Under the pieces are notes generated by a model, which saw only the letters and a program-made list of their open reading frames with translations, was not told the DNA's origin and made no database searches. This document shows, one piece after another, positions 1 through 64,000 of a stretch of DNA of 64,000 nucleotides. The stretch is from Thiosulfativibrio zosterae. GTDB lineage: Bacteria; Pseudomonadota; Gammaproteobacteria; Thiomicrospirales; Thiomicrospiraceae. The DNA lies in assembly GCF_011398155.1 (NCBI RefSeq), contig NZ_AP021888.1, positions 1,533,501 to 1,597,500 of the forward strand. The letters run 5' to 3'. Positions within the stretch are counted from its first letter, which is position 1, and each line of letters opens with the position of its first letter. Both the position numbers and the translations under genes were made by a program.

Positions 1-411
1 TTTAATGAAGGTGGGGTTCCTGTGGGTGCCGCTTTACTTGATTCGCAAGGTAACTTATTAGGTAAAGGGCGTAATCGTCGAGTGCAAGACGATGACCCAT
101 CGGTTCATGGCGAAACCGCGGCATTTAAAAACGCTGGGCGACAAACCTGTTATACCGATAAAATTTTAGTCACCACACTTGCACCCTGCTGGTACTGTTC
201 GGGGTTGATTAGACAATTCAGAATTGGCACGGTTATCGTCGGCGAATCTCAAAATTTTGAGGGGCATTTAGATTGGTTAAGAGAAGCCGGTGTTGAGGTG
301 ATAGAGCTTAATGATGTTGGGTGCAAAGTTTTGATGGCAAAATTTATTCAACAAAATCCTGATATCTGGAACGAGGATATTGGTGAGTGTGGGAACCACA
401 CTCACGCATGA
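1..411 (+). CDS. Cytosine deaminase, Fcy1-like (5' end outside window)
   Basis: Member of the zinc-dependent cytidine/deoxycytidylate deaminase superfamily, probably hydrolysing cytosine or a related base to uracil and ammonia in the cytoplasm (pyrimidine salvage). The frame is open from base 1 and reads FNEGGVPVGAALL before the first possible internal start (GTG at 22), so the true start lies upstream. Visible motifs are the HGE zinc/proton-shuttle triad and PCWYC, which supplies the two zinc cysteines. The C-terminal stretch CKVLMAKFIQQNPDIWNEDI resembles yeast Fcy1 as I remember it (CKKIMKQFI..RPQDWFEDIGE), which argues for cytosine deaminase rather than tRNA adenosine deaminase TadA. It ends 13 bases from the convergent cheV stop. 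Exact substrate is inferred; another nucleobase deaminase is possible. Confidence 0.8.
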   Translation, partial: FNEGGVPVGAALLDSQGNLLGKGRNRRVQDDDPSVHGETAAFKNAGRQTCYTDKILVTTLAPCWYCSGLIRQFRIGTVIVGESQNFEGHLDWLREAGVEVIELNDVGCKVLMAKFIQQNPDIWNEDIGECGNHTHA

Positions 412-424
412 TTTTCTAATACTA

Positions 425-1405
425 TTAGCGAACAACACCTAACATTTCAGTTTCCACTTTCGTTAAAGTGTTCACGATTAAGTCAGTATCGACTTTACCG
501 ATAAAGTAGTTGGCCCCCATCTCAATAACTTCACGACTGTTATTTTCACTGGTCATGGAAGTATGAACAATGATAGGCATTTTCGCCGTTTTTGGATCCG
601 CTCTTAACTCTTTAATGACCGTATGACCAGAGGCTTCAGGCATTTCAAGATCCGTAAAGATGACTGAAATGTCATTCATATTCGGCAAGTCTTTAATGTA
701 ATTCAACATCAAACGACCGTTATCAAAGCCCTTGTGTTTTAACCCTAACTGATCAAACACCATTCCCATGTATTTCTGAATGGATTTACTGTCTTCTGCA
801 AATAAAATCGTGCCATTTTTGACTTTGTCACTGAACACATGTTTATTTTTATCAACTTGCTTGGCAGATGCAAAAATCTTTTCTGCCATAGCCGGCATGG
901 CTTCAATCAGTAGTTTTTCGATATCCAAGATAAAACATAAGGTTTTACCATCATTCAAATAGGTATGGTTAACAATTTGGTTGGTATTAACATTCACATT
1001 GTAGTTGGATGCGGGACGAATCTCAGCCCAGTCTTTTTCTTCTACACCGTGAATATGGGCAACGCGCATCCCGATAAAGTTATGGCTAAAGTCAGAAACA
1101 ATGATAATTGACTTATCTTTTTCTTCCGGCGTCATTTCAAAACCCATCCACTTAGGCAAGTCAATGACAGGCAAGTAAACGCCCCGCAACTCAATCATCC
1201 CTTCTATCAAAGCGTTCGAGTCTGGCATGGGTGATACATCATAGGCACGCGCTTCAAGCACTTCTCTCACCTTGAAAACATTCATCCCGTAATAAGGTGG
1301 TTGATAGTCAGGCTTAGGAAATTGCACCTGAAAAATCATCAAACTCATTTGATTATTTTTACTAAGTTGAGCGGTTTTTTCGACTTGTTCTAATGTAGTA
1401 CTCAT
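425..1405 (-). CDS. cheV: Chemotaxis coupling protein CheV (CheW + receiver)
   Basis: Adaptor that links chemoreceptors to CheA and can be tuned by phosphorylation. Residues about 20-175 form a CheW-like domain (for example IELRGVYLPVIDLPKWMG); residues about 197-320 form a response-regulator receiver with the acidic pair E204-D205, phospho-acceptor D252 in FTDLEMPE, T282 and K304. At 326 residues it has normal CheV length. The ATG is supported by AAGGTGA about nine bases upstream. No other che genes lie beside it, although a chemoreceptor gene is present at 44946-47432. The convergent deaminase gene ends only 13 bases from its stop. Confidence 0.95.
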   Translation of the reverse strand: MSTTLEQVEKTAQLSKNNQMSLMIFQVQFPKPDYQPPYYGMNVFKVREVLEARAYDVSPMPDSNALIEGMIELRGVYLPVIDLPKWMGFEMTPEEKDKSIIIVSDFSHNFIGMRVAHIHGVEEKDWAEIRPASNYNVNVNTNQIVNHTYLNDGKTLCFILDIEKLLIEAMPAMAEKIFASAKQVDKNKHVFSDKVKNGTILFAEDSKSIQKYMGMVFDQLGLKHKGFDNGRLMLNYIKDLPNMNDISVIFTDLEMPEASGHTVIKELRADPKTAKMPIIVHTSMTSENNSREVIEMGANYFIGKVDTDLIVNTLTKVETEMLGVVR

Positions 1406-1496
1406 GAGTAACGATCACCTTATTGGAAGAATGGAATAATATTAACTCAAAGCAGGACTAAAAATCGACCCACTACGCTAAATTTACCCCAAAAAT

Positions 1497-1510
1497 AACC
1501 AGGCCTGGTT
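1497..1510. repeat. AACCAGGCCTGGTT palindrome, copy 1
   Basis: Perfect 14-bp palindrome in the short gap between cheV and rnhB. Read on the minus strand, AAATTT precedes it and ATTTTT follows it, so it forms a hairpin with a T-rich tail just past the rnhB stop and could terminate the envelope operon. One of thirteen copies or near-copies in the window. Confidence 0.9.
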
Positions 1511-1514
1511 AAAT

Positions 1515-2129
1515 TTAGGCTGGGTTTTGACTTAAAATACACTTTACCGGTTTAAATGAAGTGCGATAGCCTTCAATTAAACCAAATTCTTGAATGGCTT
1601 TTAAATGTGCCTCTGTTGGATAACCTTTGTGCTGGGCAAACCCGTATTGCGGATAAAGAAGGTCTAAATCCATCATTTGCTGATCTCTATGAACCTTAGC
1701 CAAAATAGAAGCCGCTGAAATTGCCATGACTTTCGAATCCCCTTTCACAATGGCTTCACAGGCTGCCGTTATTTTAGGGCAGCGATTACCATCAACCAGC
1801 ACCTTGTCAAAAGGTATTTTGATACCCGCTATCGCTCTTTGCATGGCCAACAGAGTGGCTTGTAAAATATTGATTTCATCTATTTCAGCCGGACTGGCCG
1901 ATGCAATACAAAAAGCCAAGGCTTGCTCTTTGATTAAAGCCGAAAGCTCTAAACGGCGTTTTTCTGACAGCTTTTTTGAATCTCGCAAAGGCAAATCACA
2001 GTCGTCCGGTAAAATAACTGCTGCCGCAACCACTTCGCCAATCAAAGGCCCGCGCCCAACTTCATCAACTCCGACGACTCGTGCTGTCGCCAAACTAGAG
2101 TCTAAAATAGATAAATCTAACTGTTGCAT
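1515..2129 (-). CDS. rnhB: Ribonuclease HII
   Basis: Removes RNA from RNA-DNA hybrids and single ribonucleotides misincorporated in DNA. The 204-residue protein carries the RNase HII metal-binding motif [12 protein letters not shown] (D22, E23), [10 protein letters not shown], the conserved VLVDGN aspartate near residue 113 and a final acidic site in [18 protein letters not shown]. It is the last gene of the uppS-to-rnhB operon: the lpxB stop lies four bases before its ATG. In E. coli dnaE follows rnhB; here the operon ends and a palindromic hairpin follows. Confidence 0.96.
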
Positions 2130-2133
2130 TAAC

Positions 2134-3327
2134 TTAATGAGTCAACGGCTGTGATAAATTTGCCCAATCAACCACTGCATCAGCCGCAAGCTCTGATGCA
2201 TTTTGTTTAAGTTGATGATACTGAACATCAAAGGCCGCTAACTGTTTATGTTGTTGCTTGGTGTCTGCCATGAGTTTACCCAATGCAAGAGCAATCTTGT
2301 CAGCCGTTGCCTCTTCTTGAATAAACTCAGGTATCAGAGATTGTTGCGCCAAAACATTCGGCAAACCGATCCATTGGGTTGTTGAGAGCTTCTTCATTAA
2401 CCAATAAGAAAAAGGGTGTACCTTGATTGCGATGATGATGGGGCGTTTCATTAGAGCCGCTTCTAAAGTGGCTGTGCCAGAGGTCACTATCAAAAAGTTA
2501 GACGCTTCCATCACCTTTTGCGCTTGCCCAGAAACCAAGGTTATTTGCTTTTGTAATCCCAGCAAAGCCACTTGCTCAGCAATCAGAAGTTGTGCGGCTT
2601 GATGCACACAGGGAATTAAAAAATGTAAATCGGGCATGATTTCTAACAGTTTTTTAGCTGCCTGCAAATAAACCGGAGTCATTAAGCGAATTTCACTCAT
2701 TCGCGAACCCGGCAACAAACCGACCACAGTTTTCAAAACAGATAATTGAAAGTAAACCCGTGCCTGCTCTAAATTGGGTGACTCAGGGACTTCATTGGCT
2801 AACGGATGACCAACAAACTTAACCGGTATTTGATATTTGTCGTAATAGGGTGTTTCAAAAGGGAATAAAACCAAAACTCCATCGACACATTGCTTAATCT
2901 TGACTAAGCGTTTTTCTCGCCAGGCCCAAACGGATGGCCCAACATAATGAATGGTTTTAATGCCGTTTGATTTAAGTACTCGTTCTATCTTAAAGTTAAA
3001 GTCAGGAGCATCAATCCCAATAAATACATCTGGCTTAAGCGCTAGCAAAGTTTGAATCAAAGAACTGCGTAATTTGAGTAATTCAGGTAAGTGTTTTAAG
3101 ACTTCAAAAATACCCATAACGGATAATTTTTCCATAGGGAAAAAAGACTGCAATCCCTGCCCAATCATTTTGGTGCCACCCACACCTATAAAGGTGGCGT
3201 GCGGAAAACGCTGTTTTAAGGAGCGAATAAGCCCTTCGCCCAAGGTATCACCAGAGGCCTCTCCTGCAACTAAAGCAATCACAGGATGCGAAATGGGTTG
3301 TTGAACTGACTTAGCGAACGATGCCAC
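2134..3327 (-). CDS. lpxB: Lipid-A-disaccharide synthase
   Basis: GT19 glycosyltransferase that condenses UDP-2,3-diacylglucosamine with lipid X to make the tetraacyl disaccharide of lipid A at the inner membrane. The N-terminal [17 protein letters not shown], the central [14 protein letters not shown] and VGHPLANE, and the C-terminal [12 protein letters not shown] are family hallmarks. Its 397 residues are close to the usual 380-390; about 14 N-terminal residues precede the conserved core. The ORF overlaps the end of lpxA by 17 bases, suggesting translational coupling. Confidence 0.96.
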
Positions 3328-4090
3328 GACTGGAGTGTTGCAAGAAATGAATTAAATTAGATAGCGTGCCTTTTTCGTCATTTAATGATTCAATTTCATT
3401 AATCGCCGTTTCTAAACGATTGCCTGAACGATAAAGGGCGCGGTAGGATTTTTTAATGATATTGATCTGCTCTTTATCATAACCGCGTCTTTTAAGACCT
3501 TCTAAATTTAAGCCACGAGGTACGGCTAAGTTTCCAGAAACCGTCACGAAATTAGGCACATCTTGACTCAGAACACTGCCCATGCCACAAAAACTATGTT
3601 GACCGATATGGCAAAATTGATGCACCAAAGTATAGCCACCTAAAATTGCCCAGTCATGCACAGTAACATGCCCGGCTAAAGCCACAGCATTCGCAAAAAT
3701 GACATTATTGCCAATGACACAATCATGCGCAATATGAACGCCCGCCATGATCCAGTTATCATCACCAATGGTGGTTTCGCCTCTATCTTGAACCGTCCCC
3801 CGATTAATGGTGACATTTTCTCGAAACATATTGCGATGACCAATCACTAAACGAGTGACATCACTGGCAACAAATTTTTTATCTTGAGGGGCTGCACCAA
3901 TGGAGCCAAACGGATAAAAATGATTTTTTTCACCAATGACCGTAGGCCCAGAAATAACAACATGAGGCTCTAAAATACAACCTGAACCAATCGTTACATC
4001 CGCGCCTATGACACAAAAAGCACCAATTTTGACATCATCAGCAATGCAGGCACTAGAATCAATAATCGCTGTAGGATGAATAAGACTCAT
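3311..4090 (-). CDS. lpxA: UDP-GlcNAc acyltransferase
   Basis: First enzyme of lipid A synthesis: transfers a 3-hydroxyacyl chain from ACP to the 3-OH of UDP-GlcNAc in the cytoplasm. The 259-residue protein is a left-handed beta-helix of hexapeptide repeats with the catalytic His region GVHIAHDCVIGNNVIFANAV, followed by a helical C-terminal domain. Family length is about 262. It sits nine bases after the fabZ stop and overlaps lpxB downstream, the order normally seen in gammaproteobacteria. Confidence 0.97.
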   Translation of the reverse strand: MSLIHPTAIIDSSACIADDVKIGAFCVIGADVTIGSGCILEPHVVISGPTVIGEKNHFYPFGSIGAAPQDKKFVASDVTRLVIGHRNMFRENVTINRGTVQDRGETTIGDDNWIMAGVHIAHDCVIGNNVIFANAVALAGHVTVHDWAILGGYTLVHQFCHIGQHSFCGMGSVLSQDVPNFVTVSGNLAVPRGLNLEGLKRRGYDKEQINIIKKSYRALYRSGNRLETAINEIESLNDEKGTLSNLIHFLQHSSRGIVR

Positions 4091-4099
4091 AAAATAGAA

Positions 4100-4537
4100 T
4101 TAAACCTTTCTTTCCGCACACAATAAATCTGCTGAAGCAATGACTTTGCCATTAACTTTAGTGACACATTCAAACTTCCAAATGCCGCGTTTATTACCCG
4201 TAGTCACCACTTCAAAATCAAGACGATCACCTGGAACGGCAGGCTGACGAAAACGACAATTATCGACCGCTGCTAAATAATACATAGAAGAACCATCAGG
4301 TTTTTCACCCTGTGAACGGAAGGCTAAAATACCAGTACATTGTGCCATGGCTTCAATAATCATCACACCCGGCATAATCGGATTATTGGGAAAATGTCCG
4401 GTAAATTGTGGTTCGTTAAAGGTCACATTTTTATACCCTTTTAATGAAACGCCCGGCACAAACTCCGTCACACGATCTACCAATAAAAATGGGTATCTGT
4501 GGGGTAAATAGTCAAATATGTCTTTAACTTCCATCAT
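4100..4537 (-). CDS. fabZ: 3-hydroxyacyl-ACP dehydratase FabZ
   Basis: Hot-dog-fold enzyme that dehydrates 3-hydroxyacyl-ACP in fatty acid elongation. Its position between lpxD and lpxA lets the cell balance phospholipid and lipid A, which compete for 3-hydroxymyristoyl-ACP. The 145-residue sequence has the active-site histidine in [20 protein letters not shown] together with the downstream catalytic glutamate. The start has two consecutive ATG codons; GGAAGA lies about eight bases before the first. One base separates it from lpxD. Confidence 0.96.
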
Positions 4538-4538
4538 T

Positions 4539-5582
4539 TTATTTTTCTTCCAGTTGATTTTTTAATTCTTTGATTGATTGCTCAAGGTCTTTAATTTGCA
4601 GAGCCATTTTCTGTAAGTTTTTAGCTCTAACGGTATTTTTTTGCCATTCACCTGTCGGTATGGCTGGAAAACCAGAGTAACTTCCAGGTTGTTTGAGCGA
4701 GTGAGTGACGCCCGCTTTTGCCATAACCATTACACCATCTGATATTTTTAAATGCCCCACAACACCAGCCTGCCCTGCAAAAATGCACTGTTTTCCGACT
4801 TGTGAGCTACCCGCAAATCCAGTTTGAGCAGCAATGGCACTGCCTTGTCCAATCTTAACATTATGAGCAATATGCACTAAGTTGTCTATAATGCAATCAT
4901 CTTCAATCACGGTATCCTGTAAGGTGCCTCGATCAATGGTTGTATTGTTTCCAATGGAAACATGATTACCAATTATGACTCTACCAATTTGAGGAATTCT
5001 AATCCACTGCCCTGCCTGAGGCGCAAAACCAAAACCTTCGCCACCGATGACGCATCCGGCTTGCAAAATAACCTCATCACCCAAAACACAGTCATTCATA
5101 ATCACCACATTTGGGCCTAAGTAACAGTTTTTTCCTAAAGTAACATTTTTACCTAAGTAACAACCCGCTGAAATTTGACAACCTTCTCCAAGAAGCACAC
5201 CTGATTCTATAACAACATTCGGTCCGATATAACAGCTAGCAGGAACAACCACAGAACCGTCAACAACGGCTGAGGGGTGAATTCCTTTTTGACTGGGTAA
5301 AGGATTGAATTTTTGGGCAAGGAGCGCGTATACATAATAGGGATTTTTAACGATTAAGCGATTACAAACCGTTAAATCCGAAAATTCAGCCTTTAAAATA
5401 ACCAGGCCTGCTTGAGTCGACTTTAATTGTTCTTTGCGTTTGGGGTCATTAAAAAAGGCAATCTCTTGAGAGGTTGCCTTTTCCAAATCTGCCACTTTTG
5501 TCAATGCTAGGGCATCTTTACCCTGATACTCAAACTCAATTTCATTTTGAGACAAAAATTCTAGTAATTCGTCCTTTTGCAC
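4539..5582 (-). CDS. lpxD: UDP-3-O-(3-hydroxyacyl)glucosamine N-acyltransferase
   Basis: Third lipid A enzyme: adds the N-linked 3-hydroxyacyl chain from ACP. The N-terminal uridine-binding domain (about 1-100) is followed by hexapeptide beta-helix repeats and a C-terminal helical extension ([16 protein letters not shown]). The catalytic histidine region is [20 protein letters not shown]. Its 347 residues match the family. It lies 16 bases after the skp stop. A one-mismatch copy of the dispersed palindrome is embedded in the gene near 5400. Confidence 0.96.
5400..5413. repeat. Near-copy of the AACCAGGCCTGGTT motif inside lpxD
   Basis: AACCAGGCCTGC: one mismatch in the 10-bp core. On the coding strand it reads GCAGGCCTGGTT and encodes A-G-L-V. 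The intact half AGGCCTGGTT is shared with near-copies in acnB and the EamA gene. Confidence 0.6.
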
Positions 5583-5598
5583 AATTCTGCCTCAGAAT

Positions 5599-6147
5599 TT
5601 ATTGATTAAATCCAGCACGCTTGTCATTGTTGAGCTTTTTCAAATAATCCAAAACTGCCTGAGTGACATCTAAACGATTGTTAGTGTAAGCAATCCCTTC
5701 ATAAAGGATAAGATCGAACTCTTGCTGCTTACCAATTTCTTTAATGGCCTGGTTCACCAAGCCTTGCAGTTTAGCCAGCTCCTCGTTACGACGAATATTA
5801 ACCAATTCTTGGATGTCATTTTGTTTTCTTTGGACTTCGCGAGTCAACATGGTAATTTCGCGTTCTTTTGTGGCTTTTTGCGTTTCGGTTAACAGCATTT
5901 TATTCTTTTGGTAGTCTTGCTGCTTTTGCTCTAAATCTTTAGCGGCAGCCTTGAGTTCATTTTGCTGGGGGCCGAATTCTTTTTCCAAATTAGAGCTGGC
6001 CTGCTTAGCTTGTGGCGCTTGTTCTAACAATAAACCAACATTCACCACGCCTAATTTGGCGGGTGCTGATTCTGCAGCTTGAACAAATCCAACTAAAGAA
6101 GCAACACTTAAAATGACACCAAACAAAATATTAGAGGTTGAACGCAT
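5599..6147 (-). CDS. skp: Periplasmic chaperone Skp/OmpH
   Basis: Trimeric periplasmic chaperone that holds unfolded outer-membrane proteins on the way to BAM. An N-terminal signal peptide (MRSTSNILFGVILSVASLVG, ending near FVQA) is followed by KLGVVNVGLLLEQAPQ, then a long charged, Gln/Lys-rich coiled coil forming the Skp tentacles. I chose the ATG at 6147 because AAAAGG lies nine bases upstream and it gives a clean signal peptide; TTG at 6171 and ATG at 6165 are in-frame alternatives. It sits between bamA and lpxD, the standard place. Confidence 0.93.
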   Translation of the reverse strand: MRSTSNILFGVILSVASLVGFVQAAESAPAKLGVVNVGLLLEQAPQAKQASSNLEKEFGPQQNELKAAAKDLEQKQQDYQKNKMLLTETQKATKEREITMLTREVQRKQNDIQELVNIRRNEELAKLQGLVNQAIKEIGKQQEFDLILYEGIAYTNNRLDVTQAVLDYLKKLNNDKRAGFNQ

Positions 6148-6216
6148 TTTACTAAACCTTTTCATTAACAAAACATTGAAACATTTTAACCCATTATTCT
6201 GGGCTAATTTAATCTT

Positions 6217-8517
6217 TTACATAGGGATGCCTAAGTTAAATTGGAACACCTGGGTTTTATCATCCGGCTGATCATTTAAGGCTCTTGCCAAACTGAATGC
6301 GAGCGGCCCAACTGGTGTGATCCAAGAGATCCCTAAACCTGTTGAGGCTCTGAACTCTTCAACTTTAACCTGATTAAAATCCGTGAAGACATTCCCTGCA
6401 TCCAAAAATAAACTGACACGAATATTGGATGAGTCTTCAATAAATGGCATGGGAAATACCAATTCAGCACTTGAAATTAGCTTAACCCGACCACCCACAG
6501 GGCTACTTGAACCTTGAGTAGCGTAATCATACACAGGCCCTAAACTATTAGGCTCATACCCTCTAACAGAGCCAATGCCACCTGCATAAAAGTTTTCATA
6601 GAAGGGTAAACCTTTGTACCCCCCCAATCCATCACCGTAAGAAACATCACCCTTAACTTTCAATGAAACCGCATTGAAAAGTGGAACATAGACAGTTTCA
6701 TTGGCATAAATTTTATAAAAAGCTATATTTGACTCATCAATCGGAGTAATAATTTCACCCGTTAAGCTGGTTGATTGTCCTTTACTTGGAAAATAAAAAG
6801 CATTTTTAGAATCATAGCTCCAGCCCATAGACAAACGAGCTGATCCAAAATGCGTTCCATAAACATCACTGTAATCTTTACAAGCGGTAAAGGTATCAAT
6901 ACAGATTAAATTTTGATCATCCAATTTAAGTCCATAAGACACATTACTGAACTCACTTAAGGGATAGCCCACATTTAAACGAACACCATAATTATTGGTT
7001 GAATAATCTGAAACGCCTAATTCAGCAGCATCGATTTCGCGATAATAAACACCGCCACCTAAAGAAACGCCATCTTGTGTAAAGTAAGGGTTGGTAATAC
7101 TCAAATCTAATGATTTTGTAGAGGCGCTATAACGACCATTAAAACTAGCGGTATTACCCGAACCGATGACATTTCGTTCTGTAACCCCCATGGTTAAACT
7201 CATACCATCTATCTGAGAATACCCTATCCCCGCATTAAAAGAACCGGTTGACTGTTCTTCAACCTTAACCACCAAATCAACTTCGTCTTTACTGATGCGC
7301 TGGGTATCTACCTTAGCGACCTTAAAATAACCGAGTCGATTTAAACGGGTGTTAGATCTTTGTACCGCTTTCAAAGAATAAGGCGCCGCTTCAAATTGAC
7401 GCATTTCGCGGCGAATCACATGATCCCTCGTACGCGTATTGCCTTCAATCAAAATTCTGCGCACATAGACTCGGTCTTTTGGCTCTATTCTGAAATCAAT
7501 CTTGACCGTTCTTTGTTCTTTATTAAGTTGCGTTAAGGGCTCTACTTCTGCAAAAGCATAACCCTCTTCACTTAAGCGATCTCGAATGGCATTAACACTG
7601 CTAATCACCGCACTACGATTAAATAAATTATTATCTTCAATACTGAGAAGCTGCTTTAATTCGTCTTTAGGCAGTATGGTATTGCCTGAAAAAACAATAT
7701 TTTCAACCGTGTATTGAGGACCTTCATTAAGATTAATGGTGATAAAAACTTTGGTTTTGTCCAGTGACAAGCTCACCTGTGAAGAAACGACCTCAAACTC
7801 CGCAAAACCTCGGTCCATGTAGTAAGACTTAAGGGTTTCTAAATCGGCTTGTAATTTTGGTTTGGCGTATTTATCACTGTCACCCATCAATGCAGACTCA
7901 GATAATAACAATTCGCCTTTTAGCAACTCATCAGCATAGGTTTTATTACCCACCAAAGTAATACGACCAATGGATGCTGGCTTACCTTCTTCCACTTTAA
8001 TATTTAATGCCACGCGATTGCGCGGTAGCTCATCGACAACAATATTCACATCTGCCGCATAATAGCCCTGGTTTTGATAACGGCGTCTCAGGTCTAGAAT
8101 GATTCGGTCCATTTGCGTTGCATTAAAAATACGACCCTTCTTAATGCCTAAGGCTTCTAAAGCCTGATTCATGTCATCTGTTTTGATCAGTTCATTACCT
8201 TCAATTTTAATATCAGAAATAGAAGGTCTTTCTAAGACTTTAACCACCAAAACATTTTCATCTTTTAAATAAAGACTGACATCTTTAAAAAACCCAGTTT
8301 TATAGAGCGCCTGAATACTGCCTTGAATCTTTTCGCTGGTCAGCTCTTGTCCTTTATTGATGGGCAAATAACTATTAACCGTTTCATAACTGATTCGCTG
8401 ATTTCCCTCTACCTGAATCGACATGACTAAAGGTGCTGCTTGTGAACTCATCACAGGCAAAGCTATAAGACTGCACACTAAAGCAGTTTTTTTCAAAACA
8501 TTTAAAAAATTAAGCAT
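6217..8517 (-). CDS. bamA: Outer-membrane assembly factor BamA
   Basis: Central Omp85 component of the BAM complex that folds beta-barrel proteins into the outer membrane. A signal peptide (MLNFLNVLKKTALVCSLIAL, cleavage near SSQA-AP) is followed by five POTRA domains (about 25-420) and a C-terminal 16-strand barrel with the conserved VRGYEPNSLGP motif. The ATG at 8517 overlaps the rseP stop by eight bases (ATGCTTAA) and gives a better signal peptide than the upstream ATGs at 8538/8535, which have no visible ribosome-binding site. Odd: the protein ends in GIPM, not the aromatic residue usual at outer-membrane barrel C-termini. Confidence 0.95.
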   Translation of the reverse strand: MLNFLNVLKKTALVCSLIALPVMSSQAAPLVMSIQVEGNQRISYETVNSYLPINKGQELTSEKIQGSIQALYKTGFFKDVSLYLKDENVLVVKVLERPSISDIKIEGNELIKTDDMNQALEALGIKKGRIFNATQMDRIILDLRRRYQNQGYYAADVNIVVDELPRNRVALNIKVEEGKPASIGRITLVGNKTYADELLKGELLLSESALMGDSDKYAKPKLQADLETLKSYYMDRGFAEFEVVSSQVSLSLDKTKVFITINLNEGPQYTVENIVFSGNTILPKDELKQLLSIEDNNLFNRSAVISSVNAIRDRLSEEGYAFAEVEPLTQLNKEQRTVKIDFRIEPKDRVYVRRILIEGNTRTRDHVIRREMRQFEAAPYSLKAVQRSNTRLNRLGYFKVAKVDTQRISKDEVDLVVKVEEQSTGSFNAGIGYSQIDGMSLTMGVTERNVIGSGNTASFNGRYSASTKSLDLSITNPYFTQDGVSLGGGVYYREIDAAELGVSDYSTNNYGVRLNVGYPLSEFSNVSYGLKLDDQNLICIDTFTACKDYSDVYGTHFGSARLSMGWSYDSKNAFYFPSKGQSTSLTGEIITPIDESNIAFYKIYANETVYVPLFNAVSLKVKGDVSYGDGLGGYKGLPFYENFYAGGIGSVRGYEPNSLGPVYDYATQGSSSPVGGRVKLISSAELVFPMPFIEDSSNIRVSLFLDAGNVFTDFNQVKVEEFRASTGLGISWITPVGPLAFSLARALNDQPDDKTQVFQFNLGIPM

Positions 8518-9901
8518 TATAGAGCCGAACCACATCATTAAAAATTACAAAAAATGTCAACATCAGAATCAAAAAGAGTCCAATTTTTTGACCAATCAAC
8601 TGCACCGACTCATTAACCGGCGACCCCTTAATCATTTCGATTAAGTAATAAAACAAATGCCCCCCATCCAAAACAGGAATGGGCAATAAATTTAAAACAC
8701 CTAAACTCAAGCTTAACAACCCAAGCAAACTTAAAAAAGAAATCCATCCCGTTTGCATGGCTTTACCTGAAAATTGTGCAATGCTGATAGGGCCTGATAA
8801 ATTATTCATAGACACTTCGCCAAACAGCATGCGTTTAATCATAACCAAAGTCAAATCTATTAAATTGAGACTGTGTTCAGCACCTCTAACCATTGCTTCA
8901 ACAGGACTGAAACTTTGCTGAATGATGTAGGGCTCCAAATCCGCAGGTCGCATCATGACTGAAATGCCCATAGAACCCTGCAAACCCTTTTCTGTCATGC
9001 GACTTTTCAGTGGTAAATCGACTGAATACTGCTGCTGATTTCTTAAAAATTTTAAACCGACTTTTCTATCAGGATTAACTCGAACGACCTCTACCAGTTC
9101 TTGCCAATTTGAAATGGTCACACCATCCATTTCAATGATTTGATCTCCCGTTTTAAGAGCCGCAATTTCAGCTGCCGAACCCGGCTGGATTTTATTAATA
9201 ATCGCAGGAACTGGCGGTTGAAAAGGATCAAAGCCAAGTATTTTTAGCCAATCTTGCTTAGGGGCATCCAAATCTAAGCCTTTTAGACTCACCTGGACTT
9301 CAAGCGTTTGCTGGGTTGCAAAATTTTCAATCATCAGCGGTAACGAATTTTCATCTTTAACCAATCCACTCACCACAGATTGATAGACCTCTTGCCAAGA
9401 ATAGATAGTCTGACCATCTATGGCTTTTATCTGCCAAACGGCTTGACTAAGATCCGTCATAGGATTTTCTTTAAGAATAGCGTTCGTCACAACTGATGCT
9501 TTGTTATCAGCAACAAATAACGGTTTTAAACCATTAATTCCAGAAACATAAATGAGTGAAAATGCAATCCACGCAAAGACTAAATTCACCAAAGGTCCGG
9601 CGGCAACAACCACAAAGCGTTTGTAAACCGACTGTCTATTGAAGGCCCGAGATAAATCTTCTGGCGCAACAGGACCTTCTCTTTCATCCACAAAACGGAC
9701 AAAACCACCCAAAGGTATTGGACTTAAGCAAAACTGAGTTTCACCGACTTGTTTGGTATAAAAAGGTTTACCAAACCCTAAAGAAAATTGGAGGACTTTA
9801 ATATTAAAAATTTTGGCGGCAAAATAATGACCATACTCATGGATAAACACCAGCAAACTCATGGCCACCAAAAAGCCTAATAAAGACCAAATAATATCCA
9901 T
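8510..9901 (-). CDS. rseP: Regulated intramembrane site-2 protease RseP
   Basis: Inner-membrane zinc metalloprotease that cuts anti-sigma factors such as RseA within the membrane to release envelope-stress sigma factor, and removes leftover signal peptides. Visible are the first transmembrane segment with HEYGH, two PDZ domains in the middle, and the C-terminal PIPVLDGGHL zinc aspartate motif. The ATG at 9901 overlaps the cdsA stop by one base (TAATG), so I prefer it to the codon 21 bases upstream. Length 463 residues, normal for the family (about 450). Confidence 0.95.
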   Translation of the reverse strand: MDIIWSLLGFLVAMSLLVFIHEYGHYFAAKIFNIKVLQFSLGFGKPFYTKQVGETQFCLSPIPLGGFVRFVDEREGPVAPEDLSRAFNRQSVYKRFVVVAAGPLVNLVFAWIAFSLIYVSGINGLKPLFVADNKASVVTNAILKENPMTDLSQAVWQIKAIDGQTIYSWQEVYQSVVSGLVKDENSLPLMIENFATQQTLEVQVSLKGLDLDAPKQDWLKILGFDPFQPPVPAIINKIQPGSAAEIAALKTGDQIIEMDGVTISNWQELVEVVRVNPDRKVGLKFLRNQQQYSVDLPLKSRMTEKGLQGSMGISVMMRPADLEPYIIQQSFSPVEAMVRGAEHSLNLIDLTLVMIKRMLFGEVSMNNLSGPISIAQFSGKAMQTGWISFLSLLGLLSLSLGVLNLLPIPVLDGGHLFYYLIEMIKGSPVNESVQLIGQKIGLFLILMLTFFVIFNDVVRLYNA

Positions 9902-10710
9902 TAGGCTTGAACCCAATACCACAATAAATAAAACATGGGCATGGCAATCATTAAGCTATCAACTCGATCCAGCATACCCCCGTGACCCGGAAAAATGACA
10001 CCGCTATCCTTTATCGCTGCTTGACGCTTCAGTAGACTTTCGTACAGATCACCCACCACAGAAAATAAGGCAATTGCCGCCATTGCTAAGGCCATCCAAA
10101 CATAAGAAATATGCAATTGCGGTGTTAACAATTGCAATCCTACCCAAGCAATCACAAACGACAACAAAAAGCCACCCACGACACCTTCCCAAGTTTTACC
10201 TGGACTGACATAAACAGCCAGCTTGTGCTTACCAAACTTTTTACCACTAAAGTAGGCGCCTGTGTCAATTGACCAAACCACAAACATACTAAAGAGCAAG
10301 AGCAGAGGGCTAAAAACCTCACGGAAATCGATTAGAACTTTGGAAAATAAAAAGATTGAAACTAACCCCAATAGTAAAATTAAGGCTCGAGAAGTTAACA
10401 AGGGTTGGCCTTGAGTTTTTTGATAGCGAACCACTGTAAAAAACATCCAAATGGCTGATAGAGCCGTTAACAACTCTAATCCAGAAAAACTTAAAAAAGG
10501 TAAAAGAAACCAAGTTAATAGCGTTACTAATATACTGTATTGAATTTTTTGAGCTATTTTTAAACCACTTGCAAACCCTGCCCATTCCCAAGCCGCCACG
10601 GCTGTTGCCAACAGAACAAACCCTTGCCAAACCAAAGCATTGGCTTTAAACAGTAAGATTCCAACAACACTCGCCAAAATAATGGCCGTAATGACTCTAG
10701 TTTTTAACAT
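9901..10710 (-). CDS. cdsA: Phosphatidate cytidylyltransferase
   Basis: Integral membrane enzyme that makes CDP-diacylglycerol from phosphatidate and CTP, the branch point of phospholipid synthesis. About eight hydrophobic segments are visible, with the C-terminal signature KRQAAIKDSGVIFPGHGGML-DRVD typical of CDP-DAG synthases and upstream SPGKTWEG. The start MLKTRVITAIIL at 10710 matches the family N-terminus and overlaps the uppS end by 14 bases; the longer reading to 10791 would add 27 non-conserved residues. Length 269 residues. Confidence 0.94.
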   Translation of the reverse strand: MLKTRVITAIILASVVGILLFKANALVWQGFVLLATAVAAWEWAGFASGLKIAQKIQYSILVTLLTWFLLPFLSFSGLELLTALSAIWMFFTVVRYQKTQGQPLLTSRALILLLGLVSIFLFSKVLIDFREVFSPLLLLFSMFVVWSIDTGAYFSGKKFGKHKLAVYVSPGKTWEGVVGGFLLSFVIAWVGLQLLTPQLHISYVWMALAMAAIALFSVVGDLYESLLKRQAAIKDSGVIFPGHGGMLDRVDSLMIAMPMFYLLWYWVQA

Positions 10711-11437
10711 CTGCAACCTGTTCACTGGTTTGCCCGAAACGACGCTCGCGGCTTTTAAAAGAAGCGACTGCTCTATCCATAGACTGCTCATCTATTTCTG
10801 GCCAAAGCTCATCTGTAAAATAAAACTCAGCGTACGCCATTTGCCAAATTAAAAAATTGCTGATGCGCTGCTCTCCGCCGGTGCGTATCAACAAATCAGG
10901 CTCGGGCAAATCTGCCAAACAGACGCTTGCACTCAAATCAGCTTCCGTCATTTCAGCAACGCTTTTGGTTGGGTTATTTTGCTGCCAATGATGCACCGCA
11001 TTCACAATATCCCAACGACCACCATAGTTGGCTGCAATGGTTAAGGTTAAACCGGTATTCTGCGCGGTTAGAGCTTCGGCTAAGTCAATATGGGTTTGAA
11101 TGGCTTCATTAAATGGACTTCTATCTCCAATAATGCGTAACCGAACATTATTTTCATTTAAAAGTTCAACTTCTTTTTGGAGCGCCTTCAAAAAAAGTTT
11201 CATCAACTGTGAAACCTCTTCCGCGGGTCTTTTCCAGTTTTCGGTACTGAATGCAAATAAGGTTAGCGCATCAATTTGGTGATTGGCACAATAAGAAACC
11301 ACTCTTTTAACCGCTGAAAGTCCACGCTGATGCCCTACAAATCTTGGCAAAAATCGCTTTTTAGCCCAACGACCGTTACCATCCATAATAATGGCAATAT
11401 GGCGTGGCATATTTTGACTGATATTTTCTTTAGACAA
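10697..11437 (-). CDS. uppS: Undecaprenyl diphosphate synthase
   Basis: cis-Prenyltransferase that builds the C55 lipid carrier for peptidoglycan and O-antigen. The 246-residue protein has the HIAIIMDGNGRWAKKR active-site motif (catalytic Asp), the FSTENWKRP helix and the C-terminal RTGGEQRISNFLIWQMAYAE motif. The start is TTG, supported by AAGGG six bases upstream; an in-frame ATG nine codons later lacks a comparable site. It is the first gene of the envelope operon. In E. coli dxr lies between frr and uppS; here that gap is only 165 bases and holds a terminator. Confidence 0.94.
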   Translation of the reverse strand: MSKENISQNMPRHIAIIMDGNGRWAKKRFLPRFVGHQRGLSAVKRVVSYCANHQIDALTLFAFSTENWKRPAEEVSQLMKLFLKALQKEVELLNENNVRLRIIGDRSPFNEAIQTHIDLAEALTAQNTGLTLTIAANYGGRWDIVNAVHHWQQNNPTKSVAEMTEADLSASVCLADLPEPDLLIRTGGEQRISNFLIWQMAYAEFYFTDELWPEIDEQSMDRAVASFKSRERRFGQTSEQVADVKN

Positions 11438-11521
11438 ATCAATCCCTTAAGCTTTTATGGAAATAAATCTAACAGCATTCAACGCAATTACACTGGAAAG
11501 TACTGCATAATTTGCACAAAC

Positions 11522-11557
11522 AAAAACGGCCCGAAATAGTTAAACTTCAGGCCGTTT
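11522..11557 (-). terminator. Rho-independent terminator after frr
   Basis: Arms AAACGGCC (11524-11531) and GGCCGTTT (11550-11557) form a stem; on the minus strand it ends in a T-run. It lies between the frr stop and uppS, so pyrH-frr transcription probably ends before the envelope operon. Confidence 0.8.
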
Positions 11558-11602
11558 AATAACCTAGCACACAATTATGCCATACTAGGCAAGCATTTAC
11601 GC

Positions 11603-12160
11603 TTAGATTTCGAGTAAAGTTTTTTCTTTTTCAGCCAATAACTCATCCACCTTAGCGGTAAATGCATCGGTTATTTTTTGAATGCCATCTTCCGCTTGGC
11701 GCAACTCATCATCGGTAATTTCTTTTTCTTTATTCAAGGCCTTAAAATCGCCATTAGCATCACGACGAATATTGCGAATCGCAACCTTAGCTTGTTCTGC
11801 CTCAGTGCGAGCGACCTTAACAAATTCACGACGACGCTCTTCCGTTAAGGGCGGCATAGGAATGCGAATTAAATTTCCAGAAGTCGCTGGATTAATACCC
11901 AAGTCAGACATCATAATCGCTTTTTCAACCTTGGCAATCATCGGATGCTCCCAAGGCTGAACCGTTAGGGTACGGGCATCTTCCACATTAATATTAGCAA
12001 CTTGGCTAATAGGCACTTCTGTACCGTAATAATCCACCTTAACAGAATCCAAAATACTCGGATGAGCACGCCCCGTTCTTATTTTGGCAAAATTCACTTC
12101 TAAACTTTCGACAGACTTAGCCATTCTGGCTTTAGCATCTTCACGAATATCATTGAGCAT
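11603..12160 (-). CDS. frr: Ribosome recycling factor
   Basis: With EF-G, splits post-termination ribosomes. The 185-residue start [20 protein letters not shown] matches the family, has GGAGGAG seven bases upstream and sits one base after the pyrH stop; a longer in-frame reading to 12268 runs into pyrH and is rejected. Conserved [11 protein letters not shown] and VQPWEHPMI are visible. Followed by a terminator. Confidence 0.97.
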
Positions 12161-12161
12161 T

Positions 12162-12881
12162 TTATTCTCCTCCAGAAACCAGGGTGCCTTCGGCTTCCCC
12201 TTTGACAATTCTAATGACGGCATCTTTTTTAAACATATCAAAAACACGAATGGGCATACGATGTTCACGACACAATACGAAAGCCGTCATATCCATAACT
12301 TGTAAGTTTTTTTGTATCACTTCATCGTATGATAAAAATTCATAGCGTGTAGCCGTTGGATTCTTCTTTGGATCTGCTGTGTAGATACCATCGACTTTAG
12401 TGGCTTTTAATACAATGTCTGCATCAATTTCAATACCACGCAATGCGGCTGCTGTGTCGGTGGTGAAAAATGGACTACCCGTTCCGGCTGCAAACAAAGC
12501 AATTTTACCTTGCTCTAATTGCTTTTTAACATGATTAGCATTAAAGCCATGCGAAACACCTTCAATCGACATTGCTGAAAATACGGTTGCATGCATACCC
12601 ATATCTTCAATCACATCGCGTAATGCCAACGCATTAATCACGGTTGCCATCATACCCATATGGTCGCCAGTGGTTCTTTGAATGCCTGCACCCTGAATTT
12701 GTGCGCCACGGAAAATATTCCCGCCGCCCACAACAATACCAACTTCAACACCTAGGTCGTGCAATGCTTTAACTTCTGCCACAACTTGACGCAAAGTTTG
12801 AGCGTCTAAACCAAAATCCGCTGACCCCATCAAGGCTTCACCACTAAATTTAAGCAATACGCGTTGATACTTTAAAGCCAT
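12162..12881 (-). CDS. pyrH: UMP kinase
   Basis: Hexameric kinase converting UMP to UDP, the entry to UTP/CTP synthesis. The 239-residue protein shows the amino-acid-kinase fold motifs [25 protein letters not shown] and [22 protein letters not shown] lies six bases before the ATG. Order rpsB-tsf-pyrH-frr is the conserved bacterial arrangement, but a terminator separates tsf from pyrH here. Confidence 0.97.
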
Positions 12882-12991
12882 GTTAAACCTCTTTTAAAAC
12901 TTAAACGATCATTGGATACTTTGTAAAAACCAATTGAGAACAACTCTAGTCAAAACCGTCTTTTAGAAAATATCTGCAAATCTTATATACA

Positions 12992-13028
12992 AAAAAGCCA
13001 TGGCACACAAAACATACCATGGCTTTTT
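12992..13028 (-). terminator. Terminator after tsf
   Basis: Arms AAAAAGCCATGG (12992-13003) and CCATGGCTTTTT (13017-13028) form a 12-bp stem with a 13-base loop and T-run, placed 15 bases past the tsf stop. Nearly symmetrical, so it could work in both directions. Confidence 0.88.
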
Positions 13029-13042
13029 ATCATAACAACAAA

Positions 13043-13930
13043 TTAACCTTTTTGAGCCGCAGCTGCCGCAGCCGCTACTTCATCAGCAAAGTTAGTTTGT
13101 TCAATCACAATACCCTCACCCACTTCTAAACGAATGAAACCTTTACAAGCTGCATTGTTAGACTTAAGCAATTTTTCAACTGTTTGATCTGGATCTTTAA
13201 TGAAAGACTGACCTAACAAAGTAATGTCTTGAAGGTATTTACGCATACGCCCTTCAATCATTTTCTCAATGATTTCCATTGGCTTGCCAGATTCTTGAGC
13301 TTGTTCGATTTGGAACTTGCGCTCTTTTTCTAAGACTTCAGGATCTACCTCATCAGAAGACAAGGCTTGTGGCTTAGAAGCCGCAACATGCATCGCTAAA
13401 TCACGAGATAAAGCTTCATCTCCACCCTCTAAACTGACCACAACACCAATTTTTTCACCGTGTTGATATTGACCAATCTGACCAGAAGTTTCGACTAACT
13501 CCATGCGACGAACCGCCATGTTTTCACCGATACGAGCAATCATTTCACGACGAGTTTGATCAATTGTCTTACCAGAAGCCATTTTTTCGTTCATTAAACT
13601 TTCGATGTCTAGATTGCCAGTTGCTAAAGCAATCGCAGCGATTTCGTTTGCAAAGTTTTTAAATTCATCACCCTTAGCAACGAAATCTGTTTCACAGTTA
13701 ACTTCTGCAATGATTGCTTTTTTCTTGTCATCAGAAACTGCAATTGCAATGACACCTTCTGCAGCAACACGGCCTGCTTTTTTATCAGCGCTTGCCATAC
13801 CTTTTTTGCGAAGAAACTCAATCGCCGCTTCCATATCACCGTCAACTTCTGCCAACGCTTTTTTACAATCCATCATACCTGCGCCAGTCATTTCGCGCAG
13901 TTCTTTAACCATACCAGCTGTAATTGCCAT
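13043..13930 (-). CDS. tsf: Translation elongation factor Ts
   Basis: Nucleotide exchange factor for EF-Tu. The start MAITAGMVKELREMTGAGMM at 13930 is the family N-terminus and has AAGGA about ten bases upstream; 14 extra in-frame codons to 13972 are rejected because they enter the rpsB-tsf terminator structure. The conserved MDCKKALAE and NCETDFVAK are present. Length 295 residues. A terminator-like switch lies between rpsB and this gene and may set the S2:EF-Ts ratio. Confidence 0.97.
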   Translation of the reverse strand: MAITAGMVKELREMTGAGMMDCKKALAEVDGDMEAAIEFLRKKGMASADKKAGRVAAEGVIAIAVSDDKKKAIIAEVNCETDFVAKGDEFKNFANEIAAIALATGNLDIESLMNEKMASGKTIDQTRREMIARIGENMAVRRMELVETSGQIGQYQHGEKIGVVVSLEGGDEALSRDLAMHVAASKPQALSSDEVDPEVLEKERKFQIEQAQESGKPMEIIEKMIEGRMRKYLQDITLLGQSFIKDPDQTVEKLLKSNNAACKGFIRLEVGEGIVIEQTNFADEVAAAAAAAQKG

Positions 13931-13962
13931 GTTGTTAATGTCCTTGTCGTTATCTTGATAAT

Positions 13963-14001
13963 CTAAAAACAAAAAGGCCCGGTTTTTGACCAGGCCTGGT
14001 T
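13963..14001 (-). terminator. Terminator/palindrome pair between rpsB and tsf (possible attenuator)
   Basis: In the rpsB-tsf transcript AGGCCUGGU (13997-13989) can pair with ACCGGGCCU (13983-13975) around a five-base loop, followed by a T-rich tract: a classic terminator. The same AGGCCUGGU is the right half of the dispersed palindrome ACCAGGCCTGGT (13989-14000), which can fold on itself instead. The two hairpins exclude each other. Partial readthrough must occur for tsf to be made from the rpsB promoter. Confidence 0.7.
13988..14001. repeat. AACCAGGCCTGGTT motif, copy between rpsB and tsf
   Basis: GACCAGGCCTGGTT: exact 10-bp core at 13990-13999, first base of the 14-mer differs. Its left part doubles as one arm of the rpsB-tsf terminator. 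Confidence 0.9.
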
Positions 14002-14014
14002 CAAATATCTAAAC

Positions 14015-14755
14015 TTATTCTGCTTTTTCTGCTTCTACGAAGTCATCACCTTCAACAGTAGCACCTGTTGTAATGGTTGATTTGCCTTCGTTTACTGCTG
14101 CTGCAACGGCAGACAAGTATAAAGTGATGGCACGAATCGCATCATCGTTACCAGGAATAACATAATCTAATCCCATAGGGTCGTTATTAGTATCGACAAC
14201 ACCAACCACTGGAATACCTAAGTTTTTAGCTTCTTGAATAGCAATTTTTTCATTTCCTGTGTCGATAATGAAAATAGCATCTGGCATAGCGCGCATATCT
14301 TTGATACCGCCCAAAGAAAGCTCTAACTTAGCTTTTTGACGCGTTAACATCAAAGCTTCTTTTTTGGTGATTTTTTCAAAAGTACCATCTTGTTCCATAG
14401 TCTCAAGTTCTTTTAAACGCTTGATAGACTGTTTGATGGTTTTGAAGTTAGTCAACATACCACCCAACCAACGGTAGTCAACATAAGGCATGCCGCAGCT
14501 TTTAGCGAATTCAGCAACCAATGGACCTGCAGCTTTCTTAGTTCCAACAAAAAGGACACTGCCTTTTTTAGCTGCAACGCCACCTAAAAAGTTCAACGCG
14601 TCGTTAAACATAGGTAGTGTTTTTTCTAGGTTGATGATATGAATTTTGTTTCTTGCACCATAGATGTACTGAGACATCTTTGGGTTCCAATAACGCGTTT
14701 GGTGACCGAAGTGAACACCGGCTTCTAGCATTTCACGCATAGTGACTTTTGCCAT
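14015..14755 (-). CDS. rpsB: Ribosomal protein S2
   Basis: Small-subunit protein S2. The 246-residue sequence starting [20 protein letters not shown] matches the family; GGAGA lies eight bases before this ATG, and the 59 upstream in-frame codons are the mRNA leader, not protein. FVGTKKAA and [13 protein letters not shown] are typical. Transcribed from a strong promoter near 14904-14932, leaving a leader of about 140 bases; in E. coli S2 represses its own rpsB-tsf mRNA through the leader, so the same is likely here. Confidence 0.97.
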
Positions 14756-14897
14756 GATTTTTTCTCCAATAGTTGGGTTATGCCTCCGCTTATCCCAAAA
14801 AACGAACTTTAAAAAGACTAACTTCTTAAAGCACCCCGTTTGATGTGCCGACAAGCGTGTGGATTTTTTGTTAAAATTAGCTCTCATTTGAGAAAGC
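14756..14897 (-). promoter_or_regulatory. rpsB mRNA leader, probable S2 autoregulation site
   Basis: About 140 untranslated bases between the inferred transcription start and the rpsB ATG, rich in short complementary segments (for example GGGGTGCTTTAAGAAG and CTTTTTAAAG). S2-mediated autogenous control through the leader is established in E. coli and reported as conserved in gammaproteobacteria. I infer it here from position and length; the exact fold was not computed. Confidence 0.45.
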
Positions 14898-14903
14898 GGC
14901 GCA

Positions 14904-14932
14904 TTTATATCATAATTTAGCCAAAATAACAA
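14904..14932 (-). promoter_or_regulatory. rpsB promoter (sigma70, extended -10)
   Basis: On the minus strand TTGTTA, a 17-base spacer, then TATAAA with TGA just upstream (extended -10). The following discriminator TGCGCCGC is GC-rich, a hallmark of promoters inhibited by ppGpp/DksA. Confidence 0.75.
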
Positions 14933-14962
14933 TCATCACCATTCAATTTAATGAATGCATAA

Positions 14963-14989
14963 CAACTGACGACTTGTTACAGTCAGTTG
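14963..14989 (+). other. Hairpin upstream of map
   Basis: CAACTGAC (14963-14970) and GTCAGTTG (14982-14989) form an 8-bp stem around an 11-base loop, 18 bases before the map start. A second short palindrome, CATTCAATTTAATGAATG, lies at 14940-14957. Either could be an operator or an mRNA 5' structure; function unknown. Confidence 0.5.
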
Positions 14990-15007
14990 GGTAGTAACGA
15001 GAAGCAC

Positions 15008-15799
15008 ATGACCATTAAAATCAAAACAGCCGAACAAATCGAAAAAATGCGTGTCGCGGGCAAATTGGCCGGCGAAGTCCTTAGCATGATAGAACCCTAT
15101 GTCAAAGCTGGCGTATCAACGGGCGAACTAAATGATATCGCACATGATTACATGGTAAATGTTCAAGGCACCATTCCTGCCACTTTAAACTATCGCGGAT
15201 TTCCGGCGTCTAGCTGCATATCTATCAACCAAGTGGTTTGCCATGGTATCCCTGATCCAAATAAAATCCTTAAAGACGGCGACATCGTTAATATAGACAT
15301 TACAGTGATTAAAGATGGTTATCACGGTGACTCAAGTCGCATGTTTGAAATTGGTCAAGTTAAACCTTACGCCCATCGCTTATGCCAGGTAGCACTAGAA
15401 TGTATGTGGCTTGGTATAGAACAAGTCAAGCCTGGCGCGACCTTATATGATGTTGCTCTAGCCATCGAAACCCATGCTCATAAAAACAATTATTCTGTAG
15501 TTGAAGAATATTGCGGCCATGGCATAGGCGCAGATTTTCATGAAGAACCTCAGGTTCTGCATTACGCCTCACCAGACTTAAAATCTATTGTTTTAAAAGA
15601 AGGGATGATTTTTACCATAGAGCCCATGATCAACATGGGGAAAGCAGGCGTTAAGGTTTTAGGCGATAATTGGACAGTGGTCACTAAAGATCGCAAGCTT
15701 TCCGCGCAATGGGAACACACTTTATTAGTAACCGCGAATGGCTACGAAGCGCTTACTTTAAGAGACCAAGAAACGCCAGTACTTCCGGGTCAAGCATGA
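15008..15799 (+). CDS. map: Methionine aminopeptidase, type I
   Basis: Removes the initiator methionine from nascent proteins; dinuclear metal enzyme. I chose the ATG at 15008 (MTIKIKTAEQIEKMRVAGKL), the family N-terminus, over an upstream in-frame codon. Metal ligands lie in VNIDITVIKDGYHGDSSRMF, GHGIG..FHEEP, TIEPM and WEHTLLV. Length 263 residues. Divergent from rpsB, and its stop overlaps the glnD start (ATGA), as in many gammaproteobacteria. Confidence 0.97.
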   Translation: MTIKIKTAEQIEKMRVAGKLAGEVLSMIEPYVKAGVSTGELNDIAHDYMVNVQGTIPATLNYRGFPASSCISINQVVCHGIPDPNKILKDGDIVNIDITVIKDGYHGDSSRMFEIGQVKPYAHRLCQVALECMWLGIEQVKPGATLYDVALAIETHAHKNNYSVVEEYCGHGIGADFHEEPQVLHYASPDLKSIVLKEGMIFTIEPMINMGKAGVKVLGDNWTVVTKDRKLSAQWEHTLLVTANGYEALTLRDQETPVLPGQA

Positions 15800-18465
15800 C
15801 AGACATAATTAAGGACTCAACACCTTCTTCAACTCCTTTTCCTGCGCTCAGTAATTTTGTTTTATTGTTGCAAAAACAAGACATGAATGAGGCCTTGAAA
15901 GTTGGCCGAAAACTTCTAAAAGCCTTTAATGAGCAGCAATTCCAAAACTTTGATGCACACACCAGTGTTGAGCTCCTTATTCAAGAGCGCACATCGTTTG
16001 TTGACCAATTGCTCAAGAAGATTTGGAAACATTTTATTCCCGTTACTGCCCAAAGCGAAGTTTCACTGATTGCAGTTGGGGGTTACGGACGCAAAGAGTT
16101 GCAGCCTTTTTCGGATATAGACATTTTATTAATCTCAGAGCAATGTACCGAGCTTGAAGAACCTTTTTCTAAATTGGTTACCTTTTTATGGGACATTGGC
16201 TTCAAAGTGGGTCATGCCATTCGAAGCTTTCAAGAAACCATCGACGCCGCTAAAGAAGATGTTGCGACGGCTACCAACCTTCTAGAGTCGCGCTGGCTGA
16301 GTGGTAACTATGAGCATTTTCAAAAATTACAAATGCTGTGGCGCTCTAAAAAGTTTTGGCCCAGCGAAGAATTTTATAACGCTAAAGTTGCTGAGCAAAA
16401 TCAACGCCACAAACGCTTTAATGACGCCTTCTATCAACTTGAACCTAATATCAAAGAAAGCCCTGGTGGCTTGCGTGACTTACACACCTTGCTCTGGGTA
16501 GCCAAAAGACATTTTGGGGCAGACTCGTTGCAAGAACTGGTCGGCCGCTCGTTTATCAGCACCGAAGAATATCAAGAAATTAAATCGGCTTATTTATTTC
16601 TAAATCGCATTCGCTTTACTCTGCATCGCCTAAAAAACCGTTTAGAAGACCGCCTATTGTTTGACAACCAACAACAAGTAGCCCATGCACTCGGTTACAT
16701 TGAAAACGATGAACGCAAAGCGGTCGAACACTTTATGAGTCGCTATTATCAAAATGTCAGCATCATTGCCAAACTCAATGAAATTTTGCTGCAACATTTT
16801 AATGAAGAAATCTTCAATCAAGGTAAACCTGTCATCACCGAAATTAACCCTAGGTTTCAAATCGTTAATGACTATCTTGATGTACAACAAGACAACCTAT
16901 TTCAAAAAAACCCAACCGCTTTATTAGAAATTTTTATCATTCTTGAAAACTACACCCATGTTATCAAAGGTATTCGCTCAAGAACCATACGCTTAATTCG
17001 CACTCATTTGTATTTGATTGACGAACAATTTCGTAAAGACCCCATTAACAAAGCTTTATTCATTGAAATATTTCGTCAACCCAAAGGAGTTCACGCAGCC
17101 ATCCAACGCATGCACAGTTATGGAATATTAGGCGCCTATTTGCCAGTATTTCAAAAAGTCTGTGGCTTGATGCAATTTAATATTTTTCACGCCTATACGG
17201 TTGATGAGCATACTATTTTGGTGATTCGCCATTTGCGTCGATTCTTTGTAGATGATTATGCCTATGAATACCCAACAGCTCATCAAGTGGCTAAAAATCT
17301 CTGCAAACCAGAAATTTTGATTTTATCTGGACTGTTTCACGACATTGCCAAAGGTCGAGGCGGCTCACATGAAGTTTTAGGCGCTGAAGATGCCAAACAA
17401 TTTAGCACCTGTCACAACCTAACTCAAAAAGACAGTGACCTCCTAAGCTGGTTGGTTTTAAAGCATTTAGATTTCTCATCAGTTGCACAACGCAAAGATT
17501 TATCAGACCCAGAGGTCATTCAATCCTTTGCAAAACTGGTTGGTTCGCAAGAACGTTTAGACTATCTATATTTATTAACAGTCGCAGATGTATTATCGAC
17601 CTCAAAAGAAGTTTGGAATGAATGGAAAAATTCTTTATTTTTGCAGCTCTACAATGCCACTTCTAAAGCACTTGATAAAGCCGATACCATCCCTAAAGAT
17701 CGAAAAAAATTAGCCCTTTATAACCAAGAAAAAGCCAAAGATATTTTGATGCAACGCAACATCACCTCACAGGATTTTCAATGGTTTTGGGAAGATTTTG
17801 CCACAACCCATTTCTTTACTCAGCAGTCTGCTCGAGAAATTGCGCGCATGACTAAACTGCTCTACACACAAAACCCACAAGAAATCTATATACACATTGA
17901 AGCCAAAACCCAAAAAGGCGCCTCAGAACTCATTATTTTAATGCCTGGCAGAGATTATCTTTTTGCCCACTTTACTCACATTCTTGAACAGCTAAACCTC
18001 AACATTGTGGAAGCTAAACTTTATACAGGCAATGAAAATATCTCATTGGTCTTGGTGTACTTTCTCGATACCGCTCATAACCCTGTTACAGATGAAAACA
18101 TTTTAAAACAAATTCAAGAAACTCTAGAAAACGGACTTAAACAAGAAGTCCCCTCCAAAACCATCAGTAAAGCGCTCAATCGTAGAATTAGATGCTTTGA
18201 CACACCCACCGAAATTGTATTTGCACAACTTAACAGCAAATGGACAGAGCTGACCATCAACACCAAAGACATCCCTGGACTACTGGCTAAAATTGCGCAA
18301 GCATTTAAAAAATGCAAAGTACGCGTGCATGATGCTAAGATTCACACCATTGGGGAAAAAGCAGAGGATGTGTTTTTAATCAGCAACCTCAACAACGAAG
18401 CGCTTGAAGATGAGAAAATGCAATTACTACTGAAAGAAGAACTCTTAACCGCTATAGAATGCTGA
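15796..18465 (+). CDS. glnD: Bifunctional PII uridylyltransferase/uridylyl-removing enzyme
   Basis: Main nitrogen sensor: adds UMP to PII proteins when glutamine is low and removes it when high, controlling glutamine synthetase and NtrBC. The 889 residues match E. coli GlnD (890). In order: nucleotidyltransferase domain with GGYGRKELQPFSDIDIL (about 95-111), a helical linker, an HD domain with GLFHDIAKGRGGSHEVLG for UMP removal, and two C-terminal ACT domains that bind glutamine. The start at 15796 overlaps the map stop by four bases (ATGA), so the longer frame inside map is rejected. Confidence 0.97.
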   Translation: MTDIIKDSTPSSTPFPALSNFVLLLQKQDMNEALKVGRKLLKAFNEQQFQNFDAHTSVELLIQERTSFVDQLLKKIWKHFIPVTAQSEVSLIAVGGYGRKELQPFSDIDILLISEQCTELEEPFSKLVTFLWDIGFKVGHAIRSFQETIDAAKEDVATATNLLESRWLSGNYEHFQKLQMLWRSKKFWPSEEFYNAKVAEQNQRHKRFNDAFYQLEPNIKESPGGLRDLHTLLWVAKRHFGADSLQELVGRSFISTEEYQEIKSAYLFLNRIRFTLHRLKNRLEDRLLFDNQQQVAHALGYIENDERKAVEHFMSRYYQNVSIIAKLNEILLQHFNEEIFNQGKPVITEINPRFQIVNDYLDVQQDNLFQKNPTALLEIFIILENYTHVIKGIRSRTIRLIRTHLYLIDEQFRKDPINKALFIEIFRQPKGVHAAIQRMHSYGILGAYLPVFQKVCGLMQFNIFHAYTVDEHTILVIRHLRRFFVDDYAYEYPTAHQVAKNLCKPEILILSGLFHDIAKGRGGSHEVLGAEDAKQFSTCHNLTQKDSDLLSWLVLKHLDFSSVAQRKDLSDPEVIQSFAKLVGSQERLDYLYLLTVADVLSTSKEVWNEWKNSLFLQLYNATSKALDKADTIPKDRKKLALYNQEKAKDILMQRNITSQDFQWFWEDFATTHFFTQQSAREIARMTKLLYTQNPQEIYIHIEAKTQKGASELIILMPGRDYLFAHFTHILEQLNLNIVEAKLYTGNENISLVLVYFLDTAHNPVTDENILKQIQETLENGLKQEVPSKTISKALNRRIRCFDTPTEIVFAQLNSKWTELTINTKDIPGLLAKIAQAFKKCKVRVHDAKIHTIGEKAEDVFLISNLNNEALEDEKMQLLLKEELLTAIEC

Positions 18466-18509
18466 CTTCTAAACAACTTAAATTACAATTTTTTGGATAT
18501 TAAAAATAA

Positions 18510-20360
18510 ATGGTCAAACTTAAAAAACTAGCAAGTTCAATGATTTACATTTTTTTTACCCTGTTTTTGAGTGCTTGTGGTGGTGAAACTAGCTCCCAAA
18601 TAACAACCGCAGGGCTCAACTTAACCAGTTTTACCCTAGCTTCTAACGGTATATCAACAACCACTATTCCCTCAAACGACACCGCAGTTATCAAAATTAA
18701 ACTTCTCGACAGTTACAAACGACCTATCATTGGTGCAATTATTACGGTTTCCACTAATTTAGGAACAGTAAGTCAACCTCGTCTAACTGACACTAACGGT
18801 GAAACCAGTTTTAATGTAAGTCCGCCATCTGACTTAAGTACCAGTGCATCTGTCGGTACAATTACGATGACCTATGACACTTACACCACAACACAAAACT
18901 TTGAAGTTATTTCAACCTCAACAACAGGTACCAGTTCTTCAAGTGTCAGTTCAATTCAATTTATTTCAGCTGCCCCGACACAACTTTCTCTTAAGGGGAC
19001 TGGCGGAATAGGTTTAGCTGAACAAGCTAAAGTCACATTCAAATTAGTCGATACTTCAGGATTTGCAGTTGAAGGGGCTACGCTTAATTTTAAGATCTCA
19101 ACCTCTGTAGGCAATCTCAGCCTGACCAACAGTAGCGCCATCACAAATAGTGATGGTGAAGCTTTCACCTATGTTTTGTCAGGCACAGTACCTACTAGCG
19201 TTCGAGTAACCGCTTTTACGACAGATTTAAACGGAAACACTATCTCTATCCAATCAGATATCCTTGGTATAGCTACCAGCATACCGGATCAAAATAGTTT
19301 TGAAATAACACTAGAAACCCTAGCTCCTCAAGGGTGGTCTTATAGTGGCGAAGAAGTTTTGGTTACCGCTAGAGCTGCTGACCGAAACAACAATCCGGTT
19401 CCTAATGGAACCGCTGTTTACTTCACTGCAGAGGGTGGCAGCATTGAACCTGCTTGTCAAACAGATAATGGAGTATGCTCAGTTACTTGGCGTAGCCAAG
19501 CGCCTAGACCTGTCGATCACCGTGTTACCATTATGGCCTATACCATAGGTACAGAAACCTTCTATGATCGTGAAGGCGGAGAAGATGGCGTCTTTGATAA
19601 TGTAGATATTTTTGATGACCTACCAGAAGCCTTTCGAGATGATGATGAAAATGGGGTTTATAATCCTATTGCTACATCAGGGTTTGTGAATGATCTAGCC
19701 AGAGATGAGCGCTATGTTGATTATGATAGTAGCAACACCTACACATCTGCTGACGGGAAATACAATGGTTTTCCTTGTAATCACCCAACGGATTGTCCTA
19801 CTGATGCCAATAATCTCGCGGGGCGCTCCAATTTACTCACGCATGTGCGTGACAGTAAAGTCCTTATTCTTGCTGATAACCACCCCAATATTGAAATATA
19901 TGAAACCAATGGCACAGTAAACACCTGCTTAACAGCTGCAGGAAAAATTGATACTGTTAACTGTTTAAATGCCAAAAATACGATTCAGCCTTTTGCTGTA
20001 GGAACTAGCAATCAATTTTTTTGGGTTTTAATTGAAGATACGGCTGCGAAATGTCAAACCAGTGCAACAAATTTAACTCGCATAGACACTATAGACCCTA
20101 ATGCCGCTGCTTGCTTATATGCCGTTAGGCAGTCTGCACCAACCGGATCATCTTTATCTGTCAGTTCAGAGGTCGGAACACTGTCAGGGGTTCCGGAAAG
20201 TACTATAGCTAACAGCCGTCGTCACAGAGAATTTTTAGTGACAGTAACTTCAGCTCCAGATAACGACACCGTGATCTCAGGTAATTTTGAAGTGAGTATT
20301 ATTTCACCAAAAGGCGAAGTAACCTCTGCGTCCGTAACTTTAAGTGACCCTATTAATTAA
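18510..20360 (+). CDS. Large lipoprotein with bacterial Ig-like domains
   Basis: Uncharacterised exported protein. The N-terminus is a lipoprotein signal with lipobox LSAC, so C23 is probably lipidated. Residues about 35-135 and 150-255 look like invasin/intimin-type Ig-like (Big_1) domains with recurring D-x-N/D-G-E-x/F turns (TDTNGETSF, TNSDGEAFT); a third spans about 262-345. An acidic, Asp/Asn-rich insert at about 352-411 (REGGEDG, DDDENG, DYDSSNT) resembles calcium-binding loops. Cysteine pairs follow (C423/C429). Probably anchored in the outer membrane; adhesion or surface structure is only a guess. It follows glnD by 44 bases and is convergent with minE. Confidence 0.75.
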   Translation: MVKLKKLASSMIYIFFTLFLSACGGETSSQITTAGLNLTSFTLASNGISTTTIPSNDTAVIKIKLLDSYKRPIIGAIITVSTNLGTVSQPRLTDTNGETSFNVSPPSDLSTSASVGTITMTYDTYTTTQNFEVISTSTTGTSSSSVSSIQFISAAPTQLSLKGTGGIGLAEQAKVTFKLVDTSGFAVEGATLNFKISTSVGNLSLTNSSAITNSDGEAFTYVLSGTVPTSVRVTAFTTDLNGNTISIQSDILGIATSIPDQNSFEITLETLAPQGWSYSGEEVLVTARAADRNNNPVPNGTAVYFTAEGGSIEPACQTDNGVCSVTWRSQAPRPVDHRVTIMAYTIGTETFYDREGGEDGVFDNVDIFDDLPEAFRDDDENGVYNPIATSGFVNDLARDERYVDYDSSNTYTSADGKYNGFPCNHPTDCPTDANNLAGRSNLLTHVRDSKVLILADNHPNIEIYETNGTVNTCLTAAGKIDTVNCLNAKNTIQPFAVGTSNQFFWVLIEDTAAKCQTSATNLTRIDTIDPNAAACLYAVRQSAPTGSSLSVSSEVGTLSGVPESTIANSRRHREFLVTVTSAPDNDTVISGNFEVSIISPKGEVTSASVTLSDPIN

Positions 20361-20378
20361 CAAAGAACTCTCAAAAAC

Positions 20379-20392
20379 AACCAGGCCTGGTT
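20379..20392. repeat. AACCAGGCCTGGTT palindrome after the lipoprotein gene
   Basis: Exact 14-bp copy, 18 bases past the lipoprotein stop in the convergent gap before minE. A second, unrelated hairpin follows at 20406-20441. Confidence 0.9.
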
Positions 20393-20405
20393 TAATCGGG
20401 AATGA

Positions 20406-20441
20406 ACGATTTGCTTTCAATTTATATTGAGCGCAAATCGT
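20406..20441. terminator. Hairpin in the convergent gap before minE
   Basis: ACGATTTGC (20406-20414) pairs with GCAAATCGT (20433-20441); inside, TCAAT pairs with ATTGA around TTAT. The stem is nearly continuous. It lies between two convergent genes and may stop transcription from either side, but no long T-run is present. Confidence 0.5.
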
Positions 20442-20457
20442 ATTGCTTATAAAACCC

Positions 20458-20712
20458 TTATTTTTCAGGCAAAACCAAATTCAACTCTAGCACTTCAAAG
20501 CCATTGGCTTCGTCTATGCTGATTTGTAGTTTGTCTTGATCTATTTCGACATACTTGGCGATGACATCCAAAATTTCTTTACGCAATTGGGGTAAATAAT
20601 CTGGTGCATTGCGTTCTGACTTTTCATGTGCCAACAATATTTGCAGACGGTCTTTGGCGACATTGGCGCTTTTTTTCTTTTTCTGCCCGAGCAGATACTC
20701 TAATAATGCCAT
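20458..20712 (-). CDS. minE: Cell division topological specificity factor MinE
   Basis: Stimulates MinD ATPase and makes the MinCD inhibitor oscillate so that division occurs at mid-cell. The 84 residues start with the membrane-targeting MALLEYLLGQKKKKSANVA, then the MinD-binding segment AKDRLQILLAHE and the C-terminal topological domain. Last gene of minC-minD-minE; two bases after the minD stop. Confidence 0.97.
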   Translation of the reverse strand: MALLEYLLGQKKKKSANVAKDRLQILLAHEKSERNAPDYLPQLRKEILDVIAKYVEIDQDKLQISIDEANGFEVLELNLVLPEK

Positions 20713-20714
20713 GG

Positions 20715-21527
20715 TTATTTCCCAAATAATTTCTTAAGTAGGCCTTTTTTCTCTACCGTGATAAAACGGTGTGCTTTTTCCTCACCCAAAAAGCGATCAA
20801 CAATGTCTTTATAGGCTTCTGAAGCATGAGAAGTGTCATTCATAATGACCGGCTCACCAGAGTTAGAGGCATTCAAAACATCTTCTGATTCTGGTGTCAC
20901 ACCCAATAAATTGATTTTAAGTAAATCAATGACATCGTCCACAGACAACATTTCACCCGTTTCTACACGCTTAGGGTTGTAACGAGTTAACACCAAATGC
21001 TCTACGATTGGCTCTTCGCCTCTTTCAGCACGACGAGATTTGGCTTGTAAAATGCCCAAAATTCTATCTGAGTCACGCACTGATGAGACTTCTGGATTAG
21101 TGACCACTATGGCTTCATCTGCAAAATACAGCGCCAATTGCGCGCCTTTTTCAATTCCTGCGGGTGAATCACAAATGATAAAGTCAAAGCCATCTGCTTT
21201 TAGGTCTTCAATCACTTTCTCAACGCCTTCTTGAGTTAAGGCATCTTTGTCACGCGTTTGCGAGGCCGCTAAAATATGTAAATTAGGGACGCGTTTGTCT
21301 TTAATTAAGGCTTGCTTTAAAGAGGCTTCGCCTTGAACCACATTCACAAAATCGTAAACCACGCGGCGTTCACACCCCATGATTAAATCTAAATTACGCA
21401 AACCCACATCAAAATCGATCACGGCAACTTTATAGCCTTTTTGAGCTAATCCGGTTGAAAAACTGGCGCTGGTGGTTGTTTTTCCCACTCCGCCTTTTCC
21501 AGAGGTGACGACGATCACTTTAGACAC
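20715..21527 (-). CDS. minD: Septum site-determining ATPase MinD
   Basis: Membrane-binding ATPase that recruits MinC and MinE. The 270 residues carry the deviant Walker A SGKGGVGKTT, DFDVGLRNLD and the C-terminal amphipathic membrane helix (KKGLLKKLFGK). The start codon is GTG with GGAG about nine bases upstream. Second gene of the min operon. Confidence 0.98.
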   Translation of the reverse strand: MSKVIVVTSGKGGVGKTTTSASFSTGLAQKGYKVAVIDFDVGLRNLDLIMGCERRVVYDFVNVVQGEASLKQALIKDKRVPNLHILAASQTRDKDALTQEGVEKVIEDLKADGFDFIICDSPAGIEKGAQLALYFADEAIVVTNPEVSSVRDSDRILGILQAKSRRAERGEEPIVEHLVLTRYNPKRVETGEMLSVDDVIDLLKINLLGVTPESEDVLNASNSGEPVIMNDTSHASEAYKDIVDRFLGEEKAHRFITVEKKGLLKKLFGK

Positions 21528-21556
21528 GCTGGTGTACTCCTAAATCTGATTAGAGG

Positions 21557-22270
21557 TTAGTCTAATATTTTGGTATTAAAAATTAAATTATCGTTTTTTA
21601 ATGAAACTTCAACAAAGCCTTGTTGAAATTCATTGGGAATGTCTTCTGCCAACTGATAGGCGCCCGCTATGCAGACCAATTCGGGTTTCAACTGTCTGGC
21701 AAAAATACGCGCACCGGTATCGCCAGATGCGCCGGCAAATACTTTGCCCATGACTTTGCCAAACACATGAACATGGCCGTCAGCCACCACTTCTGCACCA
21801 GGATTTACCGACCCATAAATAATTAAATCACGATTTTTGGCAAAAATCTGCTGGCCTGAGCGAACAGAAGTTTGAATCAGCATAGCGGTCTTTAACCCCT
21901 CTTCTGGCAATTCAACCGCAGTTTGTTCAGTCTTAGGCTTTTCTGCTTCTCGTACTTTTTTAGGTTTGATTTCTTTAGGAAAAACAGCCAAACCAATATA
22001 CTCAGCCTGCTCTATCAATTGAGCATCTTCTGTTCGAATACCGATGGGAATCATTTGATATTGACGCAAAAACTCAAGCAACAAGGCTAAATAGGTGGCA
22101 TCACCCAAAACCACTTTTGGCTCTAATACAACGGGAATCCCAGCAAAAAAACTGGGCGCCTGATCTATCTTATTGGCCAATGCAGCTTTGGTTTCCGCAA
22201 TATTATCAGAATGCAATCTTAAAACGGTGAGCGATAAAATCGAACCTTTTAAGTCTATAATTTTGGACAT
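21557..22270 (-). CDS. minC: Septum site-determining protein MinC
   Basis: FtsZ polymerisation inhibitor activated by MinD. The N-terminal domain (about 1-110) is followed by an acidic/charged linker and the C-terminal beta-helix domain beginning near SGQQIFAKNRDLIIYGSVNP-GAEVVADGHVHVFG. Its 237 residues are normal. First gene of the min operon, downstream of acnB and separated from it by a strong terminator. Confidence 0.96.
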   Translation of the reverse strand: MSKIIDLKGSILSLTVLRLHSDNIAETKAALANKIDQAPSFFAGIPVVLEPKVVLGDATYLALLLEFLRQYQMIPIGIRTEDAQLIEQAEYIGLAVFPKEIKPKKVREAEKPKTEQTAVELPEEGLKTAMLIQTSVRSGQQIFAKNRDLIIYGSVNPGAEVVADGHVHVFGKVMGKVFAGASGDTGARIFARQLKPELVCIAGAYQLAEDIPNEFQQGFVEVSLKNDNLIFNTKILD

Positions 22271-22292
22271 AGTTTCTTTAATGAAGTTACAA

Positions 22293-22324
22293 AAAACCTC
22301 TGTACAGCTTTGTACAGAGGTTTT
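22293..22324 (-). terminator. Terminator between acnB and minC
   Basis: AAAACCTCTGTACA and TGTACAGAGGTTTT form a perfect 14-bp stem with a GCTT loop, 11 bases past the acnB stop, with a T-run on either strand. It separates acnB from the min operon. Confidence 0.92.
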
Positions 22325-22335
22325 AAAAGGGTTAA

Positions 22336-24909
22336 TTAAGCGACAGCAACGCCAATGTCAGACAATTTTTTTGGCGCAATCACTTCATAATCCGCCATTT
22401 CATCAAATTGTAAATAACGGTAAACTTCACCCGCCATGGTATTTAAGCGTTCAACGGCGGCTAAATATTCAGCATGCGTTGGAATTCTGCCCAATGAAGC
22501 ACAAACCGCTGCCAATTCCGCAGACCCCAAATACACATTCGCCCCATTACCTAAACGGTTCGGGAAGTTACGAGTAGAGGTTGAGAAAACGGTCGCACCA
22601 TCCGCCACTCGCGCTTGGTTACCCATACACAATGAACACCCTGGCATTTCGGTACGCGCGCCCACTTTGCCGTAAGTGCTGTAATAACCTTCTTCAATAA
22701 GTTGGCGTTGGTCCATTTTGGTTGGTGGTGCTATCCACAAACGCGTAGGCACATTACTCATGCCTTCCAACACCTTACCAGCTGCACGATAATGCCCGAT
22801 ATTGGTCATACAAGAGCCGATAAACACTTCATCAATTTTGGCATTTTCAACAGCAGACAAAAGTTTCACATCATCTGGGTCATTAGGACAAGCCACAATC
22901 GGTTCTTTGATAGTGTTCAAATCAATTTCAATCACTGCCGCATAATCGGCATCTGCATCGGCTTGCAACAGCACAGGATTATCAATCCAAGCTTGCATTT
23001 CATCACGGCGACGCAATAAGGTACGGGCATCTTGGTAACCGTTTTCAACCATCCAGTCAATCAATGCCATATTGGATTTTAGGAATTCAACAATCGGCTC
23101 AACACCCAACTTAACCACACAACCATTCGCAGAACGTTCGGCTGAGGCATCAGACAATTCAAACGCTTGTTCCGCTTTTAAATGCTCAAGCCCTTCAATT
23201 TCAAGCACACGGCCATTGAAAATATTTTTCTTACCTTTTTTCTCAACCGTCAAAAGCCCTTCTTGAATCGCTTGATAAGGAATGGCGTTAACCAAATCGC
23301 GCAAAGTAATGCCAGGTTGCATTTCACCTTTAAAACGCACCAATACTGATTCTGGCATATTTAAAGGCATTACTCCCAAAGTGGCGCCAAAAGCAACCAG
23401 GCCTGAGCCTGCTGGGAAAGAAATCCCGATTGGGAAACGAGTATGAGAGTCACCTCCCGTACCAACCGTATCTGGCAACAACAAACGGTTTAGCCAAGAG
23501 TGAATAACCCCATCCCCTGGGCGTAACGCTACCCCACCACGGCTGGTCATAAAGTCTGGCAAGCTGTGCTGTAATTTCACATCCACAGGTTTGGGATAAG
23601 CCGCCGTGTGACAGAAAGACTGCATGACTAAATCCGCTGAAAAACCTAAGCAAGCCAGTTCTTTCATTTCATCACGTGTCATGGCACCGGTGGTGTCTTG
23701 AGAACCCACAGTCGTCATGTGAGGCTCGCAGTACATACCTGGGCGAACTCCCGCTATTCCACAAGCTTGCCCAACCATTTTTTGAGCCAAAGTATACCCA
23801 TGGTCAGCCTGAGATTTATCGGTTGGTAATATAAATAAGTCAGAAGTTGCCAAGCCTAAGGCTTTACGCGCTTTATTGGTTAAGCCGCGTCCAATGATTA
23901 AAGGCACTCGCCCACCCGCACGCACTTCGTCGGGCATGGTATCAGGTGCCAGTGTAAAGGTTGAAATGGTTTCACCCGCTTCATTAGTCACTTTACCAGC
24001 ATAGGGATGAATGGTAATCACATCCCCCATTTGCATTTTAGAAACATCACATTCAATCGGTAGCGAACCTGAATCTTCCGCAGTGTTAAAGAAAATCGGC
24101 GCAATCGTGCCACCCAAGACCACGCCACCTTGGCGCTTATTAGGCACATAAGGAATATCATCACCAAAAAACCACATCACAGAGTTCATGGCTGATTTCC
24201 GAGAAGATCCCGTTCCGACCACATCACCCACATAAGCCACTGGATGCCCTTTGGCTTTTAGGCGATCTATAGTGCCAGGCACATCTTCCATTCTGGCGGC
24301 TAACATTTCTTTGGCGTGCAACGGAATATCAGGGCGCGACCAAGCAGCGGTTGCTGGAGATAAATCATCGGTATTGGTTTCACCATCCACTTTAAATACG
24401 GTGACCGTAATAGTTTCGGGTAATGCTGGGCGTGATGTAAACCACTCGCCGTCTGCCCAGGCTTGCATTACTTGTTGAGCATAAGCATTGGTTTTTGCCT
24501 TTTCAGCCACATCGTGGTAAGCATCATATACCAACAGGGTTTTTGAAAGCGCTGCAACGGCCGCTTCAGCAACACTGGCTTTAGAGGCATCTAATAAATC
24601 GATTAAAGGTTGCACATTATAGCCACCCAACATGGTGCCCAATAAAAACACCGCTCTTTCTTCGGAAATTAAAGAAGTTTTGACCACACCCTTGGCAACA
24701 TCTGCTAAAAAGCTGGCCTTAACATAAGAAGCCTCATCTACCCCAGGAGGCACTCTATCGGTTAAAAGCTCAACTAAAAACTCACCTTCCCCAGCGGGAG
24801 GGTTTTTAATGAGTTCGACCAAGGCCGCGGTTTGTTTGGCATCTAATGGCAAAGGCGGGATGCCCTGAGCGAGTCTTTCTGCAACCTGTTGGCGATAGGC
24901 TTCTAACAT
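22336..24909 (-). CDS. acnB: Aconitate hydratase B
   Basis: 4Fe-4S enzyme that isomerises citrate to isocitrate (TCA cycle); AcnB can also act as an mRNA-binding regulator when its cluster is lost. The 857 residues start [20 protein letters not shown] like E. coli AcnB and show the HEAT-like N-terminus, swivelling domain and the cluster cysteines in [10 protein letters not shown] and [14 protein letters not shown] lies eight bases before the ATG at 24909; the ATG six bases earlier is too close to it. Transcribed alone, with a terminator after it. Confidence 0.96.
23395..23408. repeat. Near-copy of the AACCAGGCCTGGTT motif inside acnB
   Basis: AACCAGGCCTGA on the plus strand; on the coding strand TCAGGCCTGGTT encoding S-G-L-V. 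One mismatch in the 10-bp core, the half AGGCCTGGTT intact. Confidence 0.55.
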
Positions 24910-25190
24910 AATCATGTCTCCTAAAAATGGATAAGTCTTAGATAAAATAATAGTTAACGCATTTTAGCACAGCGAAAACAGCGGTTTTCCAAAAATAGAA
25001 CGCATTCGGTTGACAAAATTTTTAGCAACCCTTGAAAATCTTTGACAGAATCTATCAACTCAACCCTTTTAAAACAAGGTGTGTAAAGAATGATTGTTAA
25101 ATGCAGGTCTTTTTAGACAATCATCGCTGAGATTAAATGAAAGTTTCAATTACAATCATTTAAAGTTTAAGCCAGCAAAGGAGCACTATC

Positions 25191-25898
25191 ATGAACCTAA
25201 ACAGCCCATTCAAAATTCATTTAGTCTTTTTTGGCTTGCTCTTCGTGTCGCTCAACGGCTTGGCGAATGACCCACAAAAAACTGATGACCTATCTCCTGA
25301 AGAAAGAGCTTGGTTAGAAGATGATTCTAGCGCACAAGCTAGAGAAATCAGTGGTGGTGAACTTCGTTGGGTCACCCCAGATAAAACGCTCAATCAATAT
25401 CGACTAGAAAATACCTTAACACTCAATTCCGACAGCCTAAAAAGCGGTTGGATTGATTTTAGCCAATGCCATTACCAACTCGACCCCCGTATTGCAGTTG
25501 AAATTGTTTATGGGGTTAACCGCACTCAAAATCTTAAAGTGATCAGTAGCCAACTCATCGGCAGCATTGAAACCGCAGAAGACCATATCACCCTTAAAGA
25601 CATTCAAAAAAATGCCCAAATTTGCATCTCTGGCAAAACAAAAGTGCTCAACCAACTCAGCCCCAAACACTACAAAATGTTGCGCGGGCCTTATATGCGT
25701 CGTTTTTTAGATGGTTTTTATCCGATGCAAGTCACAGAAACGATTCGCTGGGAAGGCGTGCCTATCAAACTCAACGACATCACAACCCAATCTGCCTTGG
25801 GTTATGACTTTAAGGTGAGCGACACAGAACTGATTGCCAACTATTGGTTTGAGGGACTTTTAAAACCCTTTTATGAATTTACCCTAGAGTCGAATTAA
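25191..25898 (+). CDS. Uncharacterised exported protein
   Basis: I do not recognise a family with confidence. The 235-residue product begins with a signal peptide (hydrophobic IHLVFFGLLFVSLNGLA, likely cut after LNGLA), so it is probably periplasmic. The mature part is mixed beta/alpha with RWVTPDKTLNQYRLENTLTL and two cysteines (in SQCHYQ and AQICIS) that could form a disulfide. AAGGAG precedes the ATG. It is divergent from acnB across 281 bases and ends six bases from a convergent lipoprotein gene, so the two may share a terminator-free overlap zone. Confidence 0.7.
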   Translation: MNLNSPFKIHLVFFGLLFVSLNGLANDPQKTDDLSPEERAWLEDDSSAQAREISGGELRWVTPDKTLNQYRLENTLTLNSDSLKSGWIDFSQCHYQLDPRIAVEIVYGVNRTQNLKVISSQLIGSIETAEDHITLKDIQKNAQICISGKTKVLNQLSPKHYKMLRGPYMRRFLDGFYPMQVTETIRWEGVPIKLNDITTQSALGYDFKVSDTELIANYWFEGLLKPFYEFTLESN

Positions 25899-25904
25899 TA
25901 AATC

Positions 25905-26390
25905 TTATAGATAACCGGGTTTTTCAACACTGGGATTTTCTTCGGGCTTTCTAGGAATGGGCGGATGCGACCAACCGTGTGGCATTTGACGCAAACGCTC
26001 TTGCACTGCTTTGCGCTGTGCTTCACGGAAGCGTTGCACCATGGTTACGCAAATGGCTTCTTCATCCGCAACCACTAAGGGCGGCGGATTTTGAATATCT
26101 GGAACATCCACATACCCTAACTTGGCTTGTCGTAACGCCGCAAAAGGCACTTCGCAACGCTCTCTCAAGCGTTTGCCGACCACTTCAGCGGTATCCGCTA
26201 AATGTTCCACCTCAGCAACCTGCTTATGTAAACAGGCGCGTATGGCGAGAGAAATCTGTTTTTCATCCAATTTGCGTTGTTCTGCAGTCATCGCCACCGC
26301 GTTAGAAGACTCAGAATGACTGCATGCCACTAGGCCGCCACTTAAACTGACTAACGCCACCCATAAAATATTTGCCTGCAATCTCAACAT
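25905..26390 (-). CDS. Uncharacterised small lipoprotein
   Basis: Family not recognised. The 161 residues start with a lipoprotein signal (WVALVSLSGG then LVAC lipobox, lipidated Cys near residue 23). The rest is helical and charged with three further cysteines (RACLHK, RERCEVP, EAICVTM) and a proline-rich tail (HPPIPRKPEENPSVEKPGYL). It is convergent with the exported protein at 25191 and divergent from purB. Confidence 0.65.
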   Translation of the reverse strand: MLRLQANILWVALVSLSGGLVACSHSESSNAVAMTAEQRKLDEKQISLAIRACLHKQVAEVEHLADTAEVVGKRLRERCEVPFAALRQAKLGYVDVPDIQNPPPLVVADEEAICVTMVQRFREAQRKAVQERLRQMPHGWSHPPIPRKPEENPSVEKPGYL

Positions 26391-26480
26391 ATTGCCTCCT
26401 AACGGACTCTATTTAAGAAATATCTTATCATTTTCACGAAACCCTGTTTTTTCAGACAAAAACGATTTACCGCCGCGCCA

Positions 26481-26509
26481 TTCAACTAGAGGCAAAATTA
26501 CGGTATAAT
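26481..26509 (+). promoter_or_regulatory. purB promoter
   Basis: TTCAAC, 17 bases, then a consensus TATAAT at 26504-26509, about 48 bases before the purB ATG. A sigma70-type promoter by eye; no purine-repressor box was recognised. Confidence 0.65.
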
Positions 26510-26544
26510 CCGACGCAATTTTTCAATTTTGAACACAAGCATAA

Positions 26545-27957
<1,413 letters not shown>

Positions 27958-27972
27958 TCTAAAAAACGTATC

Positions 27973-28018
27973 AATTGCGCTTAAAAATGACCAGGCCTGG
28001 TTGTTTTTAGGCGCAATT
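27973..28018 (+). terminator. purB terminator built around the palindrome
   Basis: Arms 27973-27987 and 28004-28018 (AATTGCGC..AAAAA against TTTTT..GCGCAATT) pair over 15 bases with one wobble and enclose ACCAGGCCTGGT. It lies 15 bases past the purB stop. The outer arms are unrelated to those at 44850-44897 although the core is the same. Confidence 0.85.
27989..28002. repeat. AACCAGGCCTGGTT motif in the purB terminator
   Basis: GACCAGGCCTGGTT: exact 10-bp core at 27991-28000, forming the tip of the purB terminator. Confidence 0.9.
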
Positions 28019-28324
28019 TTGACTGATTAAAAATTTTTTTTAATACTCATAGCAAGCCTTAATCTTCTTTGCGTTAGGGCGTGCTACAATAATTTCATAA
28101 TAAATTCCCTGCAAGGCTGCAGGTATCCAAATTCACTTTCCAGACTCTTAGAGCCTGTCGAACTTAAAAAATCAGCTGATTGACATAAGCTCTACAGACT
28201 CCATGACACTTCATCTGCCTTTAAGAGACCTCTGCAGATTTAAATCAAATTTTTTTAATTTCATTTAAAAGCGAAGGTTATTAATGTGGATGAACAATCC
28301 AAAAAACTACAAAAGGACTACAAA
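28019..28324 (+). other. Long leader/intergenic region before the transglutaminase gene
   Basis: About 300 bases without a gene. It contains an extended -10 (TGCTACAAT, TACAAT at 28085-28090) without a good -35, then a small hairpin CCTGCA-AGGC-TGCAGG at 28108-28123, then AT-rich sequence up to AAAAGGA before the ATG at 28325. If transcription starts near 28097 the leader is over 220 bases long, which leaves room for regulation. Confidence 0.4.
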
Positions 28325-31300
28325 ATGGCTTTGCAGGTGGCGATTTCCCATAAAACCAAGTATAAATTCGATCGTAAAGTTTCCCTGTCTCCACACATTT
28401 TTAGACTGAGACCTGCACCTCATAGCAGAACGCATATCGAATCCTATTCAATGAATATTTCCCCCAAAAATCATTTTATTAATTGGCAACAAGACCCCTT
28501 TGGCAATTATTTAGCGAGAGTAGTTTTCCCTGAACAGACTGAGGAACTCAGTGTTGAGATAGATATCGTTGCCGATATGAAAGTCCTTAACCCCTTTGAC
28601 TTTTTTGTCGAAAAAAGTGCAGAACATTTTCCATTTAAATATTCAAATGTGCAAAAAAAAGAACTATTACCTTATTTAGAAGTCGATGAAAGTGATAAAA
28701 AACTTCTAAAATTTGTCAAAAACATCAGCACAGAAAAAAAACCCATAGTAGATTTTTTAGTCTATATCAATCAAACCATCTATCAACACCTAAACTACAC
28801 GATAAGATTGGATCCAGGCGTCCAAACTTGTAGACATACCCTAAAACACAAAACCGGTTCTTGTCGTGATTATGCTTGGCTTTTTGTTCAAGTATTAAGA
28901 CATCTTGGTTTGGCTGCCAGATTTGTATCGGGTTATTTAGTGCAACTGAAAGCCGATGTTGAATCACTCGATGGCCCCAGTGGGCCTGCGGAAGATTTCA
29001 CCGACTTACATGCCTGGACAGAAGTTTATGTTCCCGGTGCCGGCTGGATAGGACTGGATGCCACCAGTGGACTCTTTGCCGGAGAAGGCCATATTCCGCT
29101 CGCTTGCACGCCCCACTACAATTCAGCGTCCCCTGTCGAGGGCGCAACGGATCAATGTGAGGTTGAGTTTGAGTTTTCAAACCACGTCACGCGAATTTTT
29201 GAGTCCCCTAGAATCACCAAGCCCTATAAAGATGAACAGTGGCAAGCGATTTATAATCTTGGCTTTCAAGTCGATCAAGATTTGCTAGAGGGTGATGTGA
29301 GATTAACCATGGGCGGAGAACCCACTTTTGTCAGCATCGACGATATGGAATCCCCCGAATGGAACACCGAGGCTGATGGTGAACATAAACGCGAACTTGC
29401 CGATGTTTTGACACAAAGACTTTGGAAGCGTTTTGCTCCCGGTGGCTTAATTCATCAAGCTCAAGGAAAATGGTATCCCGGTGAAGTCCTTCCTAGATGG
29501 GTGATGAGTTTATTTTGGCGCAAAGATGGTAAAGCGATTTGGCAAAATCCGCACCTTTTAGCCCGTAATAACGAAACCTATGATTACACCACCGAGGATG
29601 CCAAAAACTTTATGGGGGTTTTATGTCGTTATTTGGGGATTAGTGCACAAAATGTTTTACCTGTTTTTGAAGACCCCATTGAATATTTAGCGACTGAAAT
29701 GAAGTTGCCACTCGATGACAATGCCAAGGAATTTAACCTCAAAGATGATATTGCTCGACAAAAATTGGCTGAAGTTTTGAGCATTGGACTTGACGAGGAG
29801 ATGGGTTATGTATTGCCACTCAATTGGGAGCTGACAAAATGGATTACTTGTGGCTGGGAATTGAAACGCGGCAAGCTCTTTCTAACCCCTGGAAACTCTC
29901 CTATTGGTTTACGACTTCCCATCAACTCTTTACTTTTAAAACCCCATATTGAGCTCGAAAAATCTTTTGAGCCAAATTTGTTTGGTGACAATGGGGCTTT
30001 AGGTGATTACTTTGATCAAGTGGTCGCTCGTGGTAAAGATGCATCTGAAAAAACCACTCTTAACAATACTTATTCAAAATTCGTCCGTACGGCGCTTTGC
30101 GTTGAACAAAGAAATGGCAAAATTTATATTTTCTTACCCCCTTTAACCGACACAGAAAGCTTTTTAGATTTGATTGCCTGTATTGAAGCAACGGCTTTAG
30201 AGATGCAAATTGAAGTGGTTATAGAAGGCTATGAACCGCCCAAAGACAATCGCATTGAAGTTCTAAGAGTTACGCCAGATCCCGGAGTGATTGAAGTCAA
30301 CACCCACCCAAGCAGCTCTTGGAGCGATCTGACAAAAAATACCATCGACCTTTATGAGGAAGCCAGACTGAGCAGACTTGGCACTGAAAAGTTTATGCTC
30401 GATGGTAAGCATACCGGTACAGGCGGAGGTAACCATGTCACCATCGGTGGAGTCACGCCCGCCGACAGCCCTTTACTTAGAAACCCTAATTTGTTGCGTA
30501 GCTTAATCACCTTTTGGCAGCATCATCCCAGTTTGAGCTACCTGTTTTCAGGCGCTTTTATCGGGCCAACCAGTCAAGCCCCTAGAGTGGATGAAGGCAG
30601 AGTTGAAAACTTGTATGAGCTTGAAATTGCCTTCAGCCAGATTCCTGAAGGTGAAGTGCCATTTTGGTTAACCGATAGACTTTTCAGACATCTTTTAACA
30701 GATATCACTGGAAACACCCATAGAAGTGAGTTTTGCATAGACAAACTTTATTCTCCAGATTCAAGCAGTGGCAGACTGGGGATTTTGGAGTTTAGAGGAT
30801 TTGATATGCCGCCTCATGCGCAAATGAGTCTGGTGCAAATGTTGTTAATTCGCGCGCTGGTGTCTGTCTTTTGGAAAAACCCTTACAAACACAATCTGGT
30901 GCGTTGGGGCACCCAACTTCACGATAAATTTTTACTGGAGCACTATGTTAAACAAGACATGGCAGAAGTCGTCGACTTTCTGAATGATCATGGCTATGCG
31001 TTTAAATTAGACTGGTTTGATCCATTTTTTGAATTTAGATTCCCACTTTACGGCATGGTCACCGTTGGCAAAATGCACATCGAGGTACGAAGCGCCATAG
31101 AGCCTTGGAATGTCCTTGGCGAAGAAATGGGCAGTGGTGGAACCGCGCGCTATGTAGACTCATCTCTTGAGAGAGTTCAAATCAAAATCAATGACTTTAA
31201 TGATGCCAGATATATTGTCACTTGCAATGGCGTGAAAGTACCCATGGTGGCGACCGACAAAAAAGGCGAATTTGTCTGTGGCGTAAGATATCGCGCTTGG

Positions 31301-31681
31301 CAGCCTTGGTCTGCACTGCATCCTACGATTGGGGTTGATACACCGCTGGTTTTCGATATTGTCGATACTTGGAATAGCAAGTCCGCTGGTGGATGCACTT
31401 ATTTTGTATCGCACCCAGGTGGTCGCAGTTATGATTCCTACCCGGTCAATTCCTATGAAGCAGAATCGCGTCGAATCAATCGCTTCTGGGATTTGAGCTA
31501 TCCTCAAAACGCTCACACACCAAAAGAAGAAGATAAACCCAAAGATTTATTTTTACGAGGCGAAGCAGAAACCCATATTGAAGTTAATAACCCTCAAAAT
31601 GCATTTAGATATATTGAACTTCCACCCAATAATGAGTTCCCGCACATTTTAGATATGCGTAAAAAATGGCGTGTGAATTAA
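28325..31681 (+). CDS. Transglutaminase-like / DUF2126 large protein
   Basis: 1118-residue cytoplasmic protein. The N-terminal third has a bacterial transglutaminase-like N-domain (VAISHKTKYKFDRKVSLSPH) and a papain-like core with Cys180 (KTGSCRDYAWL), His229 (DLHAWTEVY) and Asp245 (WIGLDATSG), a complete catalytic triad. The remainder matches what I know as DUF2126, with a conserved HTGTGGGNHVTIGG motif. The ATG at 28325 fits the family start and has AAGGA seven bases upstream; an in-frame codon at 28286 is less likely. In many bacteria this gene sits with circularly permuted ATP-grasp and alpha-E genes; none is next to it here. Substrate unknown; peptide modification or amidase-type cleavage is plausible. 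Confidence 0.85.
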   Translation: MALQVAISHKTKYKFDRKVSLSPHIFRLRPAPHSRTHIESYSMNISPKNHFINWQQDPFGNYLARVVFPEQTEELSVEIDIVADMKVLNPFDFFVEKSAEHFPFKYSNVQKKELLPYLEVDESDKKLLKFVKNISTEKKPIVDFLVYINQTIYQHLNYTIRLDPGVQTCRHTLKHKTGSCRDYAWLFVQVLRHLGLAARFVSGYLVQLKADVESLDGPSGPAEDFTDLHAWTEVYVPGAGWIGLDATSGLFAGEGHIPLACTPHYNSASPVEGATDQCEVEFEFSNHVTRIFESPRITKPYKDEQWQAIYNLGFQVDQDLLEGDVRLTMGGEPTFVSIDDMESPEWNTEADGEHKRELADVLTQRLWKRFAPGGLIHQAQGKWYPGEVLPRWVMSLFWRKDGKAIWQNPHLLARNNETYDYTTEDAKNFMGVLCRYLGISAQNVLPVFEDPIEYLATEMKLPLDDNAKEFNLKDDIARQKLAEVLSIGLDEEMGYVLPLNWELTKWITCGWELKRGKLFLTPGNSPIGLRLPINSLLLKPHIELEKSFEPNLFGDNGALGDYFDQVVARGKDASEKTTLNNTYSKFVRTALCVEQRNGKIYIFLPPLTDTESFLDLIACIEATALEMQIEVVIEGYEPPKDNRIEVLRVTPDPGVIEVNTHPSSSWSDLTKNTIDLYEEARLSRLGTEKFMLDGKHTGTGGGNHVTIGGVTPADSPLLRNPNLLRSLITFWQHHPSLSYLFSGAFIGPTSQAPRVDEGRVENLYELEIAFSQIPEGEVPFWLTDRLFRHLLTDITGNTHRSEFCIDKLYSPDSSSGRLGILEFRGFDMPPHAQMSLVQMLLIRALVSVFWKNPYKHNLVRWGTQLHDKFLLEHYVKQDMAEVVDFLNDHGYAFKLDWFDPFFEFRFPLYGMVTVGKMHIEVRSAIEPWNVLGEEMGSGGTARYVDSSLERVQIKINDFNDARYIVTCNGVKVPMVATDKKGEFVCGVRYRAWQPWSALHPTIGVDTPLVFDIVDTWNSKSAGGCTYFVSHPGGRSYDSYPVNSYEAESRRINRFWDLSYPQNAHTPKEEDKPKDLFLRGEAETHIEVNNPQNAFRYIELPPNNEFPHILDMRKKWRVN

Positions 31682-31742
31682 ATTGCTCATGGCCTATCCC
31701 CAAGCTTAAATGGGGAAAGGTCTTGCTCTATATGGGTTCAAT

Positions 31743-31760
31743 TTGATGCTATAATATCAA
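31743..31760 (+). promoter_or_regulatory. Extended -10 inside an inverted repeat, upstream of roxA
   Basis: TATAAT at 31750-31755 preceded by TG and one base (TGCTATAAT), with TTGAT and ATCAA flanking it as an inverted repeat. No good -35 at standard spacing. It is followed within 20 bases by a terminator hairpin, then roxA. Confidence 0.45.
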
Positions 31761-31772
31761 CCCAAAATAACT

Positions 31773-31799
31773 AAAAACCACCAGGTCTGGTGGTTTTTT
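31773..31799 (+). terminator. Terminator between transglutaminase gene and roxA
   Basis: AAAAACCACCAG and CTGGTGGTTTTT form a near-perfect stem around GT with a T-run. The centre CCAGGTCTGG is a one-mismatch copy of the dispersed core. It ends the upstream gene and would also catch any transcript starting at the -10 near 31750. Confidence 0.85.
31779..31792. repeat. Near-copy of the AACCAGGCCTGGTT motif before roxA
   Basis: CACCAGGTCTGGTG: one mismatch in the 10-bp core (GT for GC), keeping the hairpin. It is the centre of the terminator at 31773-31799. Confidence 0.6.
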
Positions 31800-31849
31800 G
31801 TTTAAAAATTCCCTTTTTTTGCCATATTTTTTCGTTCTAGGAAAACACC

Positions 31850-33016
31850 ATGATTCAGTTTCAACAAGTTGATTTAAAAACCTTTTTATCTGACTACTGG
31901 CAAAAAAAGCCCCTGCTCATTAAAAATGCCCTGCCCAATTTCATCACGCCTGTGAGTCCTGAAGAACTTGCTGGTTTATCCCTAGAGGAAGAAGTGGAAA
32001 GCCGTATCGTCATTCAACACTCGGCGACCGATTATGAACTGCAAACTGGGCCATTTGATGAGGATACTTACGAATCTCTACCCGAAAAAAACTGGACGCT
32101 GTTGGTACAAGGCATGGACCGTCTGTTGCCAGAAGTGGCAGACTTACTCAAAGATTTTGACTTTATCCCTCAATGGCGCATCGACGACATTATGATCAGC
32201 TACGCCACCGAAGGCGGTAATGTAGGCCCACATTTTGACCATTACGATGTCTTTTTACTGCAAGCCCAAGGCAAGCGTCGCTGGATGTTGAGCGCACAAG
32301 ATTGTGACGAATCTAACTATATTAAGGGCGTTGACTTACGCTTAATGCAAAACTATGTGGTCGAAGACGAATACATCGTTGAAACAGGCGATATTCTCTA
32401 TATTCCGCCAAAATGGGGACATCATGGCGTTGGCCTAACCGACGATTGCATGACTTTCTCAGTAGGTTATCGCACCTATCGTGGCATTGAACTTTGGGAC
32501 AGCTTTGGTGATTATCTCGCCGAAACTGAGTCTTTTAGAACCCTTTACCAAGACCCTAACTGGAATGGCGCATCGCCCGGTCAAGTCACCGATGGCGCAT
32601 GGCAACAGGCTAAAACTTTGTTACAAAGCGCACTCAATGATGATATGGCCATGAAACGCTGGTTTGGTCGTTTTGCCACGCAACTGGATGACGGCGCCAA
32701 TCGATTATTACCTACGCCTTTAGATGAAGATGAAGCGCCCGACATGGAAACCTTAATCAGCGCTGCTTATGATGCCACTGGTATCGTGCGTGATGAAATT
32801 TGTCGTTTTGCCTATGCAGAGTTTGATCAACAAGTGGCTTTATATGTGAATAGTCAAGAATGGCCCCTTGAAAATGCTCAAAACGACTTTATTAGACACC
32901 TATGTAATTTTAAAGTCATTGAGGCACGCACTTTACAAGGGTTTTTAGAACACCCTGACAATCATGCCTTGTTTTATAGTTTATGGGTTCATCAATATAT
33001 TAGTTTTGTCGAATAA
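31850..33016 (+). CDS. roxA: Ribosomal protein uL16 arginine hydroxylase (RoxA/YcfD family)
   Basis: JmjC-type Fe(II)/2-oxoglutarate oxygenase; E. coli YcfD hydroxylates an arginine of ribosomal protein L16. The 388-residue protein has the cupin core with iron ligands H128 and D130 (GPHFDHYDVFLLQ) and the distal histidine in IPPKWGHHG, then a dimerisation and winged-helix-like C-terminus. AGGA lies about eight bases before the ATG. A terminator separates it from the upstream gene; relA follows after 86 bases. Confidence 0.92.
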   Translation: MIQFQQVDLKTFLSDYWQKKPLLIKNALPNFITPVSPEELAGLSLEEEVESRIVIQHSATDYELQTGPFDEDTYESLPEKNWTLLVQGMDRLLPEVADLLKDFDFIPQWRIDDIMISYATEGGNVGPHFDHYDVFLLQAQGKRRWMLSAQDCDESNYIKGVDLRLMQNYVVEDEYIVETGDILYIPPKWGHHGVGLTDDCMTFSVGYRTYRGIELWDSFGDYLAETESFRTLYQDPNWNGASPGQVTDGAWQQAKTLLQSALNDDMAMKRWFGRFATQLDDGANRLLPTPLDEDEAPDMETLISAAYDATGIVRDEICRFAYAEFDQQVALYVNSQEWPLENAQNDFIRHLCNFKVIEARTLQGFLEHPDNHALFYSLWVHQYISFVE

Positions 33017-33102
33017 GTAAAAAAGACTAAAATACGCAACTACTTTGCCATCCATTAGAATTTAGTTTCGTTTTACCCCGCAACCAAAAGGAAAAAGCGC
33101 TC

Positions 33103-35253
33103 ATGCTGAATGCCGCACAGCAAATGGCTGAAAAAATTTTTAGCCAGCACGAGATTAACGATCAAATGTTGCATGCTTGTGAGCTCGCAATCGAAGCGCA
33201 AAACCTACCTCGGGTTGGAAAAGTCTTTAGCAGTGAAGTCGCCTTGATTCTAGCGGGTTTAAAACTCGACAAAGACACGCTCATTGCCGCCCTTCTCAGT
33301 GACATCAACTTAGAACCCTTTTACCCAATAGAACAACTGCGTGAGTCCTTTAGCGATAATATTGCCAACCTGGTGCAAGGTATTCGTAAACTCAATCAGT
33401 TTAAAGACCTGCATTCCAAGATAGAAACCAACGAAGTCCAAAACGAACGCCTGCGCCAAATGTTATTGGCCATGACTTCAGACATTCGCATTATGATTGT
33501 TAAGTTGGCTTATCGGGTTGCCCGCATGCGCAATCTTAAAATGGAAGATGACGAATCGCGCTTTCAGGTTGCCACTGAAACCCAGTTAATCTTTGCACCC
33601 TTAGCAAACCGTTTAGGCATGGCGCAACTCAAATGGGAATTGGAAGACTTATCTTTTCGCTACTTGCACCCCGAAACCTATAAATCGATTGCCAAGCAGT
33701 TAGATTCTAAACGCATTGGGCGCGAAGCCTATATTCAAGAAGTCATTGCGCTTTTTGAAAAACAAATGCAAGAATCTGAAATTCCTTACCAAATTTCTGG
33801 TCGCCCCAAGCACATCTATTCCATCTGGAAAAAGATGACCAAAAAACAATTACCCATTGATGAACTTTACGACCTTCGTGCCATTCGAATTTATGTTGAA
33901 ACCGTTTCTCAGTGTTATGAAGTGTTGGGGATGATTCACAGTCGCTGGAATTATGTTAAAAGCGAATTTGATGACTACATTGCCAGCCCCAAAGAAAACG
34001 GTTACCAGTCAATTCATACGGTGATTTATGGCCCTGAGAACAAGACCGTTGAAATCCAAATTCGCACCCACGAAATGCACTACACCAGCGAATACGGTGT
34101 TGCTGCGCATTGGAAATATAAAGAAGGTGGTAAAAATATTGATGCCAGCCTAGAGCAAAGTATCAATATAGTGCGTCAAATGTTGGAGTACAACGACGAC
34201 CCAGATTTGCTCAATCAAATCAGCACTGAACTACTCAGTGAACATATTTATGTCATGACGCCCACCAATGACATCATCACCTTAAGTGTGGGATCAACGG
34301 CGTTAGACTTTGCCTACCAAATTCACACCAATCTCGGACATGGTTGTCGTGGTGCCAAAATTAACGGCAAAATCATGCCCTTAACCACGCAACTGCAAAC
34401 AGGTGATAAGGTTGAAGTGCTTGCTGTTAAAAATGGCGGCCCAAATCGTAATTGGCTAAACCCTAACTTGGGTTATTTAGGCAATGCACGCTCTCGTGCC
34501 AAAGTACGCACTTGGTTTAATCATCAAAACAAAGAAGCCAATATCGATGCGGGTGAAGCGCTCCTAAACAAAGAAATCAAACGCTTACACCTAGAAAAAG
34601 TCGACTATAAAGCGCTCTACCAAAAGTTTCATGTCAATAACAAAGAACAGTTCTTTGAAGCGATTGGTAAAGGCCAAATTAACGAACGCCAGCTGGCAAG
34701 CGCTTTACAAAAACAACTTCAACCCAAACCCGTTATGCCGCAGCGCCCCTTATTTGATTTGGATAAGGTCGCCGAAAAACCCAATGGGCAACAACCGGTT
34801 TTTGTGGTGGGTTCTCCCACGCTTAAAACGCATTTAGCACCTTGCTGTGAACCCCATGAAGGGGATGATATTGTTGGCTATGTGACGCGCGGGCGTGGGG
34901 TTACGGTTCATAAATCTGAATGTCCGAACATTTTAAATTTAACCCACGAAGAACTACAACGCATCATCGAAGTCGATTGGTTTGGTATTGATAAGCCGAT
35001 TATGACCTACACGGCTCAAATTGACTTACTGGCATTTGACCGCAAAGGCCTATTGCGTGATGTGATGAATTGCTTAACGCAAAACGATATTAACTTAACA
35101 GCTTCTAATACCTTAACTGATCCGCATGAACGCACGGTGACCATGCATTTAACCGTTGAATTAGATGAAACCATTGATTTAGGAAACTTGCTCGACAAGA
35201 TAGAACAAATTAAGAATGTCGAGTCAGCGTCCATTTTAACGCAGCCGACCTAA
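33103..35253 (+). CDS. relA: GTP pyrophosphokinase RelA (hydrolase-dead type)
   Basis: Ribosome-bound (p)ppGpp synthetase of the stringent response. The 716 residues contain a degenerate HD domain (LLSDI at 64-68 where hydrolases have HD; KLAYRVARMR instead of KLADRLHNMR), a synthetase domain with the RelA-specific EFDD (288-291) and YQSIHT, a TGS domain (about 374-437), a Cys-containing zinc-finger region (APCCEPHEGDD) and a C-terminal ACT domain. The EFDD motif and lost HD residues mark RelA rather than SpoT. AAAAGGAAAAA precedes the ATG. Confidence 0.94.
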   Translation: MLNAAQQMAEKIFSQHEINDQMLHACELAIEAQNLPRVGKVFSSEVALILAGLKLDKDTLIAALLSDINLEPFYPIEQLRESFSDNIANLVQGIRKLNQFKDLHSKIETNEVQNERLRQMLLAMTSDIRIMIVKLAYRVARMRNLKMEDDESRFQVATETQLIFAPLANRLGMAQLKWELEDLSFRYLHPETYKSIAKQLDSKRIGREAYIQEVIALFEKQMQESEIPYQISGRPKHIYSIWKKMTKKQLPIDELYDLRAIRIYVETVSQCYEVLGMIHSRWNYVKSEFDDYIASPKENGYQSIHTVIYGPENKTVEIQIRTHEMHYTSEYGVAAHWKYKEGGKNIDASLEQSINIVRQMLEYNDDPDLLNQISTELLSEHIYVMTPTNDIITLSVGSTALDFAYQIHTNLGHGCRGAKINGKIMPLTTQLQTGDKVEVLAVKNGGPNRNWLNPNLGYLGNARSRAKVRTWFNHQNKEANIDAGEALLNKEIKRLHLEKVDYKALYQKFHVNNKEQFFEAIGKGQINERQLASALQKQLQPKPVMPQRPLFDLDKVAEKPNGQQPVFVVGSPTLKTHLAPCCEPHEGDDIVGYVTRGRGVTVHKSECPNILNLTHEELQRIIEVDWFGIDKPIMTYTAQIDLLAFDRKGLLRDVMNCLTQNDINLTASNTLTDPHERTVTMHLTVELDETIDLGNLLDKIEQIKNVESASILTQPT

Positions 35254-35271
35254 GCAATTTTAAGCGATGAA

Positions 35272-35297
35272 TAACTGAGTGAAAGCTCACTCAGTTA
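35272..35297. terminator. Hairpin between convergent relA and pgl
   Basis: TAACTGAGTGA and TCACTCAGTTA form a perfect 11-bp stem with an AAGC loop, 18 bases past the relA stop. It could serve both convergent genes although T-runs are short. Confidence 0.7.
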
Positions 35298-35344
35298 ACA
35301 AAACTTAATAGATGGATTAAATGAAGCCCGACAGGATTTAAGAA

Positions 35345-36076
35345 TTATTGCGGCAACGCCGCAAAATCTAATAAGACTTCAGTGCGTTCTTGCCCCACCA
35401 CTTGGCTAATGGGTAAAGGCTCACCCGCTAACCATTGTTGCACGGCGGGTTGTTTGCCTGCACCTGTGACCAATTTCATCACGAAGCGTGCATTGCTCAA
35501 ACATTCAAAAGACAAAGACACTCGCTCGGGTGGCATTTTTGGTGAGTTAAATTCCGTCACCACCTTTTGTCCTGTTGGGTAATCATGGCCTGGGAACAAG
35601 CTGGCGGTATGCCCATCTTCACCCATGCCTAACATCACCACATCAAAACAAGACACCTCTTTGAGCACTTTTTCATAAGCGGCAGCCGCTGCCCTTGCGC
35701 CTAATTCCGCAGGCATAAAAAAGATATTTTGTGCCGGAATTTGCCCTAAATTTAACCAGGCCTGGTCAAGATTAAGGCTATTTCGCTCTTGATCGTCTGC
35801 GGGCAAACAACGCTCATCCCCCATATAAATAAACCATTTGGCCCATTCAATATCCGCTTTTGATGAAGTCAAGTCCGCTAATAAACGATAACAGGCCATC
35901 GGCGTTGTACCGCCCGCTGTCACTAGATGAAACGCCCCTCTTTCAGCAATCGCTTGAGTTGCGCGCTCTAGAATTAAATCCACAGTTGCCTGCGCCACAG
36001 TAGCGGCATCAGCATAAACCAACCAATGGTCTGGCAAGGTGGTTAAATTGGCATCCGCCACTTCAACTTCACTCAT
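35345..36076 (-). CDS. pgl: 6-phosphogluconolactonase
   Basis: Hydrolyses 6-phosphogluconolactone, the second step of the oxidative pentose phosphate pathway. The 243-residue protein belongs to the NagB/PGL fold: VTAGGTTPMACYRLL, YMGDERCLPADDQERNS and MGEDGHTASLFPGH are diagnostic. It starts one base after the zwf stop, as the third gene of gnd-zwf-pgl. It contains an exact core copy of the dispersed palindrome, read as D-Q-A-W-L. Confidence 0.96.
   Translation of the reverse strand: MSEVEVADANLTTLPDHWLVYADAATVAQATVDLILERATQAIAERGAFHLVTAGGTTPMACYRLLADLTSSKADIEWAKWFIYMGDERCLPADDQERNSLNLDQAWLNLGQIPAQNIFFMPAELGARAAAAAYEKVLKEVSCFDVVMLGMGEDGHTASLFPGHDYPTGQKVVTEFNSPKMPPERVSLSFECLSNARFVMKLVTGAGKQPAVQQWLAGEPLPISQVVGQERTEVLLDFAALPQ
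35754..35767. repeat. AACCAGGCCTGGTT motif inside pgl
   Basis: AACCAGGCCTGGTC with exact core at 35756-35765, within the coding sequence. On the coding strand the first core base is a third codon position (GAC CAG GCC TGG). Confidence 0.9.
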
Positions 36077-36077
36077 C

Positions 36078-37559
36078 TTACAAGCCTTCTGTTTTTAAGC
36101 TATAACGCCAGCCTTGATCCGCCGAATCAAATAACTTACTGGATCCCGCAGGCCCCCAAGAACCCGAAGGATAGGTATCAATATAAGACGCATCTGAAGC
36201 CCAAGCTTGTAAGATTGGGTCAACCACTTTCCAAGCCGCCTTCACTTCGTCGTAACGCAAGAACAAAGAACGGTCGCCTTTAATCACATCTAACAACAAT
36301 TCTTCATAAGCATCATTAGATTGCTCACCTTCTTTTTTCATGGTGGCATTCAAGCTCATTTGTTGGGTGTTGATTTCTAAACCAGGCTGTTTGGCGGTCA
36401 TTTCAATCCAAATAGACTCTTCTGGCTGAATACCAAACACTATCCAGTTAGGTTCCATTTTTTTGACCTGAGAATCTCTAAAGAATTGCTTAGGCGGATG
36501 TTTAAAGCAAATCGAAACCAAAGTCTTGTTTTTAGGCATGTTTTTACCGGTTTGAATATAAAACGGTACACCTGCCCAACGCCAGTTATCAATATAAACT
36601 TTTAAAGCTGCATAGGTTTCAGTGACACTGTCATCCGCCACACCAGGTTCATCCAGATAAGCCGGCACGGCTTTGCCATTCACCGTGCCTTCGGAGTACT
36701 GCGCACGATAAGCTTGAGAATTGACATTGTTTTTTGAAATGCTGCGAATAGACTTTAACAATTTCACTTTTTCATCACGCAAGTCTTCCGCATCCATCGA
36801 CGCAGGCGGCTCCATCGCGACCAAGGCCAATAACTGCAAAAGATGCGATTGAATCATGTCACGCATCGCACCACTGGTGTCGTAATAACCCGCTCGAGTA
36901 CCAATCGGTTTATCTTCTGCATGCGTGATTTGAATGTGGTCAATATAATTGCGGTTCCACAAGGGTTCCATCATTAAATTGGCAAAACGGAAAACCATGA
37001 CATTTTGCACCATACCCTTGCCCAAATAATGGTCAATGCGGTAGGTTTGTTCTTCTTTTAAATACTGATTCAGTTGTAACTGAAGTTGTTTAGCACTGTC
37101 AGAATCATAGCCAAAAGGCTTTTCTAACACCACGCGCTTCCAGCCACGGGTTTCGTCCAATAAAGCGGATTTACCTAATTGCTTCACAACACCGGCAAAC
37201 TGATCTGGCCCGAGCGATAAATAAAATGCCATGTTACAAGACCAATTTGAGTCTTCAACATGCTTTTGCAAGGCTTGGTAGGCCGCTGGATCGGTAATGT
37301 CCATTTGAAAATAATCCAAACGATCACAAAAACGCTTAAAAACGGTTTCATTAATCCCGCCGCGCGCTTTTGGCGAAACCGCTTCGCGAGCCACCTTAAC
37401 CCATTCTTCACGAGACCATTCACGACGACCAATCGCTAAAATGTTCACTTCTTCTTGCAAGCGCCCCATTTCTTCTAAATGGTAAAAGGCTGGCATGAGT
37501 TTAGTGAGCGATAAATTTCCAGTGGCACCAAACACCACATAAGTACAAGCTTGTGGCAT
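36078..37559 (-). CDS. zwf: Glucose-6-phosphate 1-dehydrogenase
   Basis: Oxidises glucose-6-phosphate with NADP, making NADPH. The 493-residue sequence has the N-terminal Rossmann motif VFGATGNLSLTKLMPAFYHL and the active-site signature RIDHYLGKGMVQNVMVFRFA. Middle gene of gnd-zwf-pgl, two bases after the gnd stop, so the three are almost certainly co-translated. In an autotroph this branch would supply NADPH or allow use of stored hexose. Confidence 0.97.
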   Translation of the reverse strand: MPQACTYVVFGATGNLSLTKLMPAFYHLEEMGRLQEEVNILAIGRREWSREEWVKVAREAVSPKARGGINETVFKRFCDRLDYFQMDITDPAAYQALQKHVEDSNWSCNMAFYLSLGPDQFAGVVKQLGKSALLDETRGWKRVVLEKPFGYDSDSAKQLQLQLNQYLKEEQTYRIDHYLGKGMVQNVMVFRFANLMMEPLWNRNYIDHIQITHAEDKPIGTRAGYYDTSGAMRDMIQSHLLQLLALVAMEPPASMDAEDLRDEKVKLLKSIRSISKNNVNSQAYRAQYSEGTVNGKAVPAYLDEPGVADDSVTETYAALKVYIDNWRWAGVPFYIQTGKNMPKNKTLVSICFKHPPKQFFRDSQVKKMEPNWIVFGIQPEESIWIEMTAKQPGLEINTQQMSLNATMKKEGEQSNDAYEELLLDVIKGDRSLFLRYDEVKAAWKVVDPILQAWASDASYIDTYPSGSWGPAGSSKLFDSADQGWRYSLKTEGL

Positions 37560-37561
37560 GA

Positions 37562-39022
37562 TTAAACCTCGTAAGTGGTTGAAGACACTTTGCCACCCGA
37601 CGCAATCCAGTCAGTGTGGAAATACTCACCACGCGGCGCATCAATACGCTCATAGGTGTGCGCGCCAAAATAATCGCGCTGCGCCTGTAATAAATTCGCT
37701 GATACCACCGCACTGCGGTAACCATCAAAAAACGCCAAGGCTGAGCTCAACGCTGGGGTTGGGATTTGTTGACGAATACCGAAAATAATCGCTTCACGCC
37801 AGTTGGCTTCTGAAGATTTGATGGCCTTCTCGAAGAAAGATGTCTGCAATAGGTTTTGTAAATTTGGCTCAGCATCATAAGCGGCTTTAATTTCACCTAA
37901 GAAGGTGCTGCGAATAATACAACCGCCACGCCACATTAAGGCAATACCACCGTAGTTTAAATCCCAGCTAAACTCTTTGGCGGCTTGTGCCATCAACATA
38001 TAGCCTTGGGTATAAGAGATGATTTTTGATGCATATAACGCGTCATGAATGGCTTGTAAAATGCGTGATTTTTCTTCTGTTGATACGGCAACGGCGGCTT
38101 GTCTTGGATAAATTTTAGCCGCAACACCGCGTTCGTCTTTTAAGGCAGATAAACAGCGTGCATAAACTGACTCGGTAATTAATGTCAGCGGAATACCCAA
38201 ATCTAAAGAGCTAATCCCTGTCCATTTGCCAGTGCCCTTTTGACCCGCAGCATCTAAAATCTTATCAACCAAAGGCGCACCATCGGTATCTTTAAAGGTC
38301 AAGATATTGGCTGTAATTTCAATCAGATAAGAATCCAACACCCCTTTGTTCCATTCGGCAAAGATTTCATGGCACTCATCCGCAGACATTCCCAAACCTT
38401 CGCGCATTAATTGATAACTTTCCGCAATCAATTGCATATCGCCATATTCAATGCCGTTGTGTACCATTTTGACATAATGCCCAGCGCCTTCTGGTCCAAC
38501 CCAGTCACAACACGCCTCATCACCCGACTTAGCCGAGATGGCTTGAAAGATAGGCTTAACCGCAGGCCAAGCAGCAGGGTTTCCACCTGGCATAATCGAT
38601 GGCCCGGTGCGCGCGCCTTCTTCTCCACCAGAAACGCCTGACCCCACAAACAAGATACCTTTGTCAGCAAGCGCTTGGGTGCGACGCGTAGAGTCGGTAT
38701 ATAGGGAATTACCGCCATCAATGATGATGTCACCCTTATCTAATAACGGTAATATCATATCAATAAAGCTATCTACCACGGCACCGGCTTTAACCATCAA
38801 CATCACTTTACGCGGTGCTTTCAAAGAACCGACCAGCTCTTCCAAAGAATAAGTGCCCACAACCCCTTTTTCACCCGCCTCACCAGCAATGAATTCTTGG
38901 GTTTTTTCAGGAGAACGGTTATAAACCGACACTTTAAAACCGTGATCTGCCATGTTCAACACTAAGTTTTGGCCCATGACCGCCAAACCGATTAAACCGA
39001 TATCTGAAGTTGCTGTAGACAT
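37562..39022 (-). CDS. gnd: 6-phosphogluconate dehydrogenase (decarboxylating)
   Basis: Third oxidative pentose phosphate enzyme, giving ribulose-5-phosphate, CO2 and NADPH. The 486 residues show the Rossmann motif IGLAVMGQNLVLNMADHG, the catalytic-lysine region and the family signature ILDAAGQKGTGKWTG, plus MWRGGCIIRS near the C-terminal domain. First gene of the operon. Its product ribulose-5-phosphate feeds directly into the Calvin cycle in organisms with phosphoribulokinase (inference). Confidence 0.97.
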   Translation of the reverse strand: MSTATSDIGLIGLAVMGQNLVLNMADHGFKVSVYNRSPEKTQEFIAGEAGEKGVVGTYSLEELVGSLKAPRKVMLMVKAGAVVDSFIDMILPLLDKGDIIIDGGNSLYTDSTRRTQALADKGILFVGSGVSGGEEGARTGPSIMPGGNPAAWPAVKPIFQAISAKSGDEACCDWVGPEGAGHYVKMVHNGIEYGDMQLIAESYQLMREGLGMSADECHEIFAEWNKGVLDSYLIEITANILTFKDTDGAPLVDKILDAAGQKGTGKWTGISSLDLGIPLTLITESVYARCLSALKDERGVAAKIYPRQAAVAVSTEEKSRILQAIHDALYASKIISYTQGYMLMAQAAKEFSWDLNYGGIALMWRGGCIIRSTFLGEIKAAYDAEPNLQNLLQTSFFEKAIKSSEANWREAIIFGIRQQIPTPALSSALAFFDGYRSAVVSANLLQAQRDYFGAHTYERIDAPRGEYFHTDWIASGGKVSSTTYEV

Positions 39023-39146
39023 ATTTTTACTCCGAATAAAAAATTTTTGAATTGCGCCATTCTACAATTTTAAGCAGGTCTTTTACATGAATAACACGAA
39101 ATAATTGGCAGGATTATGCAGAAAGTTTAAAAACCATGAGAAATTT

Positions 39147-39160
39147 AACCAGGCCTGGTT
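39147..39160. repeat. AACCAGGCCTGGTT palindrome upstream of gnd
   Basis: Exact copy, extended here by AAATTT on both sides to a perfect 26-bp palindrome at 39141-39166. It lies between the tRNA cluster terminator and gnd. A second short hairpin (AAAAAGCCTTA/TAAGGTTTTT, about 39174-39195) follows. Confidence 0.92.
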
Positions 39161-39251
39161 AAATTTGCGCTTAAAAAGCCTTATTTAAGGTTTTTGTAAA
39201 GCCGCTTTGCTCTATTGGGTTTTGATTATAGCGTTTTTTACAGGCAATAAA

Positions 39252-39285
39252 AAAGCCCGCAACGAAATTCATCATTGCGGGCTTT
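39252..39285 (-). terminator. Terminator of the tRNA cluster
   Basis: AAAGCCCGCAA (39252-39262) and TTGCGGGCTTT (39275-39285) form an 11-bp GC-rich stem; on the minus strand a T-run follows. It lies seven bases past the last tRNA gene. Confidence 0.92.
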
Positions 39286-39291
39286 AGAATG

Positions 39292-39367
39292 TGGCGTCCC
39301 GTAGGGGAGTCGAACCCCTGTTACAGCCGTGAAAGGGCCGTGTCCTAGGCCTCTAGACGAACGGGAC
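39292..39367 (-). tRNA. tRNA-Glu (UUC), copy 2
   Basis: 76 bases with encoded CCA. Acceptor GTCCCGT pairs with ACGGGAC; anticodon loop CTTTCAC gives UUC; T-loop GTTCGACTC. Identical to the copy at 39681-39756. Last gene of the minus-strand tRNA cluster. Confidence 0.97.
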
Positions 39368-39601
39368 GAATTTATTGCACTATTTTGGATTATTTTTTCC
39401 AATCTCTTCGTTGTCCATCAGTCACATACAGGTGTATGCTCCTTCAGTCCGCCTCGACCTTAAAAAAAAAACTAATCGCAAACTAGTTGCAAAAATTGAT
39501 TAAACACTATTAATGCTTAATCGAGTGTTGGTATTACAACCAACGGTTTATTGATACTCATCGTTCCGGCCTAGTGGAACTCCTATCAACAGACCTAAAA
39601 A
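39368..39601 (-). other. Spacer inside the tRNA cluster
   Basis: 234 bases without a gene between tRNA-Gly and the second tRNA-Glu, far longer than the other spacers. It holds a run of nine T (minus strand), a palindrome CATACAGGTGTATG with GACTGA repeats on both sides (39418-39450), and short inverted repeats such as GATTAA/TTTAATC. The block CGGCCTAGTG at about 39567 recurs near 39798. It looks like a remnant or a processed spacer. Confidence 0.5.
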
Positions 39602-39676
39602 TGGAGCGGGAAACGAGGATCGAACTCGCGACCCCAACCTTGGCAAGGTTGTGCTCTACCGCTGAGCTATTCCCGC
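39602..39676 (-). tRNA. tRNA-Gly (GCC)
   Basis: 75 bases with encoded CCA. Acceptor GCGGGAA pairs with TTCCCGC; anticodon stem-loop AACCTTGCCAAGGTT gives GCC; T-loop GTTCGATCC. Four bases after the first tRNA-Glu. Confidence 0.97.
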
Positions 39677-39680
39677 ATAG

Positions 39681-39756
39681 TGGCGTCCCGTAGGGGAGTC
39701 GAACCCCTGTTACAGCCGTGAAAGGGCCGTGTCCTAGGCCTCTAGACGAACGGGAC
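39681..39756 (-). tRNA. tRNA-Glu (UUC), copy 1
   Basis: 76 bases, CCA encoded, identical to the copy at 39292-39367. Also two genes from gltX, the synthetase that charges it. Confidence 0.97.
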
Positions 39757-39878
39757 ACTATATAAAAACACAATTACAAACTTAAATTATCAAACTACGG
39801 CCTAGTGTAATTTTTAGTGATAATTCAGTACACATTAGATGACTAAACCTGCTTACAACTTAAAATCAAATTGTAAAT

Positions 39879-39954
39879 TGGTGGAGCTAAGCGGGATCGA
39901 ACCGCTGACCTCAACACTGCCAGTGTTGCGCTCTCCCAGCTGAGCTATAGCCCC
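39879..39954 (-). tRNA. tRNA-Ala (GGC)
   Basis: 76 bases with encoded CCA. Acceptor GGGGCTA pairs with TAGCTCC (including the G3-U70 identity wobble); anticodon stem-loop CAACACTGGCAGTGTTG gives GGC. First gene of the tRNA cluster, 35 bases downstream of the inferred transcription start. Confidence 0.97.
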
Positions 39955-39995
39955 ATTTAAAACATCGTTTTGCGCTAGGTAACTGATGGGTGCGT

Positions 39996-40023
39996 ATTAT
40001 ATAGACTGGCTTTATAAGGTCAA
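39996..40023 (-). promoter_or_regulatory. tRNA cluster promoter
   Basis: On the minus strand TTGACC, 16 bases, TATAAT, then a GC-rich discriminator (ACGCACCC). This is a near-consensus sigma70 promoter of the stable-RNA, stringently controlled type. Confidence 0.85.
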
Positions 40024-40145
40024 GAGAATTTTTATCAAAAGATGACAATTTTTTTACGAATGTTTATCGGAGTGCTTTAAATACAATAAACGCCCAAGGA
40101 TAAAACCCCTGAGCGCTTTGATAATGCTCACAATATTGTAAAAAC

Positions 40146-41564
40146 TTAGGCGTTTTGGGCGCGCACTTTAATATAGTCTAAAGCCATACTGATGCGTGCC
40201 AAACATCTTTGTTGTCCAATGAGTTCTGCCGTTGCATCAATCGAAGGTGACTGTCCACCCCCCGTTATCGCAACGCGTAACGGCATACCCACTTTACCCA
40301 TGCCCACTTCTAGCTCATCTGCTGCCGCTTGAATGGCTTGATGAATGTTTTCAGTTTGCCAATCCGCTAGGTCTGCAAATTTTTGCTGCACTAAAGCCAA
40401 AGCCTCTTCTGCCACAGGGCGTAGATGCTTTTTCGCAGCACCCTCTTCAAACTCACTAAAGTCTTGGTAAAAATAAACCGAGGCATCCGCCATTTCTACC
40501 AGCGTTTTAGCACGGTCGCGCAATAAATCCGCCACCTTAGCAAGCTCTGGGCCTTGTGTTAAATCAATTTCTTTTTGACCCAAAAACGGCGATAAATAAC
40601 GCGCTAAGTGCTCTGCTGGTGCCGCTTGAATATGTTGCTGGTTAATCCAAAGCAATTTATCCATGTCGAAAGTGGATGGCGAACTGTTGACAGAATCTAA
40701 GTCAAAGTATTGCACCATTTCATCAATACTAAACACTTCTTGATCACCATGCGACCAACCTAGGCGTACTAAATAGTTCAGTAAAGCTTCTGGTAAAAAA
40801 CCTTCTTCCTTAAACTGCAACACAGATACCGCCCCATGACGCTTGGATAAACGCGATCCATCAGCACCCAATACCATTGGGATGTGGGCAAACTTAGGAA
40901 CTTCTGCACCTAGAGCTTTGTAGAGGTTAATTTGTCTTGGGGTATTGTTTAAGTGGTCATCGCCACGAATGACATGCGTCATTTTCATGTCCCAATCATC
41001 CACCACCACTGTTAAATTGTAAGTGGGCGTGCCGTCTGAACGAGCAATAATCAAATCATCAAGCTCGCGGTTATTGATAATCACCTGCCCTTTGACTAAA
41101 TCATCAATCACCACATCACCCTCTAGAGGGTTTTTAAAACGTATAACAGGTTTAATGCCTTCCGGAGGAGTCCCGGTAAAATCACGATAACGCCCGTCAT
41201 AACGCGGTTTTTCACCGCGCGCTTTCTGTTGTTCACGCATCTCATCCAGTTCTTCTGGCGAGGCATAACAATAATAAGCTTTTCCTTCGTCTAACAGCTG
41301 TTGTACTACGGCTTTATAACGGTCAAAACATTGTGTTTGATAAAAAGGACCCTTGTCGTAATCAAGCCCTAACCAAGCCATGCCTTCTAAAATGGCATCA
41401 ACCGATTCTTGTGTGGAGCGCTCTAAATCAGTGTCTTCAATGCGCAAGGTAAATTCGCCGCCCATTTTTTTTGCATAAAGCCATGAAAACAAAGCGGTTC
41501 TTACACCACCTATGTGCAGATAACCGGTTGGACTGGGGGCAAAGCGAGTGCGAATCACAAGCAT
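40146..41564 (-). CDS. gltX: Glutamyl-tRNA synthetase
   Basis: Class I synthetase that charges tRNA-Glu. The 472 residues carry [13 protein letters not shown] (HIGH motif) and GSRLSKRHG (KMSKS equivalent), with the helical anticodon-binding C-terminus. The start is uncertain: ATG at 41564 follows AGGAG with no spacer, while GTG at 41558 has six bases of spacing; the family N-terminus (short lead to I-x-T-R-F-A-P) allows both. Located next to the tRNA-Glu genes. Confidence 0.96.
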
Positions 41565-41602
41565 CTCCTAAATTATTAAACGGGTTAAAAAAATGTTGGC
41601 AC

Positions 41603-41631
41603 ATTATAAAGCCTAAAGCCGCCAATACGAA
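41603..41631 (-). promoter_or_regulatory. gltX promoter
   Basis: On the minus strand TTCGTA, 17 bases, TATAAT (41603-41608). Good -10, weak -35. Distance to the gltX start about 40 bases. Confidence 0.55.
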
Positions 41632-41675
41632 ATTATTGCAAAGCGCTGTCGCCAAAACTTCATTTAAAAAACAAC

Positions 41676-41702
41676 TTTACAAACTAACACAGGGGCTATA
41701 AT
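41676..41702 (+). promoter_or_regulatory. Promoter of the TDT transporter gene
   Basis: TTTACA, 15 bases, TATAAT (41697-41702). Spacing is short. The -10 lies directly before an in-frame ATG at 41704, which therefore cannot be translated from this promoter; this supports the start at 41737. Confidence 0.5.
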
Positions 41703-41736
41703 TATGGGCAATCATATTTTTAACTTTGGAGTTTTT

Positions 41737-42756
41737 ATGGAAACGCCTGCGTCAAGATTACAATTTTTTCCTATTGCATTATTCGGGTCAGTCATGGGGG
41801 TTGCGGGATTTAGTCTTGCCCTACAAAAAGCCACACCTGTCTTAGGCTTGCCACCTGCTTTAAGCTTGGCCTTTACTCTGTTAAGTGCTGTTTTCTTTAT
41901 GCTGATGACCAGTATATACCTGGTCAAAAGCACGCGTTTTCCGCAGGCGGTTAAAAAGGAATTTAAAAATCCTGTGGGCGCACATTTTTTTGGTGCTTTC
42001 AGTATCAGCATTTTGCTCATTTCGTTGCTATTTCAAGACATTACCCCACAAGCTGCTCAAATACTCTGGTTTGTCGGCGTTATTTTGCACTTTGGTTTAA
42101 CGCTGGTTTTATTAAACACTTGGCTACTCAATAATCCTTGGCACCTGGGGGAAATGACCCCCGCGTGGTTTTTACCCGCCGTGGGTAACATCATTATCCC
42201 GCTGGGAACGCCCATGTTTGCCGACCTAGAAACCGGCTGGTTTTTCTTTAGCACAGGTTTGGTCATGTGGCTAACACTTCTTATTATTGTGTTTTACCGC
42301 ATCTTCTTCCATCCGCCCATGCCCAAAATTTTAGAACCCTTCTTATTCATTTTTATTGCGCCACCTGCCATGGGATTTTTAGCCTATGTCATGCTCAACG
42401 ATGGATTGGTCGATAACTTTGCGCGTATTTTGTACTACATTGCCCTGTTCTTTGCTGTTTTCTTAATCACACAAACCCCAAGATTGATTAAGTTACCTTT
42501 TGCAATTTCATGGTGGGCTCTAACCTTCCCCTTGGCAGCATTTGCGAATGCCAGCTGGGTGATGTATTTCAGTTTATACTCACCGGTTTATCAAGGCTTA
42601 GCCTTGTTATCTATGGCCATGGTGTTATTACTGATTGGCTATCTCACCTTTAAAACCTTACAACTGGTTGCACAAAAAAAGCTGTGCCAACCACCGGTTG
42701 CACCACCGCCACAAGACCCTATTGATCCTGCCGAACAAAATCAACCTTCAGACTGA
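41737..42756 (+). CDS. TDT/SLAC1-family (TehA-like) transporter
   Basis: Integral membrane protein of the tellurite-resistance/dicarboxylate transporter (TDT) family, related to TehA, Mae1 and plant SLAC1 anion channels. The 339 residues contain about ten hydrophobic helices, starting with FFPIALFGSVMGVAGFSLAL, and a Pro-rich cytoplasmic tail (QPPVAPPPQDPIDPAEQ). The ATG at 41737 has TTGGAG six bases upstream. Substrate unknown; an anion such as malate, sulfite or chloride is plausible from the family. Followed eight bases later by an M61 peptidase gene. Confidence 0.85.
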   Translation: METPASRLQFFPIALFGSVMGVAGFSLALQKATPVLGLPPALSLAFTLLSAVFFMLMTSIYLVKSTRFPQAVKKEFKNPVGAHFFGAFSISILLISLLFQDITPQAAQILWFVGVILHFGLTLVLLNTWLLNNPWHLGEMTPAWFLPAVGNIIIPLGTPMFADLETGWFFFSTGLVMWLTLLIIVFYRIFFHPPMPKILEPFLFIFIAPPAMGFLAYVMLNDGLVDNFARILYYIALFFAVFLITQTPRLIKLPFAISWWALTFPLAAFANASWVMYFSLYSPVYQGLALLSMAMVLLLIGYLTFKTLQLVAQKKLCQPPVAPPPQDPIDPAEQNQPSD

Positions 42757-42763
42757 GGAAAAA

Positions 42764-44602
42764 ATGCCTACCGCAAATATTCAATATCAACTCTGCCCCG
42801 AAGATCCAAAGGGGCATTTATTCAGCGTCAGTCTTAAAATCTTAAACCCAGAACCCACCGGGCAAACTTTGCATTTGCCCAACTGGATTCCTGGCAGCTA
42901 TATGATTCGCGACTTTGCTAAACACATTATTCAACCCTTTGCCCAAACCACCGAAGGCAGACCTTTGGGTATGCACGCCATTTCAAAAAACGCTTGGCAA
43001 GTTGAACCCTTATCAGACAGTGAAGTCGAGCAAAATATAGGGCTCGACATTAGCTATCAAGTTTACGCTTGGGATTTATCGGTAAGAGGCGCGCACTTTG
43101 ATGAGAGCCATGCTTTTATCAATGGCACTTCGGCATTTATGGCGGTCGACCATCATGAAGACACCCCCTGTCAGGTCTCCCTAACGCCCTCTCATCATGC
43201 GTTTATGAATGATTGGTCCGTTGCGACAACCCTGCCCAAAATCGATACCGATAAACAAGGATTCGGCACTTATTTAGTTCCTAATTATCGAGAGCTAATT
43301 GAATACCCCATCGAAATGGGTAATTTTTTAGATTTACAATTTGAAGCCAATGGCATACCACATCGCATTGTTTTCACAGGCCAAATAGAGCGTGACAAAC
43401 TCGATGAAAATCAATTATTAGCCGACCTTAAAACCATTTGTGAAACAGAACTCAATCTATTTGGCAAACCCTACCCAATTGAAACCTATTTGTTTCAAGT
43501 GATGATTACTGCCGATGGCTATGGTGGACTAGAACACTTAAATTCCACGGCACTCATGGCCAGCCGCAATGATTTGCCTTATATCAATGACACCAAGCGA
43601 ACCGATGGTTATATTCAATTTCTAGAACTTTGCGCCCATGAGTATTTTCACACCTGGAATGTTAAACGCATTCAGCCAGCCATTTATCAAACCACCGACC
43701 TAAATACTCCGGTCTATACCAATCAACTTTGGTGGTTTGAGGGTATTACCTCCTTTTACGATGGGCTGATTTTGCAACGCGCAGGCATTGTTTCTAAAGA
43801 AGACTATCTAACACGCTTAGCCAAAGAAATGACGCGTGTCTATCGCATGCCGGGGCGTTTTAAACAGTCGGTTGCAGAATCCAGCTTTTTAACCTGGACT
43901 AAGTTTTACCAGCAAGACGAAAACGCGCCTAATGCCATTATCAGCTATTACACCAAAGGCAGCTTAATTGCACTGGGCTTAGATTTAACCATTCGGGCAC
44001 ATACCCAAAACGAAAAATCACTCGATACCGTTTTACTCTATTTATGGCAGCATTATGGACTGACGGGCAAAGGTCTAAAAGAAGGTGAAATTGAAGCCAT
44101 CTGCTCTCAAGTGAGCGGGCTGGGTTTAAAATCATTTTTTGATGCTTATTTGTACGGTACCGAAGATTTGCCCTTTGAAGAACTCTTTGCAGAACTTGGC
44201 ATAGACTTTGAGCTGCGCCCAGCCACCTCTGCCAAAGATTTGGGCGGCCCCACTGATACAACTCAATTCCCGCTTAACCTAGGTGCTAATTTAGCGGCCA
44301 CCGAGCATCAAACCGTTAAGGTCACCCATGTATGGGAAGCCTTAACGGCTTACCAAGCTGGACTGGCACCGGGTGATGAAATTATTGCGCTTAATCATTT
44401 CAAGATAACCAATCCACAAAGCCTAGAAGATTTTTTAAAACGCTATCAGGTGGGAGATATTCTAGATTGTCACTATTTCCGCCGTGACGAACTCAAACAT
44501 ACACAACTGGTGTTGCAAGCCCCTATTTGTGATCGTGTGGTTTTAAGTTGGCTAGACACTGCTGAAACGGCTGAAGAGGTGCTCGAATGGCTGAGCAATT
44601 AA
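42764..44602 (+). CDS. M61-family aminopeptidase with PDZ domain
   Basis: Zinc metallopeptidase related to glycyl aminopeptidase. The 612-residue protein has an N-terminal beta domain (LHLPNWIPGSYMIRDFAKHI), a catalytic domain with HEYFHTW zinc motif and downstream glutamate, and a C-terminal PDZ domain (AGLAPGDEIIALN). No signal peptide, so cytoplasmic. The ATG at 42764 has GAGGAA upstream and follows the transporter stop by seven bases; the longer frame inside the transporter gene is rejected. It overlaps slyX by 16 bases. Confidence 0.9.
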   Translation: MPTANIQYQLCPEDPKGHLFSVSLKILNPEPTGQTLHLPNWIPGSYMIRDFAKHIIQPFAQTTEGRPLGMHAISKNAWQVEPLSDSEVEQNIGLDISYQVYAWDLSVRGAHFDESHAFINGTSAFMAVDHHEDTPCQVSLTPSHHAFMNDWSVATTLPKIDTDKQGFGTYLVPNYRELIEYPIEMGNFLDLQFEANGIPHRIVFTGQIERDKLDENQLLADLKTICETELNLFGKPYPIETYLFQVMITADGYGGLEHLNSTALMASRNDLPYINDTKRTDGYIQFLELCAHEYFHTWNVKRIQPAIYQTTDLNTPVYTNQLWWFEGITSFYDGLILQRAGIVSKEDYLTRLAKEMTRVYRMPGRFKQSVAESSFLTWTKFYQQDENAPNAIISYYTKGSLIALGLDLTIRAHTQNEKSLDTVLLYLWQHYGLTGKGLKEGEIEAICSQVSGLGLKSFFDAYLYGTEDLPFEELFAELGIDFELRPATSAKDLGGPTDTTQFPLNLGANLAATEHQTVKVTHVWEALTAYQAGLAPGDEIIALNHFKITNPQSLEDFLKRYQVGDILDCHYFRRDELKHTQLVLQAPICDRVVLSWLDTAETAEEVLEWLSN

Positions 44603-44832
44603 CCCAAACCATCCAAGCGTTGAATCTAAAAATTCAACAACTGGAAGAAAAGTCTGCCTATCAAGAGGATACCCTTGAAAGTTTAAACGACACGATTGGC
44701 AAACAACATCAAGACATTCAAAAGTTGCAAACTCAGATCAGACTCTTATCTGAGTTTATTAAAAACCTCAAATCTGATCTCGACTCTGGCATTAAACATG
44801 CCAGCGAAGAAACGCCGCCACCGCATTATTAA
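44587..44832 (+). CDS. slyX: SlyX family protein
   Basis: 81-residue coiled-coil protein; heptad-like leucines run through QTIQALNLKIQQLEEK and IRLLSEFIKNLKS, and it ends with the family's characteristic PPPHY. Function unknown; no enzymatic motif. It overlaps the end of the M61 gene and is followed by a bidirectional terminator. Confidence 0.9.
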   Translation: MAEQLTQTIQALNLKIQQLEEKSAYQEDTLESLNDTIGKQHQDIQKLQTQIRLLSEFIKNLKSDLDSGIKHASEETPPPHY

Positions 44833-44849
44833 ACAACGCTTAAAACGCA

Positions 44850-44897
44850 AAAAAGCCGCTAAAAACAACCAGGCCTGGTCATTTTTAGCGGCTTTTT
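44850..44897. terminator. Bidirectional terminator between slyX and the chemoreceptor gene
   Basis: Arms AAAAAGCCGCTAAAAA (44850-44865) and TTTTTAGCGGCTTTTT (44882-44897) are fully complementary and enclose the ACCAGGCCTGGT core. Symmetrical with A/T-runs on both sides, between convergent genes. Confidence 0.93.
44867..44880. repeat. AACCAGGCCTGGTT motif in the slyX terminator
   Basis: AACCAGGCCTGGTC, exact core at 44869-44878, at the tip of the slyX/chemoreceptor terminator. Confidence 0.9.
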
Positions 44898-44945
44898 AAC
44901 GCTATACCGCAATCTCAATTCAACCCGAAATCCAAACCATAAGAT

Positions 44946-47432
44946 TTAATATTTTTTGATTTTAAAGAAAGCCATATCACTCGACAAGGTAGAACTCTGT
45001 TCGTTTAGGCTTTCCGAGGCCGCCGATGTTTCTTCAACCAAAGCGGCATTTTGTTGCGTAACCGTATCGATTTGGTTGATTGCCGTATAGACTTGGCGAA
45101 TGCCCGTCAGTTGTTCCTGAGAGGCAATCGAAATATGTTCAATCATGTCTGTGACGGTATCCACCGCTTCATTGATTTCGGTTAAAACTGCGCCAGAATC
45201 AGATGCCAACTTGGTTCCTTGATCAATTCGGCTAACACTTTCATTGATGAGTGAAGTAATATTTTTAGCAGCATCCGCTGATTTTTGTGCCAAATTACGC
45301 ACCTCACCCGCAACCACCGCAAATCCTCGACCGTGATCGCCCGCTCTCGCAGCCTCAACAGCTGCATTCAACGCCAACAAATTAGTTTGGAAAGCAATGC
45401 TGTCAATCAAGGTCACAATTTCGGCAATTTTACGACTGGAATCTTGAATTTCATTCATGGCATCGATCGTTTGTTGCATGACTCTGGAGCCCTCTAAAGA
45501 TTTGGCCTTAACCTTTTGCGCCACATCCGAAGCTTCTTTGGCATTATCAGAGTTATTTTTAACCGCTGAACTCATTTCTTCCATGGTTGAAGAGGTTTCT
45601 TCTAGAGCCGCGGCCTGTTCTTGTACACGCTGACTTAAATCTAACGCACCCTGCGCCACTTCGCTAGAAGCTGAATTGACCACATCAGCAGCATTCACTG
45701 CGCGTGCCACCACTTCTTGTAAACGGCTGGTGGTATCATTCACTGCTTTCTTTAATACCCCAAGTTCGCCGTCATAATGGTGAGTAATTTGTTGCGTTAA
45801 ATCCCCTTTAGATTGGGCTAATACGATGGTAATCACATCTTTAATGGCACTTTCTAGTGCATCCATCGAAGTATTAATGCCGTTTTTCAAGGTCAGCAAA
45901 TCACCTTTGGCATCCACAAGTACCCGCTGATTAAATTGCCCTTGTTGCATCGCATTCATCACCTCAATAATGGCGCGAATACTGGCATTAACAGATTGGG
46001 TCGTTTCAGCCGTGTTGTTAACCATGGTCAAGAATTCACCTTTCACAGCAGCCGTTAACGACAAATTAAATTGCCCGTTCTTCATGGACTCCATCACACG
46101 GCTCAGCTCTTTAATAACACTTTCGATAGATTCAGCCGATTGATTAACGCCTTTTTTCAACATCAATAAATCCCCTGAATAGTCCGCCTTAATTCGGGTA
46201 TCCAGTTTGCCGTTTGCAATATCTGCAATCACACGGTTTGCATCATCTACCGCTTTTTTCAGATAATTTATGAGTTGGTTGAAAGCGATAATACTCTCAC
46301 CCACCTCATCTTTTGAAGTGCAATCGACTGAGCTAGAAAGATCTCCCGACTTTAAGACATGCGCAACAACATCGCGCATTTTTTGAATCGGGCCTACGAT
46401 TGTTCGCGTCACGAGCAAGGCAATTACTATACTGAGGAGCACAACAAAAAGTGTTCCGAACATTGTGAAGTTATTGGCAAAAGTGGCGGTGGCTTTTTGG
46501 TCTTCATTTCTGATGACAATCAAGCTTTCTTCCGCAGCCACAATATTATTGATTTCTGCACGAATCAAATCCATATAGTGCTTGCCAGTACCTTTAGTCA
46601 TATCAGCAATCACATTTTCAATTGTGACAGGGTATTTGTTCATATCACGACGCGCATCGATTTCAACATTAGCCACTCTGGTTTGCCATTCTGACACCGC
46701 TTGACGAATCTCATTCACATTTTTGGTATAGGCATCTGAATACTTAGTCAGTTCCGTGACAGCAGCCAAGAGGTCTTTCTCGCCTTGAATGTATGGTTCT
46801 AATGACGCCTCAACACCACTAAGCAAAAACCCTCTCTGCCCGGTTTCCATATTCACTAGGGCAAGTAACGCTTGATTAGATAAAAGCTTTTCATGCAGAT
46901 TATTTTTGGGGATTTGGGCATCTAAAGTCGCCAATTTAACGCGAATACCATCAAACAAAGTCTTGCCGAGTAATCTCGCAGACACCTGCTTGAAGTTAGC
47001 CAGTGACTTCTCACCTTGCGTAATGATTTTGCGCTGTGCAATTTGGGGTTCAGCCCACTTTTCAAGCCAAAGTTTTTTCATGTCTGCAACATTGGCCCAG
47101 CGTTTGACTTGGGCAGGATTGTCGCTGGTTAATTCCGCACCTTTTTGAACTAAGGTTTTAAACTGTTTGTCGCCAGCAAAATAGGGTTCTAAAAATTCTT
47201 CATTGCCAGTGACTAAAAAACCTCTTAAACCCGTTTCCATATCGACCATAGAAGCAGACAAACTTTCACCAACACGGATCACCTTGTGCGTATGGTCTAC
47301 CCAGCCAGAAGTTTGAATCATCGAATTGATACTAGAATAAGAAATGACCGATAAGGTTGTCACAAGGATGAGCGTCAACCCAAAACCCAACCCTAATTTG
47401 TTACCTACTTTTAAGTTTTTAAACCAATCCAT
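44946..47432 (-). CDS. Methyl-accepting chemotaxis protein, two CHASE3 and a HAMP-like repeat array
   Basis: 828-residue transmembrane chemoreceptor. Order: TM1 (about 12-32); two CHASE3-like periplasmic modules (about 40-170 and 180-310) sharing DMETGLRGFL/NMETGQRGFL and LEPY; TM2 (about 322-343); a HAMP domain; then HAMP-like units whose conserved glycine falls at 363, 408, 453, 498 and 543, exactly 45 residues apart; and the MCP signalling coiled coil (LLALNAAVEAARAGDHGRGF). No C-terminal NWETF-type pentapeptide. GGAG precedes the ATG. The CHASE3 ligand is unknown. CheV at 425-1405 is the only other chemotaxis protein in the window. Confidence 0.95.
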   Translation of the reverse strand: MDWFKNLKVGNKLGLGFGLTLILVTTLSVISYSSINSMIQTSGWVDHTHKVIRVGESLSASMVDMETGLRGFLVTGNEEFLEPYFAGDKQFKTLVQKGAELTSDNPAQVKRWANVADMKKLWLEKWAEPQIAQRKIITQGEKSLANFKQVSARLLGKTLFDGIRVKLATLDAQIPKNNLHEKLLSNQALLALVNMETGQRGFLLSGVEASLEPYIQGEKDLLAAVTELTKYSDAYTKNVNEIRQAVSEWQTRVANVEIDARRDMNKYPVTIENVIADMTKGTGKHYMDLIRAEINNIVAAEESLIVIRNEDQKATATFANNFTMFGTLFVVLLSIVIALLVTRTIVGPIQKMRDVVAHVLKSGDLSSSVDCTSKDEVGESIIAFNQLINYLKKAVDDANRVIADIANGKLDTRIKADYSGDLLMLKKGVNQSAESIESVIKELSRVMESMKNGQFNLSLTAAVKGEFLTMVNNTAETTQSVNASIRAIIEVMNAMQQGQFNQRVLVDAKGDLLTLKNGINTSMDALESAIKDVITIVLAQSKGDLTQQITHHYDGELGVLKKAVNDTTSRLQEVVARAVNAADVVNSASSEVAQGALDLSQRVQEQAAALEETSSTMEEMSSAVKNNSDNAKEASDVAQKVKAKSLEGSRVMQQTIDAMNEIQDSSRKIAEIVTLIDSIAFQTNLLALNAAVEAARAGDHGRGFAVVAGEVRNLAQKSADAAKNITSLINESVSRIDQGTKLASDSGAVLTEINEAVDTVTDMIEHISIASQEQLTGIRQVYTAINQIDTVTQQNAALVEETSAASESLNEQSSTLSSDMAFFKIKKY

Positions 47433-47753
47433 GGAGGACTCCTGCCGAGGTTACTCGAGATATTAATTATGATTGCATAATGAATTTAGACCCAAACCCT
47501 TCAAAACTCATAAGGCTCAAATTTAACACTATAAGTAATAATACACAATTAAAAAGCCAAAAAGCATCTCAATACTTGAATTCAAGCCTTAATGAGGATT
47601 TTATGAAAGATAATTGATAGCAATGACTGAATCAGACTTCTGAAGCAGAAAGGGTGCCAGAAACTGCGAGAGATGAAGTTGCTCAATAACCTGCCTTAAT
47701 TGAAAGGGCGGGTTATTGGCTAGACAGCTAAGGGAATTTAAAACCGCAACAAT
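47433..47753 (-). other. Gap between rluB and the chemoreceptor gene
   Basis: 321 bases without a recognisable gene. It is AT-rich next to the chemoreceptor start, where I could not pick a convincing sigma70 or sigma28 promoter, and contains the hairpin at 47684-47718. Confidence 0.5.
47684..47718 (-). terminator. Hairpin downstream of rluB
   Basis: CAATAACCTGCC (47684-47695) pairs with GGCGGGTTATTG region (up to 47718) through about 12 bases with one wobble. No T-run on the minus strand, so it may be an RNA 3'-end structure rather than an intrinsic terminator. Confidence 0.45.
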
Positions 47754-48683
47754 TTACTTAGAATGTTGGCGAGTTGGTTTTTTTGCTGTTGTTTTAATAG
47801 AAGGTCTTCTTGCAGAAGACTTAGGACCTTTACGATTGCGTTCACGCTCTCTCAAAGTAGCGGCATGACGCAAATCTGGGCGTGGCTCTTCAGGCAAATC
47901 TAAACTTTTAAGCAGTTGATTAACTTGTTTCCAAGTTAACTCTTCCGTTTTAGAGCGGCGAAGACTGCGGGGTAAAGTAAAGTTGCCATAACGCGTTCGA
48001 ATCAAACGATTCACTTGAACGCCTTGCGATTCCCAGATACGACGCACTTCTCGGTTGCGCCCTTCTTTAATAATAACCTTATACCATTGGTTAATGGAGT
48101 CATCATCTTGTTGCGGTAGTTTCGTGATGCGTTCAAATTTAGCCATGCCATCTTCTAACATCACGCCTTTACGGAGGTTGTTTAAAATTTCTTCAGTGAT
48201 TTCTCCAAACACACGAACAGAATATTCACGCTCAACTTCATAGGATGGATGCATCATACGGTTTGCGAGTTCGCCGTTATTGGTCAAAATCAATAAGCCA
48301 GCGGTATTGATGTCTAAACGCCCAATACTGACCCAGCGGCCATTATAAATTCTGGGCAAATGATCAAAAATGGTTTCACGACCTTTTTCATCTTTACGAG
48401 AACAAATTTCACCTTCGGGTTTGTTATACAAAATCACCTTGGTGGCTTGTTTTTCTAAGCGCGTTTCTTTAACCAATTGGTCATTCACTTTTAAGGTATC
48501 CGCGGGCATGGCTCGATCACCTAAAGTCGCTGTTCTACCATTCACTTTAACCAAACCTTGAGAGATCATTTCCTCAACAGAGCGACGCGAACCAAACCCG
48601 GCACGCGCTAGAATTTTTTGAAGTTTTTCACCCGCCACTGTCGGTGCTTTAGGAGAAGGATGAGTAGATGTTTGTTCGGTCAT
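47754..48683 (-). CDS. rluB: 23S rRNA pseudouridine synthase RluB
   Basis: Makes the pseudouridine at position 2605 (E. coli numbering) of 23S rRNA. N-terminal S4 RNA-binding domain (KILARAGFGSRRSVEEMISQ), catalytic RLDINTAGLLILTNNGELAN with the essential Asp, and a basic, disordered C-terminal tail. 309 residues. Third gene of yciO-M50-rluB; three bases after the M50 stop. Confidence 0.93.
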   Translation of the reverse strand: MTEQTSTHPSPKAPTVAGEKLQKILARAGFGSRRSVEEMISQGLVKVNGRTATLGDRAMPADTLKVNDQLVKETRLEKQATKVILYNKPEGEICSRKDEKGRETIFDHLPRIYNGRWVSIGRLDINTAGLLILTNNGELANRMMHPSYEVEREYSVRVFGEITEEILNNLRKGVMLEDGMAKFERITKLPQQDDDSINQWYKVIIKEGRNREVRRIWESQGVQVNRLIRTRYGNFTLPRSLRRSKTEELTWKQVNQLLKSLDLPEEPRPDLRHAATLRERERNRKGPKSSARRPSIKTTAKKPTRQHSK

Positions 48684-48686
48684 GTT

Positions 48687-49343
48687 TTAGAGTCCAACCA
48701 TAGAGAATAAGAATTGTTGTATTGCAACATAAGGCCCAGACAAAATCGGACCCAGAAAGCCTAAAAATAATAAGCCTAAAATAATAAAAAAACCATAAGG
48801 CTCCAAACGATTGTATGTATAAGCCAAGCGATTGGGTAACACAGCAGACAACACTCGACTGCCGTCTAAAGGTGGAATGGGGATCAGATTCAGCACCAAT
48901 AATATTAAATTAATCGCCACACCCGCTAAACCACTGTAGGTCAAAAATTGCCCTATGCCTGGCATGCTAGGCTCTAGAATTAAGCCCAGTTTGGCAATCA
49001 ATACCCAAATAATCGCCATGATTAAATTTGAGGCGGGGCCAGCAATGGCAACCCAAGCCATATCGGTTTTAGGACGATGTAAATTGTTCATATTCACCGG
49101 CACAGCTTTAGCCCAACCAAACACAAAACCACCTAAAACGAGTAGCACAGCCGGCACAAGAATCGTCCCTACCGGATCAATATGTTTGATAGGATTTAAG
49201 GTTAAACGACCCAATATTTGTGCAGTTTTGTCACCTAATTTAGAGGCAACCCACCCATGGGCAACCTCGTGAACTGTAATCGCTAAAATAACCGGAATGG
49301 TCCATACGGCTATTTTTTGCATCAGCGTCAGCTCATCCATCAT
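48687..49343 (-). CDS. Site-2 protease family (M50) membrane protein
   Basis: Small integral membrane metalloprotease of the M50/YwhC type: HEVAHGW zinc motif in the first half, PPLDGSR with the third ligand, and about six hydrophobic segments. 218 residues, no PDZ domain, unlike RseP in this same window. Substrate unknown. Its start overlaps the yciO stop and it precedes rluB. Confidence 0.9.
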   Translation of the reverse strand: MMDELTLMQKIAVWTIPVILAITVHEVAHGWVASKLGDKTAQILGRLTLNPIKHIDPVGTILVPAVLLVLGGFVFGWAKAVPVNMNNLHRPKTDMAWVAIAGPASNLIMAIIWVLIAKLGLILEPSMPGIGQFLTYSGLAGVAINLILLVLNLIPIPPLDGSRVLSAVLPNRLAYTYNRLEPYGFFIILGLLFLGFLGPILSGPYVAIQQFLFSMVGL

Positions 49344-49963
49344 TCCTGAAAAATTCCTTGTCCTTGACGAACTAACACCGGAACATCCTCCGTAAAATCA
49401 ATCACAGTCGTCGGCTCGTGCCCACTGTAACCGCCATCCAAAACGGCATCTAGCGCATGCCCTAAAGTTTCTTGGATTGTCCAACCATCTGTCATGGGAT
49501 GATCTTCACCCGGCAAAATAAGAGATACACTGATTAAAGGATGTTCAAAATAGGCCAATAACGCATTGGTGACCACATTTGGGGTCACTCTTAACCCAAT
49601 GGTTTTCTTTTTGGGGGTTTGCAAACGGCGCGGTACTTCTCTGCTGGCCGGTAAAATAAAAGTATAAGGCCCTGGTAAATGGTTTTTGAGGTAACGATAT
49701 TGCACATTGCCCACTTTAGCGTAATGTGACAAATTGCTTAAATCTTGGCACATAAGTGTAAAGTCGTGATTAGGTTCTAAACGACGAATTTCACGAATTC
49801 TATCAGCACCTTGTTTGCTCTCTAATAAACAACCTAGGGCATAGCCCGACTCTGTTGGATAGGCAATCACACCATCTTTTTCTAAAATTTCGACCACCTG
49901 CTGTAACAAGCGAGGTTGCGGGTTCACATCATGAACACTGATATAACGACTGTCTCGACTCAC
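49340..49963 (-). CDS. yciO: YciO family (Sua5/YrdC-like) protein
   Basis: Paralogue of the threonylcarbamoyl-AMP synthases used for tRNA t6A; the role of YciO itself is not settled. GVIAYPTESGYALGCLLE and PGPYTFILPAS match the YrdC fold and closely follow E. coli YciO. I chose GTG at 49963 (MSRDSRYISVHDVNPQPRL) with GGAAG seven bases upstream; a TTG at 49984 would add seven residues. Conserved in E. coli beside rnm and rluB. Confidence 0.9.
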   Translation of the reverse strand: MSRDSRYISVHDVNPQPRLLQQVVEILEKDGVIAYPTESGYALGCLLESKQGADRIREIRRLEPNHDFTLMCQDLSNLSHYAKVGNVQYRYLKNHLPGPYTFILPASREVPRRLQTPKKKTIGLRVTPNVVTNALLAYFEHPLISVSLILPGEDHPMTDGWTIQETLGHALDAVLDGGYSGHEPTTVIDFTEDVPVLVRQGQGIFQE

Positions 49964-50128
49964 GCGTAAACTTCCATCAAACAAAATTGCACTTTTATCG
50001 ACATCTTGGTCTATCCAGACAAAAGTGTTAAAAATAATCTTTTAGTAAAGCAGATACTACCTTACACATTTTAAAACAACATTATACCCGTTTAGCAAAA
50101 GCGTTTCAGACTAGGTATCGACACAGGC

Positions 50129-51244
50129 TTAACTTAAGGTTTTGAACGACAAAAAGGTAATGTCATCATCAAATTGCTGGCGTTGACTAAACCGATTAAT
50201 AAAGGCTTCTATTTGTGCATGTAACGGTAAACCACTTTGATACTCTTGTTCAAGATAGGCCTGCAAGCCCTCTTCTTCTAGCATGTCACCCTGAGGATTC
50301 GTCATTTCGGTCAAACCATCACTAAATACAAACAACTGATCATTTTGGTTAATCGTACATTCATAAAAAGGCACATTAAAATCTTTACCAGCCATGACCC
50401 CTAAAGGCAAACTATTAGAAGCACAGCTTTGTTTTAAGACGCCTGCATGATAATGCAGTACATTAGGCAAACCAAAATTCCAAACCCTGATGACTTTGGT
50501 AGACAACTCAAACTCTATCAAAGTGCCCACCATAAACATATAGGCGGGAAGCTTTTCAGCCAACTCTTGATTGAGGGTCACAACCATTTGCTGTCCAGAA
50601 ATGCCGTGAGAAACTTGTGTGTAAAATAGGGTAGAAACCACAGAACCACACAAAGCTGCCGCAAGGCCATGTCCGGTAAAGTCGCCAAGTAAAATCAATT
50701 GTCGATTATCCGGCGTTAAACCAGAGAAAACCACATCACCATTAGTGGCTTCCATCGGCTTAATAAATGCCTCAATATTTTTGGCATAAAAACGAGAATC
50801 TTCCGACATTTTTTGAACGATGTCGCCAATCCTGTTTTGTTCAAACACTAATTTTTGCGTAGCACTTCTAAGCTGAATATGGGTATTAATTCTAGATAAC
50901 AAAATGGGGCCAGAAAAGGGCTTAACAATATAGTCTACCGCGCCGGCTTTCAAACCGCTCAATTCGTTTTCAATAAAGTTCATGGCTGACAAGAATAGGA
51001 TGGGAACATCTTTAAAGTGCGGTAAGGCTTTAATTTTTCCGCAGAGCTCATAACCATCCATGCCTGGCATGTTGACATCTAACAGCATCAAATCAGGCCG
51101 CATATCATTCAGTATCTCAAGGCAATCTTCACCAGAAGTGGCCGTGGTTACCTCATAAGATTCCTCAAGTAGCTCCGCCAATAAAAATAAGTTTAATGGC
51201 TCATCATCCACTGCCAAAATTTTATGGCGTTTTTGAGTGTTCAA
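50129..51244 (-). CDS. Response regulator with PP2C (SpoIIE-type) phosphatase output
   Basis: Receiver domain (about 8-125) with phospho-acceptor D56 (LMLLDVNMPGMDGYE) and K108, followed by a PPM/SpoIIE-type serine phosphatase domain with metal ligands in GDFTGHGLAAAL and FSDGLTEM. Such proteins usually dephosphorylate an anti-anti-sigma (STAS) partner in a partner-switching pathway. 371 residues. It overlaps the histidine kinase gene by 23 bases, so the kinase is its likely partner. No STAS or anti-sigma gene lies in the window. Confidence 0.93.
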   Translation of the reverse strand: MNTQKRHKILAVDDEPLNLFLLAELLEESYEVTTATSGEDCLEILNDMRPDLMLLDVNMPGMDGYELCGKIKALPHFKDVPILFLSAMNFIENELSGLKAGAVDYIVKPFSGPILLSRINTHIQLRSATQKLVFEQNRIGDIVQKMSEDSRFYAKNIEAFIKPMEATNGDVVFSGLTPDNRQLILLGDFTGHGLAAALCGSVVSTLFYTQVSHGISGQQMVVTLNQELAEKLPAYMFMVGTLIEFELSTKVIRVWNFGLPNVLHYHAGVLKQSCASNSLPLGVMAGKDFNVPFYECTINQNDQLFVFSDGLTEMTNPQGDMLEEEGLQAYLEQEYQSGLPLHAQIEAFINRFSQRQQFDDDITFLSFKTLS

Positions 51245-53471
51245 GATGCGCTCCTTCTGCTAAAAGTAAGTGTGGACTACCTTCTAAGGGTAGAGTAAAA
51301 CTGAATCGAGCATATTCACCAACTTTCGATTCAGCCCATATATTTCCGTTATGGCGTTTAATGATTTCGCGACAAATACTCAAACCTAAACCCGTGCCCA
51401 TTTGCAGTTTAGCATGCTTGTCTGCCTGTACAAATTTATCAAAAATACTCTCTAATTCCGCTTCTTCTATGCCTTCACCTTCATTATAAACATAAAATAC
51501 TAAAACCGAAGGTGTGTCTATTTTTATAGACCATTTCACTTCAATTAAGCCGTATGCGGGGGTAAATTTAATGGCGTTAGATAATAAGTTTGCAATCACC
51601 TGATGAATACGTAAATCATCACAGACCACCTGCATTTCCGTGGAAGATGAGCGCATTTCTAAACGAATATTTTTACGCGCCATCTCACTGTTTTGTTCTC
51701 GCAAACAAGCCGCGACTAAGGCATTAAACTCTACACTTTTAAATTCAAATTTCATTTGCGTTGATTCTAGTTTTGCCAACTCTAAAATCTCTGTCAAAAG
51801 TTTCAAAAGGCGCTCACCACTGACTCGAATGGCTGAAAAATATGACTTAATTTTTTCAGAGTCCGCACGGGTTTCGCCTAAGGTTGCAAAACTCAATACG
51901 CCATGCAAAGGTGTGCGCAACTCATGTGACATATTGGCCAAAAACTCTGATTTTAAACGCCCTACTTTTTCGGATTGTTCTACCGCTGTTTCTAAAGCTT
52001 TAACTTGGTTTTTATAACCGGTTAAATCTTTGGCCAAGCAACTGTAGTAAGACTTGCCTTCTCGCTCAACTTTTAAAACTGAACATTGAACCGATACCAC
52101 TGAACCATCTCTATTTTGTAAGTCTGTTTCGCCTTCCCAGGTTTCACCGACCAACAATCCCTCAAGGTTTTTTAGGAAAGATTGAGGATTTACCCAATAG
52201 TCTTCCAACTTTAAATCAATTAAGTGGTCATGACGGTAACCCAAAACTTCGCATGAACTTTGATTGACCTCAACCAAACGACCGGTCGCTGAGAATAAAA
52301 AATACAAATCAGAAGACTTATAAAATAGTGCCTGAACTCTATCTTGCTCAAATTCCAGTTGCTCTCTAAGTTTTAAAAAGCGGTTAAAATCTCGAACTGA
52401 AAAATATACAAAAAAGCCTAACAAGGTCGCAAATAACAAATACAGAAAAATATTTTGGCGAAACGCTGTTACTTGAGATTGATACTTTAAATTATTCTGC
52501 AAATCGATTTTAAAATTCATTTCCCACTGAGTTTCACCAAAGCCAAGCACTGCCCGATAACTGATGGGATAACTTGGGTAAATGGTTCCTAGTTTAGAAA
52601 CGGTTGCTTCCGTTTTAAACATTTGATTATCCAACCAAATGGCTTTTTGAAGTCTAGAATCATCACCGACTTCAACCGAATAAAGGGTGATATCTTTTAA
52701 ATCGTATCCCATGGGTTTAGAAAACCTAGCAATGAGCTGGCTCGCCTCTAGTATGTCTGGCACTCGTAAAATAAACAACACCACGCCTCGCAGTGCATCC
52801 GTTGCTTTTTCTTTAACGGGCATGTACAACAAAACGGACTTTTCATTAGATTCTTCTTGCACCAATTGAAATGGTGGTGAAAACAAGAAAGGAATGCCCT
52901 CTGATAACTGCTTAATCATCACCTTATTAAATGGTCGAGAGTTGACATCAAACCCGTGCGCTTTTTGATTGGGCAAAAAGGGTTCAACCCACATAACCGG
53001 ATAATAAACCGCCTGAACACTGCGCTTTACCATCGCATTTTTATCGTTTCTTTCAGAAATTTGATAGGTTGGATAACCTAAAGCTTGTACCTCTGCTTCA
53101 TGTGTTAAACGATCTTTATCCAAGACTTTGGGCAGAAATTCAACCGCCTTTATTTCTGGAGAATGCTCTAAAAATTTTTGACTTAACTCCACAAACTCAG
53201 ATTGAGAAAAATCAGTGCGCTGGGTTAATACGGAGGCCAAAAGCCCGAGTTGATAAATATTATGTTGAACCACCTGCTGAATGGCTTGGGTATACTGAGT
53301 ATTTTGCGATTTTAGCTGCTGCGCCATTTCGTGTTGTAATTGAGTGACGCTGTCAAAGTAACGATACAATCCAAAACTGGTAATTAATATAAATAGCAAC
53401 AAGGCTGACGTAATCGGTGTCCATCGATGCAATGAATGCGGTATGGATGCGGGTAAAGATTTGTCTAACAT
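51222..53471 (-). CDS. CHASE/PAS sensor histidine kinase
   Basis: 749-residue membrane kinase: TM1 (about 18-36), periplasmic CHASE-type sensor domain, TM2 (about 343-357), a PAS domain (KSSDLYFLFSATGRLVEVNQ), HisKA with LANMSHELRTPLHGV (phospho-His) and a HATPase_c domain (NLLSNAIKFTP, GTGLGLSICREII). No receiver is fused to it; the next gene supplies one. Its ATG overlaps the rnm stop (ATGTTAG), giving translational coupling. Ligand unknown; CHASE domains often bind small organic molecules. Confidence 0.93.
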   Translation of the reverse strand: MLDKSLPASIPHSLHRWTPITSALLLFILITSFGLYRYFDSVTQLQHEMAQQLKSQNTQYTQAIQQVVQHNIYQLGLLASVLTQRTDFSQSEFVELSQKFLEHSPEIKAVEFLPKVLDKDRLTHEAEVQALGYPTYQISERNDKNAMVKRSVQAVYYPVMWVEPFLPNQKAHGFDVNSRPFNKVMIKQLSEGIPFLFSPPFQLVQEESNEKSVLLYMPVKEKATDALRGVVLFILRVPDILEASQLIARFSKPMGYDLKDITLYSVEVGDDSRLQKAIWLDNQMFKTEATVSKLGTIYPSYPISYRAVLGFGETQWEMNFKIDLQNNLKYQSQVTAFRQNIFLYLLFATLLGFFVYFSVRDFNRFLKLREQLEFEQDRVQALFYKSSDLYFLFSATGRLVEVNQSSCEVLGYRHDHLIDLKLEDYWVNPQSFLKNLEGLLVGETWEGETDLQNRDGSVVSVQCSVLKVEREGKSYYSCLAKDLTGYKNQVKALETAVEQSEKVGRLKSEFLANMSHELRTPLHGVLSFATLGETRADSEKIKSYFSAIRVSGERLLKLLTEILELAKLESTQMKFEFKSVEFNALVAACLREQNSEMARKNIRLEMRSSSTEMQVVCDDLRIHQVIANLLSNAIKFTPAYGLIEVKWSIKIDTPSVLVFYVYNEGEGIEEAELESIFDKFVQADKHAKLQMGTGLGLSICREIIKRHNGNIWAESKVGEYARFSFTLPLEGSPHLLLAEGAHLEHSKTP

Positions 53472-54313
53472 TGCAAATGCTCAGTGGGTTGCCATAAAGA
53501 CCACACGGGTTTACACTTTGCAGGCATTGGCGCCAACCAACCTAAACCTCGCCAATTTTGTTCTGGGCGATGAAAATCACTGCCTAAAGAAGCATAAAGT
53601 TCATAACGCACCGCTCTATCGGCCATGCCAGTTTGTTCCGCACAGACTCGTGGTTGATTAACCACTTCTATGGCTTGCCCACCTGCTGCTTTAAATTCAA
53701 CAATCATTTGGTTGAGTTTTTTACTGGTCATTTTATAAATATGCGGATGCGCAATCACAGCAACCCCACCTGCTTGAGTAATCCAGCCCACCACCTCAGA
53801 TAACTCTGGCCAATCAACCGCCGCATAGGCGGGTCGGCCTTTGGTTAAGTAACGGTCAAAGGCTTGTTGTTGACTAGACACTATGCCTCTTTGCAAGAGC
53901 AACTGCGCAAAATGTCCACGCCCCACCATACTGGTTTGCACCATTGGCATCAGGTCTTCAAACACTTGTTGAATATTTTTCTTTTGCAACTTGCTAATCA
54001 TTTGAAAAGCTCTTTGCCAGCGCAAAATACGATTCCAAAGTAAACCGCCTTGCAGCACCGAATTATGTACATCAAAATTCAGCCCAACAATGTGAATGGT
54101 TTTTCCCTGCCATTGGCAAGAAACCTCAGTGCCCGAAATTAAATGAATGCCTTGTTGCTCGGCATAGCTTAAAACAGACTCATAACCTTTGGTGGTATCA
54201 TGGTCGGTAATTGCTAAGTCGGTAATTTCATATTGTTTTGCTCGGTCTATCAAGGCTTCTGGGCTTAAACTGCCATCAGAAGCATTGGTATGGCAATGAA
54301 AATCTGCTTTCAA
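53465..54313 (-). CDS. rnm: PHP-domain 5'-3' exoribonuclease (RNase AM/TrpH family)
   Basis: PHP-fold phosphoesterase; the E. coli orthologue RNase AM matures 5' ends of rRNAs. The 282 residues begin with KADFHCHTNASDGSLSP and continue with LAITDHDTTKGYE and VAVIAHPHIYK, the PHP metal motifs. First gene of a minus-strand operon and divergent from yciB, as in E. coli. Confidence 0.9.
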   Translation of the reverse strand: MKADFHCHTNASDGSLSPEALIDRAKQYEITDLAITDHDTTKGYESVLSYAEQQGIHLISGTEVSCQWQGKTIHIVGLNFDVHNSVLQGGLLWNRILRWQRAFQMISKLQKKNIQQVFEDLMPMVQTSMVGRGHFAQLLLQRGIVSSQQQAFDRYLTKGRPAYAAVDWPELSEVVGWITQAGGVAVIAHPHIYKMTSKKLNQMIVEFKAAGGQAIEVVNQPRVCAEQTGMADRAVRYELYASLGSDFHRPEQNWRGLGWLAPMPAKCKPVWSLWQPTEHLQC

Positions 54314-54408
54314 TTGGGGGAATTCCTAGATAGAATGCTGGAACGAAATTTATAAACACTTGTTATTTAACTTAACATTTTAACAAACAAAATCAGACTT
54401 TATCTCTA

Positions 54409-55065
54409 ATGAAACTTTTATTTGATCTTTTTCCCGTTATTCTATTTTTTATTGCCTTTAAGCTCTATGGCATCTATGTAGCCACCGCAGTTGCCATCGC
54501 AGCATCGGTTGTTCAGGTCAGTTATATGTACCTCAAACATAAAACCGTTGAGAAAATGCACCTTATTACCCTCGCGATTATCGTTGTCATGGGGGGTGCA
54601 ACACTGATTTTGCATGATGAAGTTTTTATTATGTGGAAACCAACCGTGATCAACTGGGGATTTGCTTTAGTCTTTTTGGGTAGCCATTTCATTGGCAAAA
54701 AACCCATCATCAGACGTATGATGGACGGATCGCTCAGCCTTCCAGATAACATCTGGGTCAAATTGAGTGCCATGTGGATAGTGTTCTTTATTTTCTCAGG
54801 CTTTTTAAACCTGTATGTGGCTTATAACTACGATACAGACACTTGGGTAAACTTCAAACTGTTTGGTTTGATGGGCTTAACACTGGTATTTATTGTGATT
54901 CAAGGGATTTATATTTCGCGTTATTTGAAACCTGAAGATGAAGACAGTTTACAAGCCGTTAGCGACAAAGAATTAGACATCCTAAGCCAAGTGGAATTGG
55001 ACAGTATTCACAGCCATGATGCCCAAAAAAATAACGATGATAAACCTTCGTCCAAAACCTTTTAA
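54409..55065 (+). CDS. yciB: Inner-membrane septation protein YciB/IspZ
   Basis: Integral membrane protein with about five transmembrane segments, needed for normal cell shape and septation in enterics. Starts MKLLFDLFPVILFFIAFKLY, with GSHFIGKKPIIRRMM and ADNIWVKLS-type motifs of the family. 218 residues with an extra charged tail (HDAQKNNDDKPSSKTF). First of a plus-strand group ending near 57424. Confidence 0.93.
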   Translation: MKLLFDLFPVILFFIAFKLYGIYVATAVAIAASVVQVSYMYLKHKTVEKMHLITLAIIVVMGGATLILHDEVFIMWKPTVINWGFALVFLGSHFIGKKPIIRRMMDGSLSLPDNIWVKLSAMWIVFFIFSGFLNLYVAYNYDTDTWVNFKLFGLMGLTLVFIVIQGIYISRYLKPEDEDSLQAVSDKELDILSQVELDSIHSHDAQKNNDDKPSSKTF

Positions 55066-55092
55066 TCTCTTGCACTGCTTTAAGGAACGCCC

Positions 55093-55401
55093 ATGCTTTA
55101 TTCTATTTTCGCTTATGATGTCGCTAACAGTTTACCCATGCGCAAAACCGCTCGACCAGCACATATTGAAAGACTACAAGCCCTAGCCGATCAAAACCGT
55201 TTAATATTAGCAGGACCCAATCCTGCCATTGACAGCGCTGATCCAGGCGAAGCCGGTTTTACAGGCAGTTTAATTGTTGCCGAATTTGAGTCTTTAGAGG
55301 CCGCACAAGTTTGGGCCAATGCAGACCCCTATTTGGCGGCGGGTGTTTATGAAAAAGTGGACGTCAAACCCTTTAAACAAGTGTTTCCTCAAGCTGTTTA
55401 A
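55093..55401 (+). CDS. yciI: YciI family protein
   Basis: 102-residue ferredoxin-like fold protein (YCII domain) with [21 protein letters not shown] and [16 protein letters not shown], including the conserved His-Asp pair thought to act in catalysis. Function not established. 27 bases after yciB, mirroring the yciB...yciI grouping in E. coli. Confidence 0.92.
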
Positions 55402-55443
55402 TTTAAAAAACCTGTGAAGAATTAAGAAAATAAAGGTGTCGTT

Positions 55444-55905
55444 ATGCCCAATGTTGCTTATCTCATCCCTAAACGCAATCAAAAACTCGCGTTAGAAACC
55501 GCCGATCCTTTAGAGTTGGTGGATTTGCAATTCGTAGAAATCCCATTACTGGGTTGGACATCTGCAGGTCAACCCATTCAAATGGAAATGGATTACGACA
55601 CCGTGAGTGTGCCCAGCACCATGGTCAAAAAAGAAACCTTTGCGCTCAGAGTAAAAGGGAATTCGATGATTGAAGAAGACATCAAAGATGGCGATATTGT
55701 GATTATTGAACGCCGTTCTTCTGCTGAAAATGGTGAATCCGTGGTGGTCAGAATCAATAACGAAGTCGTCACCATGAAAAAGTTCTATATTGAAAAAACA
55801 GGGATTCGCTTACAACCGGCCAATGCCGATATGGAGCCCATTTTTATCACCAATGAACAAATCGAAATTCTAGGCATCGTTACCGGCATTTTGCGCACAC
55901 CTTAA
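55444..55905 (+). CDS. Stand-alone S24 (LexA/UmuD-like) peptidase
   Basis: 153-residue autoprotease domain: Ala41-Gly42 scissile bond (GWTSAGQPIQ), nucleophile Ser74 (VKGNSMIEED) and general-base Lys112 (VVTMKKF), spaced as in LexA and UmuD. Only 41 residues precede the cleavage site and they show no helix-turn-helix, so it is not a full LexA repressor (84 residues before the site). Neither umuC nor dinB is adjacent. It may be a UmuD-like subunit, an anti-repressor or a LexA paralogue that lost its DNA-binding domain. AAGGTG precedes the ATG. Confidence 0.85.
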   Translation: MPNVAYLIPKRNQKLALETADPLELVDLQFVEIPLLGWTSAGQPIQMEMDYDTVSVPSTMVKKETFALRVKGNSMIEEDIKDGDIVIIERRSSAENGESVVVRINNEVVTMKKFYIEKTGIRLQPANADMEPIFITNEQIEILGIVTGILRTP

Positions 55906-55939
55906 ACATTAGAAAATTAATTCTAGGCCAGTCACTTTC

Positions 55940-56452
55940 ATGCAAATTTTCATTACCGGCGGCACCCTTGATAAAGATTATCACCCGATTCAAGGGCAAC
56001 TGACATTCGAGAAAACTCAGCTGCCAGAAATGCTCGCCCAAGCTAATCTAACGCAACCCACCGCCCTAAGTGTTTTAATGCTCAAAGACAGCTTAGAAAT
56101 GACCGATGCCGATCGCAAAATCATCACCGAGTCTTGTTTGAACTGCAGCGACAACCAAATCCTCATTACCCATGGCACAGACACCATGCCCATAACAGCC
56201 GCCACCCTTCTCAAACATCATACGCAAATGCCCGAGAAAACCATTGTACTCACTGGCGCTATGCGTCCTTTTGCTTTAGGCAATTCTGATGCGACGTTTA
56301 ATCTTGGCAGTGCCATTATGGCGTTAAATTTAACCAGGCCTGGTGTTTATATTGCCATGAATGGGCAATTATTTGAGGCAGGTAAAGTCACTAAAAACAC
56401 CCAAAAAGGGCTTTTTGAAGTCACATCACCTAGCAACAACTTAACAACTTAA
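55940..56452 (+). CDS. Asparaginase N-domain protein
   Basis: 170-residue homologue of the N-terminal domain of type I/II L-asparaginases with TGGTLDKDY (first catalytic Thr), LITHGTDTMPIT (second Thr-Asp) and VLTGAMRPFALGNSDATFNL. The usual C-terminal domain (another 150 or so residues) is missing; stand-alone versions occur in other proteobacteria. Activity is uncertain. The stop codon falls within a 16-bp tandem repeat. It contains an exact core copy of the dispersed palindrome encoding T-R-P-G. Confidence 0.85.
   Translation: MQIFITGGTLDKDYHPIQGQLTFEKTQLPEMLAQANLTQPTALSVLMLKDSLEMTDADRKIITESCLNCSDNQILITHGTDTMPITAATLLKHHTQMPEKTIVLTGAMRPFALGNSDATFNLGSAIMALNLTRPGVYIAMNGQLFEAGKVTKNTQKGLFEVTSPSNNLTT
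56332..56345. repeat. AACCAGGCCTGGTT motif inside the asparaginase-like gene
   Basis: AACCAGGCCTGGTG, exact core at 56334-56343. The first core base is a second codon position (ACC AGG CCT GGT). Confidence 0.9.
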
Positions 56453-56474
56453 TAACCTAACAACTTAATAACCT
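56443..56474. repeat. 16-bp tandem repeat across the asparaginase-like stop codon
   Basis: Two perfect copies of AACAACTTAATAACCT (56443-56458, 56459-56474), preceded by a half copy AACAACTT at 56435-56442. The gene's TAA lies in the first full copy, so the last residues are repeat-encoded. Confidence 0.9.
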
Positions 56475-56512
56475 GAACATATCCTGACCTCTTTTTTCTC
56501 CAAAGGCATCCC

Positions 56513-57424
56513 TTGAAAATCATCTTAGCTTATAGCACCGTAGTTCTCATTTGGGCAACGACTCCCCTAGCCATTCAATGGAGTGGCCAAATGGATTGGT
56601 TTTTAGGGATTTCAGGGCGATTTTTTATCAGTGCAGCCTTGTGTTTACCGTTGATTTTTTGGTTTTCCAAAACACCCTTCTCACTGCAATGGCGAGAAAT
56701 GCGCATTTATTTAGCGGCAGCTATTGGCATGGTCGGCGGCATGAGCGGCATGTACTATGCGGCGCAAACCATGCCTTCAGGTTGGATTTCACTGGTATTT
56801 GGTTTGACCCCAATTATGACAGGCATTTTAGCTGCAACCCTCTTTAAAAACCTGACCTTATCGCCTTCAAAATATTTAGGAATGTTGGTTAGCTTTATGG
56901 GGTTAGCGGTTATTTTTTACCCCAATCTCAATACTCGATGGACAGAACTCAGCCTAGAACAAACGCCACTCATTATTGGTTTGAGCATTGCCTTGGGTGC
57001 GGTTTTTTTGCATGCTCTAAGCACTTTATTGGTCAAAAAGGTCAACTATGGAATTTCTAGCCTACACTTGGTCGCTGGCACGGCTTGGATCAGCAGTTTG
57101 ATTTACTTAATGATTGACCCAAGCTTTTTATGGAGCTGGACAAGTTTGCCCTCAAAATCACTTTGGTCAATTGCCTATTTAGGAACCTTTGGCTCGGTAT
57201 TAGGATTTGTGCTTTACTACTTTTTGCTCAAACAAATCGATGCGATACGCTTAGGGTTTATCACCTTAATCACACCGGTTGTGGCGTTATTATTAGGGCA
57301 TTATTTTAATGAAGAAGCCTTGAACCTAACCATTTGGCTGGGGGCAGGCCTGGTTATTTTTGGATTGGTTTTATATGAATTTGGCAGTCGGATTTGGAAG
57401 CGCACCAAACAAAAATCTGTTTAG
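56513..57424 (+). CDS. EamA/DMT-family transporter
   Basis: Ten-helix drug/metabolite transporter superfamily protein with two EamA repeats; MKIILAYSTVVLIWATTPLA is the first helix, and the second repeat begins near LIIGLSIALGAVFLHALSTL. Start is TTG with AAAGG six bases upstream. 303 residues, a normal size. Substrate cannot be told from sequence. A near-copy of the dispersed motif lies at its 3' end. Confidence 0.9.
   Translation: MKIILAYSTVVLIWATTPLAIQWSGQMDWFLGISGRFFISAALCLPLIFWFSKTPFSLQWREMRIYLAAAIGMVGGMSGMYYAAQTMPSGWISLVFGLTPIMTGILAATLFKNLTLSPSKYLGMLVSFMGLAVIFYPNLNTRWTELSLEQTPLIIGLSIALGAVFLHALSTLLVKKVNYGISSLHLVAGTAWISSLIYLMIDPSFLWSWTSLPSKSLWSIAYLGTFGSVLGFVLYYFLLKQIDAIRLGFITLITPVVALLLGHYFNEEALNLTIWLGAGLVIFGLVLYEFGSRIWKRTKQKSV
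57342..57355. repeat. Near-copy of the AACCAGGCCTGGTT motif inside the EamA gene
   Basis: GGGCAGGCCTGGTT: one mismatch in the core, encoding A-G-L-V. AGGCCTGGTT is intact. Confidence 0.55.
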
Positions 57425-57452
57425 TGCTGAGGTTTTTAAAGATTAAATTTGC

Positions 57453-57998
57453 CTACCACTCTAAGCCTTTCAAATACTGAAATAAAGCGCGTGCAGACTT
57501 AGGCGGTTTGTTTTCTTCGGCTTCTTTTTGTGCATTACGAATCCATGTACGCAACTGACTTCTGTCAGCATGGGTGTACATATCCATAAACTCATTTAAG
57601 GCTTCATCACCACCCGCTAACATACGGTCACGCCAGACTTCCAAGCGGTGAAAATGTGCATTCATTGCTTTGGCTTTAACTTCGGCCTCTTCTAACTTGG
57701 TTTTGATTTCAATAATAATTTCTTCATGTTGACGCAGTAGGCGACCCAAAAACAACTTTTGTCTTTTCATGGCAGGACCTTTGTCCATGCCTTTTAACAT
57801 TAAAACAGCATCTTGCACTTCAATGGGCAATTGCATTTTTTTAATTTGTGTGACGGTCATTTCTGTTAATTGCTCACCCAAATCTGTCACGGCTTCAGCG
57901 GCTTTTTTAACTTCTGTTCGGCTTTTAAACTCCTCTTGTTCCCAATCGGGAACCTCTTTAGGAGCTACTTTGCGATTAATATTACGCGGTCTTACCAT
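57453..57998 (-). CDS. darP: 50S assembly factor DarP (YjgA, DUF615)
   Basis: Helical, basic protein that binds late 50S ribosomal precursors in E. coli. The 181 residues match DUF615: SRTEVKKAAEAVTDLGEQL, ALxELPLD-like IQLPIEVQDAV and C-terminal FMDMYTHADRSQLRTWIRNA. Third gene of zipA-ligA-darP, three bases after the ligA stop. Confidence 0.92.
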   Translation of the reverse strand: MVRPRNINRKVAPKEVPDWEQEEFKSRTEVKKAAEAVTDLGEQLTEMTVTQIKKMQLPIEVQDAVLMLKGMDKGPAMKRQKLFLGRLLRQHEEIIIEIKTKLEEAEVKAKAMNAHFHRLEVWRDRMLAGGDEALNEFMDMYTHADRSQLRTWIRNAQKEAEENKPPKSARALFQYLKGLEW

Positions 57999-58001
57999 TT
58001 T

Positions 58002-60095
<2,094 letters not shown>

Positions 60096-60107
60096 TCAGT
60101 AAAACCA

Positions 60108-61055
60108 TTAAATGCCAACGGTTTCGTAGGCAATTGCCGCATCGCGCATGGCTTGAATATCAGATTCTTTCAATAAATGTCTTTGCGCATCATACAGACG
60201 GCCATTTAAACGCTGTGATACTTTGCGAGCAATCATAATCATATCATTCATGGCTGCTGGCGCTTTCACACTGGTTGGCAGTGACAAGATCAGCACCACA
60301 CCTTGTGTCGTGAATGCACTAAACCGTTCTTCTTCCATGGCAGGAAAAGTGCCTGGTTCCATAATATTGGCGACATGCAGGTAAGGCTTACCAAGGGTAT
60401 CTTTTTTAACATAAATACCTTGAGGCGCAAAACTTAAACCAACACCTAATAACGATTTATTTAAAGCATCCATCGCAAAGTCTTGCGAACCCATCACCAT
60501 CACCGCAAACACTTGCGGTTCAGTCACTTCGGCCAATTTATTTTCAGACTCGGTAACCGGCGTATTAGCGGGCTTGCCAAAAGAGGGTTGTTTGTCACCC
60601 GCCGCACCAATTGGCCCGACTTCATCCAATGTTTTTAAATCTTCAACTTCTAAAACAAAATGTTGCGGTGCGCGATTTTGAGTTTCAGCGCTTTCTTTGG
60701 TGGCTTTTTCTGCTTGAATTCTGGGTTTATACGCGGGTTCATGGTCATCAAATTCATCACCAAAGGGTAATTTTCCTTGATTCTCAGGAACGGTTTCAAC
60801 ATCTTCATCAGACTGGGCATGAAAACGCGCTTGGGTTTTATTAGACACCGGAATATGGCCTTCGCCAAATTCGTTCAACGCATGACTGGCTTTTTGACGG
60901 TGTTCAACGCTGTCAGCGTTGTCCGATTCAGGGCGCACACTTTTAGATGCTCTTCCTTTTGAGGCAGGTGTGGGCTGATTACGGTAATGTAAAAACACCA
61001 TCACAGCGACCACAACTAGGGCGAATATCAGCAATACCAGCTGTAATTCATTCAT
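60108..61055 (-). CDS. zipA: Cell division protein ZipA
   Basis: Anchors FtsZ to the inner membrane at the division site. N-terminal membrane helix (LQLVLLIFALVVVAVMVFLH), a charged, Pro/Gln-rich linker (about 25-170) and the C-terminal FtsZ-binding domain (about 175-315, FAVMVMGSQDFAMDALNKSL). AGGAGTG precedes the ATG. ZipA is restricted to gammaproteobacteria, which supports the taxonomic call. Confidence 0.93.
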   Translation of the reverse strand: MNELQLVLLIFALVVVAVMVFLHYRNQPTPASKGRASKSVRPESDNADSVEHRQKASHALNEFGEGHIPVSNKTQARFHAQSDEDVETVPENQGKLPFGDEFDDHEPAYKPRIQAEKATKESAETQNRAPQHFVLEVEDLKTLDEVGPIGAAGDKQPSFGKPANTPVTESENKLAEVTEPQVFAVMVMGSQDFAMDALNKSLLGVGLSFAPQGIYVKKDTLGKPYLHVANIMEPGTFPAMEEERFSAFTTQGVVLILSLPTSVKAPAAMNDMIMIARKVSQRLNGRLYDAQRHLLKESDIQAMRDAAIAYETVGI

Positions 61056-61285
61056 GAAAACACTCCTAAAATCTTCCGTAAGCTTAGACTTGGGACAAAG
61101 CCATTACAATTCCAAATCCAGGCTGCAAAATTTTCGCTTTGACAAGCTGGCATAAATGACGACAATTCTAACCCTTGTGGCGGTTTTTTTCCACAAAAAC
61201 CTCAAATCAACCTGGCTAAAATAGCCCTGACTATTTTAATTAAATGCAGCAATTTTTAATGCCGCTGACACTTGAAGAGAAACGC

Positions 61286-62611
61286 ATGACACCAAAAGCT
61301 AGTCCGACTCAAAATGACCGCTCGCCTTTAATTTTGGGCATTGACCTAGGCACCTCTGGCATTCGTGGCGCGCTGATTGATACTCAAACTCGCCAGCCGA
61401 TCGCTTTTTACGCGGTACCCCTGGCGCTACCCATCAGAAATGCCAACACCAGCGAGCAATCTCCAGAGCTGTGGCTTGAGGGTTTTGAACTGCTGTTACG
61501 CAAAATACAAAACGCCCAACAGACTGCGTTCATAGAACACATCATTCTTGACGCCACCTCATCAACCGTTTGCTTGGTTAATGCCGACTATCAGCCAGTA
61601 TCAATGGCATTGATGTATGACGATAAACGCGCCACCGCAGAAGCGCAATTGATTGCCAAAATTGCACCGAGAAACAGCGGTGCACACGGTGCTTCCAGCA
61701 CCTTAGCCAAAGTGATGTGGCTTTATGAAAACACCCCACACTCAGAATCGTTTTTTGTGTGCCACCAAATAGATTTTATCAATGTTTTTTTAACTGGCTT
61801 ACCTCAAATTACCGATGCCAATAATGCTTTAAAAATGGGATTTGACCCCATCAACATGGTTTGGCCAGATTGGATTTCGCAATTACTCCCAACCATCACG
61901 CTGCCAAAAGTGGTGCTTCCAGGCGATTTTTTGGGCCAAATTCAACCAGGCCTGGTTGAAAAATATGGGTTTTCCAGCAAAACCAAAGTTTATGCTGGTA
62001 CCACAGACAGTATTGCCGCTTTTTTAGCCAGTGGCGCTCACCAACTGGGGGATGCCGTAACATCATTAGGGTCAACCCTGGCACTTAAACTCATCACAGA
62101 AAAACCCATCTTTGCCCCAGAATATGGCATTTACAGTCATCGACTTAAAAATCAATGGCTGGTGGGCGGCGCCTCTAATACGGGCGGTGCCGTTTTGTTA
62201 AAGCACTTTGATTTAGAGGCGTTAATCGAGCATCTTAAAAAAATACCCGAGCGACCCCAAAATACGCATCTCGATTACTATCCCTTGCTTTGCCAAGGAG
62301 AAAGATTTCCCATTTCAGACCCCTGTTTTCAAGGCAATTTAGACCCAATACCCGATAATCCAGAAACATTTTTATTGGGTTTGATTGAAGGGTTGGTGTC
62401 TGTAGAAAAATTAGGATATCAGCGCTTAACTGAATTGGGCGCAAGCCCTGTGACTCGAATATTTACCGCGGGTGGAGGATTGAAAAACCGCGTATGGATG
62501 ACTTTAAGAAGTCAAGAATTGAGCGCTCCAGTGCTGCAAAGTTTGCACACTGAAGCGGCTTTTGGTGTGACACAGTTACTTGAGATTCAATCGTTTAACG
62601 ATCAAACTTAA
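61286..62611 (+). CDS. FGGY-family carbohydrate kinase
   Basis: Sugar kinase related to D-ribulose/xylulose kinases. The 441 residues show the ATPase-fold phosphate motif GIDLGTSGIRGALID, GTTDSIAAFLASGAH and the C-terminal adenosine motif RIFTAGGGLKNRVW. The ATG at 61286 has GAAGAG nine bases upstream; the in-frame ATG at 61244 is an alternative. A pentulose substrate is inferred, supported only by the convergent cbbY and the pentose phosphate genes elsewhere. An exact palindrome copy lies inside the gene. Confidence 0.85.
   Translation: MTPKASPTQNDRSPLILGIDLGTSGIRGALIDTQTRQPIAFYAVPLALPIRNANTSEQSPELWLEGFELLLRKIQNAQQTAFIEHIILDATSSTVCLVNADYQPVSMALMYDDKRATAEAQLIAKIAPRNSGAHGASSTLAKVMWLYENTPHSESFFVCHQIDFINVFLTGLPQITDANNALKMGFDPINMVWPDWISQLLPTITLPKVVLPGDFLGQIQPGLVEKYGFSSKTKVYAGTTDSIAAFLASGAHQLGDAVTSLGSTLALKLITEKPIFAPEYGIYSHRLKNQWLVGGASNTGGAVLLKHFDLEALIEHLKKIPERPQNTHLDYYPLLCQGERFPISDPCFQGNLDPIPDNPETFLLGLIEGLVSVEKLGYQRLTELGASPVTRIFTAGGGLKNRVWMTLRSQELSAPVLQSLHTEAAFGVTQLLEIQSFNDQT
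61944..61957. repeat. AACCAGGCCTGGTT palindrome inside the FGGY kinase gene
   Basis: Perfect 14-mer, extended by TTC/GAA to a 20-bp palindrome (61941-61960). First core base is a first codon position (CAA CCA GGC CTG GTT). Confidence 0.92.
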
Positions 62612-62631
62612 GCATCAGCTTAAGAATAAAC

Positions 62632-63396
62632 TTAAGCCTTGGCAAAAATTTCTTTAACCAAAGCAAGGTCTAACTTATTGCGACCATAAACCTCACCGGC
62701 AATCAATTCAAATGGCGTTTCATCGTCACCCATATGATTCAACACAACCGCGGCTTTAGAGAAGTCATCTTCTTTGGTATATTCGTTGATAGTCACAATG
62801 GTTTTAACATTGGCCGCAGATGAAGACAAGATTCCGTTTAATGAATCTTCAAAAGCAATGGCTTGGTCTGCTGTTAAACCCATTTGCTCGAGTGCCCAAA
62901 TATAAATATCTGGTGCAGGCTTTTTAGCCGGAACGATATCACCCGCAGCAATCACCTCAAACCAAGACTCGGAATCTGGGCCTAAAGTGCTTTCTAATAA
63001 TGCGGTCACATTGGCAGGCGTTGTTGTGGTCACCACCGCCATACGCATACCCTGCGCACGCGCTTCGTTAATCAGGGCTTCCACACCCGTTCTGAGCGGG
63101 ATTTTGCCTTCTGCCATCAACTGGGTATAAAACTTTGTTTTGGCTTCATGTAAACCCTTAACAAAAGCATCAAAATTTTCAGGTTTTGCAAAAGTGGTAT
63201 TAAACTTTTCTAGGTAAAAGCGAATACGCTCTTTACCGCCAGTAACCGCTAAAAGCTCGCCATATAAAGACTCATCCCAAAACCAATCTAAGCCTGCTTC
63301 ATCAAATGCCATGTTAAAGGCAACACGGTGTCCATCTCTTTCTGTATCCGCTAAAGTACCGTCTACATCAAATAATAAGGCCTGTAAGTCCGCCAT
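62632..63396 (-). CDS. cbbY: CbbY, xylulose-1,5-bisphosphate phosphatase
   Basis: HAD-superfamily phosphatase that destroys xylulose-1,5-bisphosphate, a misfire product that inhibits RubisCO. The 254 residues start MADLQALLFDVDGTLADTER, with catalytic D10 and D12, and continue with GHRVAFNMAFDEAGLDW, KKPAPDIY and AFEDSLNGI typical of CbbY rather than generic phosphoglycolate phosphatase. GGAGAG precedes the ATG. It implies a Calvin cycle elsewhere in the genome, and is convergent with a pentulose-type kinase. Confidence 0.9.
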   Translation of the reverse strand: MADLQALLFDVDGTLADTERDGHRVAFNMAFDEAGLDWFWDESLYGELLAVTGGKERIRFYLEKFNTTFAKPENFDAFVKGLHEAKTKFYTQLMAEGKIPLRTGVEALINEARAQGMRMAVVTTTTPANVTALLESTLGPDSESWFEVIAAGDIVPAKKPAPDIYIWALEQMGLTADQAIAFEDSLNGILSSSAANVKTIVTINEYTKEDDFSKAAVVLNHMGDDETPFELIAGEVYGRNKLDLALVKEIFAKA

Positions 63397-63764
63397 GGGA
63401 TTCTCTCCAATTGTTATATTTAAAAGGTTAACCGAGTAAACTATACGGGATTTATCTTTAAATTTCTATGAGTGCGATAAAACTTTTTTGTTTGTTAAAC
63501 CCTATAAAAATTGATATAAAAGCGAGTTAGTTTCACTGACATTGTTTCTTTTTGACGCCAGAAAAATAAACTAAACATTGTTTGTGTAACCCATTTTTGG
63601 TGATAAAATGCCTGCTTTAAAATTTGTTGTGATAAATCAAGTACAACTCCCTAACCGGCTTTTGTAATCAAGTTTAATGTAAGATTTATTTTAAATTTTT
63701 TTAACAATCGCCTAGAAGCCAATGATTTTATAAAGTTTTATAGAATCTAAAGTTGAGAAGAAAA
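63397..63764 (+). other. Divergent regulatory region between cbbY and dksA
   Basis: 368 bases without a gene. For cbbY, a TATAGT -10 (63440-63445 on the minus strand) lacks a clear -35. For dksA see the promoter at 63492-63520; the leader would then be about 240 bases of AT-rich sequence. Confidence 0.5.
63492..63520 (+). promoter_or_regulatory. Probable dksA promoter
   Basis: TTGTTA, 17 bases, TATAAA with TGA upstream: the same hexamers, spacing and extended -10 as the rpsB promoter. The start would lie about 240 bases before dksA. Confidence 0.6.
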
Positions 63765-64000
63765 ATGAATACAAATACTGATTTCATTGAAGACTACCCA
63801 CGCTACGAAATGGAGCCGGGTGAAGAATATATGAGCGCTAGAATGCGTGAGCATTTCAGAGGCAAGTTAATGGCCTGGAAACAACAGTTGTTAAATGAAG
63901 CGTCCATGACGGTCAGCCACCTTAAGAATGATTCAGTAACACCTGCCGACCCTAACGATAGAGCATCACAAGAAGAAGAATTTGCCCTAGAGCTAAGAAC
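63765..64000 (+). CDS. dksA: RNA polymerase-binding transcription factor DksA (3' end outside window)
   Basis: DksA works with ppGpp at RNA polymerase to shut down stable-RNA promoters during starvation. The visible 78 codons read TDFIEDYPRYEMEPGEEYMS then a helix AWKQQLLNEASMTVSHLKND and PADPNDRASQEEEFALELR, matching the E. coli DksA coiled-coil tip region (DxxDxA: DPNDRAS). The zinc-finger C-terminus is beyond the window. GAGAAG precedes the ATG. Confidence 0.94.
   Translation, partial: MNTNTDFIEDYPRYEMEPGEEYMSARMREHFRGKLMAWKQQLLNEASMTVSHLKNDSVTPADPNDRASQEEEFALELR

Follow-up and report, generated by a model that had tools for sequence, protein, structure and literature searches.

The spacer between rpsB and tsf in Thiosulfativibrio zosterae raises the question of why a 12-nt palindrome, ACCAGGCCTGGT, should overlap a predicted transcription terminator inside an operon encoding ribosomal protein S2 and elongation factor Ts. 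The sequence-only reading of this DNA had proposed that the palindrome can pair in RNA either with itself or with a segment further downstream, and that the two folds form an attenuator that sets the ratio of S2 to EF-Ts. We analysed the locus within a 64,000-nt stretch of the chromosome, referred to here as the window, as well as in the complete source genome (G000) and in its relatives. We find that the palindrome belongs to a highly iterated repeat, which is present in hundreds of copies and at conserved positions within one bacterial family. The coordinates of the features in the window are collected in Table 1.

Table 1. The rpsB-tsf locus and the copies of the dispersed palindrome in the 64,000-nt window
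Feature	Position in window	Strand	Evidence or remark
rpsB (ribosomal protein S2)	14015..14755	-	Pfam PF00318, E 6e-97
tsf (elongation factor Ts)	13043..13930	-	Pfam PF00889, E 8.5e-75
t44 RNA element, S2 autoregulatory leader of rpsB	14777..14879	-	Rfam RF00127, 66.9 bits vs gathering score 44
Palindrome ACCAGGCCTGGT, copy in rpsB-tsf spacer	13989..14000		exact match
Intrinsic-terminator stem-loop, 5′ arm formed by the right part of the palindrome	13975..13997	-	-15.1 kcal/mol
Terminator U-tract UUUUGUUUUU	13965..13974	-	
Dispersed palindrome, exact copy	1498..1509		
Dispersed palindrome, exact copy	20380..20391		
Dispersed palindrome, exact copy	27990..28001		apex of longer inverted repeat
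Dispersed palindrome, exact copy	35755..35766		in 243-aa ORF (peptide DQAWL)
Dispersed palindrome, exact copy	39148..39159		
Dispersed palindrome, exact copy	44868..44879		apex of terminator-like hairpin
Dispersed palindrome, exact copy	56333..56344		in 170-aa ORF (peptide TRPG)
Dispersed palindrome, exact copy	61945..61956		in 455-aa ORF (peptide PGLV)
One-mismatch copy ACCAGGCCTGCT	5401..5412		
One-mismatch copy ACCAGGTCTGGT	31780..31791		

On the minus strand, the stop codon of rpsB is found at 14017-14015 and the ATG of tsf at 13930, leaving a spacer of 84 nt. The palindrome (14000-13989) and an overlapping terminator (13997-13975) are indeed both present in this spacer. The terminator is laid out as AGGCCUGGU-CAAAA-ACCGGGCCU followed by UUUUGUUUUU, where the 5′ arm (13997-13989) consists of the right-hand 9 nt of the palindrome and the 3′ arm occupies 13983-13975. 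It has the makeup of an intrinsic terminator, namely a 9-bp GC-rich stem-loop of -15.1 kcal/mol with the U-tract directly after it. The U-tract had been placed directly before tsf, which is not the case, as it ends about 34 nt ahead of the start codon. Folding of the whole spacer gave -20.7 kcal/mol (z = -3.4), a value that none of 200 shuffled sequences equalled. The only Rfam match was the t44 element upstream of rpsB, known in E. coli as the S2 operator; no Rfam family was matched in the spacer itself. Nor did the minus strand of the spacer show a sigma-70-like promoter, so expression of tsf probably needs read-through. Between tsf and pyrH, at 12995-13034, we observed a long inverted repeat, AAAAGCCATGG...CCATGGCTTTTT, that resembles a bidirectional terminator, and other family members also have a hairpin at this place.

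Pairing of the full palindrome with itself is impossible in the RNA, where only ACCA and UGGU can form a hairpin (4 bp, -2.0 kcal/mol). This hairpin and the terminator overlap and cannot coexist, so the proposed mutual exclusivity holds, and termination ahead of tsf is plausible; both points speak for an attenuator in which the competing folds set the ratio of S2 to EF-Ts. The two folds are nevertheless separated by 13 kcal/mol (-2.0 against -15.1 kcal/mol), and the competitor at the 5′ arm is not conserved, amounting to between 0 and -4.8 kcal/mol in 29 of 30 family spacers. When the growing transcript was folded, the terminator displaced the 4-bp hairpin once ACCGG of the 3′ arm had been made. 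Furthermore, the presence of the palindrome is already accounted for by the 288 other copies in the genome. On the folding energies and the lack of conservation of the competitor we reject a competing-fold switch, and would grant the model hardly any probability. The part of the regulatory proposal that stands is that a partial terminator likely lowers tsf relative to rpsB. Judged from this analysis, the hairpin containing the palindrome half is likely an ordinary leaky stop signal, which would reduce tsf below rpsB as in E. coli.

A terminator at this place has precedents, although the sequence-only reading knew of no description of the arrangement. In E. coli a partial terminator is located between rpsB and tsf, with a read-through of about one third (PMC2834685). 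The two arrangements share the position in the operon, a GC-rich hairpin with a U-tract and the t44/S2 operator upstream. They differ in the length of the spacer, which is 84 nt here and 257 nt in E. coli, and in that the 5′ arm described here has been recruited from a genome-wide palindrome. Terminator-like hairpins between rpsB and tsf occur in many phyla, and we found them in the spacers of Citrobacter, Kluyvera, Aeromonas, Tolumonas, Ferrimonas, Listeria and C. difficile. Within the host family, all 30 spacers contain a hairpin of -12.6 kcal/mol or better, followed in 14 of them by at least five T within the next 8 nt. The palindrome is missing from the spacer where the genome does not have the repeat, though the hairpin is kept, and inspection of the spacers of G002, G013, G025 and G034 showed a stem whose sequence has wholly changed with the hairpin still present. 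Four spacers (G018, G009, G023 and G026; L094, L097, L093 and L098) contain two palindromes 3-4 nt apart, and these form an 11-12-bp hairpin without a strong U-tract. In some relatives a further copy precedes rpsB, at a distance of about 880 nt from tsf (G026 and G032, and in another dialect G025).

The palindrome owes its presence in the rpsB-tsf spacer to being a genome-wide repeat. The spacer, used as a query, matched dozens of other places, and ACCAGGCCTGGT has 289 exact matches in the 2,645,427-bp source genome, against less than one expected by composition and none for the reversed control. Nine of the 289 are within the window. Our statistics for G000 combine such whole-genome pattern counts with a 464-kb sample, in which ACCAGGCCTGGT is the strongest palindrome (55 copies against 0.01 expected by composition). 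By gene calls from a simple codon-usage script, 27 of the 55 sampled copies fall inside genes, with all three frames represented (peptides QAW, PGLV and TRPG), and the remaining 28 between genes at a 9-fold higher density per base. Eleven of the 55 overlap terminator-like hairpins, as do 1-3 copies in the other genomes examined. Copies with one mismatch are few and deviate mostly at the outer positions of the motif. The flanks are AT-rich and differ between genera, and their compositional bias is short. Genes resembling recN, recO, uvrB, rsmG and prmC by sequence are among those with a copy inside (L182, L191, L194, L197 and L203); for uptake sequences, a bias to genome-maintenance genes has been reported.

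Samples of 20 kb round the chromosome contained 1-4 copies each, including those near the GC-skew switch at ~1.4 Mb, and thus revealed neither enrichment nor depletion at the switch of the kind known for MatP, SlmA and Noc sites. The spacing between copies was more even than random in G000 (CV 0.74, p 0.0013, calculated from the gaps between the first 100 copies) and in G014 (CV 0.65, p < 5e-5), and this was not seen in G024, the third of the three genomes tested.

Counts of ACCAGGCCTGGT in 59 genomes of the host family form two groups, with 93-718 copies in 26 genomes, corresponding to 0.04-0.36 per kb, and 0-25 copies in the rest. The host order was represented by no other family among the genomes searched. 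In other families of the same class, ACCAGGCCTGGT occurred 0-1 times in each of 21 sampled genomes. It was absent from 966 kb of distant tsf loci. A virus-borne repeat is rejected, as among 2.9 million viral contigs the matches were no more than single, isolated copies (35 and 5 contigs). Samples of 100 kb from the repeat-poor genomes G030, G008 and G034 revealed no alternative dispersed palindromes. In the G030 samples (L226-L230) a non-palindromic 10-mer, CCAGGTTGGG, was present in 11 of 50 bins, and may stem from a family of repeated genes or be a further dispersed motif. Four genomes with 2-25 copies (G012, G017, G022 and G031) have a truncated palindrome, AACAGGCCTGGT, in the terminator of the rpsB-tsf spacer, and such truncated forms are possibly relics of a decayed repeat system.

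The positions of the repeat are conserved among relatives, which is most clearly seen in sucC. A copy lies at nucleotide 677 in all carriers (10 of 10, no indel), among them all the repeat-rich g1, g3 and g5 genomes whose sucC locus was retrieved, and it is absent from repeat-poor relatives. As there is no change in length, the palindrome in sucC arose by substitution. Its four codons are identical in all ten carriers, compared with 26 of the 246 codons for invariant residues, and on the sucC tree three changes are needed for the repeat-rich state. The three g6 genomes fetched have no copy in sucC and 93-167 copies genome-wide. Within codons 225-229 the arginine codon next to the palindrome is AGA in nine carriers, and the codon at this place is CGT or CGC in repeat-poor relatives and G026; as the AGA is common to the nine, the conserved stretch extends upstream. 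In the rpsB-tsf spacer at least the 10-bp core is kept in 16 of 19 repeat-rich genomes, and no palindrome was found in the coding sequence of rpsB or tsf in 117 kb. For other orthologous pairs, a copy is common to both when the genomes are close (G000 and G028, 2/2) and less often when they are distant.

One member of the family, G025, has no copies of ACCAGGCCTGGT and carries TACCGGCCGGTA in its rpsB-tsf spacer, which is why ACCGGCCGGT was tested as an alternative motif. This turned out to be the strongest motif in the G025 sample. The G025 genome has 1,025 copies of it, and each of the other 58 genomes has 0-15. Written out by units, the first dialect is A-CCAGG-CCTGG-T and the second A-CCGG-CCGG-T. 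In the linker of uvrB, a gene identified from its sequence, the first dialect is found in G028 and the second in G025, about three codons apart. Comparison of these sequences indicates that the G025 lineage has replaced ACCAGGCCTGGT by ACCGGCCGGT, including the copies in the rpsB-tsf spacer and the uvrB linker. The shortening in the second dialect resembles the change in Haemophilus ducreyi, whose uptake motif differs from that of its relatives by the loss of a dinucleotide (PMC1852404).

The way in which the palindrome is scattered and kept in fixed places is much like that of the tags by which Haemophilus and Neisseria recognize their own DNA. Over-representation, placement in core genes and between genes, conservation, dialects, use in terminators and even spacing have all been reported for the DUS of Neisseriaceae and the USS of Pasteurellaceae (PMC3630211, PMC1852404, PMC1939737, PMC2397512). 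The repeat described here shares with them the hundreds of dispersed copies of one short exact motif (289, reversed control 0), the occurrence in genes together with enrichment between genes, the conserved orthologous positions (sucC 10/10; spacer 16/19), the lineage dialects, the even spacing and the use in terminator hairpins, the last being weaker outside G000. It differs from them in belonging to another family, in its lower density and in being known from sequence alone. Furthermore, described uptake sequences are not palindromes (PMC1939737), whereas the core of the present repeat is a perfect one, and we therefore say that it works like an uptake signal rather than file it as a DUS or USS. 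ComEC, the competence gene examined, was found in each of the 26 repeat-rich genomes and in nearly all repeat-poor ones as well, and thus does not separate the two groups. The four genomes in which ComEC was not found have palindrome counts of 0, 0, 1 and 0 (not significant).

We suggest that the palindrome could be the signal by which self-DNA is recognized for uptake during natural transformation, in the manner of DUS and USS. Uptake-biased recombination would then keep copies in the core genome and spread the dialect in use. The copies would also supply ready-made arms for terminator hairpins; in the rpsB-tsf spacer, one half of the palindrome does serve as the 5′ arm of the terminator. The twofold symmetry of the palindrome suggests a symmetric dimeric reader, which would be unlike the known uptake receptors. 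The best explanation of the locus, in which we place about even confidence, is a conserved genome-wide repeat, perhaps an uptake signal, that has been recruited into a leaky rpsB-tsf terminator. More tentatively, the repeat may represent a third, independently evolved system of self-DNA recognition outside Pasteurellaceae and Neisseriaceae, with a palindromic signal, a dimeric reader, genome-wide replacement of a dialect and recruitment into operon-internal terminators such as that of rpsB-tsf.

To our knowledge, such signals have been described in two families of bacteria. A palindromic repeat that behaves alike in a third family offers a natural experiment on how uptake signals arise and switch dialect, including one lineage in which about a thousand copies have been exchanged for another palindrome. 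Should the repeat have no part in uptake, it points to a hitherto unknown DNA-binding system that acts genome-wide. Palindromic hairpins in these genomes that look designed can also be explained as recruited repeats. Surveys of uptake motifs in terminators (PMC1852404 among them) name Pasteurellaceae and Neisseriaceae only. In the open-access library searched we found no description of the dispersed palindrome; the 12-mer ACCAGGCCTGGT was absent, and the four papers containing the 10-mer core together with 'palindrom' were unrelated by title.

The main rival to an uptake signal is that the repeat is the genome-wide site of an intracellular dimeric protein that organizes, repairs or regulates the chromosome, for example a nucleoid-associated protein, a Noc- or SlmA-like protein or a repair factor. 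The perfect twofold symmetry, the 10-bp core and the AT-rich flanks are what would be expected for a dimer, and the even spacing and the rarity of one-mismatch copies, which deviate mostly at outer positions, are consistent with such a protein as well. On the other hand, one lineage has swapped its dialect wholesale at about 1,000 sites, which is hard to envisage if the site is architectural and essential. Genes contain half of the copies, and there is no terminus depletion or enrichment at the GC-skew switch, unlike for MatP, SlmA and Noc sites. A terminus-linked chromosome site in particular is rejected on the even distribution round the chromosome. We regard the intracellular dimer as unlikely, though worth keeping in mind.

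A less probable alternative is that the palindrome is a product of DNA methylation combined with biased mismatch repair, as has been proposed for HIP1 (GCGATCGC) in cyanobacteria. HIP1 and the alternative HIPs are, like the present repeat, highly iterated, lineage-restricted and in some genomes replaced by alternative palindromes (PMC4390886). The hundreds of copies of a GC-rich palindrome and the lineage-specific alternatives found here match the description by Elhai (2015; PMC4390886), and both of our dialects are made of CCWGG- or CCGG-type units. The motif is, however, longer than HIP1 (12 bp), and most carriers lack a matching C5 or PF01555 methyltransferase. The C5 methyltransferase family PF00145 is absent from 16 of 20 repeat-rich genomes, including G000, and in 18 of 26 no PF01555 methyltransferase scored above the cut-off; G000 and G025, the genome with the second dialect, are without both. 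Among the repeat-rich genomes searched, neither C5 (PF00145) nor N4/N6 (PF01555) methyltransferases tracked the repeat, and a palindrome driven by either of these is disfavoured by the absence of the genes from most carriers.

That the palindrome is solely a standard module of transcription terminators would agree with its intergenic enrichment and with the several copies that form the apex or an arm of terminator hairpins, but we consider it very improbable, as roughly every second copy is inside a gene and overlap with terminator-like hairpins is limited to 11 of 55 copies in G000 and to fewer elsewhere. Least probable of all is a mobile or MITE/REP-like element, which would account for the many dispersed copies and for one pair of copies with near-identical flanks, but is contradicted by the sucC copy, which arose by substitution without an indel, by flanks with only a short compositional bias and by copies in all reading frames of conserved genes. 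The pair in question is located at ~104,319 and ~104,511 in G000 (positions 175 and 367 of L022), with the two copies 192 bp apart, and is a small local duplication.
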